Assembly: GCF_003574835.2 (NCBI RefSeq)
Contig: NZ_CP063196.1
Coordinates: 1,674,001 to 1,738,000, forward strand
Source: Thermobifida halotolerans
Lineage (GTDB): Bacteria > Actinomycetota > Actinomycetes > Streptosporangiales > Streptosporangiaceae
Direction of reading: 5' to 3'
DNA: 64,000 bases
Numbering within the stretch: the first letter of the stretch is position 1; each line of letters opens with the position of its first letter. Below are positions 1-64,000 of this stretch, piece after piece. The notes beneath the pieces were generated by a model. That model was not told the DNA's origin. It ran no database searches and was given only the letters and a program-made list of their open reading frames with translations. A program made the position numbers and the translations under genes.

Positions 1-1289
<1,289 letters not shown>

Positions 1290-1986
1290 GCGCGCGGTTG
1301 TGGCGTGACAGGGGCGGGACCTGTCTCCGGCCGGGTTCGGCGCGGTCCGGTGTCCTTCCCCGCCAGATCGAAGCCCCGCGAAGTACGCCGATCCCGGCAC
1401 GGCCGACCTCACCGGGTTTTTCCCGTCCGTGGTTGAGGGCGTTCCGAGGCAGCGGGTGCTTGCCGGGATGTTCGAGTACCGGATCGTGACTTCTGGTCCC
1501 GGTGCTCGGGGTGGTGGCGGCCGCGTGGGCGCCGGGCGGATTCCTCGTGGACCGCCGCCACCTGTCGCTCACACCACCGGGTGACCTCCGGCCACCCGCC
1601 TTCCGCGATTGGGCGGCAGGTGGTGGCGGTTCTGCGGAGGACCAGGAGGCGATCATGGTTTCGCGGGTCGCCGTCTGCAATGGACTTGGCGCCCTGTCGG
1701 GCCGCATCGGCGGTGGAACGCCACGACTGCCCGAACTGTGACGCGCCCGCCAACAGCACTGCCGCTGCGTACCGGCCGGGAACCCGCGTCCACGGCCGCA
1801 GCCTCCACCAGCACACCCTCCGCTCCGGCGCGGGAGCGGAGGCGACGAAGACACCCCGGGATTCGTGCCCCTTTCGTGACCAACTTTGCCGCTCCCGCTC
1901 CGTCATAGACGGTGGACCGCGCCGGAACCCGCCCGCACGTCAGGTCCGGCCGCGAACGAAGAGACCCGAGCAGTGAGGATCCCGCC
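1290..1986. other. Long intergenic stretch without a recognisable gene
   Basis: About 700 bp. Several overlapping frames are open on both strands, but none has a convincing start with a ribosome binding site or a recognisable protein motif. It may hold decayed coding sequence and the promoter of the FAD oxidase at 1987. Confidence 0.5.
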
Positions 1987-3297
1987 ATGCCCGCAGACGA
2001 TCTCCGCACCGCCGTCCGGGGCAGCGTGCTGCTGCCCGGCGACGACGGTTTCGCCCAGGCATGCCGGGCCTGGAACCTGACGGTGGACCAGCCGGTGGCC
2101 GCCGTGGTGGAGGCCGCGGACGCCGACGACGTCGCCGCCCTGGTGCGCTGTGCCCGCCGGAGGGGCCTGTCCGTGGCGGCCCAGCCCAACGGGCACGGCG
2201 CCTCCGGCGACACCGACGGGGTGATCCTGCTGCGCACCGGCCGCCTCGACGGCGTGGAGGCGGACCCCGAGCGGCGCACGGCCCGCATCGGCGCCGGGGC
2301 CCGCTGGGAGCAGGTGCAGCGGGCCGCGTCCCCGCACGGCCTGACCGGCCTGGCCGGCAGCATGCCCCGCATCAACGTGGTGGGCTACACCCTGGGTGGC
2401 GGGCTGTCCTGGTTCGGCCGCAGGCACGGCTGGGCCTGTGACGCGGTCCGCGCCTTCGACATCGTCGACGCCGACGGCGACCGGGCGCGGGTCAGCGCCG
2501 AGGAGAACCCCGACCTGTGGTGGGCGCTGCGCGGCGGCGGGGGCGACTTCGCCGTGGTGACCGCGGTCGAGGTGGAACTGTACCCCGCGCCGGGCCTGTA
2601 CGGCGGACGGGTGGTGTGGCCGGGAGAACGCACCGCCGAGGTGTTCGAGGCGTTCGTGGAGATCACCGGGAACGCGCCGCGCGAGCTGTCGGTGTGGTTC
2701 CAGCGCTTCCAGCTCCCCGAGGCCCCGCCCGTGGTGGCCGTGGACGCCGCCTACCTGGGAGACCCCCAGGAGGGCAGGGCGGCGCTGGCCCGCCTGGACA
2801 AGATCGGCGGCGCACTGGCCGACACGCGCGCCGTGCTGCCGGTCGAGAGGCTGGGAGACATCACCGCCGAGCCGACCGACCCCACCCCGGGGCTGGGGCA
2901 CACCGAACTGCTCACCGGCCTCGACGCGGAGACGGCACGGGCCCTGACCGACGGGCCGGTCGCGCCGCTGGTCAACATCCAGGTGCGGCACCTGGGCGGC
3001 GCGCTCGCCGAGCCCCGGCCCGGCGCCGGTGCGCGCGGCCCGCTCACCGAGCCCTACCTGGTGCACCTGCTGGGTCTGGGCCTGCCGCGCCTGCGGCAGG
3101 CCGTGGCCTCCCGCAGGGCCGAGCTGGTCGAGGCGCTCGGTGCCCGGGCGGGCGGACCCAAGCCCTACACCTTCCTGGTACCGGGTGAGCGGGCGGCGGA
3201 CGCCTTCGACGCCCAGACCCTGGAGCGGCTGCGCGCCGTCAAGCGCTCCCGCGACCCGCACGGGGTGTTCCGGGCGAACTTCTCGGTCCTGCGCTGA
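1987..3297 (+). CDS. FAD-linked oxidase, berberine-bridge-enzyme-like
   Basis: 436-aa flavoprotein oxidase or dehydrogenase of the PCMH/FAD-binding-4 family, presumably cytosolic. The N-terminal half carries the PCMH FAD domain: NGHGAS with His70, the expected 8-alpha-histidyl FAD anchor, and YTLGGGLSWFGRRHG at about residue 130. Where bicovalent family members have a cysteine, this protein reads GSMPRI, so only single covalent attachment is likely. The C-terminal BBE-type tail reads DPHGVFRANFSV. The ATG at 1987 follows a GTGAGGAT ribosome-binding-like sequence; the frame is open further upstream but without a better start. The substrate is unknown. A hairpin terminator follows the stop. Confidence 0.8.
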   Translation: MPADDLRTAVRGSVLLPGDDGFAQACRAWNLTVDQPVAAVVEAADADDVAALVRCARRRGLSVAAQPNGHGASGDTDGVILLRTGRLDGVEADPERRTARIGAGARWEQVQRAASPHGLTGLAGSMPRINVVGYTLGGGLSWFGRRHGWACDAVRAFDIVDADGDRARVSAEENPDLWWALRGGGGDFAVVTAVEVELYPAPGLYGGRVVWPGERTAEVFEAFVEITGNAPRELSVWFQRFQLPEAPPVVAVDAAYLGDPQEGRAALARLDKIGGALADTRAVLPVERLGDITAEPTDPTPGLGHTELLTGLDAETARALTDGPVAPLVNIQVRHLGGALAEPRPGAGARGPLTEPYLVHLLGLGLPRLRQAVASRRAELVEALGARAGGPKPYTFLVPGERAADAFDAQTLERLRAVKRSRDPHGVFRANFSVLR

Positions 3298-3305
3298 GCG
3301 CAGGA

Positions 3306-3331
3306 GGCCGCCGGTGCGCCCGCCGGCGGCC
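3306..3331 (+). terminator. Hairpin after FAD oxidase
   Basis: 9-bp perfect stem (GGCCGCCGG / CCGGCGGCC) with an 8-nt loop, 9 bp after the oxidase stop. No T tract, as is common in actinomycetes. Confidence 0.45.
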
Positions 3332-3405
3332 CGGTTCCCGCGGGTCCGCACCGGTGTGGCAGCGTGGGCACGGCACACCGGTCCCGTCGACGAGGAACCT
3401 TCTCC

Positions 3406-4587
3406 ATGGACATCGAGGCACTGCGCAGGGACACCCCCGGGTGCGCCCACAGGGTGCACCTGAACAACGCCGGGGCGGGACTGCTGTCCGAGCAGACGCT
3501 GCGGGCGATGACCTCCCACCTGGAACTGGAGGCCGCCATCGGTGGCTACGAGGCCGCCGACCGGGAGGCGGAGCGCATCGGCGCCGTCTACGCCGACATC
3601 GCCGAACTCGTGGGCGGACGGGCCGAGGAGGTGGCGCTGTTCGACAGCGCCACCCGCGCGTGGAGTGCCGCGTTCTCCGCCGTGGCCCTCAGCCCGGGCG
3701 ACCGGATCCTGACCTGCCGGGCCGAGTACGGCAGCAACGCGCTGGCCTACCTGCGGGCCGCCCGGCGCACCGGCGTCGAGATCGTCGTGGTCCCCGACGA
3801 CGAGTCGGGGCAGATCGACACCGCCGCGCTGGCCGACCTGGTCGACGAGCGCACCAGGCTGGTCGCGGTCAGCCACGTCCCCACCAGCGGCGGACTCATC
3901 ACCCCGGTCGCCGAGATCGGCCGGATCACCCGGGCCGCCGGAGTTCCCTTCCTGCTGGACGCCACCCAGTCGGTGGGGCAGTTCCCGGTCGACGTCGACC
4001 GGATCGGCTGCGACATGCTCTGCGCCACCGGCCGCAAGTTCCTGCGCGGGCCGCGCGGCACCGGTTTTCTGTGGGTGCGCACCGAGGCGCTGGAGTACCT
4101 GGAGCCCCACGCCGTCTCTTTGAAGGCCGCCACCTGGGACGGCGGGCGCGGCTTCACCTGGAACGGCGGCGCGCGGCGCTTCGAGACCTGGGAGATGAGC
4201 CCCTCCAACGTCCTGGGCCTGGGCGCGGCCGTGCGCCAGGCCCTCGGCGTGGGGCTGGACCGGATCGGTCGGCGATCCGTCGCGCTCGGCGCCCGCCTGC
4301 GTGAGCGTCTCGACGCCGTGGCGGGCCTGGCCACCCACGATCTGGGGCGGCAGCGGTGCGCCATCGTCACCGCCACGGTCGCCTCCCTGCCCGCCGCCGA
4401 CGTCGCCGCCGCGCTCGCCCGCCACGGCGTCAACGTCTCGGTCACCGCCGCCGACCACACGCCGTTCGACACCGAGCGGCGCGGTCTGCCTCCGCTGGTG
4501 CGGTTCTCCCCGCACTACTACAACACCGAGGCCGAACTCGACCGGGCGGTCGAGGTCGTCGCCGCGCTCGCCCGCACGGCCGCCTGA
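3406..4587 (+). CDS. Class V aminotransferase / cysteine desulfurase-like PLP enzyme
   Basis: 393-aa fold-type I PLP enzyme. It has the N-terminal HLNNAGAG motif of class V enzymes, the cofactor-binding aspartate in LLDATQSVGQFPVD and the Schiff-base lysine in GRKFLRGPRG (Lys211). No catalytic cysteine loop of the SufS/IscS type is evident, so an aminotransferase, epimerase or C-S lyase of the EgtE/isopenicillin-epimerase branch is more likely than a true desulfurase. ATG 3406 follows GAGGAACC. It lies about 100 bp downstream of the FAD oxidase on the same strand; a joint pathway is possible but a hairpin separates them. Confidence 0.8.
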   Translation: MDIEALRRDTPGCAHRVHLNNAGAGLLSEQTLRAMTSHLELEAAIGGYEAADREAERIGAVYADIAELVGGRAEEVALFDSATRAWSAAFSAVALSPGDRILTCRAEYGSNALAYLRAARRTGVEIVVVPDDESGQIDTAALADLVDERTRLVAVSHVPTSGGLITPVAEIGRITRAAGVPFLLDATQSVGQFPVDVDRIGCDMLCATGRKFLRGPRGTGFLWVRTEALEYLEPHAVSLKAATWDGGRGFTWNGGARRFETWEMSPSNVLGLGAAVRQALGVGLDRIGRRSVALGARLRERLDAVAGLATHDLGRQRCAIVTATVASLPAADVAAALARHGVNVSVTAADHTPFDTERRGLPPLVRFSPHYYNTEAELDRAVEVVAALARTAA

Positions 4588-4760
4588 GTCACCGGTGCGG
4601 TCCGTCGACGGTTCGGCGGGCCCGGGGCACGGACCCGAACTCGGCCTTGCGCGGCGGGCGGCTGTTCTTTCCCCGTGGGGCGGGGAGGTCGGGCCGCGGA
4701 CGCGGTCTGCGGGGGTGGCCCTGCTTGAGTCGGCGGCGGGCGGGAACAACCCTGGAGACC

Positions 4761-5309
4761 ATGACCACCCGACCGCGTGCCCGCCGAATGCGGGTCCTGG
4801 AGGCGGAGCCGATACGCACCGCGCGGCTGCGCCTGGACCCGCTGCGTGTCGACGACGCCGCCGAGATGGCCGAGGCGCTGGCCGACCCGGCCCTGTACCG
4901 CTTCCTCGGCGGTGAGCCGCCCGACGAGGAGCGGCTGCGCGAGCGCTATGCCGACCTGGTCGCGGGCGCGGAGGAGCCGGGGGTGTCCTGGTGCACCTGG
5001 ACGGTGCGCCAGGCCGCGGACGGTCGGGCCGTGGGCATGGTGCAGGCCGTCGTCGGTCCCGACGTGGGCGGGATGCGCGCCGTCATCTCCTGGATGGTGG
5101 GCACGGCCTGGCAGCGCCGCGGATACGCCGCCGAGGCGTCGCGCGCCCTGATGGGGTGGTTGCGCGAGCGGGGTGTGGGCACCGTCACCGCGCACATCGA
5201 CCCGCGCAACGCGCCGTCGGCCGCGGTGGCCCGCTCCCTCGGCCTGGCGCCCAGCGGAGGCGACCACCACGGCGAGGACGTGTGGACCGACCGTCCCCGC
5301 CGCACCTGA
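4761..5309 (+). CDS. GNAT family N-acetyltransferase
   Basis: 182-aa acetyltransferase of the RimJ/RimL-like subgroup. It begins with the typical IRTARLRLDPLRVDDAAEM and has the acetyl-CoA pyrophosphate loop QRRGYAAEASRALM at about residue 117. The C-terminus HIDPRNAPSAAVARSLGL is the usual GNAT helix 4 region. ATG 4761 follows CTGGAGA. The acceptor is unknown (a small molecule or a protein N-terminus). Confidence 0.85.
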   Translation: MTTRPRARRMRVLEAEPIRTARLRLDPLRVDDAAEMAEALADPALYRFLGGEPPDEERLRERYADLVAGAEEPGVSWCTWTVRQAADGRAVGMVQAVVGPDVGGMRAVISWMVGTAWQRRGYAAEASRALMGWLRERGVGTVTAHIDPRNAPSAAVARSLGLAPSGGDHHGEDVWTDRPRRT

Positions 5310-5328
5310 CCCCGCCCTCGCGGGGTTT
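5309..5328 (+). terminator. Short terminator after GNAT gene
   Basis: ACCCCGC / GCGGGGT stem with a 4-nt loop followed by TTT, overlapping the last base of the GNAT stop codon. Confidence 0.6.
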
Positions 5329-5524
5329 GCGGACAGCGCCGCTCCCGGTGTCCGAAAATCCCGCCGCCGCGTCAGGTCTTCCACTGGGGCCTTGGCGAGC
5401 TGGGAAAACGTGGGGGGTGTGTGTCCGAAACCCCGCGGGGGCCAAGGCGGGGGCGGGGTGCGGGGCGGCCGGTGACCGTAAAAAGGGCGGGCGCCCACCG
5501 GGCGGACTTGGCAGAATCGGCGGC

Positions 5525-6451
5525 ATGTCGACGCGCGAACTCACCATCCTGGGCACCGCCAGCGCGGTTCCGACCAAGCGGCGCGGACACAACGGCTACT
5601 TCCTGCGCTGGGACGCCCACGGCATCCTGTTCGACCCCGGTGAGGGCACCCAGCGGCAGATGCGGCACGCGGGCCTGGCCGCGCACGACATCACCCGCAT
5701 CTGCGTCACCCACTTCCACGGCGACCACAGCCTGGGTCTGCCCGGGGTGGTGCAGCGCATCGCCCGCGACCGCGTCGACCACCCGGTGCGGGTGGCCTAC
5801 CCCGGGCAGGCCCAGGCCTACTGGGAGCGGCTGCGGCACGCCACCTCCTTCGTCGACACCGACGTCGTGGAGGCCCAGCCCGTGGCCGGGCAGGAGGCGG
5901 TCGTGGCGGGGGAGGAGGACCTGGTGGTCACCGCGCTGCCGCTGCACCACTCGATCCCCACCTACGGCTACCGGATCGCCGAACCCGACAGTGTGCGGAT
6001 GCTGGCCGACCGGCTCGCCGAGCGCGGGATCCGCGGTCCGGCGGTGGGCCGGCTCAAGGCCGAGGGGTTCGTGGTGGACGCGGCGGGGCGGCGCGTGGAG
6101 TTGGCCGACCACAGCGTCCCCAGGCGAGGGCAGGTGTTCGCGTTCGTGATGGACACCGGCCTGTGCGACAACGCGATCCGGTTGGCCGAGGGCGCCGACC
6201 TGCTGGTGATCGAGGCGACCTTTCTCGACGCCGATGCCGACCTGGCCGAACGCTACCGGCACCTGACCGCCGCGCAGGCCGGATACGTCGCCGCGCGCGC
6301 CGGGGTGCGCCGCGTGGTGCTGACCCACATCTCCGAACGCTACGGCAGCGACGACGACGCGCGGTTCGTGGCGGAGGCCGCCGAGCACTTCGACGGCGAC
6401 ATCGTGCTGGCCGAGGACCTGGCGCGGGTCGCGGTGCCGCGCCGCGTCTGA
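5525..6451 (+). CDS. rnz: Ribonuclease Z-like metallo-beta-lactamase hydrolase
   Basis: 308-aa zinc phosphodiesterase expected to trim tRNA 3' ends. Evidence: the N-terminal LTILGTASAVPTKRRGHNGYFL fold start, the metal motif THFHGDH (residues ~62-68), the glycine-rich DPGEGTQRQM loop diagnostic of RNase Z, VMDTG near residue 210 for the metal-bridging aspartate, and LTHISERY with the last metal-binding histidine near the C-terminus. Length matches the short (bacterial) RNase Z class. ATG 5525 gives MSTRELTILG. A paralogue acting on another phosphodiester cannot be excluded. Confidence 0.85.
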   Translation: MSTRELTILGTASAVPTKRRGHNGYFLRWDAHGILFDPGEGTQRQMRHAGLAAHDITRICVTHFHGDHSLGLPGVVQRIARDRVDHPVRVAYPGQAQAYWERLRHATSFVDTDVVEAQPVAGQEAVVAGEEDLVVTALPLHHSIPTYGYRIAEPDSVRMLADRLAERGIRGPAVGRLKAEGFVVDAAGRRVELADHSVPRRGQVFAFVMDTGLCDNAIRLAEGADLLVIEATFLDADADLAERYRHLTAAQAGYVAARAGVRRVVLTHISERYGSDDDARFVAEAAEHFDGDIVLAEDLARVAVPRRV

Positions 6452-6520
6452 GGCGGATCCGGCACGCGGGAACGGAGTCCCCGGCGGGCGAGGCGACGGT
6501 CGGGGGCGCTTCGGTGGTCC

Positions 6521-6550
6521 TTGACCGGCAGCGTGCGGGGCGGGTAGACA
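6521..6550 (+). promoter_or_regulatory. Sigma70-like promoter upstream of RlpA-like gene
   Basis: TTGACC, 18-bp spacer, TAGACA. It would start transcription about 180 nt upstream of the GTG at 6740, giving a long, very GC-rich leader. Confidence 0.4.
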
Positions 6551-6739
6551 CGGGTGCGGGTCACAGCCGGTGACGGCCGGTCGTCGGCTCGCGTGCACGG
6601 CGTGCACGCCCGTCGCGGCCGTGGACCCCGCTGCCCCGTGCCCCGGGCGGCGACGCCGCGCCGCCCGCCGTGTCCGGCGGCGTCGCCGATCCGGCCGTGC
6701 GGCGTGCTCTCCTGTCGTCTCACCGAAGGACTCATCACC

Positions 6740-7360
6740 GTGGGTAGAAGATCCCTGTCGCGTCTGCTGGCACGCAGGCCCAGCCGCGCTGTCGCCACCG
6801 CCGCCGCCGTGGCCGTGCTCACCGCGGGAGGCGCCGCCGCGGTGACGTTCGGTGACCTGGACGCCTCCGCCGACCAGGCGGTCAGCGCCGCCGTCATCCC
6901 CGAAGCCCCGCCGATCGGGCAGGCCTCGGCCGCGCCGCTGGACGAGCGGGAACGCCAGCGGGCCACCCAGGTGCGCGAGGAGGCCGTGGCCGACGGGGTG
7001 CGCACCGCCCGGGTCGACGCGGCGGCGGCCCAGCAGGCCCCCGCCGCCTCCGAGGCCGGGCAGGAGGGCGCCTCCGGGCAGGCGGGACAGTGCGAGGCGT
7101 CCATGTACGGTGATCCGCAGCCCACCGCCTCGGGGGAGACCTTCGACCCGACGGCGCTGACCGCGGCGCACAAGACCCTGCCGTTCGGCACCATGGTCGA
7201 GGTCACCAACATCGCCGACGGCCGCAGTGTCACGGTGCGCATCAACGACCGGGGCCCCTACGTCGCCGGCCGCTGCCTCGACCTGAGCACCGCCGCGTTC
7301 TCCGCGATCGCCTCGCCCAGCCAGGGGGTGATCCAGGTCTCCTGGAAGGTGGTGGACTGA
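6740..7360 (+). CDS. RlpA-like secreted septal protein (DPBB domain)
   Basis: 206-aa exported protein. The N-terminus has an arginine-rich n-region and a hydrophobic stretch (AVATAAAVAVLTAGGAAAV), then a charged Ala/Glu-rich linker. The C-terminal ~90 residues form a double-psi beta-barrel: YGDPQPTASGETFDPTALTA, HKTLPFGTMVEVTN and RINDRGPYVAGRCLDLS. The family includes septal lytic transglycosylases; the catalytic aspartate (D in NDRGP) is present. GTG 6740 is chosen because GAAGGACTC lies 8 bp upstream and the signal peptide starts there. Likely acts in the cell wall; spore or septum use is inference. Confidence 0.8.
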   Translation: MGRRSLSRLLARRPSRAVATAAAVAVLTAGGAAAVTFGDLDASADQAVSAAVIPEAPPIGQASAAPLDERERQRATQVREEAVADGVRTARVDAAAAQQAPAASEAGQEGASGQAGQCEASMYGDPQPTASGETFDPTALTAAHKTLPFGTMVEVTNIADGRSVTVRINDRGPYVAGRCLDLSTAAFSAIASPSQGVIQVSWKVVD

Positions 7361-7820
7361 CCCGCCGCGGTGGCCGTATGCGGCCATTCCCGCCAGGGGC
7401 CGGTGCGTCTCTCCGGGGCGCCGGTCCTCGGCTGCGGGTATCCGCCGTCTCCTGTTCGTCGCGGCGGCGGCCACGCCGATCGCCGCCGCCCGGGTGGCGC
7501 GTTCCGTGCCGCCGGGCACGCCGACCACCTCGGCGCCGTCACTCCGCCGTTGCCGCCCGTGGTCGCCGTGGCGCTGGCCGCGGCGACCACGGGCGTGGGT
7601 GTGTGCGGTGTTCTCCCTGTCCCGGCTGGTGCGGGTGCCCGCCCCGGGGTGGCGGCCCGGGACTGTCGGCGGCCCGGGGCGGGCCCCTTTCCCGATTCCG
7701 TAAAAGCCGCGGCGCGGGCGTGTGACGGGTGCGGGTTCTCGGTAGCCGCGCCGGTGGCGTGGGCGCGCAACGGCCCGTGTCCGCGCACCGGTTTGGTGCC
7801 GAACAGGAAGGATGATCGCG
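7361..7820. other. Intergenic region with long hairpin, upstream of hsp20
   Basis: 460 bp without a supported gene. It contains a 15-bp perfect inverted repeat (annotated separately) and the Hsp20 upstream region. I saw no HAIR (HspR) or CIRCE element. Confidence 0.5.
7554..7595. terminator. 15-bp stem hairpin
   Basis: CGCCCGTGGTCGCCG pairs perfectly with CGGCGACCACGGGCG across a 12-nt loop. Too far (190 bp) from the upstream stop to be a typical terminator, so a leader structure for hsp20 is also possible. Confidence 0.4.
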
Positions 7821-8288
7821 ATGGCACTTCCCGTGACCCGTCGCCGGGAGCGGCTGATTCCCACGCAGTGGAATCCGTTTCCCGAGTTCGAGGAGCTCTA
7901 CGACCGGATGGGACGGCTGCTGGAGTCCACCCTGGGTGAGCCGGCGGCCTCCGGGACGATGATGTGGACGCCGCTCGCGGACGTGTCCGAGGGCGAGGAC
8001 TCCTACATCGTGGAGGTCGAGGTTCCGGGGCTGGCCAAGGACGACATCGACATCCAGGTCAGCGGCAACGAACTGGTCATCTCCGGAGAGACCAGGCAGC
8101 AGGAGAGGGAGGGGGTGCGCACCCACCGGCGGATGCGCCGCTACGGCCAGTTCGAGTACCGCACCCTGCTGCCGGGCGACATCGACCCCGAAGGTGTCCA
8201 GGCCAGGCTCGACAACGGGGTGCTCACCGTCACCGCTCCCAAGAGCGACCAGGGCAAGCCCCGCCGCGTCGCTATCTCCCAGGACTGA
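7821..8288 (+). CDS. Hsp20/alpha-crystallin small heat shock protein
   Basis: 155-aa ATP-independent chaperone that holds unfolding proteins. The alpha-crystallin domain spans about residues 48-140 (PLADVSEGEDSYIVEVEVPG through RLDNGVLTVTAPK), with the conserved GVLTVTAPK motif. The N-terminus NPFPEFEELYDRMGRLLE is typical of actinobacterial Hsp18. Two ATGs are possible (7812 and 7821); 7821 is chosen because AGGAAGGA at 7805-7812 would overlap the first. Confidence 0.9.
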   Translation: MALPVTRRRERLIPTQWNPFPEFEELYDRMGRLLESTLGEPAASGTMMWTPLADVSEGEDSYIVEVEVPGLAKDDIDIQVSGNELVISGETRQQEREGVRTHRRMRRYGQFEYRTLLPGDIDPEGVQARLDNGVLTVTAPKSDQGKPRRVAISQD

Positions 8289-8300
8289 GGACTCGCACCG

Positions 8301-8340
8301 CACCGGGCCGCGCCCCGCACGGCTGGGGTGCGGCCCGGTG
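8301..8340 (+). terminator. Hairpin after hsp20
   Basis: CACCGGGCCGC / GCGGCCCGGTG, an 11-bp stem, beginning 12 bp after the Hsp20 stop. Confidence 0.5.
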
Positions 8341-8400
8341 GCGTGCGCGCCGCCGCGTGCCGGCAGGCGCGGCGGTGAGGGCCGCCGGTGACGGTGCGAC

Positions 8401-11400
8401 ATGGCAGAATGCCCCGCGAGTCCTGAGACGCGGGGGTGGCGAGTGTTCCGAACCGGATCGGGGTGGGTGTTCTCACCCACCGATCTCGTGGACGCGATGG
8501 AGTGCGGGCACCGCAGCGCGCTCAAACACGCGCTGGCCGCCGGAGTGGACGGCGCTCCCGCGCCCGAGCCGCTGGACGCGCTGGTGGCGCGCGGCGGCGA
8601 GGCCCACGAGCACGCCGAACTGCAGCGGCTGGTCGACCTGTTCGGCGACGACGTGGTGGTCATCGACAATCCCCGCCCCACCCACGCCGACCTGACCGCG
8701 GCGGCCGAGGCCACCCGCGAGGCCGTGCTCGCCGGGGCCCCCGTGGTCTACCAGGGGGTCTTCTACGAGCCCGTGCGTCCGGGCGTGGCCTTCCACGGCC
8801 GCGCCGACTTCCTGATCAGCACCGCCGTGGACCCGGCCACCGGGCGTCGCCGCGACGTCGACGCCAAGGTCCGCCACGAGCCGTGGGACGCCAAACTCGC
8901 CCACCGGGTGCGCCCCGGCGCGGTGCTGCAGTTGGCCGCCTACGCCGAGGCGCTGGGCCGCACCGGGCTGGGGGAGCCGGAGTTCATGCACCTGCTCACC
9001 GGGGACGGCCGCACCCACACGCTGCGCGTGGCCGAGTACCTTCCCCTGCTGCCGCAGGTGCGCCACCGGCTGCTGCTGCGGATCGCCGAGTCGCCCGCGC
9101 TGCCCGCGCCGCTGTGGGGCGAGCCGTGCGCGGCCTGCGACAGTTGCGGCTATGCGGCGCTGTGCGCCGAGGGGCGTGCCCGCGACCGGCATCTGAGCCT
9201 GGTGGCGGGCATCAGGGGCGACCAGATCGCGAAACTCCGCGACGCCGGCATCGCCACCATCGACGCGTTGGCGTGCGCCCGCGAGGAGGACCGGCCCGCG
9301 ACGTTGCCCCGACACTCCTATGCGCGGCTGCGGGAGCAGGCCGCCCTGCAGGTGCGCCAGGACGCCACCCGAAGCCCCGACAACCCCACCGGCACGGTCA
9401 TCGCCACCGTCTACGCCGACGACGGTCTGGCGATGCTGCCCGAGCCCTCCCCCGGCGACGTGTTCTTCGACATGGAGGGCTACCCCTACCACGAGGGCCG
9501 CGGCCTGGAGTACCTGTTCGGTGCCCTCACCTGCGACGACGGGCGTTTCCACGCGTTTTGGGCGCACGACCGCGCCCAGGAGCGGCGGGCGTTCGAGGCG
9601 TTCGTGGACTTCGTGTGCGAGCGCATCGACGCCCACGAGGGCGCGCACGTCTACCACTACGCCTCCTATGAGGCCGACCGGCTCAAGACACTGGCGGCCG
9701 CGTTCGGCACGCGCGAGACCGAGGTGGACGAGCTGCTGCGGCAGCGCCGCCTGGTCGATCTGTACACCGTGGTCAAAAAGAGCCTGCGGGTGTCGCAGCG
9801 CTCCTACTCGATCAAGTACCTGGAGCCTCTCTACCTGGAGCAGTACCGGTCGGGGGCGGTGGTGACGGCCGCCTCCAGCATTGATGCCTACGCCGCCCAC
9901 CTGGGGGCGTGCGAGGCCGGGGACACCGCGGAGGCGGAGCGGATCCTCGCCGACATCGCCGCCTACAACCGCGACGACTGCGTGTCCACCGCGCGGCTGC
10001 GCGACTGGTTGGAGCGGCTGCGCGTCGAGCACGGGGTGGGTGCGCGGCCGGTGGCCTCGGCTCCGGTGGAGGACGGCGACGCCGAACGCGCCGCCGAGGC
10101 CGCCCGCCGCCGCGCCGAGGTCGAGGAGCGGCTCAGCGCGTTGACCGGCCCGCTGCTGGCGGGGGTGCCCGAGGAGCCGCGGCAGCGCGGCGTCGAGGAG
10201 CGGGCGCGGGCGCTGCTGGCGGCGCTGGTCGGCTACTACCGGCGGGAGGAGGCGCCGCTGTGGTGGGACTTCTTCCGCCGCCTGGCCGCTCCGGTGGAGG
10301 AGTTGGAGGCCGACACCGACTGCCTGGTGCCGCTGCGGGTGCGCGCCGGGGAGTGGAACCCCCCGCAGGGGCGGCAGCGCAAGGCGTGGCGGCGGGTGGA
10401 ACTGTTCGCCGACACCGGTCGCCCGCATCCCTTCACCACGGGCGAGCAGGTGCGGCTGCTGTATCCGGGGCCGCCCGGGCAGGCCGCCGACACGGTGCCG
10501 GTCACGGTGGAGCACGCCTCCGCCGACCGGGTCGCGGTGGTGGAGAAGTGCGACACCGGCGCCGAGCACGACCGCCGTCCGCTGGCGGTGCTGCCGGGCT
10601 CCCCGGTGCGTTCGGCCCCCAAGGACCAGGCGCTGTGGGAGGTGGCCGAACGGGCGGTGGCCGCACTGCCCGACACGGTGACCTGTGCCGGGTTGGACGT
10701 GCTGCGTCGGGTGCCGCCCCGGCTGCGCGGCGGCGGACCGCTGCCGGATCCGCGGGACTTCGACGGTGACGCGGTGGCCGCGGTGATCGCCGCCGTCGAC
10801 CGCCTGGACTCCTCCTATCTGGCCGTGCAGGGGCCGCCGGGGGCGGGCAAGACGTATCTGGCGGCCCGGCTGATCACCCACCTGGTCGCCTCCGGCAGGA
10901 GCGTGGGGGTCTGCTCCACCAGCCACAAGGCCATCGAGAACGTCCTGGGCGCGGCCGTGCGGGCCGCCGCGGAGGCCGGTGTGGCGCTGCCGTGCGCCAA
11001 GCGCCCCGCCGACCGGCCCGATCCGGCGCTGGCCTGGCACCAGCCCCGGCAGGTCAGGGAGTTGGTGCGGTGGTGTGCCGAACAGGACGGCGGGTTCGTG
11101 GTGGGGGGCACCGCGTGGAACTTCGCCAACGACAGCATGCGCGCCACCCCGCTGGACGTGCTGATCGTCGACGAGGCGGGCCAGTTCGCGCTCGCCGACA
11201 CCCTCGCGGTCTCCGCGTCAGCCCGCGACCTGGTGCTGTTGGGGGATCCGCAGCAGTTGCCGCAGGTGGTGCAGGGCACCCACGGTGAGGGCGCCGACTC
11301 CTCGGCGTTGGAGCACCTGGTGGGCGACACCGAGATCATCGACGCGTCGAGGGGCTACTTTCTGGACCAGACCCGCCGCATGCACCCGCGGGTGTGCGAA

Positions 11401-11976
11401 CCGGTGTCGCGGCTGGCCTACCGGGGGCGGCTGCATGCCCACCCGGTGGCGGCGCGCCGCCACCTGGAGGGGATCGACGCGGGCCTGTACCGACGCGTCG
11501 TCGCGCACAGCGGGCGCAGCACCCACAGCCCCGAGGAGGTCGCGGCGGTGGTGGAGGTGGTCTCCCGGCTGGTGGGAGTGGACTTCTGCGAACCGGGGGC
11601 GGCCCCGCGTCCCCTCACCGGCGGTGACGTCCTGGTGGTCGCGCCGTTCAACCTGCAGGTGCGGGCGCTGCGCGCCGCGTTGGCGGACGCGGGGCTGGAG
11701 GGGGTGCGGGTGGGCACGGTCGACCGGTTCCAGGGCCAGGAGGCGCCGGTGGTGGTGTGCTCGATGACGGTGTCGGGGGCGGTCGAGGCGGCGCGCGGGC
11801 TGGACTTCGTGCTGTCGCGCAACCGTCTCAACGTGGCGCTGTCGCGCGCCCAGGTGCTGGCGGCGCTGGTGTACTCGCCGGACCTGGTCGGTGCGGCTCC
11901 CCGTTCGGTCGCCGAGTTGCGGGTGCTGGCGGGGTTCGCGGACCTGTGCGCCCAGGCCCGCGACTGGCAGGGGTAG
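8401..11976 (+). CDS. RecB-like nuclease fused to superfamily 1 helicase (TM0106 type)
   Basis: 1191-aa three-part protein. Residues 1-260 form a PD-(D/E)XK RecB-like nuclease: GRADFLI with Asp136, VDAKV with Asp154/Lys156, and a cysteine set (Cys36 plus Cys243, 246, 249, 255) arranged like the iron-sulfur clasp of AddB/Cas4 nucleases. Residues ~355-560 look like an RNase H-like exonuclease (FDMEGYPYHEG, YHYASYEAD, YNRDDCVST). Residues ~800-1190 form an Upf1-like SF1 helicase: Walker A GPPGAGKTY (~811), Walker B VDEAGQFAL (~922), GDPQQLPQV and the C-terminal VDRFQGQEAPVV and NRLNVALSRAQ. Start uncertain: ATG 8401 or GTG 8442 (MFRTGSGW). DNA repair or defence role is unproven; no CRISPR or restriction partner nearby. 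Confidence 0.8.
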   Translation: MAECPASPETRGWRVFRTGSGWVFSPTDLVDAMECGHRSALKHALAAGVDGAPAPEPLDALVARGGEAHEHAELQRLVDLFGDDVVVIDNPRPTHADLTAAAEATREAVLAGAPVVYQGVFYEPVRPGVAFHGRADFLISTAVDPATGRRRDVDAKVRHEPWDAKLAHRVRPGAVLQLAAYAEALGRTGLGEPEFMHLLTGDGRTHTLRVAEYLPLLPQVRHRLLLRIAESPALPAPLWGEPCAACDSCGYAALCAEGRARDRHLSLVAGIRGDQIAKLRDAGIATIDALACAREEDRPATLPRHSYARLREQAALQVRQDATRSPDNPTGTVIATVYADDGLAMLPEPSPGDVFFDMEGYPYHEGRGLEYLFGALTCDDGRFHAFWAHDRAQERRAFEAFVDFVCERIDAHEGAHVYHYASYEADRLKTLAAAFGTRETEVDELLRQRRLVDLYTVVKKSLRVSQRSYSIKYLEPLYLEQYRSGAVVTAASSIDAYAAHLGACEAGDTAEAERILADIAAYNRDDCVSTARLRDWLERLRVEHGVGARPVASAPVEDGDAERAAEAARRRAEVEERLSALTGPLLAGVPEEPRQRGVEERARALLAALVGYYRREEAPLWWDFFRRLAAPVEELEADTDCLVPLRVRAGEWNPPQGRQRKAWRRVELFADTGRPHPFTTGEQVRLLYPGPPGQAADTVPVTVEHASADRVAVVEKCDTGAEHDRRPLAVLPGSPVRSAPKDQALWEVAERAVAALPDTVTCAGLDVLRRVPPRLRGGGPLPDPRDFDGDAVAAVIAAVDRLDSSYLAVQGPPGAGKTYLAARLITHLVASGRSVGVCSTSHKAIENVLGAAVRAAAEAGVALPCAKRPADRPDPALAWHQPRQVRELVRWCAEQDGGFVVGGTAWNFANDSMRATPLDVLIVDEAGQFALADTLAVSASARDLVLLGDPQQLPQVVQGTHGEGADSSALEHLVGDTEIIDASRGYFLDQTRRMHPRVCEPVSRLAYRGRLHAHPVAARRHLEGIDAGLYRRVVAHSGRSTHSPEEVAAVVEVVSRLVGVDFCEPGAAPRPLTGGDVLVVAPFNLQVRALRAALADAGLEGVRVGTVDRFQGQEAPVVVCSMTVSGAVEAARGLDFVLSRNRLNVALSRAQVLAALVYSPDLVGAAPRSVAELRVLAGFADLCAQARDWQG

Positions 11977-12344
11977 GGGGCCGGGAGGACCACCGCGGGG
12001 TTCAGCGGTGGAGACGGCCCGGTTCGGAAACGGGATCCGGCGCTCGCGCAGGTACGCCTCCGACTCGGCGGCCCGGTCCACCGGCCGGGCGTCGACCGCC
12101 GTCCACCCACACCAATCCCAGGAGCGGAAAGAGCCGGTGAACGCCGCCGAGGACCCGCCTGGCCGCGGCCCGCTGGATCGCCGTGGAACGGCGGGAAAGG
12201 CGTGCTCCAGCACACCGCCTCCCGCACAAGGATGGTGTCAGGTGTCGGATCGGGGATCGCGTCATGCGGGGGCCGGTGGCCGCGGCGGCCAGCAGGGCGC
12301 GGGCGGCGGCCGGGGTCTCGGGCCCCACAGCACGGTGCGCAGGC
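11977..12344. other. Intergenic stretch without a supported gene
   Basis: About 370 bp downstream of both the helicase gene (+) and the antitoxin gene (-). This is where a toxin partner for the antitoxin would be expected; I found no RelE/YoeB/PIN-like motif in any frame. Confidence 0.45.
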
Positions 12345-12614
12345 TCACAGGTCGAGGGCGTCGCCGAGGCCGTCCACCAGCTCCTGGCGGCTGCGGGCGG
12401 GGGAGCGGGTCCAGGTGGTCTCGCCGCGCTCGTCAGCGGCGGCCAGTTCGGTGACGCGGCGGCGGTCGCGGTCGCGGCGCAGTTGGCGCAGTTCCTCGTA
12501 GGCCTCGGCGGACACGAGCACGGCTTCGGGGCGGCCGTAGCGGGTGGTGGTGACGGCCTCGCCGGTGCGGGTGACCAGGTGGCCCACATGGTGTGGGGTC
12601 GAGCAGTCCCGCAC
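12345..12614 (-). CDS. Phd/YefM-like antitoxin, no toxin partner
   Basis: About 89 aa. The core HLVTRTGEAVTTTRYGRPEA followed by VLVSAEAYEELRQL is the DNA-binding beta-hairpin and helix of Phd/YefM antitoxins; the rest (RDRDRRRVTELAAADERGET) is the usual flexible toxin-neutralising tail. Start uncertain: GTG 12614 or GTG 12638, neither with a clear ribosome binding site. No toxin ORF follows within the next 350 bp, so this is an orphan antitoxin, or the toxin has been deleted. Confidence 0.55.
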   Translation of the reverse strand: MRDCSTPHHVGHLVTRTGEAVTTTRYGRPEAVLVSAEAYEELRQLRRDRDRRRVTELAAADERGETTWTRSPARSRQELVDGLGDALDL

Positions 12615-12709
12615 GTCATCGCGGAGCGGACCGGCCACCCGACCATGCTGACAGCCTGCGCGGACGTGCGGGGGAAGCGAAGTCCCGGGTGTGTGCCCGA
12701 AAGGGCGGG

Positions 12710-13357
12710 TCAGGGCTTCCAGGGGCCGATGCGGTCCAGGCGGCGGCGCTGCTGGTGCGCGGTGGGCGCGTCCAGGCCCCGGCCCCGTTCGGTGAGGCGG
12801 TCGGCGACGTTGGTGCGGTGCTCGACGGGTTTGTGGTCGTCGTATTTGAACTTGGCCAGAACCTGGGTGACCTCCAGGCGCAGGCCGCGGATGCCGGACA
12901 GCATCCGCCCGTAGGGGGGTTGGTCGACGGCGACGGGAGCGTGGTCGCCGTCGGGCTGGAAGTGCGCCATCTGGCGGCGCAGCAGCTCGGCCTTGGCCTC
13001 GGGGTCGTCGATGATGGCGGCGCGGCAGGTGAACCGGACGGCCGTGTAGTAGCTGGTGGGGACGCCATCGTGGGGCGGGGTTCCGGCCGGGGCGCGCCAG
13101 GGGCCGGGGATGAAGGCGTAGTCGCCGATGACGGTGAAGGCGACGTCGGCATCGCGCTCGATCGCCTTCCAGACCGGGTTGGGTCGGGCCAGGTGGATCA
13201 GGAGGTGGTTCTCGTCGACGGTGAAGTGGGTGGGGACGGTCAGGGGCGGGTCGCCCGGCAGGCCGTTGACGCAGAGCTGTCCGAAGTCGTGGCCCTGGGC
13301 GATCCAGTCCTGCCATTCGTTCTTGTCCAGGGCGGCGTCCCAGGGGTGGACCAGCAT
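12710..13357 (-). CDS. PaiB-like FMN-binding protein
   Basis: 215 aa, the normal length for the PaiB/FMN-binding negative regulator family (split-barrel flavin fold). Recognisable stretches: HFTVDENHLLIHLARPNPVW, the split-barrel core AFTVIGDYAFIPGPW, and the C-terminal MLSGIRGLRLEVTQVLAKFK. ATG 13357 has a strong AAGGAGA 6 bp upstream. In Bacillus PaiB acts with PaiA in sporulation and protease control; in actinomycetes members usually sit beside an XRE-cupin regulator, as here, where the divergent partner is broken. The true ligand and target are unknown. Confidence 0.8.
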   Translation of the reverse strand: MLVHPWDAALDKNEWQDWIAQGHDFGQLCVNGLPGDPPLTVPTHFTVDENHLLIHLARPNPVWKAIERDADVAFTVIGDYAFIPGPWRAPAGTPPHDGVPTSYYTAVRFTCRAAIIDDPEAKAELLRRQMAHFQPDGDHAPVAVDQPPYGRMLSGIRGLRLEVTQVLAKFKYDDHKPVEHRTNVADRLTERGRGLDAPTAHQQRRRLDRIGPWKP

Positions 13358-13710
13358 GGTGTTCTCCTTACGCGGGTGGCGGGGCGGTCTGCGGGCGGTT
13401 CAGGTCGGGGCCGGTGGGAGAAGCTTCCTCGGTTGCCGCCCTGTGGCGCCGAACGGGGCTCTGAGCAGCGGCCACGGGTCCGGCCGATCACGGCGCACAG
13501 CACACGATCCCTGGGGGTGCGTCCACGCCACCGGCCCCGGGCGGCGTACTCGTGCACGAGGAGGCCGTCCGGGGCCGGTGGTGGAGCGTTCACGGCACAT
13601 CCCACAGGATTCGGTCACACGACCGAGCGGTACAGCATAACGACCAGATGGTGTCAGCGCACCGACCGGGTGGTCCACCCGAATGGTCTGATCGTGAGGA
13701 CGACGGTCGG
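13358..13710. promoter_or_regulatory. Divergent promoter region of paiB-like and XRE-cupin genes
   Basis: 350 bp between divergent genes. It holds the perfect dyad CGGGTGG-T-CCACCCG at 13667-13681, 30 bp before the XRE start, a plausible operator for that regulator. Nothing else recognised. Confidence 0.45.
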
Positions 13711-14220
13711 ATGGCCGAGGTAACCGCTCCGCGGACGGCCGCGCACGATGTGCGGACGGCCCGCGTCCGTGCGGGGTTGTCCCTGGACGAGCTCAGCCGA
13801 CGCGCCCAGGTCGGCAAGGGGGCCCTGGTGGGTGGGGAGAAGGCCCGGGGCAACCCCGACCCGGCCGCCCTGGTGCGCCTGGCCGACGCCTTCGACGTCT
13901 CGGTGTCGGCTCTGGTGCAGAATCCGCCCGAGGGCCGCGTGCGCGTCGTGTCCGCCGGTGCCGCTGTGGACCGGGCGAGGAGTACCCCAGCCGCCCCCCC
14001 AGGCCGGGGCCGTGGAAACCGTCAGCGTCGCCTCCGGCCGGATACCCCTGGTCGTCCACGGCACCGAGCACACCGTCGAAGCCGGGCAGACCGCCACCTT
14101 CGGCGGCGACGCCCCCCACACCCACCGCGGCGCGGGCACCGAAACCTGCCACCTGACCATGACGGTCCACCTGCCCACCCTGACCCGCGCGGCGTCCACC
14201 GGGGCCGCCGAGCGACAGCG
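13711..14220 (+). pseudogene. XRE-cupin transcriptional regulator, disrupted
   Basis: An N-terminal helix-turn-helix (VRTARVRAGLSLDELSRRAQ, LVRLADAFDVSVSALVQ) in one frame is followed after VSAGAAVDR by GEEYPSRP in a second frame and by AGAVETVSVASGRIPLVVHG and AGQTATFGGDAPHTH, a cupin barrel, in a third. Compared with intact family members (~190 aa) about 25 residues between the domains are missing and two frame changes are present; one lies at a run of seven C (13994-14000). Without read-level data a sequencing error at the C run cannot be ruled out, but the missing segment argues for real decay. End position approximate. Confidence 0.7.
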
Positions 14221-14225
14221 GTTGG

Positions 14226-14258
14226 CCTGTCCCCGCACGGTCACCGTGCGGGGACAGG
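14226..14258. terminator. Bidirectional 15-bp terminator hairpin
   Basis: CCTGTCCCCGCACGG / CCGTGCGGGGACAGG with a 3-nt loop, between the XRE-cupin remnant (+) and the carboxylase gene (-). Confidence 0.8.
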
Positions 14259-14398
14259 ACCGAACCGGGGGCGGGGAGGTCCGGAAGCGAGCGGGACCGC
14301 GGGGGTGGCTCCTCCCGTCCTCCGGCGGAGCGCGGCCGCCGCGGGAGCGGCGGGTGCCGGTCGCATCCGCCGGGCGGGGCGGATGCGACCGGGCGGGG

Positions 14399-19855
<5,457 letters not shown>

Positions 19856-19999
19856 CCAACCGAGCCCTTCTGTAGACCAACGGGGTACGCGCCGCGGCAC
19901 AGCGGCCCCGGCAGTGTTCACCCTTCCGTATACCGGACGGCAGTGCCATGTCGCGGACAGCCCACGCTGGGCGTCTCCATTTGTGGAAAACGATCAAAA

Positions 20000-20033
20000 G
20001 CCCGCCGCGGCGGGTGTGGAGCACGCGGCGGGC
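20000..20033 (-). terminator. Terminator of lipoprotein gene
   Basis: GCCCGCCGCG / CGCGGCGGGC stem with a 14-nt loop; on the minus strand it is followed by TTTTGATCGTTTTCC, a good T-rich tail. Confidence 0.7.
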
Positions 20034-20051
20034 CCGGTCGGGCGAGGGGGG

Positions 20052-20528
20052 TCAGAGCGGGTGGGTGGAGTCCACCAGCCACGCCCCGTCGATGTTGACG
20101 AGGGTGAGGGCCTCGGCGCGGTCGTCGGCGGAGCCGTCGTGGGTCAGGTGCGCGGTGGCGGTGGTGCCGTCCTCGCCCAGTTCCACCGTCTCGACCGTGG
20201 CGGTGGTGTCGGGTGAGGCGAGGGTGGCGGAGAAGGCCTCGGCGCAGTCGGCGTCACCGCCGTGGGTCTCGACCAGTTCCCGGCGGGCCTCCTCCGTCAG
20301 CACGAAGCAGCCGACCTGGCCGTCTGCGGTGCGCACCGCCTCGATGTAGGTTTCCGCGGCCGCGCGCGCCCCCTCTTCGTCCTCTCCCTCCAGCACGGGG
20401 GTTTCCAGGGGGTTGACCGAGGCGGTGGGGCTGGTCTGTGCCGCCTCGGGGGTGTCGGAGGGCTCCGAGCCGCATCCGGCGGCGAGGGTGAGGGCGGCCA
20501 GGCAGGCCGCGAGGGTGAAACGTCGCAT
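20052..20528 (-). CDS. Small lipoprotein
   Basis: 158 aa. Signal peptide MRRFTLAACLAALTLAAGC with lipobox LAAGC (Cys19), then a Ser/Thr/Pro-rich linker and an ~110-residue domain (ARAAAETYIEAVRTADGQ through LVNIDGAWLVDSTH) that resembles the NTF2-like DUF4878 fold found under many actinobacterial lipoproteins. Two cysteines (CFVLTEEAR, DADCAEAF) could form a disulfide outside the cell. Function unknown. Confidence 0.7.
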   Translation of the reverse strand: MRRFTLAACLAALTLAAGCGSEPSDTPEAAQTSPTASVNPLETPVLEGEDEEGARAAAETYIEAVRTADGQVGCFVLTEEARRELVETHGGDADCAEAFSATLASPDTTATVETVELGEDGTTATAHLTHDGSADDRAEALTLVNIDGAWLVDSTHPL

Positions 20529-20847
20529 GGCGATCGTCCTTCACTGGTGTGGGGATTGGTTCCCGGGGCCGTCCCGGGGTGTCCACTTCCTATCGCACGG
20601 CGGCAGCGCGGCGGCATCCGGGGAGGGGTGGGGACTGTGCGGCGTCGGGGCCGGCGCTTCTTCTCCGGGGGCTGGGGCCGTGCGCCTCCTCGGGGCACAC
20701 GGCGGGGGTTTCCCGTGGTCGCTGAGAGGAGGCTCCGCCGGAGTCCCCCCGGGGTGTGCGTGGTCGGGGGCCCCGGCGGGGCCGCGCAGCCTCTAGGGTG
20801 GCGGATCGGACGGTGAGGCCGTCCGAAGTTCACCGGCCGGAGGACTG

Positions 20848-21297
20848 ATGTCGCCCAAGAAGAAGAGGAAAACCCGTCAACCGCGTCCGGGTCGGCGCGG
20901 GGGGTCGGCGCCCGCCGCTCCCGGGGCCGGAGTCGGGCGCACGCCCGTGGTGGTCGAGGAGCCGCCGCCGCGGTGGCCGCTGCTGGTGTGGGGCGCGCTG
21001 GTCGTGGTGTGGGTGCTGGGGTCGCTGTCGTCGTTCATGGGGGTGCTGGCCTCCGCCGGGGTGATGCCCGAGGACGTCACCGACGCCACCCGCCGCGAGG
21101 GCGCGTGGGCGCTGCTGTGGCTGCTGGTGTTCGCGCTGCTCACCCCGCTGGTGGGGGTGGTGGTCGCCGCGGTGCTGCGGCGCCGTGTCGCCGCGGCCCT
21201 GTTCGGCTGCGCGCTGCTGCTGTCGGGAGGCGTGCTGTGGTTGATCGCGCCCTTCGGTGAGGTGTGGGCGGCGTTGCGGGCGGGGCTCGCTCTGTGA
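20848..21297 (+). CDS. Small membrane protein with basic N-terminus
   Basis: 149 aa. A Lys/Arg/Pro-rich cytoplasmic head (MSPKKKRKTRQPRPGRRGG) precedes three predicted membrane helices (PLLVWGALVVVWVLGSL, GAWALLWLLVFALLTPLVGV, AALFGCALLLSGGVLWLIA). ATG 20848 follows CCGGAGGA. No family recognised. Confidence 0.65.
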   Translation: MSPKKKRKTRQPRPGRRGGSAPAAPGAGVGRTPVVVEEPPPRWPLLVWGALVVVWVLGSLSSFMGVLASAGVMPEDVTDATRREGAWALLWLLVFALLTPLVGVVVAAVLRRRVAAALFGCALLLSGGVLWLIAPFGEVWAALRAGLAL

Positions 21298-21494
21298 TCC
21301 GGTCGTGTCCCGGTCGGGCGCGGCCCGCCGGGGCGGCTCACCGACCGGCGTGACTTTGTGAGCCATGATGGAGGCCAGCAACCACGGGATGCGGGGCCAG
21401 GTCCGGTGCGGTCCGTGGAAGCCGCCCGTCCCGCGTCCCCACCGCACGCCGGTGGCCGATGCCACCGTGATCCGATTGGGGCTGTGACCGTACC

Positions 21495-23021
21495 GTGCCC
21501 GAAATGTGGAAAAATGCCCAGGTGATCGATGCTTTCCGTGCCGCGTTCCAGGAGTTGATCGACGCCTCCCTCCTGGGCGACCCGCAGCGTTTCGGCCCTG
21601 CGGTGGGCCGGGTCTACGAGCTTGCCTCCCACGTCCCGGTCGCCGAACGGGAGATCGCCCTGGAAGCGCTGGGGCCGATCTTCTCCGGACACCACACCGG
21701 TCCGGGAATCGAGGCCGACCTGACCGTTGTGGCCGGCGCCCTGGTGGAGATGGGAACCCAGCCGGGGAGTACCGGTGTCGAGGTGCTGCGTCTGCTGCGT
21801 GAGACCGGGCGTGCCGCAGGCATGTTCCTGCACGCCTGGGACAAGGTCGGCGGCGGTGCGCCGCCCGACCCCGACCAGGTCACCGCCGCCGACGAGAGCA
21901 GGGTCGCCGCGGTGCTGGGGGAGTCGGCTCCCGTGGCCACCCTGTGCTGGTGGACCGCGCGCCGCTACGGGCTGTCCGCCAAGACCATGCTGAGTTCGGC
22001 GCGGGTGCGCCGGACCGTGCGCGGTGACGCCGAGATGCACAGCGACCTGCTGGCCATCGCCGGGCAGTTGTCGGCGCACCTGGTCGAGTACGGCGAGGTG
22101 ACGGCGCTGCTGCGCATGGACGAGGTGTCGGAGGCCCTGGTGCTGGACCGGTCCTCCCGCCGGGGGTTTCGGGTGCGTTTCGAGGGCATCGGCGACAACT
22201 TCCAACTGCACACCCTGCTGGCCGACGCCCTCATCGGTGAGGAGGGCGTCGGCCTGGCCGGGCAGCGTCCCGACCCGCGGTGGGTGGCGGCCTTCCGCGA
22301 CGCCGACCCCGACCCGCAGGCCAAGGTGGTCCACGGCTGGTGGAACCTGGTCGGCGCGGACGGCACCTGGGTGTGGAACGAGGGAGTGCCCGCCGACATC
22401 CCGCTGCTGCGGGGTGAGCGCGTGCTGATCCTGGAGGAGCAGACCTACCCGCGGTCCTGGAACGCCGGACGCCTCTACCCGCTGGTCGAGGGGTCCTTGT
22501 GGGTGGTGGAGGAGTTGGCCGCCGACCAGGTCGAGCGCTGGTGGTCCCTGGTGGAGCCCGACGACCAGCCGGCGGCCGCCGCCGACGTCGCAGGAGCCCC
22601 GGCTGTGCCGTGGTGGGAGGAGCCCGCCGCGGCCGCGGCGGGTCCCGACTCCGAGGCGCAACCGGCGTGGCCCGCCGCAGAATCCACGGAACCGGAGCCG
22701 GAACCGGCTGCCGTGCCGTGGTGGGAGGAACCCGCCGCGGATCCCGTGGTCGGGGCGCAGGCCGGGGAGGCTCCGGCCCCGCAGCCGACCGCCGAGGAGA
22801 CCGACTCCGCCGACGGCGTCCCGGCCGACCCCGAGCGGTCCGAGCCGCTGCCCGCGACCGAGGCGATCCCCGTCCTCACCGACGCCGACCTGGCCGCCTA
22901 CGACGCGGCCCGCGGCGACGACACCGCCGAGGAGCGGCGCGACGCCCCCGGCTCCGCCCTGCTGCCGCCGCTGCCTCCCGGGGTGTCGGACAGTTCCGGC
23001 TGGGGTCCCAGTTGGCGGTGA
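21495..23021 (+). CDS. Hypothetical 508-aa protein with WWEEP repeat tail
   Basis: A folded N-terminal ~355 residues (EMWKNAQVIDAFRAAFQELI, AGMFLHAWDKVGGG, KVVHGWWNLVGADGTWVWNE) is followed by a disordered acidic tail. The tail contains AVPWWEEPAA twice, at about residues 370 and 404, suggesting short linear binding motifs. No enzyme motif or membrane segment seen. I believe homologues occur in Nocardiopsaceae, but this is recollection. Start: GTG 21495 has no clear ribosome binding site; ATG 21504 is an alternative. Confidence 0.6.
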   Translation: MPEMWKNAQVIDAFRAAFQELIDASLLGDPQRFGPAVGRVYELASHVPVAEREIALEALGPIFSGHHTGPGIEADLTVVAGALVEMGTQPGSTGVEVLRLLRETGRAAGMFLHAWDKVGGGAPPDPDQVTAADESRVAAVLGESAPVATLCWWTARRYGLSAKTMLSSARVRRTVRGDAEMHSDLLAIAGQLSAHLVEYGEVTALLRMDEVSEALVLDRSSRRGFRVRFEGIGDNFQLHTLLADALIGEEGVGLAGQRPDPRWVAAFRDADPDPQAKVVHGWWNLVGADGTWVWNEGVPADIPLLRGERVLILEEQTYPRSWNAGRLYPLVEGSLWVVEELAADQVERWWSLVEPDDQPAAAADVAGAPAVPWWEEPAAAAAGPDSEAQPAWPAAESTEPEPEPAAVPWWEEPAADPVVGAQAGEAPAPQPTAEETDSADGVPADPERSEPLPATEAIPVLTDADLAAYDAARGDDTAEERRDAPGSALLPPLPPGVSDSSGWGPSWR

Positions 23022-23029
23022 CCGCGCAG

Positions 23030-23075
23030 CCGCCGGTCCGCGAGACGCCCGCCGGGAGGCCTTGCGGACCGGCGG
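23030..23075. terminator. Hairpin between convergent genes
   Basis: CCGCCGGTCCGC / GCGGACCGGCGG, a 12-bp stem with a 22-nt loop, just after the stop of the 508-aa protein and before the end of the minus-strand membrane protein gene. Confidence 0.6.
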
Positions 23076-23122
23076 GCGGCTGTTCGGGGCGGTGCGCCCC
23101 CGCCTCCCGGGGCGGTCGGCCG

Positions 23123-23635
23123 TCAGTCGTCGGAGTCGTCGTCGGCCAGGTCGGCGAAGCCGTCCTCGTCGTCCTCACCGATCGCGTGCGCGCCGCGGGG
23201 GCGGTAGCTGCGCCACCGTGAGGGAAACACCAGCGGGACGAGCAGGGCGAGGGCGAGCGGCAGCAGCAGCCCCGCCTCCGCCAGGGCCACGGCCCCGTCC
23301 CGGCCGAGGATCGGTACCCCGCCCATGACCGGCAGGGGCAGCGTGTCGGGGACGAGGGCGGTCCACCGCGGACGCACCAGGTGGGCGACGGTCACGCCCG
23401 CCAGGACCACCCCGGCCATGCCCGGGATCAGCGGAGTGAGTCGGGGCGGCACCAGCACCAGCGCGACCAGCAGCGCCAACGCGAGCAGCGCCCCCAGGGT
23501 GAGGAGTTCACCGAGACCGAGGAAACCGCGGTCGGAGCCGACCAGGGCGGCCGTTCGGGGAAGGACCCACCCGCTCGCCAGGAGGAGAACGGGCCCCAGC
23601 AGCAGCCCGAAGACAAAACCAAGAAAATGTCGCAC
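23123..23635 (-). CDS. Membrane protein with acidic C-tail
   Basis: 170 aa. Four or five hydrophobic helices (FLGFVFGLLLGPVLLLASGW, LLTLGALLALALLVALVLV, GMAGVVLAGVTVAHLV, ALAEAGLLLPLALALLVPLV) and a strongly acidic end (EDDEDGFADLADDDSDD). GTG 23635 follows GAGAGGAG. Family not recognised. Confidence 0.65.
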   Translation of the reverse strand: MRHFLGFVFGLLLGPVLLLASGWVLPRTAALVGSDRGFLGLGELLTLGALLALALLVALVLVPPRLTPLIPGMAGVVLAGVTVAHLVRPRWTALVPDTLPLPVMGGVPILGRDGAVALAEAGLLLPLALALLVPLVFPSRWRSYRPRGAHAIGEDDEDGFADLADDDSDD

Positions 23636-23881
23636 GGGGGATGGCTCCTCTCAAAAAATTCACGAGCACCCTACCGACAAATGACTGCTTGTGGGCCTGT
23701 CGTTGCGTGTCGGGATTTCTGTGCGACATGTCCGGTTTCCGGGTGGTGGGCCCGCGACTCCTGAGGCTACGGCGAGCCGCGAATCCGTGACGCGGGCGGT
23801 CAACCACCGGACGAGGCGGCTCCCCGAACATCGCCCGGCCCGGGCGGATACTCGGCGTCGGCCGCGGGTAGCGCACTGTTC

Positions 23882-24814
23882 ATGAGGGTTCTCCTGGTCG
23901 GCTGGTTCAGTTTCACGCACGGCGAGGCGACCGCCGGGGACGTGGCCGCCGCCGAGGCCGTGGCGCGGCGACTCGCGCGGGCCGGCATCGCCTGCGACAC
24001 GGCGTGGAGTCCGTTCTTCCGCTCTTCCGGTCCGTCCTTGGAGGAGGCTGATCCGGCGCGCTACAGCCACCTGGTGTTCGCGTGCGGACCGCTGCACGGC
24101 CCCCAGGTGCGGTGGCTGCACGAGCGCTTCGCCGCCTGCCGCAGGATCGCTGTCGGGGTGTCGGTCATCGACCCGGCGGATCCCGCGGTGACCGGCTTCG
24201 ACGCCGTGCTGCCCCGCGACCGCGCGGACGGGCCGCCGCACCGCGACCTGGCCACGGCCGCGCCCCTGGCTCCGGTTCCGGTCGTGGGCGTGGCCATGGT
24301 CGACCGCCAGCCCGAGTACGGGACCCGGGGGCAGCACGAGCGGGTCGGCCGCATCGTCACCTCGTGGGTCGCGGGACGCGACTGCGCGCCCCTTTCCGTC
24401 AGTACCCGGCTGGACACCCGGGACTGGCGACAGTGCGGCACACCCTCACAACTGGCGGCGCTGCTCGGCCGCTGCGACCTGGTCGTCACCACACGGCTGC
24501 ACGGCCTGGTCTTCGCCCTGCGCTCGGGGGTGCCCGCCATCGCCGTCGACCCCGTCGACGGCGGGGCGAAGGTGACGGCGCAGGCCAGGGTCCTGGACTG
24601 GCCCGCCGTCGTCCCCGCGGGGACGGAGGAGGACATGCTGGCCCTGCTCGACCGCCTGTGGGACTGGTGCCTGTCACCCGAGGGGCGCCGCCGGGCGGCA
24701 CGCCACGCCGATCCGCAAGCGCACGCCGAGGAGGGCGGGGCCGAGGAGACGCTCACACGCATGCTGGAACAGCTCGGGGCGCGGCCGAGCCCGAACGTAC
24801 CGGGCCGGGTCTAG
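23882..24814 (+). CDS. Polysaccharide pyruvyl transferase family protein
   Basis: 310 aa. The N-terminus MRVLLVGWFSFTHGEATAGD and the C-terminal signature DLVVTTRLHGLVFALRSGVP with PVDGGAKV are characteristic of CsaB-type pyruvyltransferases, which ketalise sugars of cell-wall polymers with pyruvate from PEP. The fold is GT-B-like and cytosolic. No sugar-polymer genes are next to it, so the acceptor is unknown; a glycosyltransferase-like role is the alternative. The ATG at 23882 has only a weak ribosome binding site. Confidence 0.7.
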   Translation: MRVLLVGWFSFTHGEATAGDVAAAEAVARRLARAGIACDTAWSPFFRSSGPSLEEADPARYSHLVFACGPLHGPQVRWLHERFAACRRIAVGVSVIDPADPAVTGFDAVLPRDRADGPPHRDLATAAPLAPVPVVGVAMVDRQPEYGTRGQHERVGRIVTSWVAGRDCAPLSVSTRLDTRDWRQCGTPSQLAALLGRCDLVVTTRLHGLVFALRSGVPAIAVDPVDGGAKVTAQARVLDWPAVVPAGTEEDMLALLDRLWDWCLSPEGRRRAARHADPQAHAEEGGAEETLTRMLEQLGARPSPNVPGRV

Positions 24815-24849
24815 GACCTGAGGAGTCCGACGACCACAGGGAGGTGCCA

Positions 24850-24990
24850 AGCCCCCCGCCTTCACCGACGTCCGACGCGCGACGAACTGGTCGAGCACGC
24901 CTGCGCCGACGGTGCCGGCGAGCGGATCATCGAGGTGCCGGAGCCGCTGCGGGACCGAGGCCACGGGCGAGAAGAAGAAGGAGCCCCGTA
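24850..24990 (+). pseudogene. DUF2795 protein remnant
   Basis: The stretch TRDELVEHACADGAGERIIE in a short open segment resembles the core of DUF2795 proteins (DDLVEHAR..GAD.RVIE..). No start and no intact continuation are present. Limits approximate. Confidence 0.4.
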
Positions 24991-25143
24991 CCACAGGTCG
25001 CAGCCGTGGGAGCCGCGAGACGGACGGTGTACGCCGTGATCCGCTGCGAGCTCAGCGGCGAACTCCCCGACCACCTCGGTCTCGGTGTTCTCCCGCCTCC
25101 CGTGTTCCCCACCTCTCAGGACAGAACGTCTAGGCTGGAGGGC

Positions 25144-25557
25144 ATGGACGTTCCGCACGCCGCCGAACCCGGCGACGTCGACCCCGACGTCGTCGAACTG
25201 GCCACCAAGATCTTCGCCATGGCCCGCGCCGGAGAGACCGCGTCCCTGGACGCCTACCTCACCGCGGGAGTACCCGCCAACCTCACCAACGACCGCGGCG
25301 ACTCCCTGGTCATGCTGGCCGCCTACCACGGCCACGCCGACACCGTGGCCTGCCTGTGCCGACACGGGGCCGACGTCAACCGCCTCAACGACCGCGGCCA
25401 GTCGCCGCTGGCGGGCGCGGTGTTCAAGGGCGAGGACGCGGTCGTGGAGACCCTCGTCGCCCACGGGGCCGATCCCGACCTGGGCCAGCCCTCCGCCGCC
25501 GAGGCCGCCCGCATGTTCGCCAAGGAGCACTACCTGGAACTGTTCGCCCGCCGATGA
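25144..25557 (+). CDS. Ankyrin repeat protein
   Basis: 137 aa with about three ankyrin repeats: GVPANLTNDRGDSLVMLAAY, GADVNRLNDRGQSPLAGAVF and GADPDLGQPSAAEAARMF, each with the G-A-D-x-N / G-x-S-x-L-x-A pattern. A protein-protein interaction module. ATG 25144 has CTGGAGGG directly upstream. It overlaps the downstream kinase by 4 bp (ATGA), so the two are translationally coupled and may act together. Confidence 0.85.
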   Translation: MDVPHAAEPGDVDPDVVELATKIFAMARAGETASLDAYLTAGVPANLTNDRGDSLVMLAAYHGHADTVACLCRHGADVNRLNDRGQSPLAGAVFKGEDAVVETLVAHGADPDLGQPSAAEAARMFAKEHYLELFARR

Positions 25558-26318
25558 GCCGCCGCCCCACAGCCCACATCCCCACCGGGCCGGTGCCGCT
25601 GCCCCCGTCGGTCGCCGCGCACACCGACGGCGGCGCGGCCCACCCGGTGTGGCGCAACGAACTGGGCGGGCTCACCTTCCGGGTCGACCATCCGCGCGGG
25701 CGCCGCTTCGTCAAGTGGGTGCCCGCCGCGAGCGGACTGGACCTGGCGGCCGAGGCCGAACGCCTCACCTGGGCCGCGGCCTTCACACCCGTGCCGCGCG
25801 TGCTGGGCCACGGCGTCGACGGGAGCGGCCAGTGGCTGCTGACCGCGGCCCTGGACGCGACAAGCGCGGTCGATCCGCGCTGGACCGCCGAGGCGGCCAC
25901 CGCGGTGCGCGCCGTCGGCGAGGGGCTGCGCGCCCTGCACGAGGCGCTGCCCGTGGCCGACTGCCCGTTCACCTGGAGCGTGGAGCGGCGCGTCGCGGCG
26001 GCGCGCCGCCGTGGCCTGCTGGACGCGGAGCGGGCCCGTGCGCTCGTCGAGCAGGCCCCGCCGGTGGACCGCCTGGTGGTCTGCCACGGCGACGCCTGCG
26101 CCCCCAACACCCTCGTCGACGACTCCGGCCGCTGGGCGGGACACGTCGACATGGGGGCGCTCGGCGTCGCCGACCGGTGGGCCGACATCGCGGTGGCCGC
26201 CTGGAGTACCGAGTGGAACTACGGCCCCGGCTGGCAGGAGGCGCTCATGGACGCCTACGGCGTCACCCCCGACCCCGCGCGCCTGGCCTACTACCGCACC
26301 CTGTGGGATTCGACCTGA
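25554..26318 (+). CDS. APH(3')-type aminoglycoside phosphotransferase family kinase
   Basis: 254 aa, normal length for APH(3') enzymes. The catalytic Brenner motif is VCHGDACAPNTLVDD (HGD with the Asn four on) and the metal-binding segment GHVDMGALGVADRWADIAVA replaces the more usual IDxG. FVKW (residues ~44-47) carries the ATP-binding lysine. It starts within the ankyrin gene stop codon. Whether it protects against an aminoglycoside or phosphorylates an endogenous metabolite cannot be decided here; coupling to an ankyrin gene is unusual for a resistance gene. Confidence 0.75.
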   Translation: MSRRPTAHIPTGPVPLPPSVAAHTDGGAAHPVWRNELGGLTFRVDHPRGRRFVKWVPAASGLDLAAEAERLTWAAAFTPVPRVLGHGVDGSGQWLLTAALDATSAVDPRWTAEAATAVRAVGEGLRALHEALPVADCPFTWSVERRVAAARRRGLLDAERARALVEQAPPVDRLVVCHGDACAPNTLVDDSGRWAGHVDMGALGVADRWADIAVAAWSTEWNYGPGWQEALMDAYGVTPDPARLAYYRTLWDST

Positions 26319-26695
26319 CCCCGAACCGTGCGGCAGGACCCGGCCCGGTGTCCCCCCGGGGGCGCCGGGCGGTCCCGCACCGCGGGCCCAGGAGCCTGGG
26401 GCGCCCGATGCTCTTTGCGCCCGTCCCTTCCGTGGGGGCGCGGGCGGAGGCGACGCTTCGCACCTCCGAGCACTCCGCCGCCAACCCGTGGTGCCTCCGG
26501 GCAGTCCAGGGGAATGCCCCACCGCTTTCTCGGCCCCGGCATCGGTTCCGCGACGGGGGCGGGTGCGTCCGGCACACCGAACGCCGTTGTCCTCCCCCGA
26601 TGTCCGGTTCTGCGAAACTCGTGGCCGGGGTGGGGAAAGGACGGCCGTGCGGTGGGCAGGATCATGGACACCGACGGCTGTCCAGGGAGACCAGC
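26319..26695. other. Intergenic region, no gene seen
   Basis: 377 bp. Frames are open on both strands but without plausible starts or motifs. It presumably carries the promoter of the gene at 26696. Confidence 0.5.
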
Positions 26696-27595
26696 GTGAA
26701 CCATCCGATCCGTCCCGACCCGGTCTTCGACCCCGAGTTGTCCGAGGAGGAGCGCGCGCTGCTGCGCGCCCACCTCAACCCCCCCGACCGCCGCAGGCCC
26801 CCGGAGGCGGAGGCGTCGAGGCGCCTGCCGCTGCCGCGGTGGGCGGTCGAGCACCCCGTGGCCGCGGCCGTGGTCGCCGTGCTCGCCGTCGTCGTGGGTC
26901 TGCGCCTGCTGGCCAGGGTGGCTCCGTTCGCGGCGCCACTGCTGCTGCTGACCGTGGTGGTGGCGGCCGCGGTGGTCCTGCTGGTCGCCGCGTTCAGAAC
27001 CCCCGGGGGCGGTGAGTCGCCCGCGCGGGCCGCCGCGCGCCGTTACCGCGACCGCTACGTCACCGCCGAGGAGTTGGACGCCGAGGCGGGTCGCCTGCTG
27101 GTGCGCGCCCAGCGGGCCGCGGCCGCGGTCGAGGACGCCCGGGTCGTGCGCGACGATGTCGTCGACGCCGCCCTCAACGCGTCGGTGCTGCCGCACCAGC
27201 TGTGGGAGACGGCCACCGCCCTGCGCCGCATCAGCGACCTGCGTTCCCGTCCCACCCCCGCCGAGGCCGACGCCGAGGCCGCCCCCCTCCTGGCCGGGCG
27301 CCGACGTGCCCTGGAGGAGGCGCAGCGGTCGGTGGCCGTCCGCGTGGCCGCTCTGGAGGACTACGCCGAACGGGTGACCGAGGCCGACCGTGCGCACCAG
27401 CGCGCCCAGCAGTTGCGGGGCCTCCTCGCCGAGCAGGAGGAGCTGCGGGACCTGCTGGCCGCCACCGCCGCCGACGAGCACGCGGTGCGTCACCTGGCCG
27501 ACCTCACCGAGCGGGTCGAGGCCGCCGAGGCAGGGCTGCGGCGGGCCGCCGACGAGGCGGTCGAGGCCGCGCGGCGCCTGGGCGGCGCGGACTGA
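26696..27595 (+). CDS. Membrane-anchored coiled-coil protein
   Basis: 299 aa. Residues ~53-100 contain two adjacent hydrophobic helices (HPVAAAVVAVLAVVVGLRLL, APLLLLTVVVAAAVVLLVAA); residues ~110-299 are Ala/Glu/Arg-rich with heptad-like spacing (AEELDAEAGRLLVRAQRAAA, LRGLLAEQEELRDLLAATAA), a long coiled coil. GTG 26696 follows CAGGGAGA. No enzymatic motif. A structural or envelope role is a guess. Confidence 0.65.
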   Translation: MNHPIRPDPVFDPELSEEERALLRAHLNPPDRRRPPEAEASRRLPLPRWAVEHPVAAAVVAVLAVVVGLRLLARVAPFAAPLLLLTVVVAAAVVLLVAAFRTPGGGESPARAAARRYRDRYVTAEELDAEAGRLLVRAQRAAAAVEDARVVRDDVVDAALNASVLPHQLWETATALRRISDLRSRPTPAEADAEAAPLLAGRRRALEEAQRSVAVRVAALEDYAERVTEADRAHQRAQQLRGLLAEQEELRDLLAATAADEHAVRHLADLTERVEAAEAGLRRAADEAVEAARRLGGAD

Positions 27596-27606
27596 GCGGT
27601 CCGCGG

Positions 27607-28095
27607 TCAGGACCACCGCACGGGGCGGCCGTGTTCCAGGTAGTGGACGCCGCCGCTGGTGGGGGACACGCACGCGCCGATCCGGCGGGCCTGCGGTTCG
27701 GGCAGGTAGTCGACCAGGCGGGCGGGGGCGACCAGGCGGGCGGCGCTGAGCTCCTCGGGGGGCAGGCGCACCCGCGCGAACTGGTCGGGGGCGAGCGTTC
27801 CGGCGAACACGAACACGGTGGCGGGCCGCCGGTCCGGGCTGGCGTCGGCGGGCAGCCAGTCCACGCACACCAGCCCGCTCAGGGAGGGGGTGAACCCGAG
27901 CTCCTCGGCGCACTCGCGCAGGCAGGCCCGCAGCGGCGACTCGCCCATCTCGATGACTCCGCCGGGCAGTCCCCAGCCGGACCGGTAGGTGGGCTTGACC
28001 AGCAGGACGCGTCCGGTGTCGTCGCGCAGCAGCGCGCTGGCCGCGCCCCGGGTGCGCGGCAGGCTGTCGAAGAACTCCAACTCGCTGTCGGACAT
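27607..28095 (-). CDS. NUDIX hydrolase
   Basis: 162 aa. Complete Nudix box: GGVIEMGESPLRACLRECAEELGF region, i.e. G-x5-E-x7-R-E-x2-E-E-x-G. The fold start SALLRDDTGRVLLVKPTYR and the G-W-G-L-P-G-G entry are typical of MutT-like pyrophosphohydrolases of nucleoside diphosphate derivatives. ATG 28095 is preferred over an in-frame GTG six codons upstream. Converges with the coiled-coil gene with 11 bp between stops. Confidence 0.85.
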   Translation of the reverse strand: MSDSELEFFDSLPRTRGAASALLRDDTGRVLLVKPTYRSGWGLPGGVIEMGESPLRACLRECAEELGFTPSLSGLVCVDWLPADASPDRRPATVFVFAGTLAPDQFARVRLPPEELSAARLVAPARLVDYLPEPQARRIGACVSPTSGGVHYLEHGRPVRWS

Positions 28096-28168
28096 GGCTT
28101 CGACCCTAGCCACCGACGCGGCGTCGGCGCAGGGGCCCGTACGGTCCCGAACACCCCTTTTTTTCCGG

Positions 28169-28423
28169 TCAGGTCCGGCCGTGCTGTTGGTCGTAGCGCC
28201 GTTTGAAGTCGGCGCGCAGCCGCGCGGACTCGGCCGGGTCGTCGCGGTGCAGGGCGTCGTACTCCTCGACCGGGATGGCGTGGCGGGCGTAGTGGTCGTA
28301 GTCGAGGTCGCCGGGCCGCAGCAGGGCCGCGCCGCATCCCAGGGCGGGCTCGTCGGGGTCGGCGTAGCTGACGGGGACGCACAGGCTTCCGTCCGGGTAA
28401 CGGACCGCGAGGACGCGATTCAC
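28169..28423 (-). CDS. Small hypothetical protein coupled to metallopeptidase-like gene
   Basis: 84 aa (RVLAVRYPDGSLCVPVSYAD, PVEEYDALHRDDPAESARLR). Its GTG start overlaps the stop of the upstream gene by 3 bases, so the two are co-translated. Soluble and charged, with two cysteines (LCVP, LGCG). No family recognised. Confidence 0.6.
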   Translation of the reverse strand: MNRVLAVRYPDGSLCVPVSYADPDEPALGCGAALLRPGDLDYDHYARHAIPVEEYDALHRDDPAESARLRADFKRRYDQQHGRT

Positions 28424-29097
28424 GCCATCACCCCATAGTTGCGGTGGAAGTACTCCACAACAGCGTAGGCGAGGTCCACCTGCCCCTCCAGCATGTTCAC
28501 CAGGACCTGCTCTTTTCGGGCCAGTGCGATGGCGAAGCACTCGGCCCACCATTCGTGTCGGCGGTGCCAGTACTCCTCGACCAGGTACGGCAGGCAGGCC
28601 TCGTGCAGCTCCCGCCACTGGCGGGTCTCCGACATCATGCGGTCGGCGAGGTCGAGGACGTGGCCGATCTCGTGGTAGACCAGCGACACCGAGGCGTGCG
28701 GGTTGCTGCCCAGCACCAGGAAACCGAAGCGGTAGATCCCGGCGAGGCGGTCGAAGGTCGGCGCGTGCGGGTCGTCGGGGTCGGTGGAGACCCCGCGCAG
28801 GTGGTTGAAGCAGTTGAGGTCGGCCACCGAGCCCTCGCCGATGTAGATGCCGTTGACCTCGTCGATGACGCGGTCGACGATGGGGAAGGGGAGGCTGGCC
28901 AGCGCGTCGATGTGGTCGAGGACACGGGACGAGGGGATGGTTCCGGCGGGCCAGCGGCGGTGCAGCACCGTCTCCAGCCGCCCCAGGTGCCGTCGCCCGT
29001 CATCGGGGAGCGGGAGCACTCCCTGCGGGTGCGGTCCGCATTCCAGGCGTTCGTTCACGAGTAAGCAACATAGATCCTCGCGGGGGCGCAGGCGCAC
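28420..29097 (-). CDS. Putative zinc metallopeptidase-like protein
   Basis: Up to 225 aa. The zinc motif YHEIGHVLD (HExxH) is followed about 45 residues later by HEWWAECFAIALA, whose glutamate could be the third ligand, as in gluzincins and toxin-like ATLF proteases. NGIYIGEGSVADLNCFNHLR resembles the substrate-side strand in ATLF-like domains. No signal peptide, so cytosolic or exported with a partner. Start uncertain: the frame opens at 29097, but GTG 29058 (NERLECGPHP) is also plausible. Forms an operon with the 84-aa gene. Confidence 0.6.
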   Translation of the reverse strand: MRLRPREDLCCLLVNERLECGPHPQGVLPLPDDGRRHLGRLETVLHRRWPAGTIPSSRVLDHIDALASLPFPIVDRVIDEVNGIYIGEGSVADLNCFNHLRGVSTDPDDPHAPTFDRLAGIYRFGFLVLGSNPHASVSLVYHEIGHVLDLADRMMSETRQWRELHEACLPYLVEEYWHRRHEWWAECFAIALARKEQVLVNMLEGQVDLAYAVVEYFHRNYGVMA

Positions 29098-29133
29098 ACC
29101 GGGCGCGGCGCGGCCGGGATGTGCGGGGCGCCG

Positions 29134-29925
29134 TCAGGGGGCCGAAAGCAGGGCGATCCGCTCGGGGAGTCGGGTGTCGGTGGCGGGCCGGACCTCGGTG
29201 CGGTTCCGGTCGAGGAGTTCCAGTTCACGCAGCCGCTGCCGGGCCTGGGCGCTCGTCCACGGAGGCCGGGCCACCGCCAGGCGGGGCAGGTGGTCGGGCG
29301 CGTGGACGAGCGCGTTGTGGACGGACTGCTCGCAGTCGGGGCCGACCAGCAGCACCAGGGACGCGGCGTCGCGCAGCGTCTCGCCCCACAGCGCCTCGCA
29401 GCCGACGCGGCGGGGCGTGCCCATCAGGCACAGCGGGGCGGGCCAGTCGGGGCGGCGCACCGCCCGGCTGACGGACAGCTCCGTGGTGGCGGTCGTGCCC
29501 GGCTCCGCCGGGTAGTCCATGCACAGCAGGGCGGGGGTGTCTCCGGTGAACTCGGTGACGAAGGCGTGCTCCTCCTCCGGGGTGGCCGCGACGACCACCA
29601 CCTTGCGGGGGCCGGTGCGGTCGTGGTGGGGGTCGATGGTGACCACCCCGGCCTCGACGAGGTCCCGGCAGACGGTGGCGACCACGCCGAGGGGCAGACC
29701 GGTCTCGGCGGCGAGTTCGGCCAGCACCGCGGGGCGCTGGTACAGCCTGGCCACGATCGCCGGGGTGGCGGGGCTGGGGCACAGGCTGTGGGCGCGGGTG
29801 ACCGCGTGGCCGGCGGCCCTGCGGGCCTCGGTCAGGCGCAGTGTCTCGGTGTGCCGCAGGGGCCGCTGCGACCACCGGGACGGCAGTCCCAGCAGGGGAC
29901 GGATTCGGCTGAGGGGGACAGTCAC
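29134..29925 (-). CDS. DUF742 winged-helix protein with degenerate GTPase-like tail
   Basis: 263 aa. Residues ~15-110 match DUF742 (CvnC-type) winged-helix proteins of actinobacterial conservons: HSLCPSPATPAIVARLYQRP, LAAETGLPLGVVATVCRDLV, EAGVVTIDPH. The remaining ~150 residues (TTATTELSVSRAVRRPDW, ALWGETLRDAASLVLLVGPD, VHNALVHAPDHLPRLAVARP) resemble the partner GTPase CvnD but lack any GxxGxGKT P-loop. No CvnA sensor or CvnB roadblock gene is adjacent. Divergent from the monooxygenase at 30096 with 170 bp between starts, so it may control that cluster (inference). Confidence 0.65.
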   Translation of the reverse strand: MTVPLSRIRPLLGLPSRWSQRPLRHTETLRLTEARRAAGHAVTRAHSLCPSPATPAIVARLYQRPAVLAELAAETGLPLGVVATVCRDLVEAGVVTIDPHHDRTGPRKVVVVAATPEEEHAFVTEFTGDTPALLCMDYPAEPGTTATTELSVSRAVRRPDWPAPLCLMGTPRRVGCEALWGETLRDAASLVLLVGPDCEQSVHNALVHAPDHLPRLAVARPPWTSAQARQRLRELELLDRNRTEVRPATDTRLPERIALLSAP

Positions 29926-30095
29926 GGGGATTCCTCGAGGAGAGGGTGTGGGCTGTCCATAGTGTCGCCGGATCCTCGACAGCGATCAAACCGGTGTGTC
30001 AGGATTTGCCACAGGGTGCGGTGTTGTAGGGGATCTGAGATCATCGGCGTGGTAGCCATAAGTTTCTTTCCCGCAGTGTTTTGGAGACCACGCAC
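29926..30095. promoter_or_regulatory. Divergent promoter region, DUF742 gene / monooxygenase
   Basis: 170 bp, locally AT-rich (GATCTGAGATCATCG and CATAAGTTTCTTTCCCGC). No clear dyad identified. Confidence 0.4.
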
Positions 30096-31391
30096 ATGTC
30101 CCCCTCGTCGTCCCCCCGGGTGTTGATCGTCGGAGCCGGTCAGTCCGGCCTGTACCTGGGTCACCGACTGCTCGATCACGGTTTCGGGGTCGAGTTGGCC
30201 ACCAATCAGACCTCCCTGGAGATCCGCGACGGCCGGGCGTCGGTCACCCAGTTCTCCTGGCCGTCCACCCGGGCGCTGGAGGAGCAGGCCGGCCTGGACC
30301 TGTGGAAGGAGCAGGCCCCCCGGTTCGAACGGGTGAACATGTCGCTGCGTCCTCCCACGGGTGACTGGGTGGAGTACTCGGGCCGGTTCGACGCCTCCCC
30401 CGTGGCGCAGCGGGTCGGCGGTTACGCGGTCAGCGTGGACCGCAGGGTGAAGATGGCCGACTGGTTGGAGAACCTGGAGGACAAGGGGGCCAAGGTCCAC
30501 ATCCAGACGACCACCCCGGAAGACCTGCGGTACTACGTGCGCATGTACGACCTGGTGGTCATCGCGGTCGGCGCGGGCGGGCTGGGAGCCCTGTTCGACG
30601 TCGAGCCGGACCGTTCCTCCGGTGCGCACGAGCGCGTGATGACCCAGGCCTTCCTGGACGGTGTCACGTGGCAGGGCGAGCAGCAGTTCGACGTCTACTC
30701 CACCAACGGCGGCGAGGTGTACTTCACGCCGGTGCTCACCGCCGAGGGCGAGGCCACCAGCGTGACGATGCTCAGTACTCCGGGGGGAGCCCTGGACGCC
30801 GAGGGCATGGCCGGGCGCAACCCGGCGCCGCTGCTGGCGGGCATGCAGACCCTGCTGGGCAAGGTCATGCCCGACGTGGGTGAGCGTATCGCCCACCTCG
30901 GCGTCGACGACCTGGTGGGCGGGCCCAAGGGCATCGCCTACTCGCGGTTCACCCCGGCGGTGCGCAAGCCGGTCGCCCTCGTCGACGGCACTCCCGTGCT
31001 GGGCATGGCCGACGTGGTGGTCACCTCCGACCCGGTGGCGGGGCAGGGGTGGGCGAACTCCACCTTCTGCGCCCAGTCCTACGCCGACGCGATCCTCGCC
31101 CACAGCTCCCGCGGCGGGCGGTTCGACGAGGAGTTCATGACCGCGACGTTCGAGGACTTCTACCAGGACCGCGGCCGTCACGCCGCGGTGTTCTCGGACA
31201 TGGTCCACGGGTTCTGGCGGGGGGAGATCCCCGAGCACTTCGGCGAGCTGGTGGAGGCGGCCCTGCGGTACCAGCAGGTCGCCGACCGCTGGATCGGCGG
31301 GTTCGACGACCCGGCCGACTACGAGCGGTGGATGTTCGACCCTGAGGCGGCGCGCGCCTACATCGCTGAGGTGGCGGCCAAGACGGGCTGA
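30096..31391 (+). CDS. Styrene/indole monooxygenase-type flavoprotein
   Basis: 431-aa FAD-dependent oxygenase component. The Rossmann motif VLIVGAGQSGLYLGHRLL has the GAGQSG wording of the StyA family; TQFSWPSTRALEEQAGLDLW and DVVVTSDPVAGQGWANSTFC (FAD-binding, about residue 310) are also StyA-like. Such enzymes epoxidise or hydroxylate alkenes and indoles using FADH2 from a separate reductase; no StyB-like reductase is encoded nearby. ATG 30096 follows TTGGAGACC. It is followed by a strong terminator, then the methyltransferase and PKS genes on the same strand. Confidence 0.8.
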   Translation: MSPSSSPRVLIVGAGQSGLYLGHRLLDHGFGVELATNQTSLEIRDGRASVTQFSWPSTRALEEQAGLDLWKEQAPRFERVNMSLRPPTGDWVEYSGRFDASPVAQRVGGYAVSVDRRVKMADWLENLEDKGAKVHIQTTTPEDLRYYVRMYDLVVIAVGAGGLGALFDVEPDRSSGAHERVMTQAFLDGVTWQGEQQFDVYSTNGGEVYFTPVLTAEGEATSVTMLSTPGGALDAEGMAGRNPAPLLAGMQTLLGKVMPDVGERIAHLGVDDLVGGPKGIAYSRFTPAVRKPVALVDGTPVLGMADVVVTSDPVAGQGWANSTFCAQSYADAILAHSSRGGRFDEEFMTATFEDFYQDRGRHAAVFSDMVHGFWRGEIPEHFGELVEAALRYQQVADRWIGGFDDPADYERWMFDPEAARAYIAEVAAKTG

Positions 31392-31399
31392 GGCCGAGT

Positions 31400-31440
31400 C
31401 GTGGCGGGGCCGCCCCACGTCGTGGGGCGGCCCCGCCACG
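31400..31440 (+). terminator. Strong 19-bp terminator after monooxygenase
   Basis: CGTGGCGGGGCCGCCCCAC / GTGGGGCGGCCCCGCCACG, a perfect stem with 3-nt loop, starting 8 bp after the stop codon. Confidence 0.85.
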
Positions 31441-31441
31441 T

Positions 31442-31762
31442 GTTCCCCCTGTCATGGACCGACGGTGAACAAAATCCCACCAAAGGGAACTTTCCCACCA
31501 AACTGTTTAAGTGGATAAAATTGGGAAACATGAGCCAGGGGGTATCGGATGTGGCTTCTGTAGGCTCTGCGTCCGATACGCCCGCGGTGTTTCCCCCGTT
31601 TTCACAGAGAGGCGCGTATTGCCTGGTTGCCGCTGGTTGATCCTTCCGTGACATAGGTGTCTCCTGCTTCTCGGCCGCCATTTCCCCGGATGACGCGCCC
31701 CCGCTTTTCTCCCCCGCCCCCTCCGATCCCCAGTTACGCCAGCTAGAAATTGAGGTTGCGTC
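31442..31762 (+). promoter_or_regulatory. AT-rich control region of methyltransferase-PKS genes
   Basis: 320 bp clearly richer in A/T than its surroundings. It has a direct repeat TCCCACCAAA at 31475-31484 and 31493-31502 (18-bp period), a TTTAAGTGGATAAAATTGGG stretch, and an inverted repeat GTATCGGA (31542-31549) / TCCGATAC (31572-31579). A 36-codon ORF lies inside (31530-31640). Confidence 0.55.
31530..31640 (+). CDS. Possible 36-aa small ORF in control region
   Basis: ATG 31530 to TGA 31640: MSQGVSDVASVGSASDTPAV followed by FPPFSQRGAYCLVAAG. ATTGGGAAAC precedes the ATG, a weak ribosome binding site. It shares only its first three residues with the methyltransferase start. Could be a leader peptide, a small product or chance. 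Confidence 0.25.
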   Translation: MSQGVSDVASVGSASDTPAVFPPFSQRGAYCLVAAG

Positions 31763-32437
31763 GTGTCCCAAATCTCCTCCAACGAGGCGAACGAGGGGCT
31801 CTACAGCCCCACCGTGCTGAAGATGGTCTACACGCCGGTGGTGATCTGGTTCAGCCACACCCTGGCCTGGAAACTGCCCAACCCGGTCGTGCACCGCAAC
31901 CACCGCGAACACGTGGGCCGGACCCACCTGACCGTGGGACCGGGCAACGGCTACTTCCTGGCCAAACTCCCCAAGAACACCCCGCTGCGCACCCTGCACC
32001 TGCTCGACCTCAACCGCGCCTGCCTGGACGTCACCGCACAACGGGTGGGCGACCGCTTCGACGTGCACACCATCGAACAGGACGCCCTGCAACGCTGGCC
32101 GGTGGAGGAGGCCGGCCTCGACTCGGTGGACTGCCACATGATGCTGCACACCGTGCGCGGAAAGAACCTGCTGGACAAGGAGGCTCTGATCGCCGAGGCC
32201 GCGCGCGCCCTCAAACCCGGTGGCCGGTTCTTCGGCGCCACGGTCCTGGCCAAGGGCGAGGGGGTACGGGTCAACGGGATCGCCCGCAGACTCCTGGACG
32301 TCTACAACAGCAAGCAGAACACCTTCTGCAACCTCGGCGACAGCTCCGAGGACCTGCGTGCCATCTTGGACAAGCACTTCTCCGACGTGCAGTTCCAGGT
32401 GCACGGCTGCACCGGGGTGTGGGTGGCGACCAAGTAG
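31763..32437 (+). CDS. SAM-dependent methyltransferase, membrane-associated type
   Basis: 224 aa, class I methyltransferase. Motif I is LTVGPGNGYFLAKLP (~residue 57) and motif II LHLLDLNRACL; DSVDCHMMLHTVRGK and EAARALKPGGRFFGATVL are motifs post-I and III. The N-terminus VLKMVYTPVVIWFSHTLAWK is hydrophobic, typical of a subgroup found beside polyketide and lipid genes. GTG 31763 is preceded by GAGG. 130 bp upstream of the PKS, probably one transcript despite an intervening hairpin; it may O- or C-methylate the PKS product (inference). Confidence 0.75.
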   Translation: MSQISSNEANEGLYSPTVLKMVYTPVVIWFSHTLAWKLPNPVVHRNHREHVGRTHLTVGPGNGYFLAKLPKNTPLRTLHLLDLNRACLDVTAQRVGDRFDVHTIEQDALQRWPVEEAGLDSVDCHMMLHTVRGKNLLDKEALIAEAARALKPGGRFFGATVLAKGEGVRVNGIARRLLDVYNSKQNTFCNLGDSSEDLRAILDKHFSDVQFQVHGCTGVWVATK

Positions 32438-32453
32438 CCGCCGCCGTCCTCGC

Positions 32454-32487
32454 GCGGGGAGGGAGGCCGACGACGGTCCCTCCCCGC
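32454..32487 (+). terminator. Intercistronic hairpin between methyltransferase and PKS
   Basis: GCGGGGAGGGA / TCCCTCCCCGC, an 11-bp stem with a 12-nt loop. May attenuate read-through into the PKS or protect mRNA ends. Confidence 0.5.
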
Positions 32488-32567
32488 CCCAGGGGAGCCC
32501 CGACCGCGTTGCCCGCCAGCCACCCTCATCCGCGTTTCCGCCACCGATCACGTGACGAGGTTCTGCT

Positions 32568-35495
32568 GTGTCCGAAAAACGTCCCCGCCGTCCCCTCGAA
32601 GCCCTGGCCGCGATCACCGGAATCGGCTGCCGTCTGCCCGGAGGAGTCCACGACCCCGCCGCACTGTGGGACGCCCTGACCGAAGGCGCACTCCTGCCCC
32701 GACCCATCCCACCGCAGCGGTGGGAGCGGATGGCCGCCCTGCTCCACCCCGACCAGCGGCCCGACGAGCCGTGGATCGCCGGCGTGATCGACGACATCGA
32801 CGCCTTCGACCACTCCTACTTCGGCATTCCCGCCGGAGAGGCCGCACAGATGGACCCCCAGCAGCGCATGGTCATGGAGGTCGTCGTCGAGGCCCTGGCG
32901 GACGCGGGCCTGTCCCCGGCCGCACTGGCCGGATCGACGCGGGTGGGCGTGTGGGTCGGGTCCGCCTCCTTCGACCAGGCCGCCCTGAACTTCGCCGCGG
33001 GGCGCAGGGTCGACATGCACACCGTGTCGGGGACATCGCCGTCGATCCTGGCCAACCGCGTCTCCTACACCCTGGACCTGCGCGGCCCCTCCCTGGCGGT
33101 CGACACCGCCTGCTCGGCGTCGGGCACCGCGCTGCACCTGGCCCGCCAGTCGGTGGAGTCGGCAGAGGTCGACACCGCCATCGTCATCGGCGCCAACATC
33201 CTGCTCAACCCCGGCCCCACCGCCGCCTTCCACGACGCCGGGGTACTCGCCCCCGACGGGGTGTGCCGCCCCTTCGACGAGCACGGCGAGGGCTACGTGC
33301 GCGCCGAGGGGGTCGTGGCGCTGGTGCTGCGCCGCACCGAAGAGGCCCAGCGCCACCACGACCGCGTCTACGCGGTACTGCGCGGCTCGGTCGCCAACTC
33401 CGACGGCCGCTCCCCGGGCCTGTACGCGCCCAACCGCGACGCCCACACCGCGCTTCTGACCGACGCCTATGCCAGCGCCGGAATGGACCCGTCCCACGTG
33501 GACTACGTGGTCTGCCACGGCACCGGCACCAAGGCCGGGGACTCCTCCGAGGGCCGCGCCCTGGCCCGCGTCCTCGCCGCGGGACGGGACGAACCCCTGA
33601 CCATCGGCTCGATCAAGTCCACCCTCGGACACACCGAGGGAGCCTCCGGACTGCTGGGGGTGGCGGCGGCCGCCCTGGCCCTGCACCACGCCACCGTCCC
33701 GCCGACCGCCGCCCACGAGACGATCCGCCCTTCCCTGGCGCGGCTGCCGCTGCGTGTGCCCACCCGGCCGGAGCCCTGGCCCCAGACCTCTCGGCCGCGC
33801 ACCGCCGGAGTCAGTGCCTTCGGGTTCGGCGGCTCCAACGTCCACATCGTCCTGGAACAGGCGCCCGCCCCCGAAGGCGAGTCCGGGGAGCAGGAAGTTG
33901 CCGGGCATCGGGTCATTCCCGTCAGTGCCCCCAGCGAGGTGCGGCTGCGCGGCACCGCCGCGGCCTGGGCTCCGGTGGTGGCCGACGCTGATCTGGGCGC
34001 GACGGCGTCGACCGCGCAGCACCGGCGCGCCCACGAGAAGGTGCGGGCCGCCGTGGTCGTCTCCTCTGCCGGGCAGGCCGCCGAGGCGCTGTCCGCGCTG
34101 GCTGACGGGCACGCCCATCCGGCTCTGGTCGGCCCGCACACCGCACCCGAGAAGCCCGGGCGGCTGGTGTGGATGTTCGCCGGGCACGGCTCCCAGCACG
34201 CGGACATGGCCGCCGCCTGCTATGCGGTCCTGCCGGTGTTCCGCGAGGCGCTGGAGGAGGCCCGTGCCGCGCTGGCCGCCCACCTGGGCCGGCGGCCGTG
34301 GCGGCCGGGCGAGCCGATCACCGGGTTCGAGACCGCCCAGCACGCCATCTGGCTCACCCAGACCGCCCAGACCGCGACCTGGCGACACTGGGGCTACACT
34401 CCGGACGCGGTGATCGGCCACTCCCTGGGCGAGGTCGCCGCCGCCCACGCCGCCGGAGCGCTCACGCTGGACGACGCCGCCCGCGTGGTCGCCGCCCGCT
34501 CCGCCCTGCTCGCCGAGACCGAACCGCTGGGCGGCCTGCTGGTCACCGACCTCGACCCGCAGCGGGCCGAGGAGGCCATCGCCGCCCACGGCCACGCCGA
34601 CACCCTGGTGGTGGCCGCGCGCAACGCTCCTGACGCCACCGTCGTCAGCGGCCCCACCCGGCCCCTGGAAGAACTCCGCGAGGCCCTGGACGCCCAGGGG
34701 GTCTTCGCCCGTCGGGTGGCCCACGACGTGCCCGCCCACTCACCCGCCGTGCAACCCCTGCTGCCCCGCCTCACCGAAGCACTGCACGGCCTGGCACCCC
34801 GCGGCGGCACCGCCGTCTTCCACTCCACCGCCGACGCGGCCCCCCTCGACGGGACGCGACTGGACGCCGCCTACTGGGCCCGGCAACTGCGCTCCCCGGT
34901 CCGCCTCACCGACACCCTGCCCCTCGCCGCGGGCACCGACGCGGTTGTGCTGGAACTCGGCGGACGCTCCACCCTGTCCCGCGCCGCCACCACCACCCTG
35001 ACCCACCACCAGATCCCGGTCACCGTCATCGCCGCCGGAACCACCGACCGCGACGACCACGCCGCCCTGCTGGACCAACTCGCCGCCCTCCACACGAACG
35101 GACACACCCCCACCCACTGGCCCGAACCGATACAACCACCGGTGCGGCTACCGGTCTGCTGGGACCACGGCCAGCTGACCGACGCCGAGGCGGCCCCCAC
35201 CCTGGCCGAAGCCCTGGACGCCCCCGACACCGACTCCGCCCTGATCGCCGAGGCCCTCGTCCACCTGCTCGCCGACACCCTGGGCACCACACCCCAGGAC
35301 GTCGACCCCGAGACACCACTGGTCGACCTCGGCCTCACCTCGGTCGCGGCGATCGGTCTGCGCGACGCCGTCCGCGACGCCCACCCCGCCCTGCAGTCCT
35401 TCGGCGTGCGCGCCCTGCTCGACCTGGACACCACCCTCGGCCGCCTGGCCGACATCGTCGTCGACCACTGCCGGACCGTGTCCGCGGCCCGCTGA
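32568..35495 (+). CDS. One-module type I polyketide synthase (KS-AT-ACP)
   Basis: 975 aa. KS (1-430): active-site DTACSASG (Cys182), HGTGTKAGD (His317) and STLGHTEG (His355). AT (~525-810): FAGHGSQ, GHSLGE (Ser619), and DVPAHSPAV where malonyl-specific ATs have HAFH and methylmalonyl-specific ones YASH. ACP (~895-975): DLGLTSVAAIGL with the phosphopantetheine serine at 925. There is no KR, DH, ER or TE, so a fully keto short chain or an iterative product released by another protein is expected. GTG 32568, 130 bp after the methyltransferase. Not a known named PKS to me. Confidence 0.85.
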   Translation: MSEKRPRRPLEALAAITGIGCRLPGGVHDPAALWDALTEGALLPRPIPPQRWERMAALLHPDQRPDEPWIAGVIDDIDAFDHSYFGIPAGEAAQMDPQQRMVMEVVVEALADAGLSPAALAGSTRVGVWVGSASFDQAALNFAAGRRVDMHTVSGTSPSILANRVSYTLDLRGPSLAVDTACSASGTALHLARQSVESAEVDTAIVIGANILLNPGPTAAFHDAGVLAPDGVCRPFDEHGEGYVRAEGVVALVLRRTEEAQRHHDRVYAVLRGSVANSDGRSPGLYAPNRDAHTALLTDAYASAGMDPSHVDYVVCHGTGTKAGDSSEGRALARVLAAGRDEPLTIGSIKSTLGHTEGASGLLGVAAAALALHHATVPPTAAHETIRPSLARLPLRVPTRPEPWPQTSRPRTAGVSAFGFGGSNVHIVLEQAPAPEGESGEQEVAGHRVIPVSAPSEVRLRGTAAAWAPVVADADLGATASTAQHRRAHEKVRAAVVVSSAGQAAEALSALADGHAHPALVGPHTAPEKPGRLVWMFAGHGSQHADMAAACYAVLPVFREALEEARAALAAHLGRRPWRPGEPITGFETAQHAIWLTQTAQTATWRHWGYTPDAVIGHSLGEVAAAHAAGALTLDDAARVVAARSALLAETEPLGGLLVTDLDPQRAEEAIAAHGHADTLVVAARNAPDATVVSGPTRPLEELREALDAQGVFARRVAHDVPAHSPAVQPLLPRLTEALHGLAPRGGTAVFHSTADAAPLDGTRLDAAYWARQLRSPVRLTDTLPLAAGTDAVVLELGGRSTLSRAATTTLTHHQIPVTVIAAGTTDRDDHAALLDQLAALHTNGHTPTHWPEPIQPPVRLPVCWDHGQLTDAEAAPTLAEALDAPDTDSALIAEALVHLLADTLGTTPQDVDPETPLVDLGLTSVAAIGLRDAVRDAHPALQSFGVRALLDLDTTLGRLADIVVDHCRTVSAAR

Positions 35496-35500
35496 GGCGC

Positions 35501-35542
35501 CACGGTGCGGCCCCGCGCTCCCCGGGGCGGGGCCGCACCGTG
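35501..35542 (+). terminator. 16-bp terminator after PKS
   Basis: CACGGTGCGGCCCCGC / GCGGGGCCGCACCGTG with a 10-nt loop, 6 bp after the PKS stop. Confidence 0.85.
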
Positions 35543-35640
35543 CTCTCCGCAGCCGTACCGGTCCGCCCCCGGCAACCAGACGGACGCCCGCCCCAAAGGG
35601 GGTGGTCGGACCTCTCCAGGGACTCGTTATTCTTCATCCC

Positions 35641-36336
35641 ATGGCGCCTCGGTTCGGTTCTCCCGCCCCCTCCTGCAAGGGACAGGCCACCCGCGACAGG
35701 ATCCTGGACGCGCTGCACGAACTGCTGGACGCCTCTCCCGCGGCGAGGGTGAGCATGGCCGACGTCGCCGAACGCGCGGGACTGAAGCGCCCCAGCGTCT
35801 ACAACCACTTCAGGACGGTCGACGAGATGTGCCTGGCGTTGATCGACCGCTCCGCCGCGGAGGTGTTCCACCAGGGACACACCGACAACGCCGCCGACCT
35901 GGGCACCTACCTCAGCACCGCGTTCGTGAACGTGTTCTGCCTGTGGGCGCGCCACCGGGTGGTGTTCGTCATGGCGCTGGAGATCTACGCGCGCGACAGG
36001 ACCTTCGCCCGCGCCTGGGACCAGCAGGTCGCCACCCGGTGGATCGACAAAGCCCTGCCCGTCTACGCCGCTGACGTCGAGGCGGGACGGCTGGCCCCGG
36101 TGCCCGACCCGTCGGCGTTCCTCAACCACATCGCCCTGACCACCCAGCACCACTTCCACCGACTCTGGAGAGACGGAGTCCCCACGGCCCGGCGGGCCCG
36201 CACCGAACTGGGCCGGTGCCTCACCGCCGTCTGGAGACTCTTCGCCCTCCCGGGACAACCACCGAAGGTCGACCGTGCGGCGGTCGACGAGGCACTCGCG
36301 CTGGCCTGCCGCCCCACGACGGCACCGACCACCTGA
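35641..36336 (+). CDS. TetR family transcriptional regulator
   Basis: 231 aa. N-terminal helix-turn-helix: ATRDRILDALHELLDASPAA, SMADVAERAGLKRPSVYNHF. The rest is the helical ligand-binding/dimer domain. ATG 35641; an in-frame GTG at 35602 is less likely. Placed between the PKS and the hydrolase, each separated by short gaps. A pathway regulator for the cluster is plausible but unproven. Confidence 0.85.
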   Translation: MAPRFGSPAPSCKGQATRDRILDALHELLDASPAARVSMADVAERAGLKRPSVYNHFRTVDEMCLALIDRSAAEVFHQGHTDNAADLGTYLSTAFVNVFCLWARHRVVFVMALEIYARDRTFARAWDQQVATRWIDKALPVYAADVEAGRLAPVPDPSAFLNHIALTTQHHFHRLWRDGVPTARRARTELGRCLTAVWRLFALPGQPPKVDRAAVDEALALACRPTTAPTT

Positions 36337-36358
36337 GCCGCACCGGAAGGCGGGCGCC

Positions 36359-37108
36359 TCACACGGAGGAGCCCGCACCCTCCTCGCCCCCGGCCGCCGA
36401 CCGACCCGCCACCGCGTCGGCCGCGTCCATCACCAGCCGGGTGAAGATCTCCGGCTGGTCCAGGTTCACCATGTGACCCGCACGCGGCACCACCAGCAGC
36501 CGGCCGTCCACGCACGCGTCCAGAAACAGCCTCTCGTGGATGCGGAAGTGGTCGCGGGCCCCGTTGACCAGCCACACCGTTCCCGGATAGGCCGTCAACA
36601 GCCCCAGCACGTCCAGATCGGTGACCTCCTCGATCACCGCGCGTCCCGCCTCCATCGCCAACCCGCCGTCCAACACCGCCTCGGCGCCGTCCGCGGGCAG
36701 CGTGAGACGGTGGAACCGCTGGTTGACCGACAGACCCCGGTCCGGCAGGCGGTCCATCAGGACCGTGGGAAGCCGGTACATGCTCGCCCACCCGTGCACC
36801 GGCCGCGCCGAACACCCCGCCGCCACCAGCCCCGCCACCCGCTCCGGATAGGCCGCGGCCGCCGCGATCGACACGAACCCGCCCAGGCTCAACCCCACCA
36901 CCAGCGCCGAGGAGCCCACCGAATCCACGGCGTCGCGCACCGTCTCCACCGCACCGCCCAGGGTGAAAACCTCACCCCGCCGCGTGCCGTGACCGGGCAG
37001 GTCCACCGCCACCACGGTGCGTCCCCGCGCGCGCAGCGCCTCCAGTTGCGGACGCCACATGGTCCGCGACGTCCGCAGACCGTGCACCAGGACGATCGGC
37101 ACGCGCAT
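36359..37108 (-). CDS. Alpha/beta hydrolase
   Basis: 249 aa. IVLVHGLRTSRTMWRPQLEA (oxyanion HG), nucleophile VVGLSLGGFVSIAAA, acid in VNGARDHFRIHE and base in PRAGHMVNLDQPE: a complete catalytic triad of the esterase/C-C hydrolase fold. No signal peptide. Convergent to the TetR gene with 22 bp between stops. It could release or hydrolyse the PKS product since the PKS has no thioesterase, but family members have many unrelated substrates. ATG 37108. Confidence 0.8.
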   Translation of the reverse strand: MRVPIVLVHGLRTSRTMWRPQLEALRARGRTVVAVDLPGHGTRRGEVFTLGGAVETVRDAVDSVGSSALVVGLSLGGFVSIAAAAAYPERVAGLVAAGCSARPVHGWASMYRLPTVLMDRLPDRGLSVNQRFHRLTLPADGAEAVLDGGLAMEAGRAVIEEVTDLDVLGLLTAYPGTVWLVNGARDHFRIHERLFLDACVDGRLLVVPRAGHMVNLDQPEIFTRLVMDAADAVAGRSAAGGEEGAGSSV

Positions 37109-37174
37109 CAACGCCTCCCCACCCCGAAACCGCCACCGGCCCCATTCTCCCCGACGCCACCACCGAAAAACGGA

Positions 37175-37969
37175 CTAATCGGTGTAGACCACGGTGACCG
37201 GCGCGTGATCGGACCACCGCCGGTCGTGGGAGAGGGCCCGCTCCACACACGCGCGCTCCGCCCGCGCCGCCAACGCGGGCGTGGACACCTGGTAGTCGAT
37301 ACGCCACCCCGCGTCGTTGTCGAACGCCCGACCCCGGTAGGACCACCACGAGTAGGGACCGTCCTGGTCCGGCAGCAGCGACCGCACCACGTCCACGTAC
37401 CCGGCCTCGTCGAACACCCGCGACAGCCACTCCCGCTCCTCGGGCAGGAACCCCGAGTTCCTGCGGTTGGTCCGCCAGTTCTTCAGGTCGGCCTCCCGGT
37501 GTGCGATGTTCCAGTCGCCGCACACCACCAGGTCCCGGCCCCCGGCCTCCACCTCGGCGCGCCGCCGCACCAGGTAGGGCAGGAACGCCGCCATGAAGCG
37601 CTCCTTCTCCTCCTGCAGCGGCGTGTTGACCTGGCCGGAGGGCAGGTACAGGCTCGCCACGCTCACCGGCCCGAAGTCGGCCTCGACGTAGCGGCCCGAG
37701 GCGTCGAACTCCGCGCAGTCGAACCCCACCCGCACCGCGTCGGGGGCCGTGCGGGAGTACACCGCCACGCCCGCGCGCCCCTTGGCGTTGGACGGGGCCA
37801 GCACCACGTGCCACCCCTCGGGTTCGGCGACCTCCGCCGGAAGCTGCGCGAGCTCCGCGCGCGTCTCCTGCAGGCACACCACGTCCGCCTTGGTGGCCGC
37901 AAGCCACTCCACGAACCCCTTGCGGGCCGCCGCGCGCAGCCCGTTGACATTGACCGTCGTAATGATCAC
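37175..37969 (-). CDS. xth: Exodeoxyribonuclease III
   Basis: 264-aa AP endonuclease/3'-5' exonuclease of base excision repair. Signature parts: VNVNGLRAAARKGFVEWL, CLQETRAEL (metal Glu), ASLYLPSG, VCGDWNIAHREADLKNWRTN (catalytic Asp/Asn) and SDHAPVTVVY at the end (catalytic Asp-His). Length is standard. GTG 37969 gives VIITTVNVNG as in related proteins; an in-frame GTG four codons upstream is possible. Confidence 0.9.
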   Translation of the reverse strand: MIITTVNVNGLRAAARKGFVEWLAATKADVVCLQETRAELAQLPAEVAEPEGWHVVLAPSNAKGRAGVAVYSRTAPDAVRVGFDCAEFDASGRYVEADFGPVSVASLYLPSGQVNTPLQEEKERFMAAFLPYLVRRRAEVEAGGRDLVVCGDWNIAHREADLKNWRTNRRNSGFLPEEREWLSRVFDEAGYVDVVRSLLPDQDGPYSWWSYRGRAFDNDAGWRIDYQVSTPALAARAERACVERALSHDRRWSDHAPVTVVYTD

Positions 37970-38120
37970 GTAAAAGTCCACTCACTCGCTGGTCGATCGA
38001 TCCCGCAAACCGGGGAGCGGCGGTACACCGAGCACCTCGGCCGCACCGCGGTTCCCGCACACCCACACCCGCCCGGTTGCTCCGACGCGGCCCCGTAGCG
38101 GCGCTGGATCCGACGGAGCA

Positions 38121-38136
38121 GTCTACGGTCGTAGAC
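38121..38136. promoter_or_regulatory. Operator-like dyad
   Basis: GTCTACG-GT-CGTAGAC in the 310-bp divergent gap between xth and the membrane protein gene. Confidence 0.35.
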
Positions 38137-38281
38137 CCCGGGTCCTCGACGGTCCGGTCCCCAAGGGCACCGCCGCACCGCGAGACGGACGGGGCGGGAA
38201 GCCACCGGCAACAGCCCGCCGCAGACCAAGGATGCGCAAACCGGTCGGCGACAAGGCGCGGTCGCCGGGTACGAGAGCGTC

Positions 38282-38815
38282 ATGATGAGACACGCACTGT
38301 GGCAGGGACTGATCGCCGGAACGGCCGGGACCGTGGTGATGACGCTGGGGGAGAAGGTCGAGCAGCGGCTGACCGGTCGGCCTGACTCGTATGTTCCGGC
38401 GCGGGTCCTCGAACGGCTGACCGGTATGGCCGAACGGCACGGACGCCAGTCCGAGCCGGCGAACTGGGTCATGCACCTCGGGCAGGGGGCCCTGCTGGGC
38501 GTGCTGCGTTCGGTGATGGCCCACGCCGGGCTGCGCGGTCCGTGGTCCTCGGCGAAGTTCGCGGTGGTCCGACTCACCACCGACCAGATCCTGGAGAACG
38601 CCACCGGAGTCGGCGCGCCGCCCGCGTCGTGGCCCCGCCGCGAACTGGTGGTGGACCTGCTGCACAAGACGGTCTACGCCTTCGCCACCGGTGGCGTGGC
38701 CGACGCCCTGGCCGCCCGCTCGGGCCCCGGCCCCGGGCAGCGGCACGCGGCAACACGCCCGGGGCGGCACGCCGACGTCGGACCGCTGCCGCGGAAGGAG
38801 TCCCACAGCCGGTGA
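38282..38815 (+). CDS. Hypothetical membrane protein
   Basis: 177 aa. About three hydrophobic segments (HALWQGLIAGTAGTVVMTLG, NWVMHLGQGALLGVLRSVMA, HKTVYAFATGGVADALAARS) with glycine-rich spacing reminiscent of DUF1440-type proteins; C-tail basic. ATG 38282 or 38285. Function unknown. Confidence 0.6.
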   Translation: MMRHALWQGLIAGTAGTVVMTLGEKVEQRLTGRPDSYVPARVLERLTGMAERHGRQSEPANWVMHLGQGALLGVLRSVMAHAGLRGPWSSAKFAVVRLTTDQILENATGVGAPPASWPRRELVVDLLHKTVYAFATGGVADALAARSGPGPGQRHAATRPGRHADVGPLPRKESHSR

Positions 38816-38826
38816 ACGGAAGGGGC

Positions 38827-39223
38827 GTGAGCGCAGGGAACCGCGCCGCGTACCGCTGGTTCCGCGGGGGGACGCTGCCGGTTCCGGTCAGGCAGGCGGG
38901 GCCGCGCACGATCCTGGTGAACGAAGACCGAGAGCGTCGGCCGGTAGGCCCGGGCGTCCTCACCCGGGCAGAAGCCGGCCCTGAGCGGCAGACCGCTCGG
39001 CTGGTGGAGCACGGAGACCGGGGCCGGATGAACGCCGAGTCGGTCGAGGCTGCTCTGTCCGCACCGGGGTGGCGCTTGGTGGTGTTTGGATCGCGGCGAG
39101 GTCGGAGACGATCTGGTGCGGGACATGGTGGAGGTGCCGACCTTGTTGTGTGCCCGCCGGTATGAGTGCCGATCTGCGCGCAGCCGTGCCCGCAGGGCGG
39201 TGGAGGCCGCTGGGCGTGGCTGA
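38827..39223 (+). pseudogene. IS607-family serine recombinase (TnpA) remnant
   Basis: AAYRWFRGGTLPVPVRQAGP followed by RTILVNEDRERRP is the MerR-like DNA-binding head of IS607 transposases. A truncated resolvase part follows: ERQTARLVE, ESVEAALSAPGWRLVVF, then after a frame change DDLVRDMVEVPTLLCARRY and ARRAVEAAGRG before the stop. Roughly 45 codons between LVE and the EHRDR-type segment are missing. No tnpB was found next to it. Confidence 0.75.
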
Positions 39224-39480
39224 GCCGAACAACAGGCCGTCGCGGGTCCGCCGTCAGTGTCCGAGAGACCGGCCCAGGGGCCTGACCGAGCGGGACGCGG
39301 GAGTGCTGCGGCTGGTGGGGGCGCACATGGGCCGCCTGGCGGCTGGACGAGCATGGCACGCCGGTACGGAACACGGTAGAAGCACAGTGGGCGGAAAACC
39401 GCAGCGCCGGACTCCGTCCGCCGAGCACCGAAAGGAGGACACAGGCGCGCTCCCCGTCCGCGGGAGCCGCCCCAGATCCG
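39224..39480. other. Gap between IS607 remnant and recombinase gene
   Basis: 257 bp. A short open stretch reads RGLTERDAGVLRLVGAHMGR, faintly like the N-terminus of replication-relaxation proteins; too short to call. Confidence 0.3.
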
Positions 39481-40509
39481 ATGAGCGTCGCCCCCGGCAC
39501 CACCCCCCAGCCCACCGAGCCCCCGCGCATGCGCGCCGCCGACGCCGTCGACGAGTACCTGACGGTCCGGCGGGCGGCCAAGCCCTCCCCGCACACCATC
39601 GCCGCCTACCGGCGCGACCTGACCGCGGTCCTGGACTGCGCCGCCCGCGTCGACCGGCGTCCCGTCTCCGCGCTCACCCTCGACGACCTCACCGCCGTCC
39701 TGCTGCGCCACGCCTTCGCCGCGTTCGCCGCCGACCGCGCCGCCTCCAGCGTGCTGCGCGCCTGGTCCACCTGGAACGGGTTCTTCGCGTTCCTGGTCAC
39801 CGAGAACCTGGTCGACGGCAACCCCATGCCCGCCGTGCCCCGGCCCCGCCCACCGGCCCGCCAACCCAAACCCCTCATGGGCGAGGACACCCCCGAACGC
39901 CTGCTCACCGCGCTGGCCCGGGGATGTCGCAGGGCCCGCGACCCCTGGCCCGAACGCGACCTCGCCGTGCTGGCGCTGGCCCTGCTCACCGGACTGCGCT
40001 CCGCCGAGATGCTCGCGCTGCGCCTGGACTCCCTCAGCGGACGGCCGGGAGAGCGGCGCCTACGCGTGGTCGGCAAGGGCGGGCGCACCCGATCCCTGCC
40101 GGTGGAGGCCCCGCTGGAAGCGCTCATCGACGCCTACCTCGGCACCCGACGGGTCCGTTTCGGCGTCCGCCTCACCGGCGACGCCCCGCTGCTGGTCGAC
40201 AACCGCGGCCGGGCACTGCGCCGCGGCGGCCTGCAGTACCTGGTCCGCCAGTGCTACCGGCACGCCGGGGTCTACGACCGCGTCTCCCGCGGCACCCTCG
40301 TGCACGCCCTGCGCCACACCTTCGCCACCCGCCTGGCCGAGGACGGCGCGTCGGTCACCGAGATCATGCACCTGCTCGGCCACACCTCCGTGACCTCCTC
40401 GCAGGCCTACATCGACGTCACCGCCCGCTCCCAGCGCGAGGCCGCCCGCGCCAACCGCACCTACGACGTGCTGCGCCGCCTGACCGGCGGCGACACCCCC
40501 GTGCCCTGA
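39481..40509 (+). CDS. XerC/D-like tyrosine recombinase
   Basis: 342 aa. SAM-like N-terminal core-binding domain (AADAVDEYLTVRRAAKPSPH, TIAAYRRDLTAVLD), then the catalytic domain with Arg173 (TGLRSAE), VVGKGGRTRSLP (beta-hairpin lysine), His275-x-x-Arg278 (HALRHTFAT), LLGHTSVTSS and the nucleophile Tyr310 (QAYIDV). All catalytic residues present, so probably active. Lies directly after the IS607 remnant; it could serve an integrated element or an integron-like role. No flanking att repeats identified. Confidence 0.85.
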   Translation: MSVAPGTTPQPTEPPRMRAADAVDEYLTVRRAAKPSPHTIAAYRRDLTAVLDCAARVDRRPVSALTLDDLTAVLLRHAFAAFAADRAASSVLRAWSTWNGFFAFLVTENLVDGNPMPAVPRPRPPARQPKPLMGEDTPERLLTALARGCRRARDPWPERDLAVLALALLTGLRSAEMLALRLDSLSGRPGERRLRVVGKGGRTRSLPVEAPLEALIDAYLGTRRVRFGVRLTGDAPLLVDNRGRALRRGGLQYLVRQCYRHAGVYDRVSRGTLVHALRHTFATRLAEDGASVTEIMHLLGHTSVTSSQAYIDVTARSQREAARANRTYDVLRRLTGGDTPVP

Positions 40510-40645
40510 GGCCCGGCTTCCGGGGCGGGGCCCGCGAGGGGCGTCCGCCGTCGCCGACCCACCGGACCCGCTCGACCGTGGGCCCCCGGCCAGGCGGCCT
40601 CGGCCCCGCACCGCGAGGCCGAGGCCGAGGCCGCAGGAGTACCGC

Positions 40646-41026
40646 CTAGCCGCGGGGGGTCTGGGCGAGCACGATCTCGTTGCCCCACGGGTCGCGCACG
40701 TGGGCGTACCGGGCGCCCGGCTCGCCCTCGGGGCCCAGATGCGGCATCACCCCGGCCTCGGCGAGGCGGTCGAGGTCCTTGTCGAGATCGTCGCTGTACA
40801 GCACGAGCAGGGGCGCCCCCGCGGTCCGGGAGCCGACACGATCGCCTTCTGCGGGCATCAGCCACAGCCCCGGCTCGTCGACGGCCCCCGGACCCACGTG
40901 GACGGAGCGGAATCCGGAAGGGAGACGGGCGTCGAAAAGCACGCGGAAGCCGAGGGCTCCGGTGTAGAAGTCGATCGCGGCATCCAGGTCCGCGACGAGC
41001 ACGGTCAGTCGGCCGATACGGGACAT
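40646..41026 (-). CDS. Glyoxalase/VOC superfamily protein
   Basis: 126 aa with one beta-alpha-beta-beta-beta pair repeat: IGRLTVLVADLDAAIDFYTG, ALGFRVLFD, and the C-terminal AHVRDPWGNEIVLAQTPRG. ATG 41026 is fixed by GGAGGA 5 bp upstream, 9 codons inside the longest frame. Likely a metal-dependent dioxygenase, isomerase or binding protein; substrate unknown. Confidence 0.85.
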   Translation of the reverse strand: MSRIGRLTVLVADLDAAIDFYTGALGFRVLFDARLPSGFRSVHVGPGAVDEPGLWLMPAEGDRVGSRTAGAPLLVLYSDDLDKDLDRLAEAGVMPHLGPEGEPGARYAHVRDPWGNEIVLAQTPRG

Positions 41027-41138
41027 GATTCCTCCGAAGAGACCGGTGTTCACAGGGCCGCAATACTAGGGGGAGCCTGTGACAGAAGCGGCGGGCGAGC
41101 CGCCCCCACGCGACCCGCCCGCCGTCACCATCCCCGCG

Positions 41139-42485
41139 TCAGGGGATGCGCCTGGCCACCCACGAGGACACCACGTGCAACGGCCACTCCAACGGGCCGC
41201 GCCGCCTGACCGCGAGCCGCCACAGGGTGGCGAACAGCAGCGCGCCGAGCAGGATCGACAGGCTCAGCCACTCGGAGACGAAGGACAGCGGGGTGCCGTC
41301 CAGCATGCTGTTGTCGTCCAGCCAGATCACCAGGATGTGCCCCACGTAGGTGGTCAGCGCCAGCATGCCCACCGACACCAGCGGATAGACCAGCCAGGCC
41401 GCGCGTCCCAGCGCGTCGGTGACGATCAGGCACAGGCCCAGCAGGGCGATCGCCACGCCACCGGCCCCGTAGACGTCCAGGGGTGTTCCGCTGTGCGGAA
41501 TCGTCACCAGCAGCCACGCCCAGTCGGTGGTGGGCACCGTGCCGCCCAGCCCCTCGGTGAACAGCAGGTCGAACCCCTCGGCGCCGTAGGGGGCGCCGAT
41601 GCCGGGGTCGAGGGTGGCGGCCAGGCGCGCGTCGACGCCGAGCACACGCACCGCCAGCCACGACACGGTGTAGGACGCGGCGGCCAGGATCGTCCCCAGG
41701 GCGACCAGGCGCCAGCGCACCCGTGTGGAGTGCAGGTCGAGTCGGCCGATCGCCAGGCCCGCGAACACGAACGGCAGCCAGGTGATCGCCGGATAGGAGC
41801 CGGTCAGCAGGAAGTTCACGATCCCGTCGTCGGCCAGTGCCACGAGCGGGTCGTAGGCGTTGACGGTGTCGACGATCCCCGCCACCGTTCCGTCCGCGGC
41901 GATCAGGGAGCGCACCCAGAACGACACGACCGGTCCGAGGACGCCGAGGACCGCGGCGGCGCCCGCGATGATGCCCCACCGCTCGGTCAGCAGCATGGCG
42001 GCGAACACGAAGAACACCGCGTAGTAGGCCAGGATCACCGAGACCGGGGTGCCCAGCATGGTCAGGGCCGTGCCCAGGGCGAGCATGACGGCGGCGCGCA
42101 CGATCACCCGCCACAGCGCCATGCCCAGGTCCCGGTTGACCTTGCGGTCGTGCCCGCCCGAGAGCAGCGCGATGGACACGCCCGCCAGCAGCGCGAACAG
42201 CGCGGCGGAGCGTCCGGCCGCGATCGGCTGCAGCGGGTTGGAGCCGTCGGCGAGGGTCCACCCCACGCCCACGTGCACCACGAACATGCCCAGGATCGCC
42301 AGACCGCGGGCGACGTCGATGCCGACCAGCCGGGGAACCGGAGGTTTCATCGGTGGGGAGGGGGGCGCCTCGGGTGCGGCGTGGCGGCGCCTCCTGGAGC
42401 GCACGGGCGGGTCGAGGGGATCTGCCTCCGGTAGGGGAGCAGGGCTGTAGGAGGGGTCAGCGGATCGGCTGGAACTGTTCGACAC
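41139..42485 (-). CDS. Multi-pass membrane protein, heparan-glucosaminide acetyltransferase-like / DUF418-like
   Basis: About 448 aa with a basic disordered head and ten or so membrane helices starting at VPRLVGIDVARGLAILGMFV, the typical first helix of the DUF1624/DUF418/YeiB acyltransferase-like group (R-x-x-x-x-D-x-x-R-G). Loops contain GSNPLQPIAAGRSAALFALL and LTTYVGHILVIWL. Possibly transfers acyl groups to cell-envelope sugars (family-level inference). Start: GTG 42485 or ATG 42350 just before the first helix. A 10-codon ORF overlaps the GTG (see 42457). Confidence 0.7.
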   Translation of the reverse strand: MSNSSSRSADPSYSPAPLPEADPLDPPVRSRRRRHAAPEAPPSPPMKPPVPRLVGIDVARGLAILGMFVVHVGVGWTLADGSNPLQPIAAGRSAALFALLAGVSIALLSGGHDRKVNRDLGMALWRVIVRAAVMLALGTALTMLGTPVSVILAYYAVFFVFAAMLLTERWGIIAGAAAVLGVLGPVVSFWVRSLIAADGTVAGIVDTVNAYDPLVALADDGIVNFLLTGSYPAITWLPFVFAGLAIGRLDLHSTRVRWRLVALGTILAAASYTVSWLAVRVLGVDARLAATLDPGIGAPYGAEGFDLLFTEGLGGTVPTTDWAWLLVTIPHSGTPLDVYGAGGVAIALLGLCLIVTDALGRAAWLVYPLVSVGMLALTTYVGHILVIWLDDNSMLDGTPLSFVSEWLSLSILLGALLFATLWRLAVRRRGPLEWPLHVVSSWVARRIP

Positions 42486-42489
42486 GCAT
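42457..42489 (-). CDS. Possible 10-codon leader ORF
   Basis: ATG 42489 to TGA: MRVEQFQPIR. GGGGGATC lies 8 bp upstream, a better ribosome binding site than that of the overlapping out-of-frame GTG 42485 of the membrane protein. Could be a leader peptide; may be chance. Confidence 0.25.
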   Translation of the reverse strand: MRVEQFQPIR

Positions 42490-42734
42490 ATGAGGATCCC
42501 CCGACCAAACCTTCTAGCCCAGTCTTTTAACCCACTTGTGACCAGTTGTGGCCAAGTCGGATTCCGGGGTGCGGCGGTGTGAACCGGACAGGGGGGTCGC
42601 GCGTCGAGAGGGTCTTCCGCACGGGCGGTCGGGAGGGGCGTGGGTTGTCGGGTGGGGAGGACCGGTGGTGTGTCGAACAGGTCCGGGGAACCGGTGGGCA
42701 GCACCGTACGCGGGAATCATCCGTACATCAAGAT

Positions 42735-42766
42735 TTTTGCTGCATAACATATTTTATGCAGCAAAA
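42735..42766. promoter_or_regulatory. AT-rich 13-bp inverted repeat
   Basis: TTTTGCTGCATAA - CATATT - TTATGCAGCAAAA, perfect arms. In a genome of this GC content it stands out; a regulator operator or a recombination/recognition site is more likely than chance. Confidence 0.6.
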
Positions 42767-43057
42767 CTTCTTCCGCCGGGCTCCGCGCCGGTCCACGACC
42801 GGCGCGGAGGAGTGCGCCCGGGACTGCCGTGCGCGGCCCGCCCGGAAGGCCGCGCCCAGTCGCATGTCGCGCGGGTGCCCCGGTTTGCGCCTCCGAAGGC
42901 GGCGCGCCACCGTCGTCGGTCGGGTACTGCCGACGGGCCGGCCGTCCGGAGCCGGTTGCGTGCGCCGTGCCCGTCGGCCGGACCGATCGACACCTGTCGT
43001 GCCCGAGCCCTCCGGTGGTTGTGGCCTGCGCCGGGGAGGGCCCCCGGAACCGCTACT

Positions 43058-43078
43058 TGACATAATGTTGATTATCGG
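43058..43078. promoter_or_regulatory. AT-rich dyad ATAAT-N4-ATTAT
   Basis: TTGACATAATGTTGATTATC: contains ATAAT-GTTG-ATTAT and a TTGACA-like hexamer. Resembles metalloregulator or TetR operators in style; owner unknown. Confidence 0.35.
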
Positions 43079-43144
43079 CGGAAGGGGAAGGGGCGTGCGG
43101 AAGGGGTGGCGCCCGCCGCACGGACGCTTCACGGCCGCGGCGCG

Positions 43145-43526
43145 CTACTCGGAGGTGTCGGGCACGGGCAGCCCCTGGCAGGCGGTCAGGTCCGCCCGCA
43201 CCTGCTCGGGATCGTGGCCCAGACGGATGAGGACCGCCGCCAGGTGGTCGGCCAGCGCGTCGGCCTCCCGGGTCAGCGCCGCCACCCGGGGCGCGGTGCG
43301 GTCGGGCACGGGGAACTCGCGGTAGCCGAGGCCCGCCCTCGCCGAGCAGCTCCAGTCCGCTCTGCTCGTCCCGGGTGAGCAGGCTGACCAGGACGTCCAC
43401 GCCCGCGGAGCGCAGCGCGCGCATCTCGTCGTCGAGCCAGTCCCCGCCGCGCGGACGGGGCATGGAACCGAGCCTGCCCGGGCCGGTGAAGGAAGCCTCG
43501 GAGACGGGAGCGGACCAGGGGGACAT
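43145..43526 (-). pseudogene. Protein-tyrosine phosphatase-like remnant without catalytic loop
   Basis: Begins at ATG 43526 (WSAPVSEASFTGPGRLGSMP, DDEMRALRSAGVDVLVSLLT, SGLELLGE), shifts frame near 43335 to AGLGYREFPVPDRTAP, and continues READALADHLA directly into AVLIRLGHDPEQVRADLTAC. Intact actinobacterial relatives have about 20 residues containing the HCxxGxGR(S/T) phosphate loop between these last two segments; here that block is absent in frame. Thus both frame and active site are lost. Confidence 0.7.
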
Positions 43527-43723
43527 GGGGGCCTTCTCTCTGTTCGCCGGGGGGACAAGAATCGCCCGCCTCTGCCCCGACCCGCCACTCCCTTTCGGAA
43601 GTCGTCCGCGTGTGGACGGTGTGGCCGGTCACCGGGGACGGAGGCGGTGGCCGCTGCTCCCCCGTCGGGGGTGACTACGTGGAGCAGCTTTCCGCGGGGC
43701 GCACTCCGGTTAGGGTGGGCGCC

Positions 43724-44563
43724 ATGTGGCAGCGTGACATGGACCTTGTGGTACCCCTGTGGCAGGGCGGCGACGACGTGCGGATCGCGGCCGGTGCGAG
43801 CGCGCTGGCGCGGCTGGTGCCCGCGTCGGGCAGTCGGATGCACATGGCGGTGTCGGACGGTCGGCGCGGCGCCACCGACGGCGTGTGCAACCTGGAGTTG
43901 GTGGCCCAGGCGGTGCGGCAGATGCGCACGCGCATGCTCAGACGCGCCCCGCGGCGGGTGCTGACCCTGGGCGGGGACTGCGCCAGCGACCTGGCGGCGA
44001 TCGAGCACCTGGCCCGCCGCCACCCGGGCATGGTGGTGTACTGGGTGGACGCCCACGCCGACCTGAACACCCCCGCCTCCTCCCCCACCGGGCGGGTGCA
44101 CGGCATGGCGCTGCGGCTGCTGCTGGGCGAGGGGCATCCCGCGCTGCTGGGCGAGAGTCGGCTGGTGCCGTCGCAGGTGACGCTGGTGGGCGCGCGCTCG
44201 GCCGACCCGGGCGAGGTCGAGTTCGTCCGGGCCGCGCGCATCGACGTGGTCGACACCACGCGGCTGACCGCCGATCCGCGGTCGGTGGTCGCCGGGCGCT
44301 CCCCGGGCACTCCGGCCTACGTCCACCTGGACATGGACGTGTGCGATCCGGCCGAGTTGGCCGCGGTGGCGTGCCCGACCCCCATGGGGCCGCGGGTGGG
44401 ATCGGTGGCGGCGGCGCTGGCGTCGATCACGGCCCACCACGACGTGGTGGGTGTGGGGGTGTGCGAGTACACGCCGACGGTGGAGCACGACGTGGGCGCG
44501 GTGCACACGCTGCTGGGGGCGCTGGGGTTGATGGAGGCGGAGCAGGCGACCGCCTCCCGGTGA
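43724..44563 (+). CDS. Arginase/agmatinase family (ureohydrolase-fold) protein
   Basis: 279 aa. Manganese-site motifs: [14 protein letters not shown] (GGDC where arginases have GGDHS), [12 protein letters not shown] (DAHAD) and [13 protein letters not shown] (DxDxxDP); [10 protein letters not shown] near the C-terminus provides the substrate-side glutamate. Cys replacing the usual metal-ligand His is seen in a divergent actinobacterial branch, so arginine hydrolysis is not certain. ATG 43724. It lies upstream of the urea uptake operon, which suits urea/nitrogen metabolism, but has its own terminator. Confidence 0.75.
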
Positions 44564-44594
44564 GCTCCGCCCGCGATCGCGGGCGGAGCTCACC
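44559..44594 (+). terminator. 16-bp terminator overlapping arginase stop
   Basis: GGTGAGCTCCGCCCGC - GATC - GCGGGCGGAGCTCACC; the TGA stop lies within the left arm. Confidence 0.85.
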
Positions 44595-44709
44595 GGGGTG
44601 GGCCCGGTCGTGGTGCGCGCCGTCCCGGAGGGCTCCCCCGGGACGGCCGCCTCCCCCTCCGGCTCGCGGCCCCGGCGGGGCGCCCTGGGCGCAGATCCGT
44701 GTCCGCTGG

Positions 44710-44795
44710 GTGACGGACCCGTTTCGGACTGTGCCGTTACGGAGGTATGTGAAGTGTCGTAACGCGGTGCGTCCACCAGGAAACACCGGCGTAAC
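44710..44795 (+). promoter_or_regulatory. GlnR-type boxes upstream of urtA
   Basis: GAAAC-N6-GTAAC at 44780-44795 fits the actinobacterial GlnR half-box pair (GAAAC-n6-GTnAC). Further boxes: GTGAC-N6-GTTTC at 44710-44725, GTTAC at 44736, GTAAC at 44759. Suggests nitrogen-limitation control of the urt operon. Confidence 0.55.
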
Positions 44796-44889
44796 GGGCG
44801 TTTTTCTCCGAGGCAACGGGGAGTGGCCAGACTCCGTAGCTGTATCCACTCCGGTATCCCGCATCCCCCGACACCGAGGAGAAGCAAGC

Positions 44890-46101
44890 GTGAGCATTCT
44901 GCGTCGAGGCGGCGTCGCCGCGTCGTTACTGACCGCAGCCGCCCTGGTGCTGTCCGGCTGCGCCGGCGGCAGCGCCGACGACGGCGGCGAGGACACGGTC
45001 AGAGTCGGCATGCTGCACTCGCTGTCCGGCACGATGGCCATCAGCGAGGTGACGGTCCGCGACGCCGTCCAGCTCGCCATCGACGAGATCAACGCCGACG
45101 GCGGCGTGCTGGGCCGCCAGATCGAACCGGTCGAGGAGGACGGCGCCTCCGAGCCCGCGGTCTTCGCCGAGAAGGCGGAGAAGCTGCTGCAGTCCGACGG
45201 TGTGGCCACCGTCTTCGGCGGCTGGACCTCGGCGTCGCGCCAGGCGATGCTGCCGGTGTTCGAGGGCAACAACGGCCTGCTGTGGTACCCGGTGCAGTAC
45301 GAGGGCCTGGAGAGCTCCCCCAACATCGTCTACACCGGCGCCACCACCAACCAGCAGATCGTGCCCGCCCTCGACTACCTGAAGGAGGCCGGCCACACCA
45401 AGCTCTACCTGGTCGGCAGCGACTACGTGTTCCCCCGCACCGCCAACCAGATCATCACCGCCTACGCCGCGGCCAACGACATGGAGATCGTGGCGGAGGA
45501 GTACACCCCCCTCGGGCACACCGAGTACTCCACCATCGCCAACGACATCGCCTCCTCTGACGCCGACGCGGTGTTCAACACCCTCAACGGCGACTCCAAC
45601 GTCAGCTTCTTCCAGCAGTTGCGCTCGGCCGGGGTGAGTCCCGAGGACATCCCGGTGCTCAGCGTCAGCGTCGCCGAGGAGGAGGTCGGCGGCATCGGCA
45701 CCGACAACATCACCGGCCACCTGGTGGCGTGGAACTACTACCAGACCACCGACACCCCCGCCAACGCCGAGTTCGTCGCCGCCTTCCAGGAGGCCTACGG
45801 CTCCGACCGGGTCACCTCCGACCCGATGCAGTCCGCCTACAACGCCGTCCACCTGTGGAAGGCCGCGGTCGAGAAGGCCGACAGCTTCGAGGTCGACGCG
45901 GTGCGCGAGGCGTTGGACGGCATCACCCTGGACGCGCCCGAGGGCACCGTCACCATCGACGGCGCCACCCAGCACGTGCACAAGATCGCCCGCATCGGCG
46001 AGATCGGCTCCGACGGCATGATCACCGAGGTGTGGAACTCGGGTGAGCCCATCGTCCCCGACCCCTACCTGGAGGGCTACGACTGGGCCGCGGACCTGTG
46101 A
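44890..46101 (+). CDS. urtA: Urea ABC transporter, substrate-binding lipoprotein
   Basis: 403 aa. Signal peptide with lipobox LVLSGC, then a periplasmic-binding-protein type 1 fold: [72 protein letters not shown]. These phrases are those of UrtA/AmiC/FmdD proteins; with urtBCDE downstream, urea is the likely ligand. GTG 44890 follows GAGGAGAA. First gene of the operon, anchored outside the membrane. Confidence 0.92.
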
Positions 46102-46181
46102 GGTTCCCGACCCCCTGACCCAGTCTCCCGGGCGCCAGCACCGGACCGCGCTGGCGCCCGGGAGCAGGAACGGTGCGCACT

Positions 46182-47078
46182 ATGGACGCGATCAACCAAC
46201 TGCTTGCCCAACTGCCGGTCGGGTTGTCGATCGGCGCCGTGCTGCTGCTGGCGGCGCTCGGCCTGAACTTCACGTTCGGGCAGATGGGCGTCATCAACAT
46301 GGCGCACGGCGAGTTCATCATGGTGGGCGCCTACACGGCGTTCGTGATGCAGGCGTGGGTGGGCCTGCCCGCCTCCTACTCGCTGCTGGTCGCGCTTCCG
46401 GTGGCGTTCCTCGTCACCGGGCTGCTCGGGCTGGCCCTGGAGGCCGGACTGATCCGGCGCTTCTACGGGCGCCCCCTGGACACGCTGCTGCTGACGTTCG
46501 GCATCGGACTGGTGCTGCAGCAGTTGGCGCGCGACGTCTTCGGCGCGCCCAACGTGAGCGTGCCCGCGCCCGCGTGGCTGGCGGGCGGCGCCACGGTGGC
46601 GGGAATGCAGCTTCCCCACGCGCGGATGTTCATCCTGGCGCTGGCGGCGGTGTGCGTGGCGGCCATCGCCTACTACCTGAACCGCTCCCGGTCGGGGCGG
46701 CGCATGCGCGCGGTCATCCACAACCGCGACCTGGCGGCGGTGTCGGGGATCGCGACCCGCCGGGTGGACGCCACCACCTTCTTCCTCGGATCGGGGCTGG
46801 CCGGGATCGCGGGCGTGGCGCTGACCCTGATCGGTCCCACCGGTCCCACCACCGGCACCAACTACATCGTGGACGCGTTCCTGGTCGTGGTGGTGGGCGG
46901 TCTGGGCCAGTTGCGCGGCACCGTGCTGGCGGCCCTCGCCCTGGGACTGCTCAACGCGCTGGTGGAGCCGTGGAGCGGCGCGAGCCTGGCCAAGGTCATC
47001 GTCTTCGCCGCCATCATCGTCTTCCTCCAGTTGCGTCCGCAAGGAATGTTCACCGTACGGACGAGGGCGCTGACCTGA
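46182..47078 (+). CDS. urtB: Urea ABC transporter permease UrtB
   Basis: 298 aa, LivH-type inner-membrane permease with about eight helices: LGLNFTFGQMGVINMAHGEF is the conserved UrtB signature, followed by the EAA-like loop SGIATRRVDATTFFLGSG and AFLVVVVGGLGQLRGT. ATG 46182 is chosen (AGGAA 13 bp upstream, matches usual N-terminus); GTG 46173 is possible. 80 bp after urtA. Confidence 0.9.
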   Translation: MDAINQLLAQLPVGLSIGAVLLLAALGLNFTFGQMGVINMAHGEFIMVGAYTAFVMQAWVGLPASYSLLVALPVAFLVTGLLGLALEAGLIRRFYGRPLDTLLLTFGIGLVLQQLARDVFGAPNVSVPAPAWLAGGATVAGMQLPHARMFILALAAVCVAAIAYYLNRSRSGRRMRAVIHNRDLAAVSGIATRRVDATTFFLGSGLAGIAGVALTLIGPTGPTTGTNYIVDAFLVVVVGGLGQLRGTVLAALALGLLNALVEPWSGASLAKVIVFAAIIVFLQLRPQGMFTVRTRALT

Positions 47079-47084
47079 CTTCCT

Positions 47085-47106
47085 CCCCCCGCCGGGAGGC
47101 GGGGGG
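47085..47106 (+). terminator. Hairpin between urtB and urtC
   Basis: CCCCCCGCC - GGGA - GGCGGGGGG. Inside an operon, so partial termination or mRNA stabilisation rather than a full stop. Confidence 0.5.
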
Positions 47107-47124
47107 TTCCTCAGAGGAGACCAG

Positions 47125-48261
47125 ATGACGTCGACCATCACCTCTCCCCCGCCCGCCGCCGCGCCGCCGCGGGAGCGGCCGTGGCCCTCCCGCCTGGCGG
47201 GCCCGGCCGTCTTCGTCGCCGTGCTGGCCGTGGCGTTGGGCGTTGTGCCCGCGGTTGTGGAGCCGTTCCGCCTCAACCTGGTCGCCCAGTACCTGTGTTT
47301 TGCGATCGTGGGCATGGGCATCGCGCTGGCGTGGGGCCGCGGCGGCATGCTGACGCTGGGACAGGGCGTGTTCTTCGGCCTGGGCGGCTACGCGATGGGC
47401 ATGTACTTGACGTTGGAGCGGGTGGCCTCCGACCCGCTGTCGGGCGGGGTGCCCGACTTCATGGCCTGGAGCGGGATCGACGAGCTGCCCGCGCTGTGGC
47501 GTCCCTTCGCCCACCCGGCCGTGGCGATCGCCGCCGCGGTGCTGGTGCCCGGCCTGGTCGCGGCCGTGCTGGGCTGGGCGGTGTTTCGGCAGCGGGTGCG
47601 CGGCGCCTACTTCGCCATCCTCAACCAGGCGCTGGCCGCGGCGTTCGTGATCCTGCTGATCAACCAGCAGCACCTGACGGGCGGCACCAACGGGCTGACC
47701 AGGTTCCCCACCCTGTTCGGCGCCAGCCTCTACAGCCCCGACACCAAGCGGTGGGTGTATGTGGCGGTGGTGGCGGTCGCCGCCCTGGTCTATGTGGCCT
47801 TCCGGCAGGTGGTGCGCAGCCGCTACGGGTCGCTGCTGGTGGCGGTGCGTGACGGCGAGGACCGGGTGCGGTTTCTGGGCTATGACCCCACGTGGGTCAA
47901 GACGCTGGCCTACACGCTGTCGGCGATGGCCGCGGGCGTGGGCGGCGCGCTGTTCGTGCTGGTGATGGGCATCATCGCGCCCTCGTCGCTGGGCATCATC
48001 CCGTCGCTGATGATGGTGCTGGCCGTGGCGATCGGGGGCCGGTTCAGTCTGGCGGGAGCGGTGGTGGGCGCGGTGCTGGTGAATGCCGCGCAGACCACGT
48101 TCTCCGAGAGCTTCGCGGGCGGTTGGACCTATCTGCAGGGCGCCCTGTTCGTGGTGGTGATCGTGTTCGCCCCGCGCGGTCTGGCGGGGATCGCCGAGAC
48201 GGCGGCCGAGTGGTGGCGCCACCGCGGCCGTCGGCAACAACTCCAGGGGAGCAGTCAGTGA
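47125..48261 (+). CDS. urtC: Urea ABC transporter permease UrtC
   Basis: 378 aa, LivM-type permease: NLVAQYLCFAIVGMGIALAW, GRGGMLTLGQGVFFGLGGYA and a C-terminal RFSLAGAVVGAVLVN region with FAPRGLAGI. N-terminal ~25 residues are Pro/Ala-rich. ATG 47125 follows AGAGGAGA. Its stop overlaps the urtD GTG by 4 bp. Confidence 0.92.
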   Translation: MTSTITSPPPAAAPPRERPWPSRLAGPAVFVAVLAVALGVVPAVVEPFRLNLVAQYLCFAIVGMGIALAWGRGGMLTLGQGVFFGLGGYAMGMYLTLERVASDPLSGGVPDFMAWSGIDELPALWRPFAHPAVAIAAAVLVPGLVAAVLGWAVFRQRVRGAYFAILNQALAAAFVILLINQQHLTGGTNGLTRFPTLFGASLYSPDTKRWVYVAVVAVAALVYVAFRQVVRSRYGSLLVAVRDGEDRVRFLGYDPTWVKTLAYTLSAMAAGVGGALFVLVMGIIAPSSLGIIPSLMMVLAVAIGGRFSLAGAVVGAVLVNAAQTTFSESFAGGWTYLQGALFVVVIVFAPRGLAGIAETAAEWWRHRGRRQQLQGSSQ

Positions 48262-49046
48262 CGTCATCGGTGGAGCCGCTGCTGCGGCTGAGTGAGATCA
48301 AGGTCGTGTTCGGGTCCTTCACCGCCGTGGACGGGGTCGACCTGTCGGTCGCCGAACGGGAGCTGCGGTTCCTGATCGGTCCCAACGGCGCGGGCAAGAC
48401 CACCCTCATCGACGTGATCACCGGACGCACCCGCCCCAGCGGCGGCCGGGTGCTGTTCGGCGGCGTCGACATCACGGGGCGCAGGGAGCACGCGATCGTG
48501 CGCGCGGGCATCGGCCGCACCTTCCAGACCGCCACGGTGTTCGAGCGGTTGAGCGTGGCCGACAACGTCGACCTGGCCGCGTCCTACCGGATGGGGCCGC
48601 TGCGGCTGCTGCGGCGGCGGCGCGGCATCAGCGACGCGGTGGCCGCCGTGCTGGAACGGGTGGGGCTGCTGCGGTTGGCCGACCGCGGAGCGGGTGTGCT
48701 CTCCCACGGCCAGCGGCAGTGGCTGGAGATCGGCATGCTGCTGGCGCAGCAGCCGCGGCTGCTGCTGCTGGACGAGCCGGTGGCGGGCATGAGCGCGGCC
48801 GAGCGGGAGCGCACCGGCGAGTTGCTGACCGAGATCTCCGCCGACCACACCGTGGTCGTGGTCGAGCACGACATGGAGTTCCTGCGGCGCTACGCCCGCG
48901 ATGTCACCGTGCTGCACGAGGGCCGGGTGCTGACCGAGGGCACGGTCGCCCGGGTGCAGGCCGATCCGCGGGTGCAGGAGGTCTATCTGGGACGTGACGT
49001 GCGGGTGGCCGAGCCCGTCGCCGCGGGTGCTGTGGAGGTGGAGTGA
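48258..49046 (+). CDS. urtD: Urea ABC transporter ATPase UrtD
   Basis: 262 aa. Walker A GPNGAGKTT, GRTFQTATVFE Q-loop, the signature region LSHGQRQWLEIGMLL (SHGQRQ, the UrtD form of LSGGQ), Walker B LLLLDEPVAGM, and H-loop VVVEHDMEFLR. GTG 48258 overlaps the urtC stop (GTGA). Confidence 0.92.
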   Translation: MTSSVEPLLRLSEIKVVFGSFTAVDGVDLSVAERELRFLIGPNGAGKTTLIDVITGRTRPSGGRVLFGGVDITGRREHAIVRAGIGRTFQTATVFERLSVADNVDLAASYRMGPLRLLRRRRGISDAVAAVLERVGLLRLADRGAGVLSHGQRQWLEIGMLLAQQPRLLLLDEPVAGMSAAERERTGELLTEISADHTVVVVEHDMEFLRRYARDVTVLHEGRVLTEGTVARVQADPRVQEVYLGRDVRVAEPVAAGAVEVE

Positions 49047-49741
49047 CCGTGCTGGAGATCAGGGGGCTGTGCTCGGGGTACGGGCGCGCCCAGGTGCTGT
49101 TCGACGTGGACGTGGCGGTGGGGGCCGGTCAGGTGGCGTGTGTGATGGGCCGCAACGGGGTCGGCAAGACCACGCTGCTCAACACCGTCATGGGGTTGGT
49201 TCCGGCCGTGCGCGGAACGGTGGTCTTCGACGGAACCGACATCACGCGCACGCCCACGCACGCGCGGGTGCGCTCGGGTATGGGGTATGCGCCCCAGGGG
49301 CACGAGACGTTCGCGCCGCTGACGGTGTGGGAGAACCTGCGGGTGGCGGCGGACGGAGCGTCTCGGGGTGCGCAGGTGTCGATCGAGGCGCAGTTGGAGC
49401 TGTTTCCGAGGTTGAAGCCGCTGCTGAAGCGGCGGGCGGGGCTGCTGTCGGGCGGGCAGGCCCAGCAGTTGGCGATCGCGCGGGCGCTGGTGGCCGATCC
49501 CAGGCTGCTGGTGCTGGACGAGCCCACCGAGGGCATCCAGCCCTCCATCGTGGCCGAGATCGCCGAGGCGATCGCGCGGGTGGCCGCGCGCGGGGTGGCG
49601 GTGCTGCTGGTGGAGCAGTACCTGGATGTGGCGTTGGGGCTGGCCGACACGGTGACGGTGATGGACGCGGGCCGGGTGGTGTACGCCGGGGAGGCCTCGG
49701 GGTTCTCCTCCGACGACGCCGCGCGGCTGCTGGCGGTCTGA
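49043..49741 (+). CDS. urtE: Urea ABC transporter ATPase UrtE
   Basis: 232 aa, LivF-type ATPase: Walker A GRNGVGKTT, signature LSGGQAQQLAIARAL, Walker B LLVLDEPTEGIQP, H-loop VLLVEQYLDVAL (Gln in the UrtE/LivF form). GTG 49043 overlaps the urtD stop. Last gene of the operon. Confidence 0.92.
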   Translation: MTVLEIRGLCSGYGRAQVLFDVDVAVGAGQVACVMGRNGVGKTTLLNTVMGLVPAVRGTVVFDGTDITRTPTHARVRSGMGYAPQGHETFAPLTVWENLRVAADGASRGAQVSIEAQLELFPRLKPLLKRRAGLLSGGQAQQLAIARALVADPRLLVLDEPTEGIQPSIVAEIAEAIARVAARGVAVLLVEQYLDVALGLADTVTVMDAGRVVYAGEASGFSSDDAARLLAV

Positions 49742-49771
49742 CCGCTGCCCCGCGAGGAGGCGGGGCAGCGG
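49742..49771 (+). terminator. Terminator of urt operon
   Basis: CCGCTGCCCCGC - GAGGAG - GCGGGGCAGCGG, starting at the base after the urtE stop. Confidence 0.85.
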
Positions 49772-49839
49772 CCGGTGCCGCTTCGCCCGGGCGGAGGCGG
49801 TCGCCTGGCCGGCGGTTGCCGCGGGGTCGGGGAGCCGGG

Positions 49840-50670
49840 TCAGGCGGGGCCGGTTCGTGCCGCGGTGACCGCCACCGTCGCGTAACGCATCGTGAGGCTG
49901 CCTCCCCTCCTGTCGACAGCGGCTCCGACACCCTCGAGCACCTGCGCCAGCCTGTCCGGTGGAAGCCGGGTGAAGGGGCCGAGGGTGGGGATCTGGTCGA
50001 GCCACTCGTCTCGGGTGGAGGACCGTTCCCAGTCGAACCGCCACTGCTCCGGCTCGCCGAAGGCGCCCGCCCGGCGGATCCCGTCGGCCGTCCTGGCCAG
50101 CAGCGCGGAGTAGCCGTCCTGGGTCTGTCGCGTCATCGCCCGCGGGTCGAGCGGTGAGTCGGGCGCTGCTCGCCGGTGGACCTCGGAGAGGGCTTCCGCC
50201 ACGTCGGGTGGGAGTTGGAACACGTTCCACAACGCTGCCAGTCGGCCGCCGGGACGCAGCACCCGCGCGGCCTTGGCCGCTCCCGCGACCGGGTCGGTCC
50301 AGTGCCAGGCCTGTCCGGCGACGACCGCGTCGAACTCCCGGCCGGCCGGGTCCCAGGCTTCGAACGTCGCCACGTCGACCTCGATTCCGGACCGTCGCGC
50401 CAGGTCGGCCATCCGCGCGTCGGGATCGACTCCGAGCACCCTGCACCCGGCCGCCCGGAACTGCCGGGCGGCGATTCCGGTGCCGCAGCCGACGTCGAGG
50501 ACGTCGGGGCCGGGGCTGGCGGCGACGATCCGCTCCACCAGCGCGTCGGGGTAGCGGGGGCGGGTCCGGTCGTAGCGTTGGGCGTCCGCGCCGAAGGACT
50601 CCGCCACCTGTCGGTGGTGGTGGGGCTCGTGTTCGGGGGGTCGCGGTTGCTCCGGCGGTAGAGTGGGCAC
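49840..50670 (-). CDS. Class I SAM-dependent methyltransferase
   Basis: 276 aa. Motif I VLDVGCGTGIAARQFRAAGC, motif II VLGVDPDARM, post-motifs FDAVVAGQAWHWTDPVAGAA and AARVLRPGGRLAALW: the UbiE/YcgJ-like group, with the W-H-W signature. The chosen start GTG 50670 lies 6 bp after a TACGGT -10 hexamer, implying a leaderless mRNA; ATG 50718 in frame is upstream of that promoter. Divergent from the TetR gene, with a large palindrome covering its promoter, so probably TetR-controlled. Confidence 0.8.
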   Translation of the reverse strand: MPTLPPEQPRPPEHEPHHHRQVAESFGADAQRYDRTRPRYPDALVERIVAASPGPDVLDVGCGTGIAARQFRAAGCRVLGVDPDARMADLARRSGIEVDVATFEAWDPAGREFDAVVAGQAWHWTDPVAGAAKAARVLRPGGRLAALWNVFQLPPDVAEALSEVHRRAAPDSPLDPRAMTRQTQDGYSALLARTADGIRRAGAFGEPEQWRFDWERSSTRDEWLDQIPTLGPFTRLPPDRLAQVLEGVGAAVDRRGGSLTMRYATVAVTAARTGPA

Positions 50671-50700
50671 GCGCCCACCGTAGTGGGCGCGTGCCCACTC
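50661..50700. promoter_or_regulatory. 40-bp perfect palindrome, double TetR operator
   Basis: GAGTGGGCACGCGCCCAC - CGTA - GTGGGCGCGTGCCCACTC. Each 18-bp arm itself contains GTGGGC-N4-GCCCAC, so this is two tandem dyads, the usual layout for two TetR dimers. Confidence 0.75.
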
Positions 50701-50705
50701 GTCAA
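50677..50705 (-). promoter_or_regulatory. Promoter of methyltransferase gene (leaderless)
   Basis: TTGACG (50705-50700), 17-bp spacer, TACGGT (50682-50677) on the minus strand, then 6 bp to GTG 50670. It overlaps the palindrome almost completely. Confidence 0.6.
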
Positions 50706-50742
50706 CGACGGAACCCATCGAACGAAGTGAGGGAGGCACGGT

Positions 50743-51342
50743 ATGCCGACAGGGGTGGCCCTGCGCGACGCGCGCGAGCAACTGTTCGCCGCCGCCGAGC
50801 GCGTCCTGCTCCAGGACGGGCCGAACGCGCTGACCAGCCGGGCGGTCACCGCCGAGGCGGGCTGCGCCAAGGGCGTGCTGCACCGGCACTTCGCCGACTT
50901 CGACGCCTTCCTCGCCGAGTTCGTGCTGGACCGCATCGCCCGGATCGACACCCGGGCCGCGGCCCTGCGCGACTCCGCCGGGACCGGCACCGTCGCCGAC
51001 AACCTCACCGGCGCGCTGGTGGACCTGTTCGGATCGGTCGCCGTGGCGATCGTCGGCCTCGTCACCTTCCGGGACGACCTGCGCGCCCGGCTGCGTCAGG
51101 CCACGCCCACCGGTGTCCCGCTGCTGGCGGAGGCCACGGCCATGATCGCCTCCTACCTCGCCGCCGAGCGCGAACTGGGTCGCGTCGCGGCCGACGCCGA
51201 CGTCGACACGCTCGCCCCCACGCTGGTCGGGGCCGGGCACCTGCTCTTCGCCGACCGCAGGGGCACCCCGCCGGAGGCCGGGGCCGTCCACAGGACCGTG
51301 ACCGCGGTCATCGCCGGTGTCGTGCGGGAACCGCCGCCGTGA
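50743..51342 (+). CDS. TetR family transcriptional regulator
   Basis: 199 aa. Helix-turn-helix LTSRAVTAEAGCAKGVLHRH FADFDAF region near residues 30-55; C-terminal helical ligand domain with SVAVAIVGLVTFRDDLRARL. ATG 50743 follows GAGGGAGG. Divergent from the methyltransferase; the palindrome 43-82 bp upstream is its expected autoregulatory operator. Confidence 0.85.
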   Translation: MPTGVALRDAREQLFAAAERVLLQDGPNALTSRAVTAEAGCAKGVLHRHFADFDAFLAEFVLDRIARIDTRAAALRDSAGTGTVADNLTGALVDLFGSVAVAIVGLVTFRDDLRARLRQATPTGVPLLAEATAMIASYLAAERELGRVAADADVDTLAPTLVGAGHLLFADRRGTPPEAGAVHRTVTAVIAGVVREPPP

Positions 51343-51446
51343 CGGGCGGGTGCCGGTCCCGCCTGTCCGGCGCCCTCTCCTCCGCCGGTCGGCGCCGGTG
51401 GACGGCGGTGATGCGGGCGTGGGCGGCTCCCCCCACCCCAACCTTG

Positions 51447-51462
51447 GTTACCGGATAGTAAC
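51447..51462. promoter_or_regulatory. Operator-like dyad upstream of enoyl-CoA hydratase
   Basis: GTTAC-CGGATA-GTAAC, i.e. TTACCGGATAGTAA, in the style of TetR-type fatty-acid regulator sites of actinobacteria. 58 bp before the start codon. Confidence 0.45.
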
Positions 51463-51519
51463 ATTGGGGGTCGCACACCCCCGGGTGCTGCGCCCCGACC
51501 CCACCTGTGAGGAGCCGCC

Positions 51520-52191
51520 ATGCCCACCCTCGACCGCCAGGGCGACGTCTTCGTCCTCGACCTCGGCGACGGCGAGAACCGCTTCCACCCCGACTGGATC
51601 GCCGCGGTCAACGCCGCACTCGACGAGGTGGAGAAGACGGAGGGGCCACGCGCCCTGGTGACCGCCGCCACCGGCAAGTTCTTCTCCAACGGGCTGGACC
51701 TGGACTGGCTGGCCGCCCACCCCGACCAGCACGTCGACTACGTCGTCAGCGTCCACGCGCTGCTCGCGCGGACGCTGACGCTGCCGCTGGTCACCGTCGC
51801 CGCCCTGCAGGGCCACACCTTCGCGGCCGGCGCCATGCTCTCCCTGGCCCACGACTTCCGCGTGATGCGCGCCGACCGGGGGTTCTGGTGTCTGCCCGAG
51901 GCCGACATCAACATCCCCTTCACCCCCGGCATGTCCGCGCTCATCCAGGCCAGGCTGGCCCCGCAGACCGCGCACGAGGCCATGGTCACCGCCCGCCGCT
52001 ACGGCGGCCACGACGCGCTGGCCGCGGGCGTCGTCGACCACGCGGTGGCCGCCGACGCCGTGCGCGCCACCGCCGTGGACGTCGCCGCCGCCCTGGCCGC
52101 CAAGGCCGGATCCACCGTCGGCACCATCAAGACCCGCATGTACGCCCCGGCCCTGGCCGCGCTCACCGACACCGAGGCCCCGCTCGGCTGA
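51520..52191 (+). CDS. Enoyl-CoA hydratase/isomerase family protein
   Basis: 223 aa, slightly short for crotonases. GKFFSNGLDLDWL is the first oxyanion-hole strand and LQGHTFAAGAMLSLAHDFRV the second (A-G-A-M in place of G-G-G). CLPEADINIPFTPGMSALIQ is like delta3-delta2 enoyl-CoA isomerases (ECI), which lack the hydratase glutamates; isomerase is therefore as likely as hydratase. Acts on acyl-CoAs in the cytosol. Confidence 0.8.
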   Translation: MPTLDRQGDVFVLDLGDGENRFHPDWIAAVNAALDEVEKTEGPRALVTAATGKFFSNGLDLDWLAAHPDQHVDYVVSVHALLARTLTLPLVTVAALQGHTFAAGAMLSLAHDFRVMRADRGFWCLPEADINIPFTPGMSALIQARLAPQTAHEAMVTARRYGGHDALAAGVVDHAVAADAVRATAVDVAAALAAKAGSTVGTIKTRMYAPALAALTDTEAPLG

Positions 52192-52215
52192 ACGGCCGGG
52201 CGGCCGACGCGGCGC

Positions 52216-52239
52216 GGGGCCCGCCCCGGGGCGGGCCCC
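52216..52239. terminator. Bidirectional hairpin
   Basis: GGGGCCCGCCCC / GGGGCGGGCCCC, between convergent enoyl-CoA hydratase (+) and acyltransferase (-) genes. Confidence 0.7.
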
Positions 52240-52244
52240 ACCCG

Positions 52245-53219
52245 TCAGGGCAGGCGCAGCCAGCCGGTGCGCACCCGCCAGGAGCCGCCGCGCTCCAGCA
52301 GGTCCAGCACGCCGCGCTGCAGGCGACTGGCGGGCTCGACCCGGTCGGGGGCCACCTCGGGGCACTCGAACACGAACCGGAACACGTCGGCGTCGCCGGG
52401 GCCGACCCGGTCGGTCAGGGTGAAGCGGTCCTGGAAGGCGAGGATGTTGGAGCCGGCTGGCAGGTACCGCCGGAGCTGGGGGTCCAGCAGCCAGGAGGTG
52501 CAGGTGGCCACGCGCACCTCCTGGCCGGTGACGGCGGCCAGCACCGCGCGGGCGCGAGCCAGGGAGGCGTCCACCGCCTCGGGGGCCAGCGGCCCGGAGG
52601 CGGGGATGTGCAGGCGCGCCAGGGGCTGTCCGCCCGCCAGTTCCGCGACACCGGGGAAGTCGCCGTCGTCGAGGCGGGCCGTCTCGTACTGCAGGCGCCC
52701 CACCTCCAACAGCGACCCGCGGTAGTGCAGGGCGATCCAGACGGGCAGGTCCAGACCCACCCGCCCGTACATGCGGCGGGTCTTGGCCACGTGGCGGCCC
52801 ACGTCGGCGAGGGTGGCCGCGGTGACGTCGGCGGGCACACCGCGGCGGCGGTGCTGCTCGCGCAGCAGGGGCGTGGCGGCGAGGAACGCGTAGACGGGGG
52901 CGCAGCGCACACGGGCGTCGTCGGCGGAGGTCAGGTCGGGCCAGTCGACCCAGCCGGGGCGGCCCTGGTCGGCGACGACACGGGCGTGGCAGGCGTCCAG
53001 CAGCCACCGGGCGGTATCGGGCCAGTCCGGGGCGGGCCACAGGGCCAGCAGGTCGGCGCGGTCCGCCTCATCGAACGCGAGCGCGTCCAACACCCCGCGC
53101 GCGGCCTCGGGCGGAGGCAGCGGCGCGGGCTCGGGAGCGGGAAAGTCGGCGAGGGAGGCCAGGGTGGGGGCCGCGTCGGCGGCAAGCCCCAGGGCACGAG
53201 CGGTCGCGGAAAGGTCCAT
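52245..53219 (-). CDS. GNAT-like acyltransferase domain protein (DUF5596 type)
   Basis: 324 aa. An N-terminal helical domain (SATARALGLAADAAPTLASL) and a C-terminal GNAT-like half (LLEVGRLQYETARLDDGDFP, LARLHIPASGPLAPEAVDAS, WLLDPQLRRYLPAGSNILAF). This arrangement matches actinobacterial acyltransferase-domain proteins of unknown substrate. ATG 53219 (MDLSATARAL) lies 20 codons inside the longest frame. Confidence 0.6.
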   Translation of the reverse strand: MDLSATARALGLAADAAPTLASLADFPAPEPAPLPPPEAARGVLDALAFDEADRADLLALWPAPDWPDTARWLLDACHARVVADQGRPGWVDWPDLTSADDARVRCAPVYAFLAATPLLREQHRRRGVPADVTAATLADVGRHVAKTRRMYGRVGLDLPVWIALHYRGSLLEVGRLQYETARLDDGDFPGVAELAGGQPLARLHIPASGPLAPEAVDASLARARAVLAAVTGQEVRVATCTSWLLDPQLRRYLPAGSNILAFQDRFTLTDRVGPGDADVFRFVFECPEVAPDRVEPASRLQRGVLDLLERGGSWRVRTGWLRLP

Positions 53220-53466
53220 GCTGCCATCCTGGCGGCCTTTCCGTCCTCCGGGGAAAGGGATTCTTCGGGCCCGTCCCACCGCCCCGGGGGACGGCCCCTC
53301 AGAGGGCAGCAGCCCGAAAAAAGCAAGATGCTACCTGGAAGACACCGGTAGTGGTGGTGCACGCAATGATTTTTCTTTCCGGTGAGGCGCACGTCACATT
53401 CGGCGCATAGGCTTTGCTTCGACAACACCTGACCGACCCCATGACCACGAAAGGGGACAGACAGCG

Positions 53467-55014
53467 ATGGCCGACCCCGAACAGCAGGTCCGCGACTGGC
53501 TCACCGCCTACACCGCACCCACCACGACCGTGGCCCACCTGCTGTGTGATCGGCACGACCCGGCCCGCACCGCCGTCACCGAGGTCGCCCCCGACCTGTC
53601 GGCGACCACCCTGACCTTCGGCGACCTCGCCCACCGCTCGACGGCCCTGGCCGCGGTCCTGGCCGGACGCGGCGTGGGCGCGGGCGACCGCGTGGCCACC
53701 CTGCTGCCCCTCGGTACCGAGTTGACCGTCACCGCCGTGGCCGTCTGGCGGCTGGGCGCCGTCCTGGTCCCGCTGCCCCCCGTCCTGGCCGCCTCGGCCG
53801 TCGACCAGCGGCTGCGGCAGGCGGCCGCACGCACCGTGGTCTGCACCGGTGACCAGACCGCCAAGCTCGCCCCCGACGCCGTCCAGGCGGTGGTGGCCGT
53901 CGACCGCGACGCGCCCGCGGCCGAGACGGGACAGGCCCCCGAGCCCGCAGCCGCCGCCCCCGACGCCCCCCTGCTGATCAGCCACACCCCCGGAGTGGCC
54001 GGCCCCCCACGCCAGATCACCGTTCCCGTGCGCGCCCTGGCCGCCTTCCACGCCCACCACCACTACGGACTGGGCGTGCGCGACGACGACGTCTACTGGT
54101 GCTTCAGCGAGCCCGGCGACCCCCACGGCCTCTACTACGGGCTCATCTCCCCCCTGCTGGCCGGGCACGCCTGCCTGCACCTGCGCGCGGGCTTCGACCC
54201 GGAGCTGACACTGGACGTGATGGAGACCTTCGGCGTCACCCGCCTGGCGGCGGCCCCCACCGTCTACCGGGCGCTGCGCACGGCCACCAAGACCCTGCCG
54301 CCCGAGATCATGGTGCGCAGCCTGGCCAGCAACGGCGACGCGCTGCGCACCGACCTCACCGACTGGGCACTGGGCACCTTCGGGGTGGGCATCAGCGACC
54401 ACTACGGCAACGCCGAGAGCGGGATCGTGGCCGTGGGCGACGGACACGGCGGCCCGCTGACCGCCCTGCCCGGATTCACGCTGGCCGTTTTGGACCCGCT
54501 CAGCGACACCCCCGCCGAGACCGGGACGGTCGGCCGGGTGGCCGTCGACACCGCCACCAGCCCCGCCTGGTGGTTCGACGGCTACTCCGACGACCCCCTG
54601 GCCTCGGCGCGCCGCTTCAGCCCCGACCGCCGCTGGTACCTGACCGGCGACACCGGGACCGTCGACGAGTACGGCGCCGTCCACCTGACCCGCCGCGACG
54701 GCGAGGTGATCATCACCTCCGGCTACCGGATCGGCCCCTACGACGTGGAGTCGGTGCTGCTGGGGCACGAGGCGGTCGACGAGGTCGCCGTCTACGGCGT
54801 TCCCGACCCCGCGCGGGGCGCGCTTGTCGCGGCCAACGTGGTGACCGCCCCGGGCGTCTCCCCCACCCCGGAGCTCGCCGAGGAGCTCAAGCGGCTGGTC
54901 GCCGAACGCTTCGCCGAGGCCGCCGTGCCGCAGCGGTTGACGTTCGTCGCGCACCTGCCCAAGACCGCCAGCGGCAAGCTGCGCCGCAACCGGCTGCGCG
55001 CCAGCGCCGCCTGA
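53467..55014 (+). CDS. AMP-dependent acyl-CoA synthetase/ligase (ANL superfamily)
   Basis: 515 aa. Adenylate-forming core: SHTPGVAGPPRQI in place of the usual YTSGTTGxPK loop, YGNAESGIV (A5), WYLTGDTGTVDEYG (A7), RRDGEVIITSGYRIGPYDVE (A8) and the C-terminal PKTASGKLRRNRLR with the catalytic lysine (A10). Closest in wording to AcsA/medium-chain and benzoate-type ligases. The altered P-loop lacks the lysine, which also occurs in active relatives. ATG 53467 after AAAGGGGACA. Confidence 0.8.
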   Translation: MADPEQQVRDWLTAYTAPTTTVAHLLCDRHDPARTAVTEVAPDLSATTLTFGDLAHRSTALAAVLAGRGVGAGDRVATLLPLGTELTVTAVAVWRLGAVLVPLPPVLAASAVDQRLRQAAARTVVCTGDQTAKLAPDAVQAVVAVDRDAPAAETGQAPEPAAAAPDAPLLISHTPGVAGPPRQITVPVRALAAFHAHHHYGLGVRDDDVYWCFSEPGDPHGLYYGLISPLLAGHACLHLRAGFDPELTLDVMETFGVTRLAAAPTVYRALRTATKTLPPEIMVRSLASNGDALRTDLTDWALGTFGVGISDHYGNAESGIVAVGDGHGGPLTALPGFTLAVLDPLSDTPAETGTVGRVAVDTATSPAWWFDGYSDDPLASARRFSPDRRWYLTGDTGTVDEYGAVHLTRRDGEVIITSGYRIGPYDVESVLLGHEAVDEVAVYGVPDPARGALVAANVVTAPGVSPTPELAEELKRLVAERFAEAAVPQRLTFVAHLPKTASGKLRRNRLRASAA

Positions 55015-55035
55015 GCCCGCCCCGGGCGCCACCGT

Positions 55036-55326
55036 TCACCCCTGTTCGACGAGCACGTCGATCCGTGCGGCCAGCCTCAGGTCGCGTTCGGTCAGACGAC
55101 CCACGTCGTGGCTGGTCAGGGTGAAGGTGACGGTGGTGTAGCGGATGTCGATGTCGGGGTGGTGGTTGGCCTCCTCGGCCGCCCGGGCGACCCGCACCAC
55201 CAGGTCGATGGCGTCGGTGAAGCTCGGCACGGTGACGCTGCGGGTGATGGTCTGGCCCTCACGGCGCCAGGCGGGCAGCCGGTTCAGCGCCGCCTCCAGC
55301 GTGGTCTCGTTGCTCGTGTCGACCAT
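55036..55326 (-). CDS. phhB: Pterin-4a-carbinolamine dehydratase
   Basis: 96 aa, the standard size. Catalytic motif EEANHHPDIDIRYTTVTFTL (HH-P-D plus the later SHDVGRLTERDL). Dehydrates 4a-hydroxytetrahydropterin for aromatic amino acid hydroxylases. ATG 55326 with GGAGGAGC upstream; the longer frame upstream is a shadow. Convergent with the AMP-ligase gene. Confidence 0.9.
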   Translation of the reverse strand: MVDTSNETTLEAALNRLPAWRREGQTITRSVTVPSFTDAIDLVVRVARAAEEANHHPDIDIRYTTVTFTLTSHDVGRLTERDLRLAARIDVLVEQG

Positions 55327-55458
55327 GGTCGCTCCTCCTCGGTTCGGTGGCTTCCCCGTCGCCCTACCCGAAACGAGGGTGTTTCCGCCCCTCACGCACA
55401 CGACGCACGGGAGGCGGGGACGCTCGACCAGCGGCACCGCAACGCCGTCCGAACCGGA

Positions 55459-55750
55459 TCAGACGCAGGTCCGGCCCCCGGCGAGGACGTGGCGTGCGTC
55501 GGCCGCGAGAGCCGATCCGGTGTGCCGGTGGTAGGGAAGTGGGATGAGCGCGGTCGACAGCGCCCAGGTCGCGTCGTCGACGTCCATGGCCGAACGGAAG
55601 ACGCCGCGCGCCTCGGCGGCCAGCAGGTTCCACGCCACGATCAGGTCCACGGCCGGATCCCCCACCCCCGCTGCCCGTCCACCCGTCACCCCGCCGCGGG
55701 CCACGGTCGCCGCACCGGGATGCGCGCCGCCGTCGCAGGAGCCGACCGGG
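55459..55750 (-). pseudogene. C-terminal remnant of an APH-family phosphotransferase
   Basis: GVGDPAVDLIVAWNLLAAEA followed by RGVFRSAMDVDDATW and then ALSTALIPLPYHRHTGSALA is the C-terminal third of actinobacterial APH proteins. A degraded HGDxHPGN region (GGAHPG, ARGGVTG) precedes it. Short blocks (about six residues after DDATW, five where VIDFG is expected) are missing, and there is no start codon. Confidence 0.65.
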
Positions 55751-55751
55751 C

Positions 55752-57536
55752 TCACGACGTCGCGGACACGCGGTCGGGCTCGGGGACGCGCAGGGCGATC
55801 AGGGCGACGTCGTCGTCGTTGTCGGAGGGGCGGACCCGTTCGACGAGCAGGTCGCACAGGTCGTCGACGGGGTGGCGGGCCAGTTCGGCGGCGTGCCGAC
55901 GCAGCCGGGCCATCCCCTCGTCCACACTGTGGCGGGGCGACTCGATCAGCCCGTCGGTGTAGAACACCACCGTGCTCGCCACGGGCAGCTCCACGGCGGC
56001 GTCGGCGCGCGGGGACGCCAGGTCGGTGCCCAGCAGCAGGCCGTGCCCGTCGTCGAGGAAACGGGCCCGGCCGTCGCCCGTCACCAGCAGAGGCGGCGGA
56101 TGTCCCGCGTTGGTCCACCGCAGCAGCCGCGGTCCGGGGCCCCTGCCCTCCAGGCGGGCGAAGACCATGGTGGCCATGGACGCCTCACTGATGTGCCCCA
56201 TGGCCCGGTCGAGTCGGCAGACGACTCTGCTGGGCGGTTCGCCGCTGTCCCAGGCCAGCGCGCGCAGCATGTTGCGGATCTGGGCCATGTGGGCCGCGGC
56301 CTGCAGGTCGTGTCCCACCACGTCGCCGATCACCAGGGCCGGGATCCCGTCGGACAGCAGGAAGGCGTCGTACCAGTCGCCGCCGACTTGGGAGGAGTAC
56401 GGCGCGGGATGGTAGCGGGCGGCCGTCTCCAACTCCGAACTCTTCGGCAGCGGCGGCAGCAGGTAGCGCTGCATCGTCTCGGCGACCCGCTGCTGCCTCT
56501 CGTACAGCCGCGCGTTGTCGACCGCGAGCCCGGCCTGGCGGGCCAGGTCGTCGACCAGCGCCAGTTCGGTGGTGTCGAAGTCGCGGTGCTGGTCGGCGCG
56601 GCCCAGGGTGAGCGCTCCCAGGATCGATCCGCGCGGTCCGCGCAGCGGCGCGGCGATCGCCGAGTGCATTCCGGTGCGTTCGAACAGCTCCCGCTGCACC
56701 ACCGCCATGTCCGAGTCCGGGGGGCGCCGGTAGTCCCGCGGGCTGACCCGGGTGGTGGGCGCGCCCCGCAGGACCCGCGACAGGGGCATCGGGGAGGCCT
56801 CCGGGATGGGCGGCATCGACCTCTGCAGTCCGCTCACCCGCACGTGGCGGTCGTCCTCGTGGTGCACCACGAGGACGCGTTCGAGTTCGCCGAGCTCGTT
56901 GACCAGGTCGACCACCGCCCAGTCGGCCAGGCGGGGGGTGACCAGCCGCACCAGACGCCACAGCGCCTCCTTGACCTGCAGGGTGGAGGTGAGTACCGAG
57001 GTGGCCTCGGCGAGCAGGGAGAGGCTGTCGGCCAGGCTGGTCAGCGCGGCCACGTGGTCGGTGGGGGCCGGATCGGTGATCTCGTCGTCGTGGGGGACGC
57101 GTTCGTGGAAGAGCACCGCCGCGCCGGTGGTGCCCTCGTCGATCTCGTAGGGGGTGATCATCCAGACCACGGGGAGCAGGGTGCCGTCTCCGCGCAGGAA
57201 CCACTTGTTGCCGCCGTGGGCCGCCCGCCCCTTGAGGAAGGCCTTCATCAACTGGCACTGCGCACGCGGCAGGAGAACCCCGCCCGCGCCCCGGTGCAGC
57301 AGGTCGTGGGCGTTGTGTCCCAGCATGGAGGAGACCGGACGGCCGAGCAGCTCCTCGCCCCGGGGGTTGACCGCGATGATCTGCTCGCGGTCGTCGGTCA
57401 TGTACACCCCGACGTCGAGCCCGGCCAGCACCTTGCGTGCCAGGTCGGGGTCGGCTCTGGGGAGACGGGACGGGGACTCTCCGCGCGGCGCGCCCTGGTG
57501 GTTGCTACCCAATGGTCCGCCTTTCTGGGTGAACAC
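55752..57536 (-). CDS. PAS-GAF-SpoIIE serine phosphatase
   Basis: 594 aa. PAS domain (~38-140: GLDVGVYMTDDREQIIAVNP RGEELLG), GAF domain (~180-345, ending AIAAPLRGPRGSILGALTLG), then a PP2C/SpoIIE phosphatase (~360-585) with QRYLLPPLP, QVGGDWYDAFLLSDG, VIGDVVGHDLQAA and TDGLIE metal-binding motifs. Acts on phosphorylated anti-anti-sigma factors in partner-switching stress networks; no RsbV/RsbW gene adjacent. GTG 57536 or an internal TTG are possible starts; the N-terminal ~20 residues are disordered. Confidence 0.88.
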   Translation of the reverse strand: MFTQKGGPLGSNHQGAPRGESPSRLPRADPDLARKVLAGLDVGVYMTDDREQIIAVNPRGEELLGRPVSSMLGHNAHDLLHRGAGGVLLPRAQCQLMKAFLKGRAAHGGNKWFLRGDGTLLPVVWMITPYEIDEGTTGAAVLFHERVPHDDEITDPAPTDHVAALTSLADSLSLLAEATSVLTSTLQVKEALWRLVRLVTPRLADWAVVDLVNELGELERVLVVHHEDDRHVRVSGLQRSMPPIPEASPMPLSRVLRGAPTTRVSPRDYRRPPDSDMAVVQRELFERTGMHSAIAAPLRGPRGSILGALTLGRADQHRDFDTTELALVDDLARQAGLAVDNARLYERQQRVAETMQRYLLPPLPKSSELETAARYHPAPYSSQVGGDWYDAFLLSDGIPALVIGDVVGHDLQAAAHMAQIRNMLRALAWDSGEPPSRVVCRLDRAMGHISEASMATMVFARLEGRGPGPRLLRWTNAGHPPPLLVTGDGRARFLDDGHGLLLGTDLASPRADAAVELPVASTVVFYTDGLIESPRHSVDEGMARLRRHAAELARHPVDDLCDLLVERVRPSDNDDDVALIALRVPEPDRVSATS

Positions 57537-57662
57537 GCGTTCGCCCAGTTCGAGCCTAACTGTTCCGCAGAAGCGGATTCGGAAACCCCTGTTTCGCGGT
57601 GGAGGCGGTGAGTCGCGGACCGTGCCGGACGTGCGGCTTGCAGAGACGAAGACCGGGGCGAC

Positions 57663-58697
57663 TCACAGTCCAACGTGGCGGATGGGGTTGTCATTCCACG
57701 CGTCGGCGGGGCGGATGTAGGTGTCGACCACGGGTGAGCGCAGCGACCAGCGGCCCTGGCGGGCGATGTGGGCGCGGGGCACGCGGGCGGCCGCGGCGGC
57801 GGTGGCCGCCCCGGCGCGCAGGGAGTGGGCGGTGACGGGGGCGTCGATTCCGGCGCGCTGGGCGAGGGTCTTGACGACGTGGTTGATACCCGCGCCGCTC
57901 ATGCGCCCGGAGCCGCGGACCGTGGCGCCGGGGGTTCCGGCGGGGCGGCCGTGGCGGTCGACGGCGCGCAGCAGCGGGCCGGTGGTGATTCCGGTCTCAG
58001 CGAGCGCGGCGATCCAGGCGAGGGTGGTGCGCACCGGGCAGGTCCGCGCCAGCGAGCCGTAGGGGACGGCGACACCGGCCCCGACGGAGTCGCGGTCGGT
58101 CTTGGAGGTGCGCACGCGCACCTCCAGCCCTTCGGCGACCTCGCGGACGTCGTCGATGTCGAGGGCGGCCAGTTCGCTGCGGCGGGCCATCATCGCGAAG
58201 CCGAGCAGGCACAGGGTGCGGTCGCGCAGCCCGACCAGGTCATCGCCGGTGGCGTCGACCATGGCGCGCAACTGGTCGACGGTGAGCGCGGGGGCGCGGC
58301 GCGGGGTGTGTCCGGCCTGGGCGCGTTCCCGGCGGTAGGAGCGCAGGACCATGCGGGCGGGTTTGGTGTCCAGCGGCAGGCCGACGGCGGTGTGGTGGGA
58401 CTGGATGGTGCCCAGGGCACGGTCGACGGTGGCGGGCGCGGGGGGCGGGACGGTGCGGGTGAGGGCGTCGACGTAGGTGGCGAGGGTGGCGGCGGAGGCG
58501 GGCAGGGCGCTGCGGTCGTGGGCGTCGCACCAGGTGCGGAAGGCGGTCCAGTCACGGCTGTAGGCGGTGCGGGTGTTGGCGGCCCAACTGTCGGCGATGC
58601 GCGCGGCCGCGGCCTCGCTCAGTTCGTTGTCGACGGCGGGCACGGTGTCGCGGCCGGCGGCGGGGACGAGCGGCCCGTGGGGGTGGGGGGTGGTCAT
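57663..58697 (-). CDS. Tyrosine recombinase/integrase
   Basis: 344 aa. Core-binding domain (SWAANTRTAYSRDWTAFRTW), catalytic arginine in MARRSELAAL, HSLRAGAATAAAAARV (H-x-L-R box), RQGRWSLRSPVVDTYIRPAD with the tyrosine nucleophile. Belongs to an actinomycete integrase subgroup common on plasmids and islands. ATG 58697. It lies right beside the rox/transporter chimera and the debris region, so it may have taken part in those rearrangements (inference). Confidence 0.8.
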   Translation of the reverse strand: MTTPHPHGPLVPAAGRDTVPAVDNELSEAAAARIADSWAANTRTAYSRDWTAFRTWCDAHDRSALPASAATLATYVDALTRTVPPPAPATVDRALGTIQSHHTAVGLPLDTKPARMVLRSYRRERAQAGHTPRRAPALTVDQLRAMVDATGDDLVGLRDRTLCLLGFAMMARRSELAALDIDDVREVAEGLEVRVRTSKTDRDSVGAGVAVPYGSLARTCPVRTTLAWIAALAETGITTGPLLRAVDRHGRPAGTPGATVRGSGRMSGAGINHVVKTLAQRAGIDAPVTAHSLRAGAATAAAAARVPRAHIARQGRWSLRSPVVDTYIRPADAWNDNPIRHVGL

Positions 58698-58773
58698 CGA
58701 ACGCCTTGTCCTTCCTCGCGGTGCCGGTGCGGCTCCTCCAACCGGGCTATTAAGGCACAGGTCGGGCACACGA

Positions 58774-59733
<960 letters not shown>

Positions 59734-60000
59734 TCACCGGTGCGGGATGGGCACGCCCGCGGCGCGGAGCGCGCTCTCGACCAGCGCGTTCAGCCGGACC
59801 CAGGCCGGTGCCCGGTCTTCGCCGTGGTGGCTGGTCAGCCCGTAGCGGGTCGCGGTCCCGGTGCGGGCCCGGAAAGAGGAAGTGGCCGGTCACGGCGGTG
59901 GCCAGTTCGGCGATGCGCGGGTCCTCGGGGTCCCAGGACGCGGCCTCCCCGCAGCGCTTGTTCAAAGCGATGAACCGGGTGTCGTCCAGGGCGTGCGCGA
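59734..60000 (-). pseudogene. Unidentified coding remnant
   Basis: ALDDTRFIALNKRCGEAASW and DPRIAELATAVTGHFLF in one frame continue, after a shift near 59870, as ATRYGLTSHHGEDRAPAWVR LNALVESALRAAGVPIPHR before a TGA at 59736. The continuity of composition suggests one decayed gene (perhaps a regulator). Family not recognised. Confidence 0.4.
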
Positions 60001-60011
60001 CCCCCGACAGT

Positions 60012-60297
60012 TCACGGCACCTCGCGGCGCGGGAGCGGCAGATCGCACTGCTCACCCGTGGCCGCCCCTGGGACGGCGCGATGGCCCAGCGCTGCTTCGG
60101 CCAGGCGGTGGCCCACCCGAACCGCGATGGGGAAACGGGGCCGGAACCTGGAGATCGGGTGCGGCCCGCCGACACCCGCGGCCGGCTCCCAGTCGGCGTC
60201 GCCGAGGACGGAGGAGCGGTCCAGGTGCGCGCGAGGGCGGCTCGGTGCGGCGGCCGTAGAGGACCGCCTGCTCATCGGTGAGGAACTCGGCCGGCAT
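60012..60297 (-). pseudogene. Tn3-family transposase N-terminal remnant
   Basis: ATG 60297 gives MPAEFLTDEQAVLYGRRTEP PSRA, the classic start of actinobacterial Tn3 TnpA (DUF4158 region). After a frame change LDRSSVLGDADWEPAAG and GGPHPISRFRP echo the DDADRxLxxxRRGxHNRLGF part. The rest of the ~1000-aa protein is absent. Confidence 0.7.
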
Positions 60298-60892
60298 GCC
60301 CTGGAAGGTACGAGCAGGGGCGCGGTGCTCAGCGCGGGTCTTCGTTGCGGTGCTCCCCACCCCCCGTGTTCGGACCCGCCTCGCCGGAACCCGCCGCCGG
60401 CGGCCTCTTCCGCGCGCGGCGGAGAGGTCGGCCGCTGTGGAGCGGCGACCGGGGCCACCCGGCGGCCCGCTCCTCCCGCACTCCTCGGCGGGGCGGCGGG
60501 CGGCCCGCACCACTTCCGAGCTGCGGAGACGATTCGTTGCGGCCCGCTGCAACGCTATGGCGGCACCCCCGGCGCCCGGGGCGGAGGCGGCCCGGCGGGC
60601 GGGGCGACCCCCGCTTTTCTGGTTTGCGATAAGGGAAGGTTATCGAAAACCAGCGGAACAGCGGCCCCCGGCGCCCTCTTCGCTCATTCTGTTTGCTGAA
60701 ACCTTTTACGTTATGCATTAACGTTACTTACGCTACGAAATTAAACAGGGGGCGGGCAGACCGAGGGCTCAGGAGGCGGCCCCTCCCCGGACCGAGTGCG
60801 TCGACCGCTACCGGGGCAGGACCGGGGTGGTGGTCAAGGCCCAGTTCTCCCGAAGCTACGGCGAGCCGCAAAGTAGCTCGTGACTCGTGCGC
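60298..60892. other. Non-coding region with AT-rich island
   Basis: 595 bp without a supported gene. Mostly GC-rich, but 60687-60752 is AT-rich and carries the dyad ACGTTA-TGCAT-TAACGT (60708-60724) plus further ACGTTAC/TTACGC words; promoter, operator or old transposon end. Confidence 0.45.
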
Positions 60893-61258
60893 TCAGCCCA
60901 GCAGCCGGTGGAAGAACCGCTCTTCGCCCTCGGAGGCGATCGACGCGGGCAGGGCGAGCAGCGACTCCAGACGGAGCGGCTCCCCCAGGTCCAGCACGGT
61001 GCGTGGAAGCCGCTCGCTCGTACAGTCGGACGGTGCGTTTGACCAGCGCCGCGCCGATACCCCGACCGCGGTGGGAGGGGGTCTACCGCCAACCCTCTGA
61101 GCTTGGTGATGACCAGCATCAGGGCCAGGCCCTGGACCTCGTTGGCCCGGCGGGATGGTCAGGGCGCAGCCGACGACCCGTCCGTCGCGATCGGTGGCCA
61201 CGAGCAGCGCCGACAGGCCCGCGAAGGGGGCGACCTCGCGGCCGTGCAGGGGTGCCAC
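60893..61258 (-). pseudogene. GNAT acetyltransferase pseudogene
   Basis: Three frames must be joined: FAGLSALLVATDRDGRVVGC with ALTIPP; LALMLVITKLRGLAVDP; SHRGRGIGAALVKRTVRLYE (intact acetyl-CoA loop); and LRLESLLALPASIASEGEER ending FFHRLLG. At least two frameshifts and a short loss near RASGFHA. The decay begins upstream, where 61259-61440 holds an open stretch (TALLLHECLAQRDNESAVRT) of unclear origin. Confidence 0.65.
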
Positions 61259-61512
61259 TCGCCACGGTTCGCACCGCGCTCTCGTTGTCGCGCTGGGCCA
61301 GGCACTCGTGCAGCAACAGGGCGGTGTCCGCCTTCCCAGCGGCGGCGTTCAGGTCCTCGGTGATGTCGGTGCCCACGTCGGCCAGCAGTTCGGCGGCCCG
61401 GGGCAGGCCGTCGGGGTGTGCCGGGCGGATGCGGCCGCCGGCGGGAGCAGACCATCCCTTGGCGAGCTTCTCGGGGGTGATGGGGGAACGGGGGCGGAGC
61501 GCTTCTTCTGTT

Positions 61513-61569
61513 TGGCCACTCCCTTGAGTTGGCCAACCCAACCCACTGGCCAGACGAAACGAATGGCCA
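61513..61569. repeat. Four TGGCCA iterons, 17-bp period
   Basis: TGGCCA starts at 61513, 61530, 61547 and 61564, each exactly 17 bp apart, with different sequence between them. A palindromic core in phased direct repeats is the layout of a Rep/ParB/regulator binding array. Confidence 0.7.
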
Positions 61570-61693
61570 ATGGCCCCGGGCCTCGGCCAGGACATCGACG
61601 AAGTCGCCGCGGACACGACAGCAGGTCCCAGAAGCACGCCCCACCGCGGCCTCTGCGAGGCGGGATCCGGACTGATTCGGCGAACACCTGCAT

Positions 61694-61715
61694 GCCCGCG
61701 TACCGGTACGCGGGC
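61694..61715 (-). terminator. 22-bp perfect palindrome downstream of hicA
   Basis: GCCCGCGTACC/GGTACGCGGGC. About 70 bp after the HicA stop; terminator or operator. Confidence 0.5.
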
Positions 61716-61782
61716 GTATGGGCAGACGGAGGGGCCGGTGCCGTTCCCGGAGGTCAAAGAAGTATGCGCATCTCTTCGGCGG

Positions 61783-61974
61783 TCAGCCGCTCTGCTTGAG
61801 GACGGACGCCGTCGTGCCCCGCTTCAGCTCACGATGCAGGGACACGATCACCACCTTCTGGTCGCGGCGCAGCTTGGCGTGGTCGACTCTGGTCTTGACG
61901 TGCTCGGACCCCGCACGCTTCAGGGCGGCGACGACTTCGGGGCCGGAAGCAACAGGCAGACGGGAGGGACTCAC
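61783..61974 (-). CDS. hicA: HicA-like toxin with frameshifted C-terminus
   Basis: 63 aa. SRLPVASGPEVVAALKRAGS, VDHAKLRR with the catalytic histidine of the dsRBD-like mRNA interferase, VIVSLHRELKRGTTASVLKQ. The frame ends at SG-stop; shifting by one base reads on as LTAEEMRILL-stop, the normal HicA ending. So the last ~11 residues are lost by a one-base change near 61786. Activity may persist since the catalytic core is complete. GTG 61974 overlaps the hicB stop by 4 bp. Confidence 0.75.
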   Translation of the reverse strand: MSPSRLPVASGPEVVAALKRAGSEHVKTRVDHAKLRRDQKVVIVSLHRELKRGTTASVLKQSG

Positions 61975-62207
61975 GCGGGCAGGCGTATGTCGATCGCAGC
62001 GATCGAGGTGTCCGCAGTCGTCACGCTGTGGATCTCGTCGAAAGACTCGTCCTCGAAGTACAGCTCCAGCGCGTGTCCCAGCGCGGCGATCGCCTCCTCG
62101 CGGCTCTCTCCCTGAGAGGCCGCCTCGACATCCAGCGCACGCGCCACGTGCCCGCCCAACTCCGGGTCAGGGGTCACAGCAACAGCCAGATACGCGAAGC
62201 GCCCCAT
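61971..62207 (-). CDS. hicB: HicB-like antitoxin
   Basis: 78 aa. Partial RNase H fold antitoxin: GRFAYLAVAVTPDPELGGHV, EAASQGESREEAIAALGHAL ELYFEDE. No separate DNA-binding domain, as in the short HicB class. ATG 62207. Order hicB then hicA, which is the less common arrangement but known in actinobacteria. Confidence 0.75.
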   Translation of the reverse strand: MGRFAYLAVAVTPDPELGGHVARALDVEAASQGESREEAIAALGHALELYFEDESFDEIHSVTTADTSIAAIDIRLPA

Positions 62208-62382
62208 GTTCTCCAGAGTACTTCCGCACGGTCCGCGCAACCTGCGCGAGACCCACACGAGGAACGGGGTGGCTCCCTCGGGAGGTCAAAACACCGCAGC
62301 CGCCCCCGGCTGCCAGGCCGGGGACGGCTGTGTGGGATCAGGGTCGGAATGCGACCGCCTGGGGGCGGTGTTCCGCGGTCTT

Positions 62383-63231
62383 CTACCGTGCCGGGTGGCG
62401 GACCTCTGGCTCTTCGGTGGCGGGGCCGCGATGTCGTGTGCCGTTCGTGCGGAAAAGGCCGAGGCACAGGGCGGCGACGGCGACCATGCCCACCCCTGTC
62501 GCGGAGCCCGCCGTGTTGACCAGCAGGTCACCGACGTCGGCGCTGCGCCCGGCGGCCAGCGCCCACTGGACCGTCTCGATCGCCAGCGACAGCGCCGGCC
62601 CCGCGGCCAAGCGGGCCCACCAGGCGGGGAAGGCGGCGAAGGCCAGGATGCCGATCGGGACGAACAGCAGGGCGTTGACCGTCTTCTCCTCCACGATCAG
62701 GGCCGCCGACTCCTCGGCCTGGAGGAGAGGAGGCGGCAGGGCCTCCAGTTCCGCGCGCGTGTCCAGGTCCACGTCGTGTCCGTGGGCGTCGAACCACACC
62801 ACGCCGCTGTCGGTGGTGGGATAGCGGTAGAAGGCCGCATCAGCCGGGTCGGCCTCCCGGCGGGCCTGCTCCACCTCCTCCGGTGACAGCTCCCGTGCCC
62901 CGTAGTAGAGGGTCTCCTCCGGTCCCGGCCCCAGCACCAGGTAGGCGCCCTCCGGTTCGACGGCCGCCTGGCGCAGCTCCTCGTAGGCCGACAGCGGATT
63001 CCACGTCACGTCCCAACCGGTGGTGCCGACCTTGTCCCACCCCAGCATGGGCCCGGCCAGGACGAGCAGGTACACCGCGGCGGCCGCGCCCAGCAGCCAC
63101 CGGGCCTCCCGCGCGAACGCCCGCGGTGAGCGGCGGCGCCATCGAGCCACCACCACGGCGGCCGCGCCCAGCACCACCAGGGCGATGCCCACCGTCAACG
63201 GCGTCACGTAGAACAGCACCTGCCACATCAC
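62383..63231 (-). CDS. VanZ-like membrane protein
   Basis: 282 aa. Five membrane helices: LFYVTPLTVGIALVVLGAAA, ARWLLGAAAAVYLLVLAG, and a C-terminal VanZ core NALLFVPIGILAFAAFPAWW, LSLAIETVQWALAAGRSADV, GDLLVNTAGSATGVGMVAVA with the conserved E-x-x-Q...R-x-x-D-x-x-D...N-T-x-G pattern. A ~115-residue extracytoplasmic insert separates helix 2 and the core. Not the glycopeptide-resistance VanZ itself; function of the family is poorly known. GTG 63231 or ATG 63228. Confidence 0.8.
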   Translation of the reverse strand: MMWQVLFYVTPLTVGIALVVLGAAAVVVARWRRRSPRAFAREARWLLGAAAAVYLLVLAGPMLGWDKVGTTGWDVTWNPLSAYEELRQAAVEPEGAYLVLGPGPEETLYYGARELSPEEVEQARREADPADAAFYRYPTTDSGVVWFDAHGHDVDLDTRAELEALPPPLLQAEESAALIVEEKTVNALLFVPIGILAFAAFPAWWARLAAGPALSLAIETVQWALAAGRSADVGDLLVNTAGSATGVGMVAVAALCLGLFRTNGTRHRGPATEEPEVRHPAR

Positions 63232-63249
63232 GAGTCTCTTTCTCTCCTC

Positions 63250-63285
63250 CTGGTTCCGGCCGGGCGGACGTCCGGCCGGAACCAG
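63250..63285 (-). terminator. 14-bp terminator hairpin
   Basis: CTGGTTCCGGCCGG - 8 nt - CCGGCCGGAACCAG, upstream of vanZ and downstream of the secreted-protein remnant. Confidence 0.75.
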
Positions 63286-63333
63286 GGAAGGTGTAGGAAG
63301 CCGCTTCTGCTACGGCCTCATGCGGTCACAGGC

Positions 63334-63354
63334 ACGAGACCGTTTCGGTCTCGT
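63334..63354. terminator. Small hairpin
   Basis: ACGAGACCG - TTT - CGGTCTCGT; RNA hairpin or operator. Confidence 0.4.
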
Positions 63355-63439
63355 ACATGGTGCTCGATCCCGCAACCTGCATGAGTCCCGTAACCGGAGG
63401 ACCACCATAGGTGAAGTAGGACCTGATGCGGAACGTGGC

Positions 63440-63595
63440 TTAGGAACTCCACTGGTCGGAGTAACCGGACTGGCGGACCCCGAACTTCGCACTGATTGTG
63501 CTGCCGTAGTCCTTGAAGTAGTCCACTGAGGCATTGCTGCAGTTGAAGGCATCAATACGCAAGGTGCCGTTGCTCAGGATGCCGTAGCCGATCGC
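63440..63595 (-). pseudogene. C-terminal tail of a small secreted-type protein
   Basis: GYGILSNGTLRIDAFNCSNA SVDYFKDYGSTISAKFGVRQ SGYSDQWSS-TAA in one frame, of lower GC than its surroundings. Looks like the end of a secreted hypothetical protein; it is joined at its N-terminal side to transposase sequence near 63595, so the start is lost. Confidence 0.5.
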
Positions 63596-64000
63596 CATCG
63601 GCCAGGGAGGCGTCCACCATGCGCCGCAGGATGCCCTTCTTGCCCGGCACCGCGGTCAGCTCCCCGATCAGCTCCTTCTCCACCCGCTTCTCCGCACGGG
63701 CGTTGATCCGGTGGATGAGACGGATCAACAGCTCCACCAGGCCGTCGATCAGCTCGGCCTGCCGGGTCCAACACAGGGCGGCCAGCAGGGTGTAGCGCAC
63801 CGGCTCGGCGAAGTCGGAGGGGTACATCCGGGCCGCGCGCGAGCGCCAGGCGGCCACGATCTTCTCCGACACGCTCCCGAACGGCTCGTCCGGCAGCCCC
63901 AGGGCCTGGACGGTCTTGAGCTTGTCGATCTCGGTGAGCCGGGTCCCAGCCCCAACGGCCCGGGGTCGGACTTCACGGTCCCCAACACGCCCTCGGTGCC
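63590..64000 (-). pseudogene. Tn3-family transposase internal fragment, continues past window
   Basis: EKIVAAWRSRAARMYPSDFA, LLAALCWTRQAELIDGLVEL LIRLIHRINARAEKRVEKEL IGELTAVPGKKGILRRMVDA is the conserved middle of actinobacterial Tn3 TnpA. Upstream, TEIDKLKTVQALGLPDEPFG S is in another frame than VLGTVKSDPGPLGLG, so a frameshift near 63950 breaks it. It ends abruptly at LADG where the secreted-protein tail begins. Confidence 0.75.

What the first reader, a model, noticed from the sequence alone, without database searches (positions are those of the whole stretch)
29134..37108. Compact, apparently unnamed polyketide cluster: DUF742 regulator, StyA-type oxygenase, methyltransferase, KS-AT-ACP, TetR, hydrolase
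A one-module PKS without reduction domains or thioesterase next to a styrene/indole monooxygenase and a membrane-type methyltransferase matches no named pathway I know. Expected product: a small keto-polyketide, epoxidised or hydroxylated and methylated.
Basis: partly seen in the sequence, partly recalled or inferred. Interest (0 to 1): 0.72.

Follow-up and report, generated by a model that had tools for sequence, protein, structure and literature searches.

The report
Pyrone-type polyketide cassette with fused regulator
Four neighbouring genes in a soil bacterium look like a compact, shuffling kit for making a small methylated pyrone-like compound, controlled by an unusual regulator built from two parts of a known bacterial signalling system, one of which has lost its GTP-binding site.

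Summary
TetR and hydrolase do not travel with it. The set is conserved in at least five named genera: of 34 MT loci examined, 32 have SMO and PKS, 29 in the same order and strand. The genome (genus inferred: Thermobifida) holds three copies whose AT domains are homogenised (89-94% identical to the window copy) while the oxygenases stay at 42%. Most likely product: a methylated triketide pyrone released without a thioesterase, as reported for nocapyrones (ncpA-D); ncp sequences could not be compared. The 'DUF742 regulator' is really a fusion of conservon proteins CvnC and CvnD whose GTPase half has no P-loop; full-length fusions were found in 6 of 297 genomes searched, each beside such a cassette. 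A 12-nt element between regulator and SMO occurs once per genome in four genomes, always there (a fifth has it there plus two sites in called genes): a candidate operator. Verdict: real, a new variant of a known kind; the regulator is the interesting part.

The parts
29134..29925 (-). Regulator: fusion of a CvnC-type (DUF742) helix-turn-helix domain (about residues 53-101 matched) and a CvnD-type Ras-like GTPase domain without a P-loop (about residues 105-263)
   Evidence: Pfam DUF742 27.0 bits; hhalign of 6 fused proteins to a CvnD alignment 97.9%, E 5e-13, 162 columns, and to CvnC 95.4%, E 2e-8, 48 columns; unrelated control 0.1%; AF2 pLDDT 87.4, pTM 0.85; of the 50 Foldseek rows shown nearly all are named small GTPases; strong full-length matches in 6 of 297 genomes
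30034..30045 (+). Candidate operator TCTGAGATCATC (consensus TCTGARATCATC)
   Evidence: Conserved in 5 divergent regulator-SMO spacers; exactly one site in each of G000, G086, G111, G054 and three in G042, one of them in this spacer; none in G043 and G045; longest k-mer shared by three divergent spacers is this 12-mer, 9 at most in 2000 shuffles
30081..31391 (+). SMO: styrene/indole monooxygenase-type flavoprotein (GAGQSG at residue 18); an ATG 15 nt downstream is an alternative start
   Evidence: Pfam Smoa_sbd; NCBIfam StyA model 128.7 bits, below its 550 cut-off; PDB 9lrq E 2e-55, 7z4x E 5e-48, 3ihm (Styrene monooxygenase A) E 1e-19; motif
31400..31440 (+). Perfect inverted repeat (20-nt arms, 1-nt loop) 8 nt after the SMO stop, possible terminator or transcript boundary
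   Evidence: a 95% 20-nt inverted repeat also follows SMO in T. cellulosilytica L081; the terminator scan, which needs a T run, did not list it
31763..32437 (+). MT: SAM-dependent methyltransferase (GPGNG motif)
   Evidence: Pfam; alignment of 20 relatives; AF2 pLDDT 94.7; Foldseek SAM methyltransferases
32568..35495 (+). PKS: single KS-AT-ACP module, no reductive domain and no thioesterase found
   Evidence: Pfam; KS Cys (31 of 31), AT Ser (30 of 30) and ACP Ser (30 of 30) kept in the aligned relatives
33918..35117 (+). AT domain and the linker before it, homogenised among the three copies in this genome
   Evidence: 81-99% nucleotide identity to copies 2 and 3 in every 150-nt window here, 60-79% in the windows before it, 59-82% after it; protein 89/94% for AT vs 67/65% for KS

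Best explanation
A four-gene cassette for a small methylated pyrone-type polyketide. The KS-AT-ACP PKS takes an acyl starter and adds two extender units iteratively without reduction; the 3,5-diketo chain leaves by self-lactonisation to a 4-hydroxy-2-pyrone, needing no thioesterase (inferred). The MT methylates a ring oxygen, giving an alpha- or gamma-pyrone methyl ether (inferred). The SMO, fed reduced FAD by one of the genome's unlinked flavin reductases, oxygenates the ring or side chain (inferred; weakest step). The divergent regulator, a conservon CvnC DNA-binding-type domain fused to a GTPase-like domain without a P-loop, binds TCTGARATCATC between itself and SMO and controls the cassette (inferred). 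Shown by sequence: the four-gene unit, the fusion, the missing P-loop, the conserved element, the recombination of MT-PKS against regulator-SMO, and the homogenised AT.
For: Unit: of the window genes between 20 and 44 kb only these four recur in the loci of T. cellulosilytica, G086, Actinorugispora and N. ansamitocini (loci of 15-19 kb). 32 of 34 MT loci examined have SMO and PKS, 29 in order SMO-MT-PKS on one strand. No TE or reductive domain. Literature: the last piericidin module (KS-AT-ACP-TE) with its TE inactivated makes alpha-pyrone in vitro (PMC9112059 passages); nocapyrones are said to come from an iterative type I PKS and two methylmalonyl units (PMC6117678 passage), from a locus labelled ncpA-D (PMC4110758 whole text), whose methyltransferase performed the predicted reaction on the native pyrone in vitro (PMC8155685 passage). 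Regulator. Element. Recombination. Six flavin-reductase genes in the genome, none near.
Against: No product, expression or binding data. Homologues of single parts occur without the others: 12 of 14 loci taken from weaker SMO hits (35-41% identity) show no PKS hit; MT homologues at about 35% sit without a PKS on plasmid pEA29; two of the 34 MT loci (L051, L054) show neither SMO nor PKS. The AT signature VPAH is neither HAFH nor YASH (signatures recalled), so the extender is uncertain. In 4 of the 8 other PKSs scanned (L046, L052, L056, L058) Pfam found no ACP at E 1e-3. Why an epoxidase-type enzyme serves a PKS that makes no alkenes is unexplained.
Confidence: 0.6

Rival explanations
1. It is simply an orthologue of the nocapyrone cluster ncpA-D, so the biosynthetic part is already known.
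For: Four gene labels, iterative type I PKS, pyrone methyltransferase, produced by Nocardiopsis.
Against: No ncp sequence was compared; cassettes within the tool's genus g46 (Nocardiopsis by the named contigs) are themselves diverse (MT 31-52% identical to the window's); no source seen says that ncp holds an SMO or a fused regulator.
Confidence: 0.35
2. The product is not a pyrone: the chain is released by other means and MT methylates a carboxylate or a hydroxyl made by SMO (as PieE then PieB2 do in piericidin), giving a linear ester or hydroxylated ketide.
For: Hydroxylation by PieE followed by O-methylation by PieB2 is reported; the MT family is broad.
Against: No releasing enzyme was found conserved with the cassette.
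Confidence: 0.2
3. The 12-nt element is a core promoter (for example of an alternative sigma factor) and not the operator of the fused regulator.
For: It lies 35 nt before the called SMO start; promoters are conserved too; a palindrome (GATCT-G-AGATC) spans it only in the window and Actinorugispora, not in G086, T. cellulosilytica or N. ansamitocini.
Against: Only one site in each of four genomes, which a sigma factor would not usually have; no site in the close relative G043, where no fused regulator was found beside SMO, nor in G045, where the regulator is co-directional.
Confidence: 0.28
4. One reading: the hydrolase releases the chain and TetR regulates.
For: Adjacency; TetR is co-directional, starting 107 nt after the PKS.
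Against: Neither gene accompanies 33 of 33 other MT loci at E 1e-6.
Confidence: 0.06

Closest known systems
Nocapyrone biosynthesis ncpA-D (Nocardiopsis alba CR167; Lin et al. 2013, not held, seen only through citing papers)
   Same: Small locus, iterative type I PKS, dedicated methyltransferase, Nocardiopsis
   Different: SMO and fused CvnC-CvnD regulator not reported in the passages I saw; sequence not compared
Conservons (cvnABCD) of Streptomyces; genes for cytochromes P450 (cvnE) accompany conservons 9-12 (PMC8510531 passages)
   Same: CvnC and CvnD domains; oxygenase gene beside the regulator; in 10 of 58 SMO/MT loci the SMO follows cvnB, cvnC and cvnD
   Different: No cvnB found in the window and no cvnA in the genes flanking the cassette; C and D fused; GTPase P-loop absent; divergent orientation; oxygenase is an SMO, not a P450
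Styrene/indole monooxygenases (StyA and relatives)
   Same: Smoa_sbd domain, GxGxxG, about 430 aa, near full-length PDB matches
   Different: Far below the StyA equivalog cut-off; linked to a PKS, no linked reductase
Piericidin terminal module and PieE/PieB2 tailoring (PMC9112059 passages)
   Same: KS-AT-ACP end module, flavin hydroxylase plus O-methyltransferase
   Different: Stand-alone module here; no TE, cyclase or amidotransferase in the conserved unit

Membership tests
Nocapyrone-type (ncp) cluster | Single iterative type I PKS without reductive domains or TE | tested here: inconclusive
   Here KS-AT-ACP only, iteration inferred; papers call the ncp PKS iterative type I but its domain list was not seen
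Nocapyrone-type (ncp) cluster | Sequence homology to ncpA-D | not testable with these tools
   Lin et al. 2013 not held; N. alba not identified among held genomes
Nocapyrone-type (ncp) cluster | Pyrone product | not testable with these tools
   No metabolite data
Styrene/indole monooxygenase family | StyA substrate-binding domain and FAD-binding GxGxxG | tested here: met
   PF17885 48.9 bits vs 25; GAGQSG; PDB matches over residues 13-430
Styrene/indole monooxygenase family | StyA equivalog (true styrene monooxygenase subunit) | tested here: not met
   128.7 bits vs cut-off 550
Styrene/indole monooxygenase family | Partner flavin reductase | tested here: inconclusive
   Six PF01613 genes in the genome, none linked
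Conservon (cvnABCD) | Four separate genes cvnA-D together | tested here: not met
   No CvnB, CvnC or CvnD tblastn hit in the window at E 1e-6 with single queries (the fusion is seen only with profiles); flanking genes are Nudix, an ATLF-like protein, TetR, hydrolase and exonuclease III. cvnA itself was not searched for
Conservon (cvnABCD) | CvnC (DUF742) and CvnD (Ras-like GTPase) domains present | tested here: met
Conservon (cvnABCD) | CvnD with intact P-loop | tested here: not met
   No [GA]x4GK[ST] in the window protein or in the 5 other fused proteins

The most novel reading that the evidence does not exclude
A conservon, normally a four-protein G-protein-like relay, has collapsed into a one-protein switch: a CvnC DNA-binding domain fused to a dead CvnD GTPase that binds a single dedicated 12-nt operator per genome and senses the cassette's own pyrone or a protein partner instead of GTP. 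It would give a defined candidate target sequence for a DUF742 protein and make the question whether CvnC proteins bind DNA directly testable.
Probability: 0.38. Interest if true: 0.72.

Novelty: new variant of a known kind. Interest (0 to 1): 0.52.

Why it matters
PMC8510531 (passages) says that a DNA-binding role of CvnC proteins remains to be validated. A natural CvnC-CvnD fusion with a near single-copy candidate operator offers a clean test (one protein, one 12-nt site). The cassette family also shows an MT-PKS unit recombining against different regulator-oxygenase units, and AT domains homogenised between copies inside one genome, a natural example of how small polyketide pathways diversify. 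The named loci give strains to screen for pyrones.

Tried and rejected
Six-gene cluster with TetR and hydrolase: rejected on synteny. RNA element: no Rfam match at E 0.1 in 27000-38000. Conserved element in the SMO-MT spacer: little aligned except around the ribosome-binding region and start of MT. N. alba identification by a Nocardiopsis protease (PDB 2oua, species recalled) in the 40 genomes of genus g46: best match 99% in a 7.8-Mb genome, unlike the 5.86 Mb of N. alba TP-A0876, so inconclusive. Multi-module SMO-PKS loci were described only in part. The AT tree dropped G049 (PKS cut by a contig end); the first attempt crashed on it and was repeated without it. The 34 MT loci are 34 of the 70 MT places listed (window included; 32 of the 33 best-scoring and two lower ones), not a random sample. 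Two of them (L051, L054) show neither SMO nor PKS; contig ends lie 1.1-1.3 kb from MT on the SMO side, so an SMO starting within that distance should have shown. Of the 20 named loci, 17 have SMO-MT-PKS in that order (the PKS of L091 is cut); L088 and L097, with 1.3 and 2.2 kb of contig before MT, show neither SMO nor PKS, and L100 shows no SMO and PKS hits only about 4.8 kb away. Many named loci are the same places as unnamed loci, so they are not added to that count.

Literature searches behind 'not found in print': (10 of 10 used). Papers: PMC4110758 whole text; PMC9231205, PMC8706298, PMC8155685, PMC4113818, PMC9319460, PMC9967187, PMC6117678, PMC3617294, PMC8510531, PMC5471306, PMC9112059 passages only; others only as search listings. 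Recalled, from no call: HAFH/YASH AT signatures, the need of StyA-type enzymes for a separate reductase, spontaneous lactonisation of 3,5-diketo thioesters as a general reaction.
Full report
WHAT IS THERE. The window lies at G000:C1:1674001-1738000 of a 5.5-Mb genome. A 'same genus' genome, G111, has a contig of 870,518 bases with the cassette at the place where the scan of named genomes found it in Thermobifida cellulosilytica TB100 NZ_KQ950181.1, also 870,518 bases, so I infer genus Thermobifida. The PKS has KS, AT and ACP and no reductive or releasing domain. In the aligned relatives the KS cysteine (31 of 31), the AT GHSxG serine (30 of 30) and the ACP serine (30 of 30) are kept (the 31st PKS, G049, is cut by a contig end).

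THE UNIT IS FOUR GENES. Comparing the called window genes between 20 and 44 kb with eight related loci, only 29134-29925, 30081-31391, 31763-32437 and 32568-35495 recur as a block; the rest gave one partial Nudix and one partial hydrolase hit. In the tool's family draw of 297 genomes MT was found in 49 at E 1e-15 and SMO in 154 at E 1e-20. I examined 34 of the 70 MT places listed (window included): 32 have SMO and PKS, 29 in the order SMO-MT-PKS on one strand, 2 as MT-PKS-SMO, 1 with the PKS reversed; TetR and the hydrolase appear beside none of the 33 others at E 1e-6. A scan of named genomes gave 20 loci, 17 with SMO-MT-PKS in order, in Thermobifida, Actinorugispora, Nocardiopsis, Marinitenerispora and Murinocardiopsis. 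The parts are not bound to each other everywhere: the 24 loci L021-L044, most of them fetched for top SMO hits, all show a PKS hit, but 12 of 14 loci chosen from weaker SMO hits show none.

THREE COPIES AND SHUFFLING. G000 carries two more cassettes (L021, L022). Against the window copy the SMO is 42/42%, MT 45/47%, KS 67/65%, but AT 89/94%; DNA identity is 81-99% across 33918-35117 and 60-79% in the windows before it. The AT tree joins the three G000 copies (100/99). The KS tree puts copies 2 and 3 in the same nine-row group as the window copy (100/100), whereas the SMO and MT trees place them with other lineages such as Murinocardiopsis. This is best read as exchange of the PKS gene followed by AT-centred gene conversion. 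In Actinorugispora the two cassettes share MT (90%), AT (87%) and KS (79%) but not SMO (41%): regulator-SMO and MT-PKS behave as two exchangeable halves. This fits the hairpin right after SMO and the long SMO-MT spacer of the window-type group (303-594 nt between matches; 231 or less in the other loci where SMO lies before MT).

THE REGULATOR. In 10 of the 58 loci tested (L021-L078) the SMO stands beside cvnB, cvnC and cvnD of a conservon, and copies 2 and 3 keep CvnB- and CvnD-like genes. The window's 263-aa 'DUF742' protein, with 5 relatives, aligns near its N-terminus to CvnC (95.4%, E 2e-8, 48 columns) and over 162 columns of its C-terminal part to CvnD (97.9%, E 5e-13); an unrelated control scores 0.1%. 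AlphaFold2 gives pLDDT 87.4 and pTM 0.85; the best Foldseek rows are Ras/Rab-type GTPases with E 2e-5 and modest TM-scores (0.33-0.39 by query length, mostly about 0.5 by target length). A profile of the fusion matches 143 of 297 genomes at E 1e-6, but strong full-length matches (E 1e-93 or better) are in only 6 (G000, G086, G111, G042, G054, G045); the weaker rows that were listed (the list was cut) match mostly one half, DUF742 or GTPase. All six lie beside a cassette. None of the six has a P-loop; of eight separate CvnD-like proteins beside MT-containing cassettes 4 have it (L022, L028, L045, L050) and 4 do not (L021, L046, L048, L053); beside multi-module PKSs 9 of 10 have it (by pattern).

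THE ELEMENT. In the spacer between regulator and SMO, TCTGARATCATC is conserved in five loci whose spacers otherwise align poorly across genera. In whole genomes it occurs once in G000, G086, G111 and G054, each time here, and three times in G042, one here and two in or at the start of called genes; it is absent from G043 (no fused regulator found beside SMO) and G045 (regulator co-directional). About 0.08 sites per genome are expected from base composition. Three divergent spacers share the exact 12-mer, whereas 2000 shuffles never exceeded 9 (mononucleotide shuffles, a lenient control). A palindrome spans it only in two of the five loci.

HOW IT PROBABLY WORKS. See Best explanation. Pyrone release without TE is supported by the piericidin module result quoted in PMC9112059 and by the nocapyrone reports. 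The AT signature here is VPAH, with xPAH in 27 of 30 relatives, window included (exceptions G010, G021, G045); extender unknown. The SMO step is the least certain.

AGAINST. No experimental data; ncp sequences not available; SMO and MT homologues exist outside such clusters; 4 of 8 other PKSs scanned gave no ACP at E 1e-3; some Nocardiopsis loci have a second PKS reading frame (L046, L049).

Noticed in passing
window 28420-29097 (-): 225-aa protein with a sub-threshold match (25.0 vs 27.4 bits) to Pfam ATLF, a metalloprotease-like domain; no homologue in the eight cassette loci.
   Followed up: no
window 14399-19921 (-): 1840-aa single-chain acyl-CoA carboxylase (biotin carboxylase, biotin carrier, carboxyl transferase); could supply malonyl-type extenders but lies about 9 kb from the regulator gene.
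   Followed up: no
window 39481-40509 (+) and 57663-58769 (-): Two phage-integrase-family genes not far from the cassette.
   Followed up: no
L031, L034-L036, L038-L044, L065, L074: A second kind of locus: SMO beside larger PKSs without MT, in 9 of these 13 after an intact cvnB-cvnC-cvnD set; of the three PKSs scanned, L034 and L042 carry DH, ER and KR, and L035 (cut) carries DH.
   Followed up: partly
L076 5449-8576: Two tandem SMO genes after a CvnD gene with no PKS hit nearby.
   Followed up: no
L111 3489-4148 (pEA29); 692 plasmid records, 582 of them Klebsiella: Homologues of the MT (about 35% in the rows shown) on enterobacterial plasmids; on pEA29 without PKS or SMO neighbours.
   Followed up: partly
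L046, L049: Cassettes in genus g46 (Nocardiopsis) with a second, more divergent PKS frame downstream.
   Followed up: no
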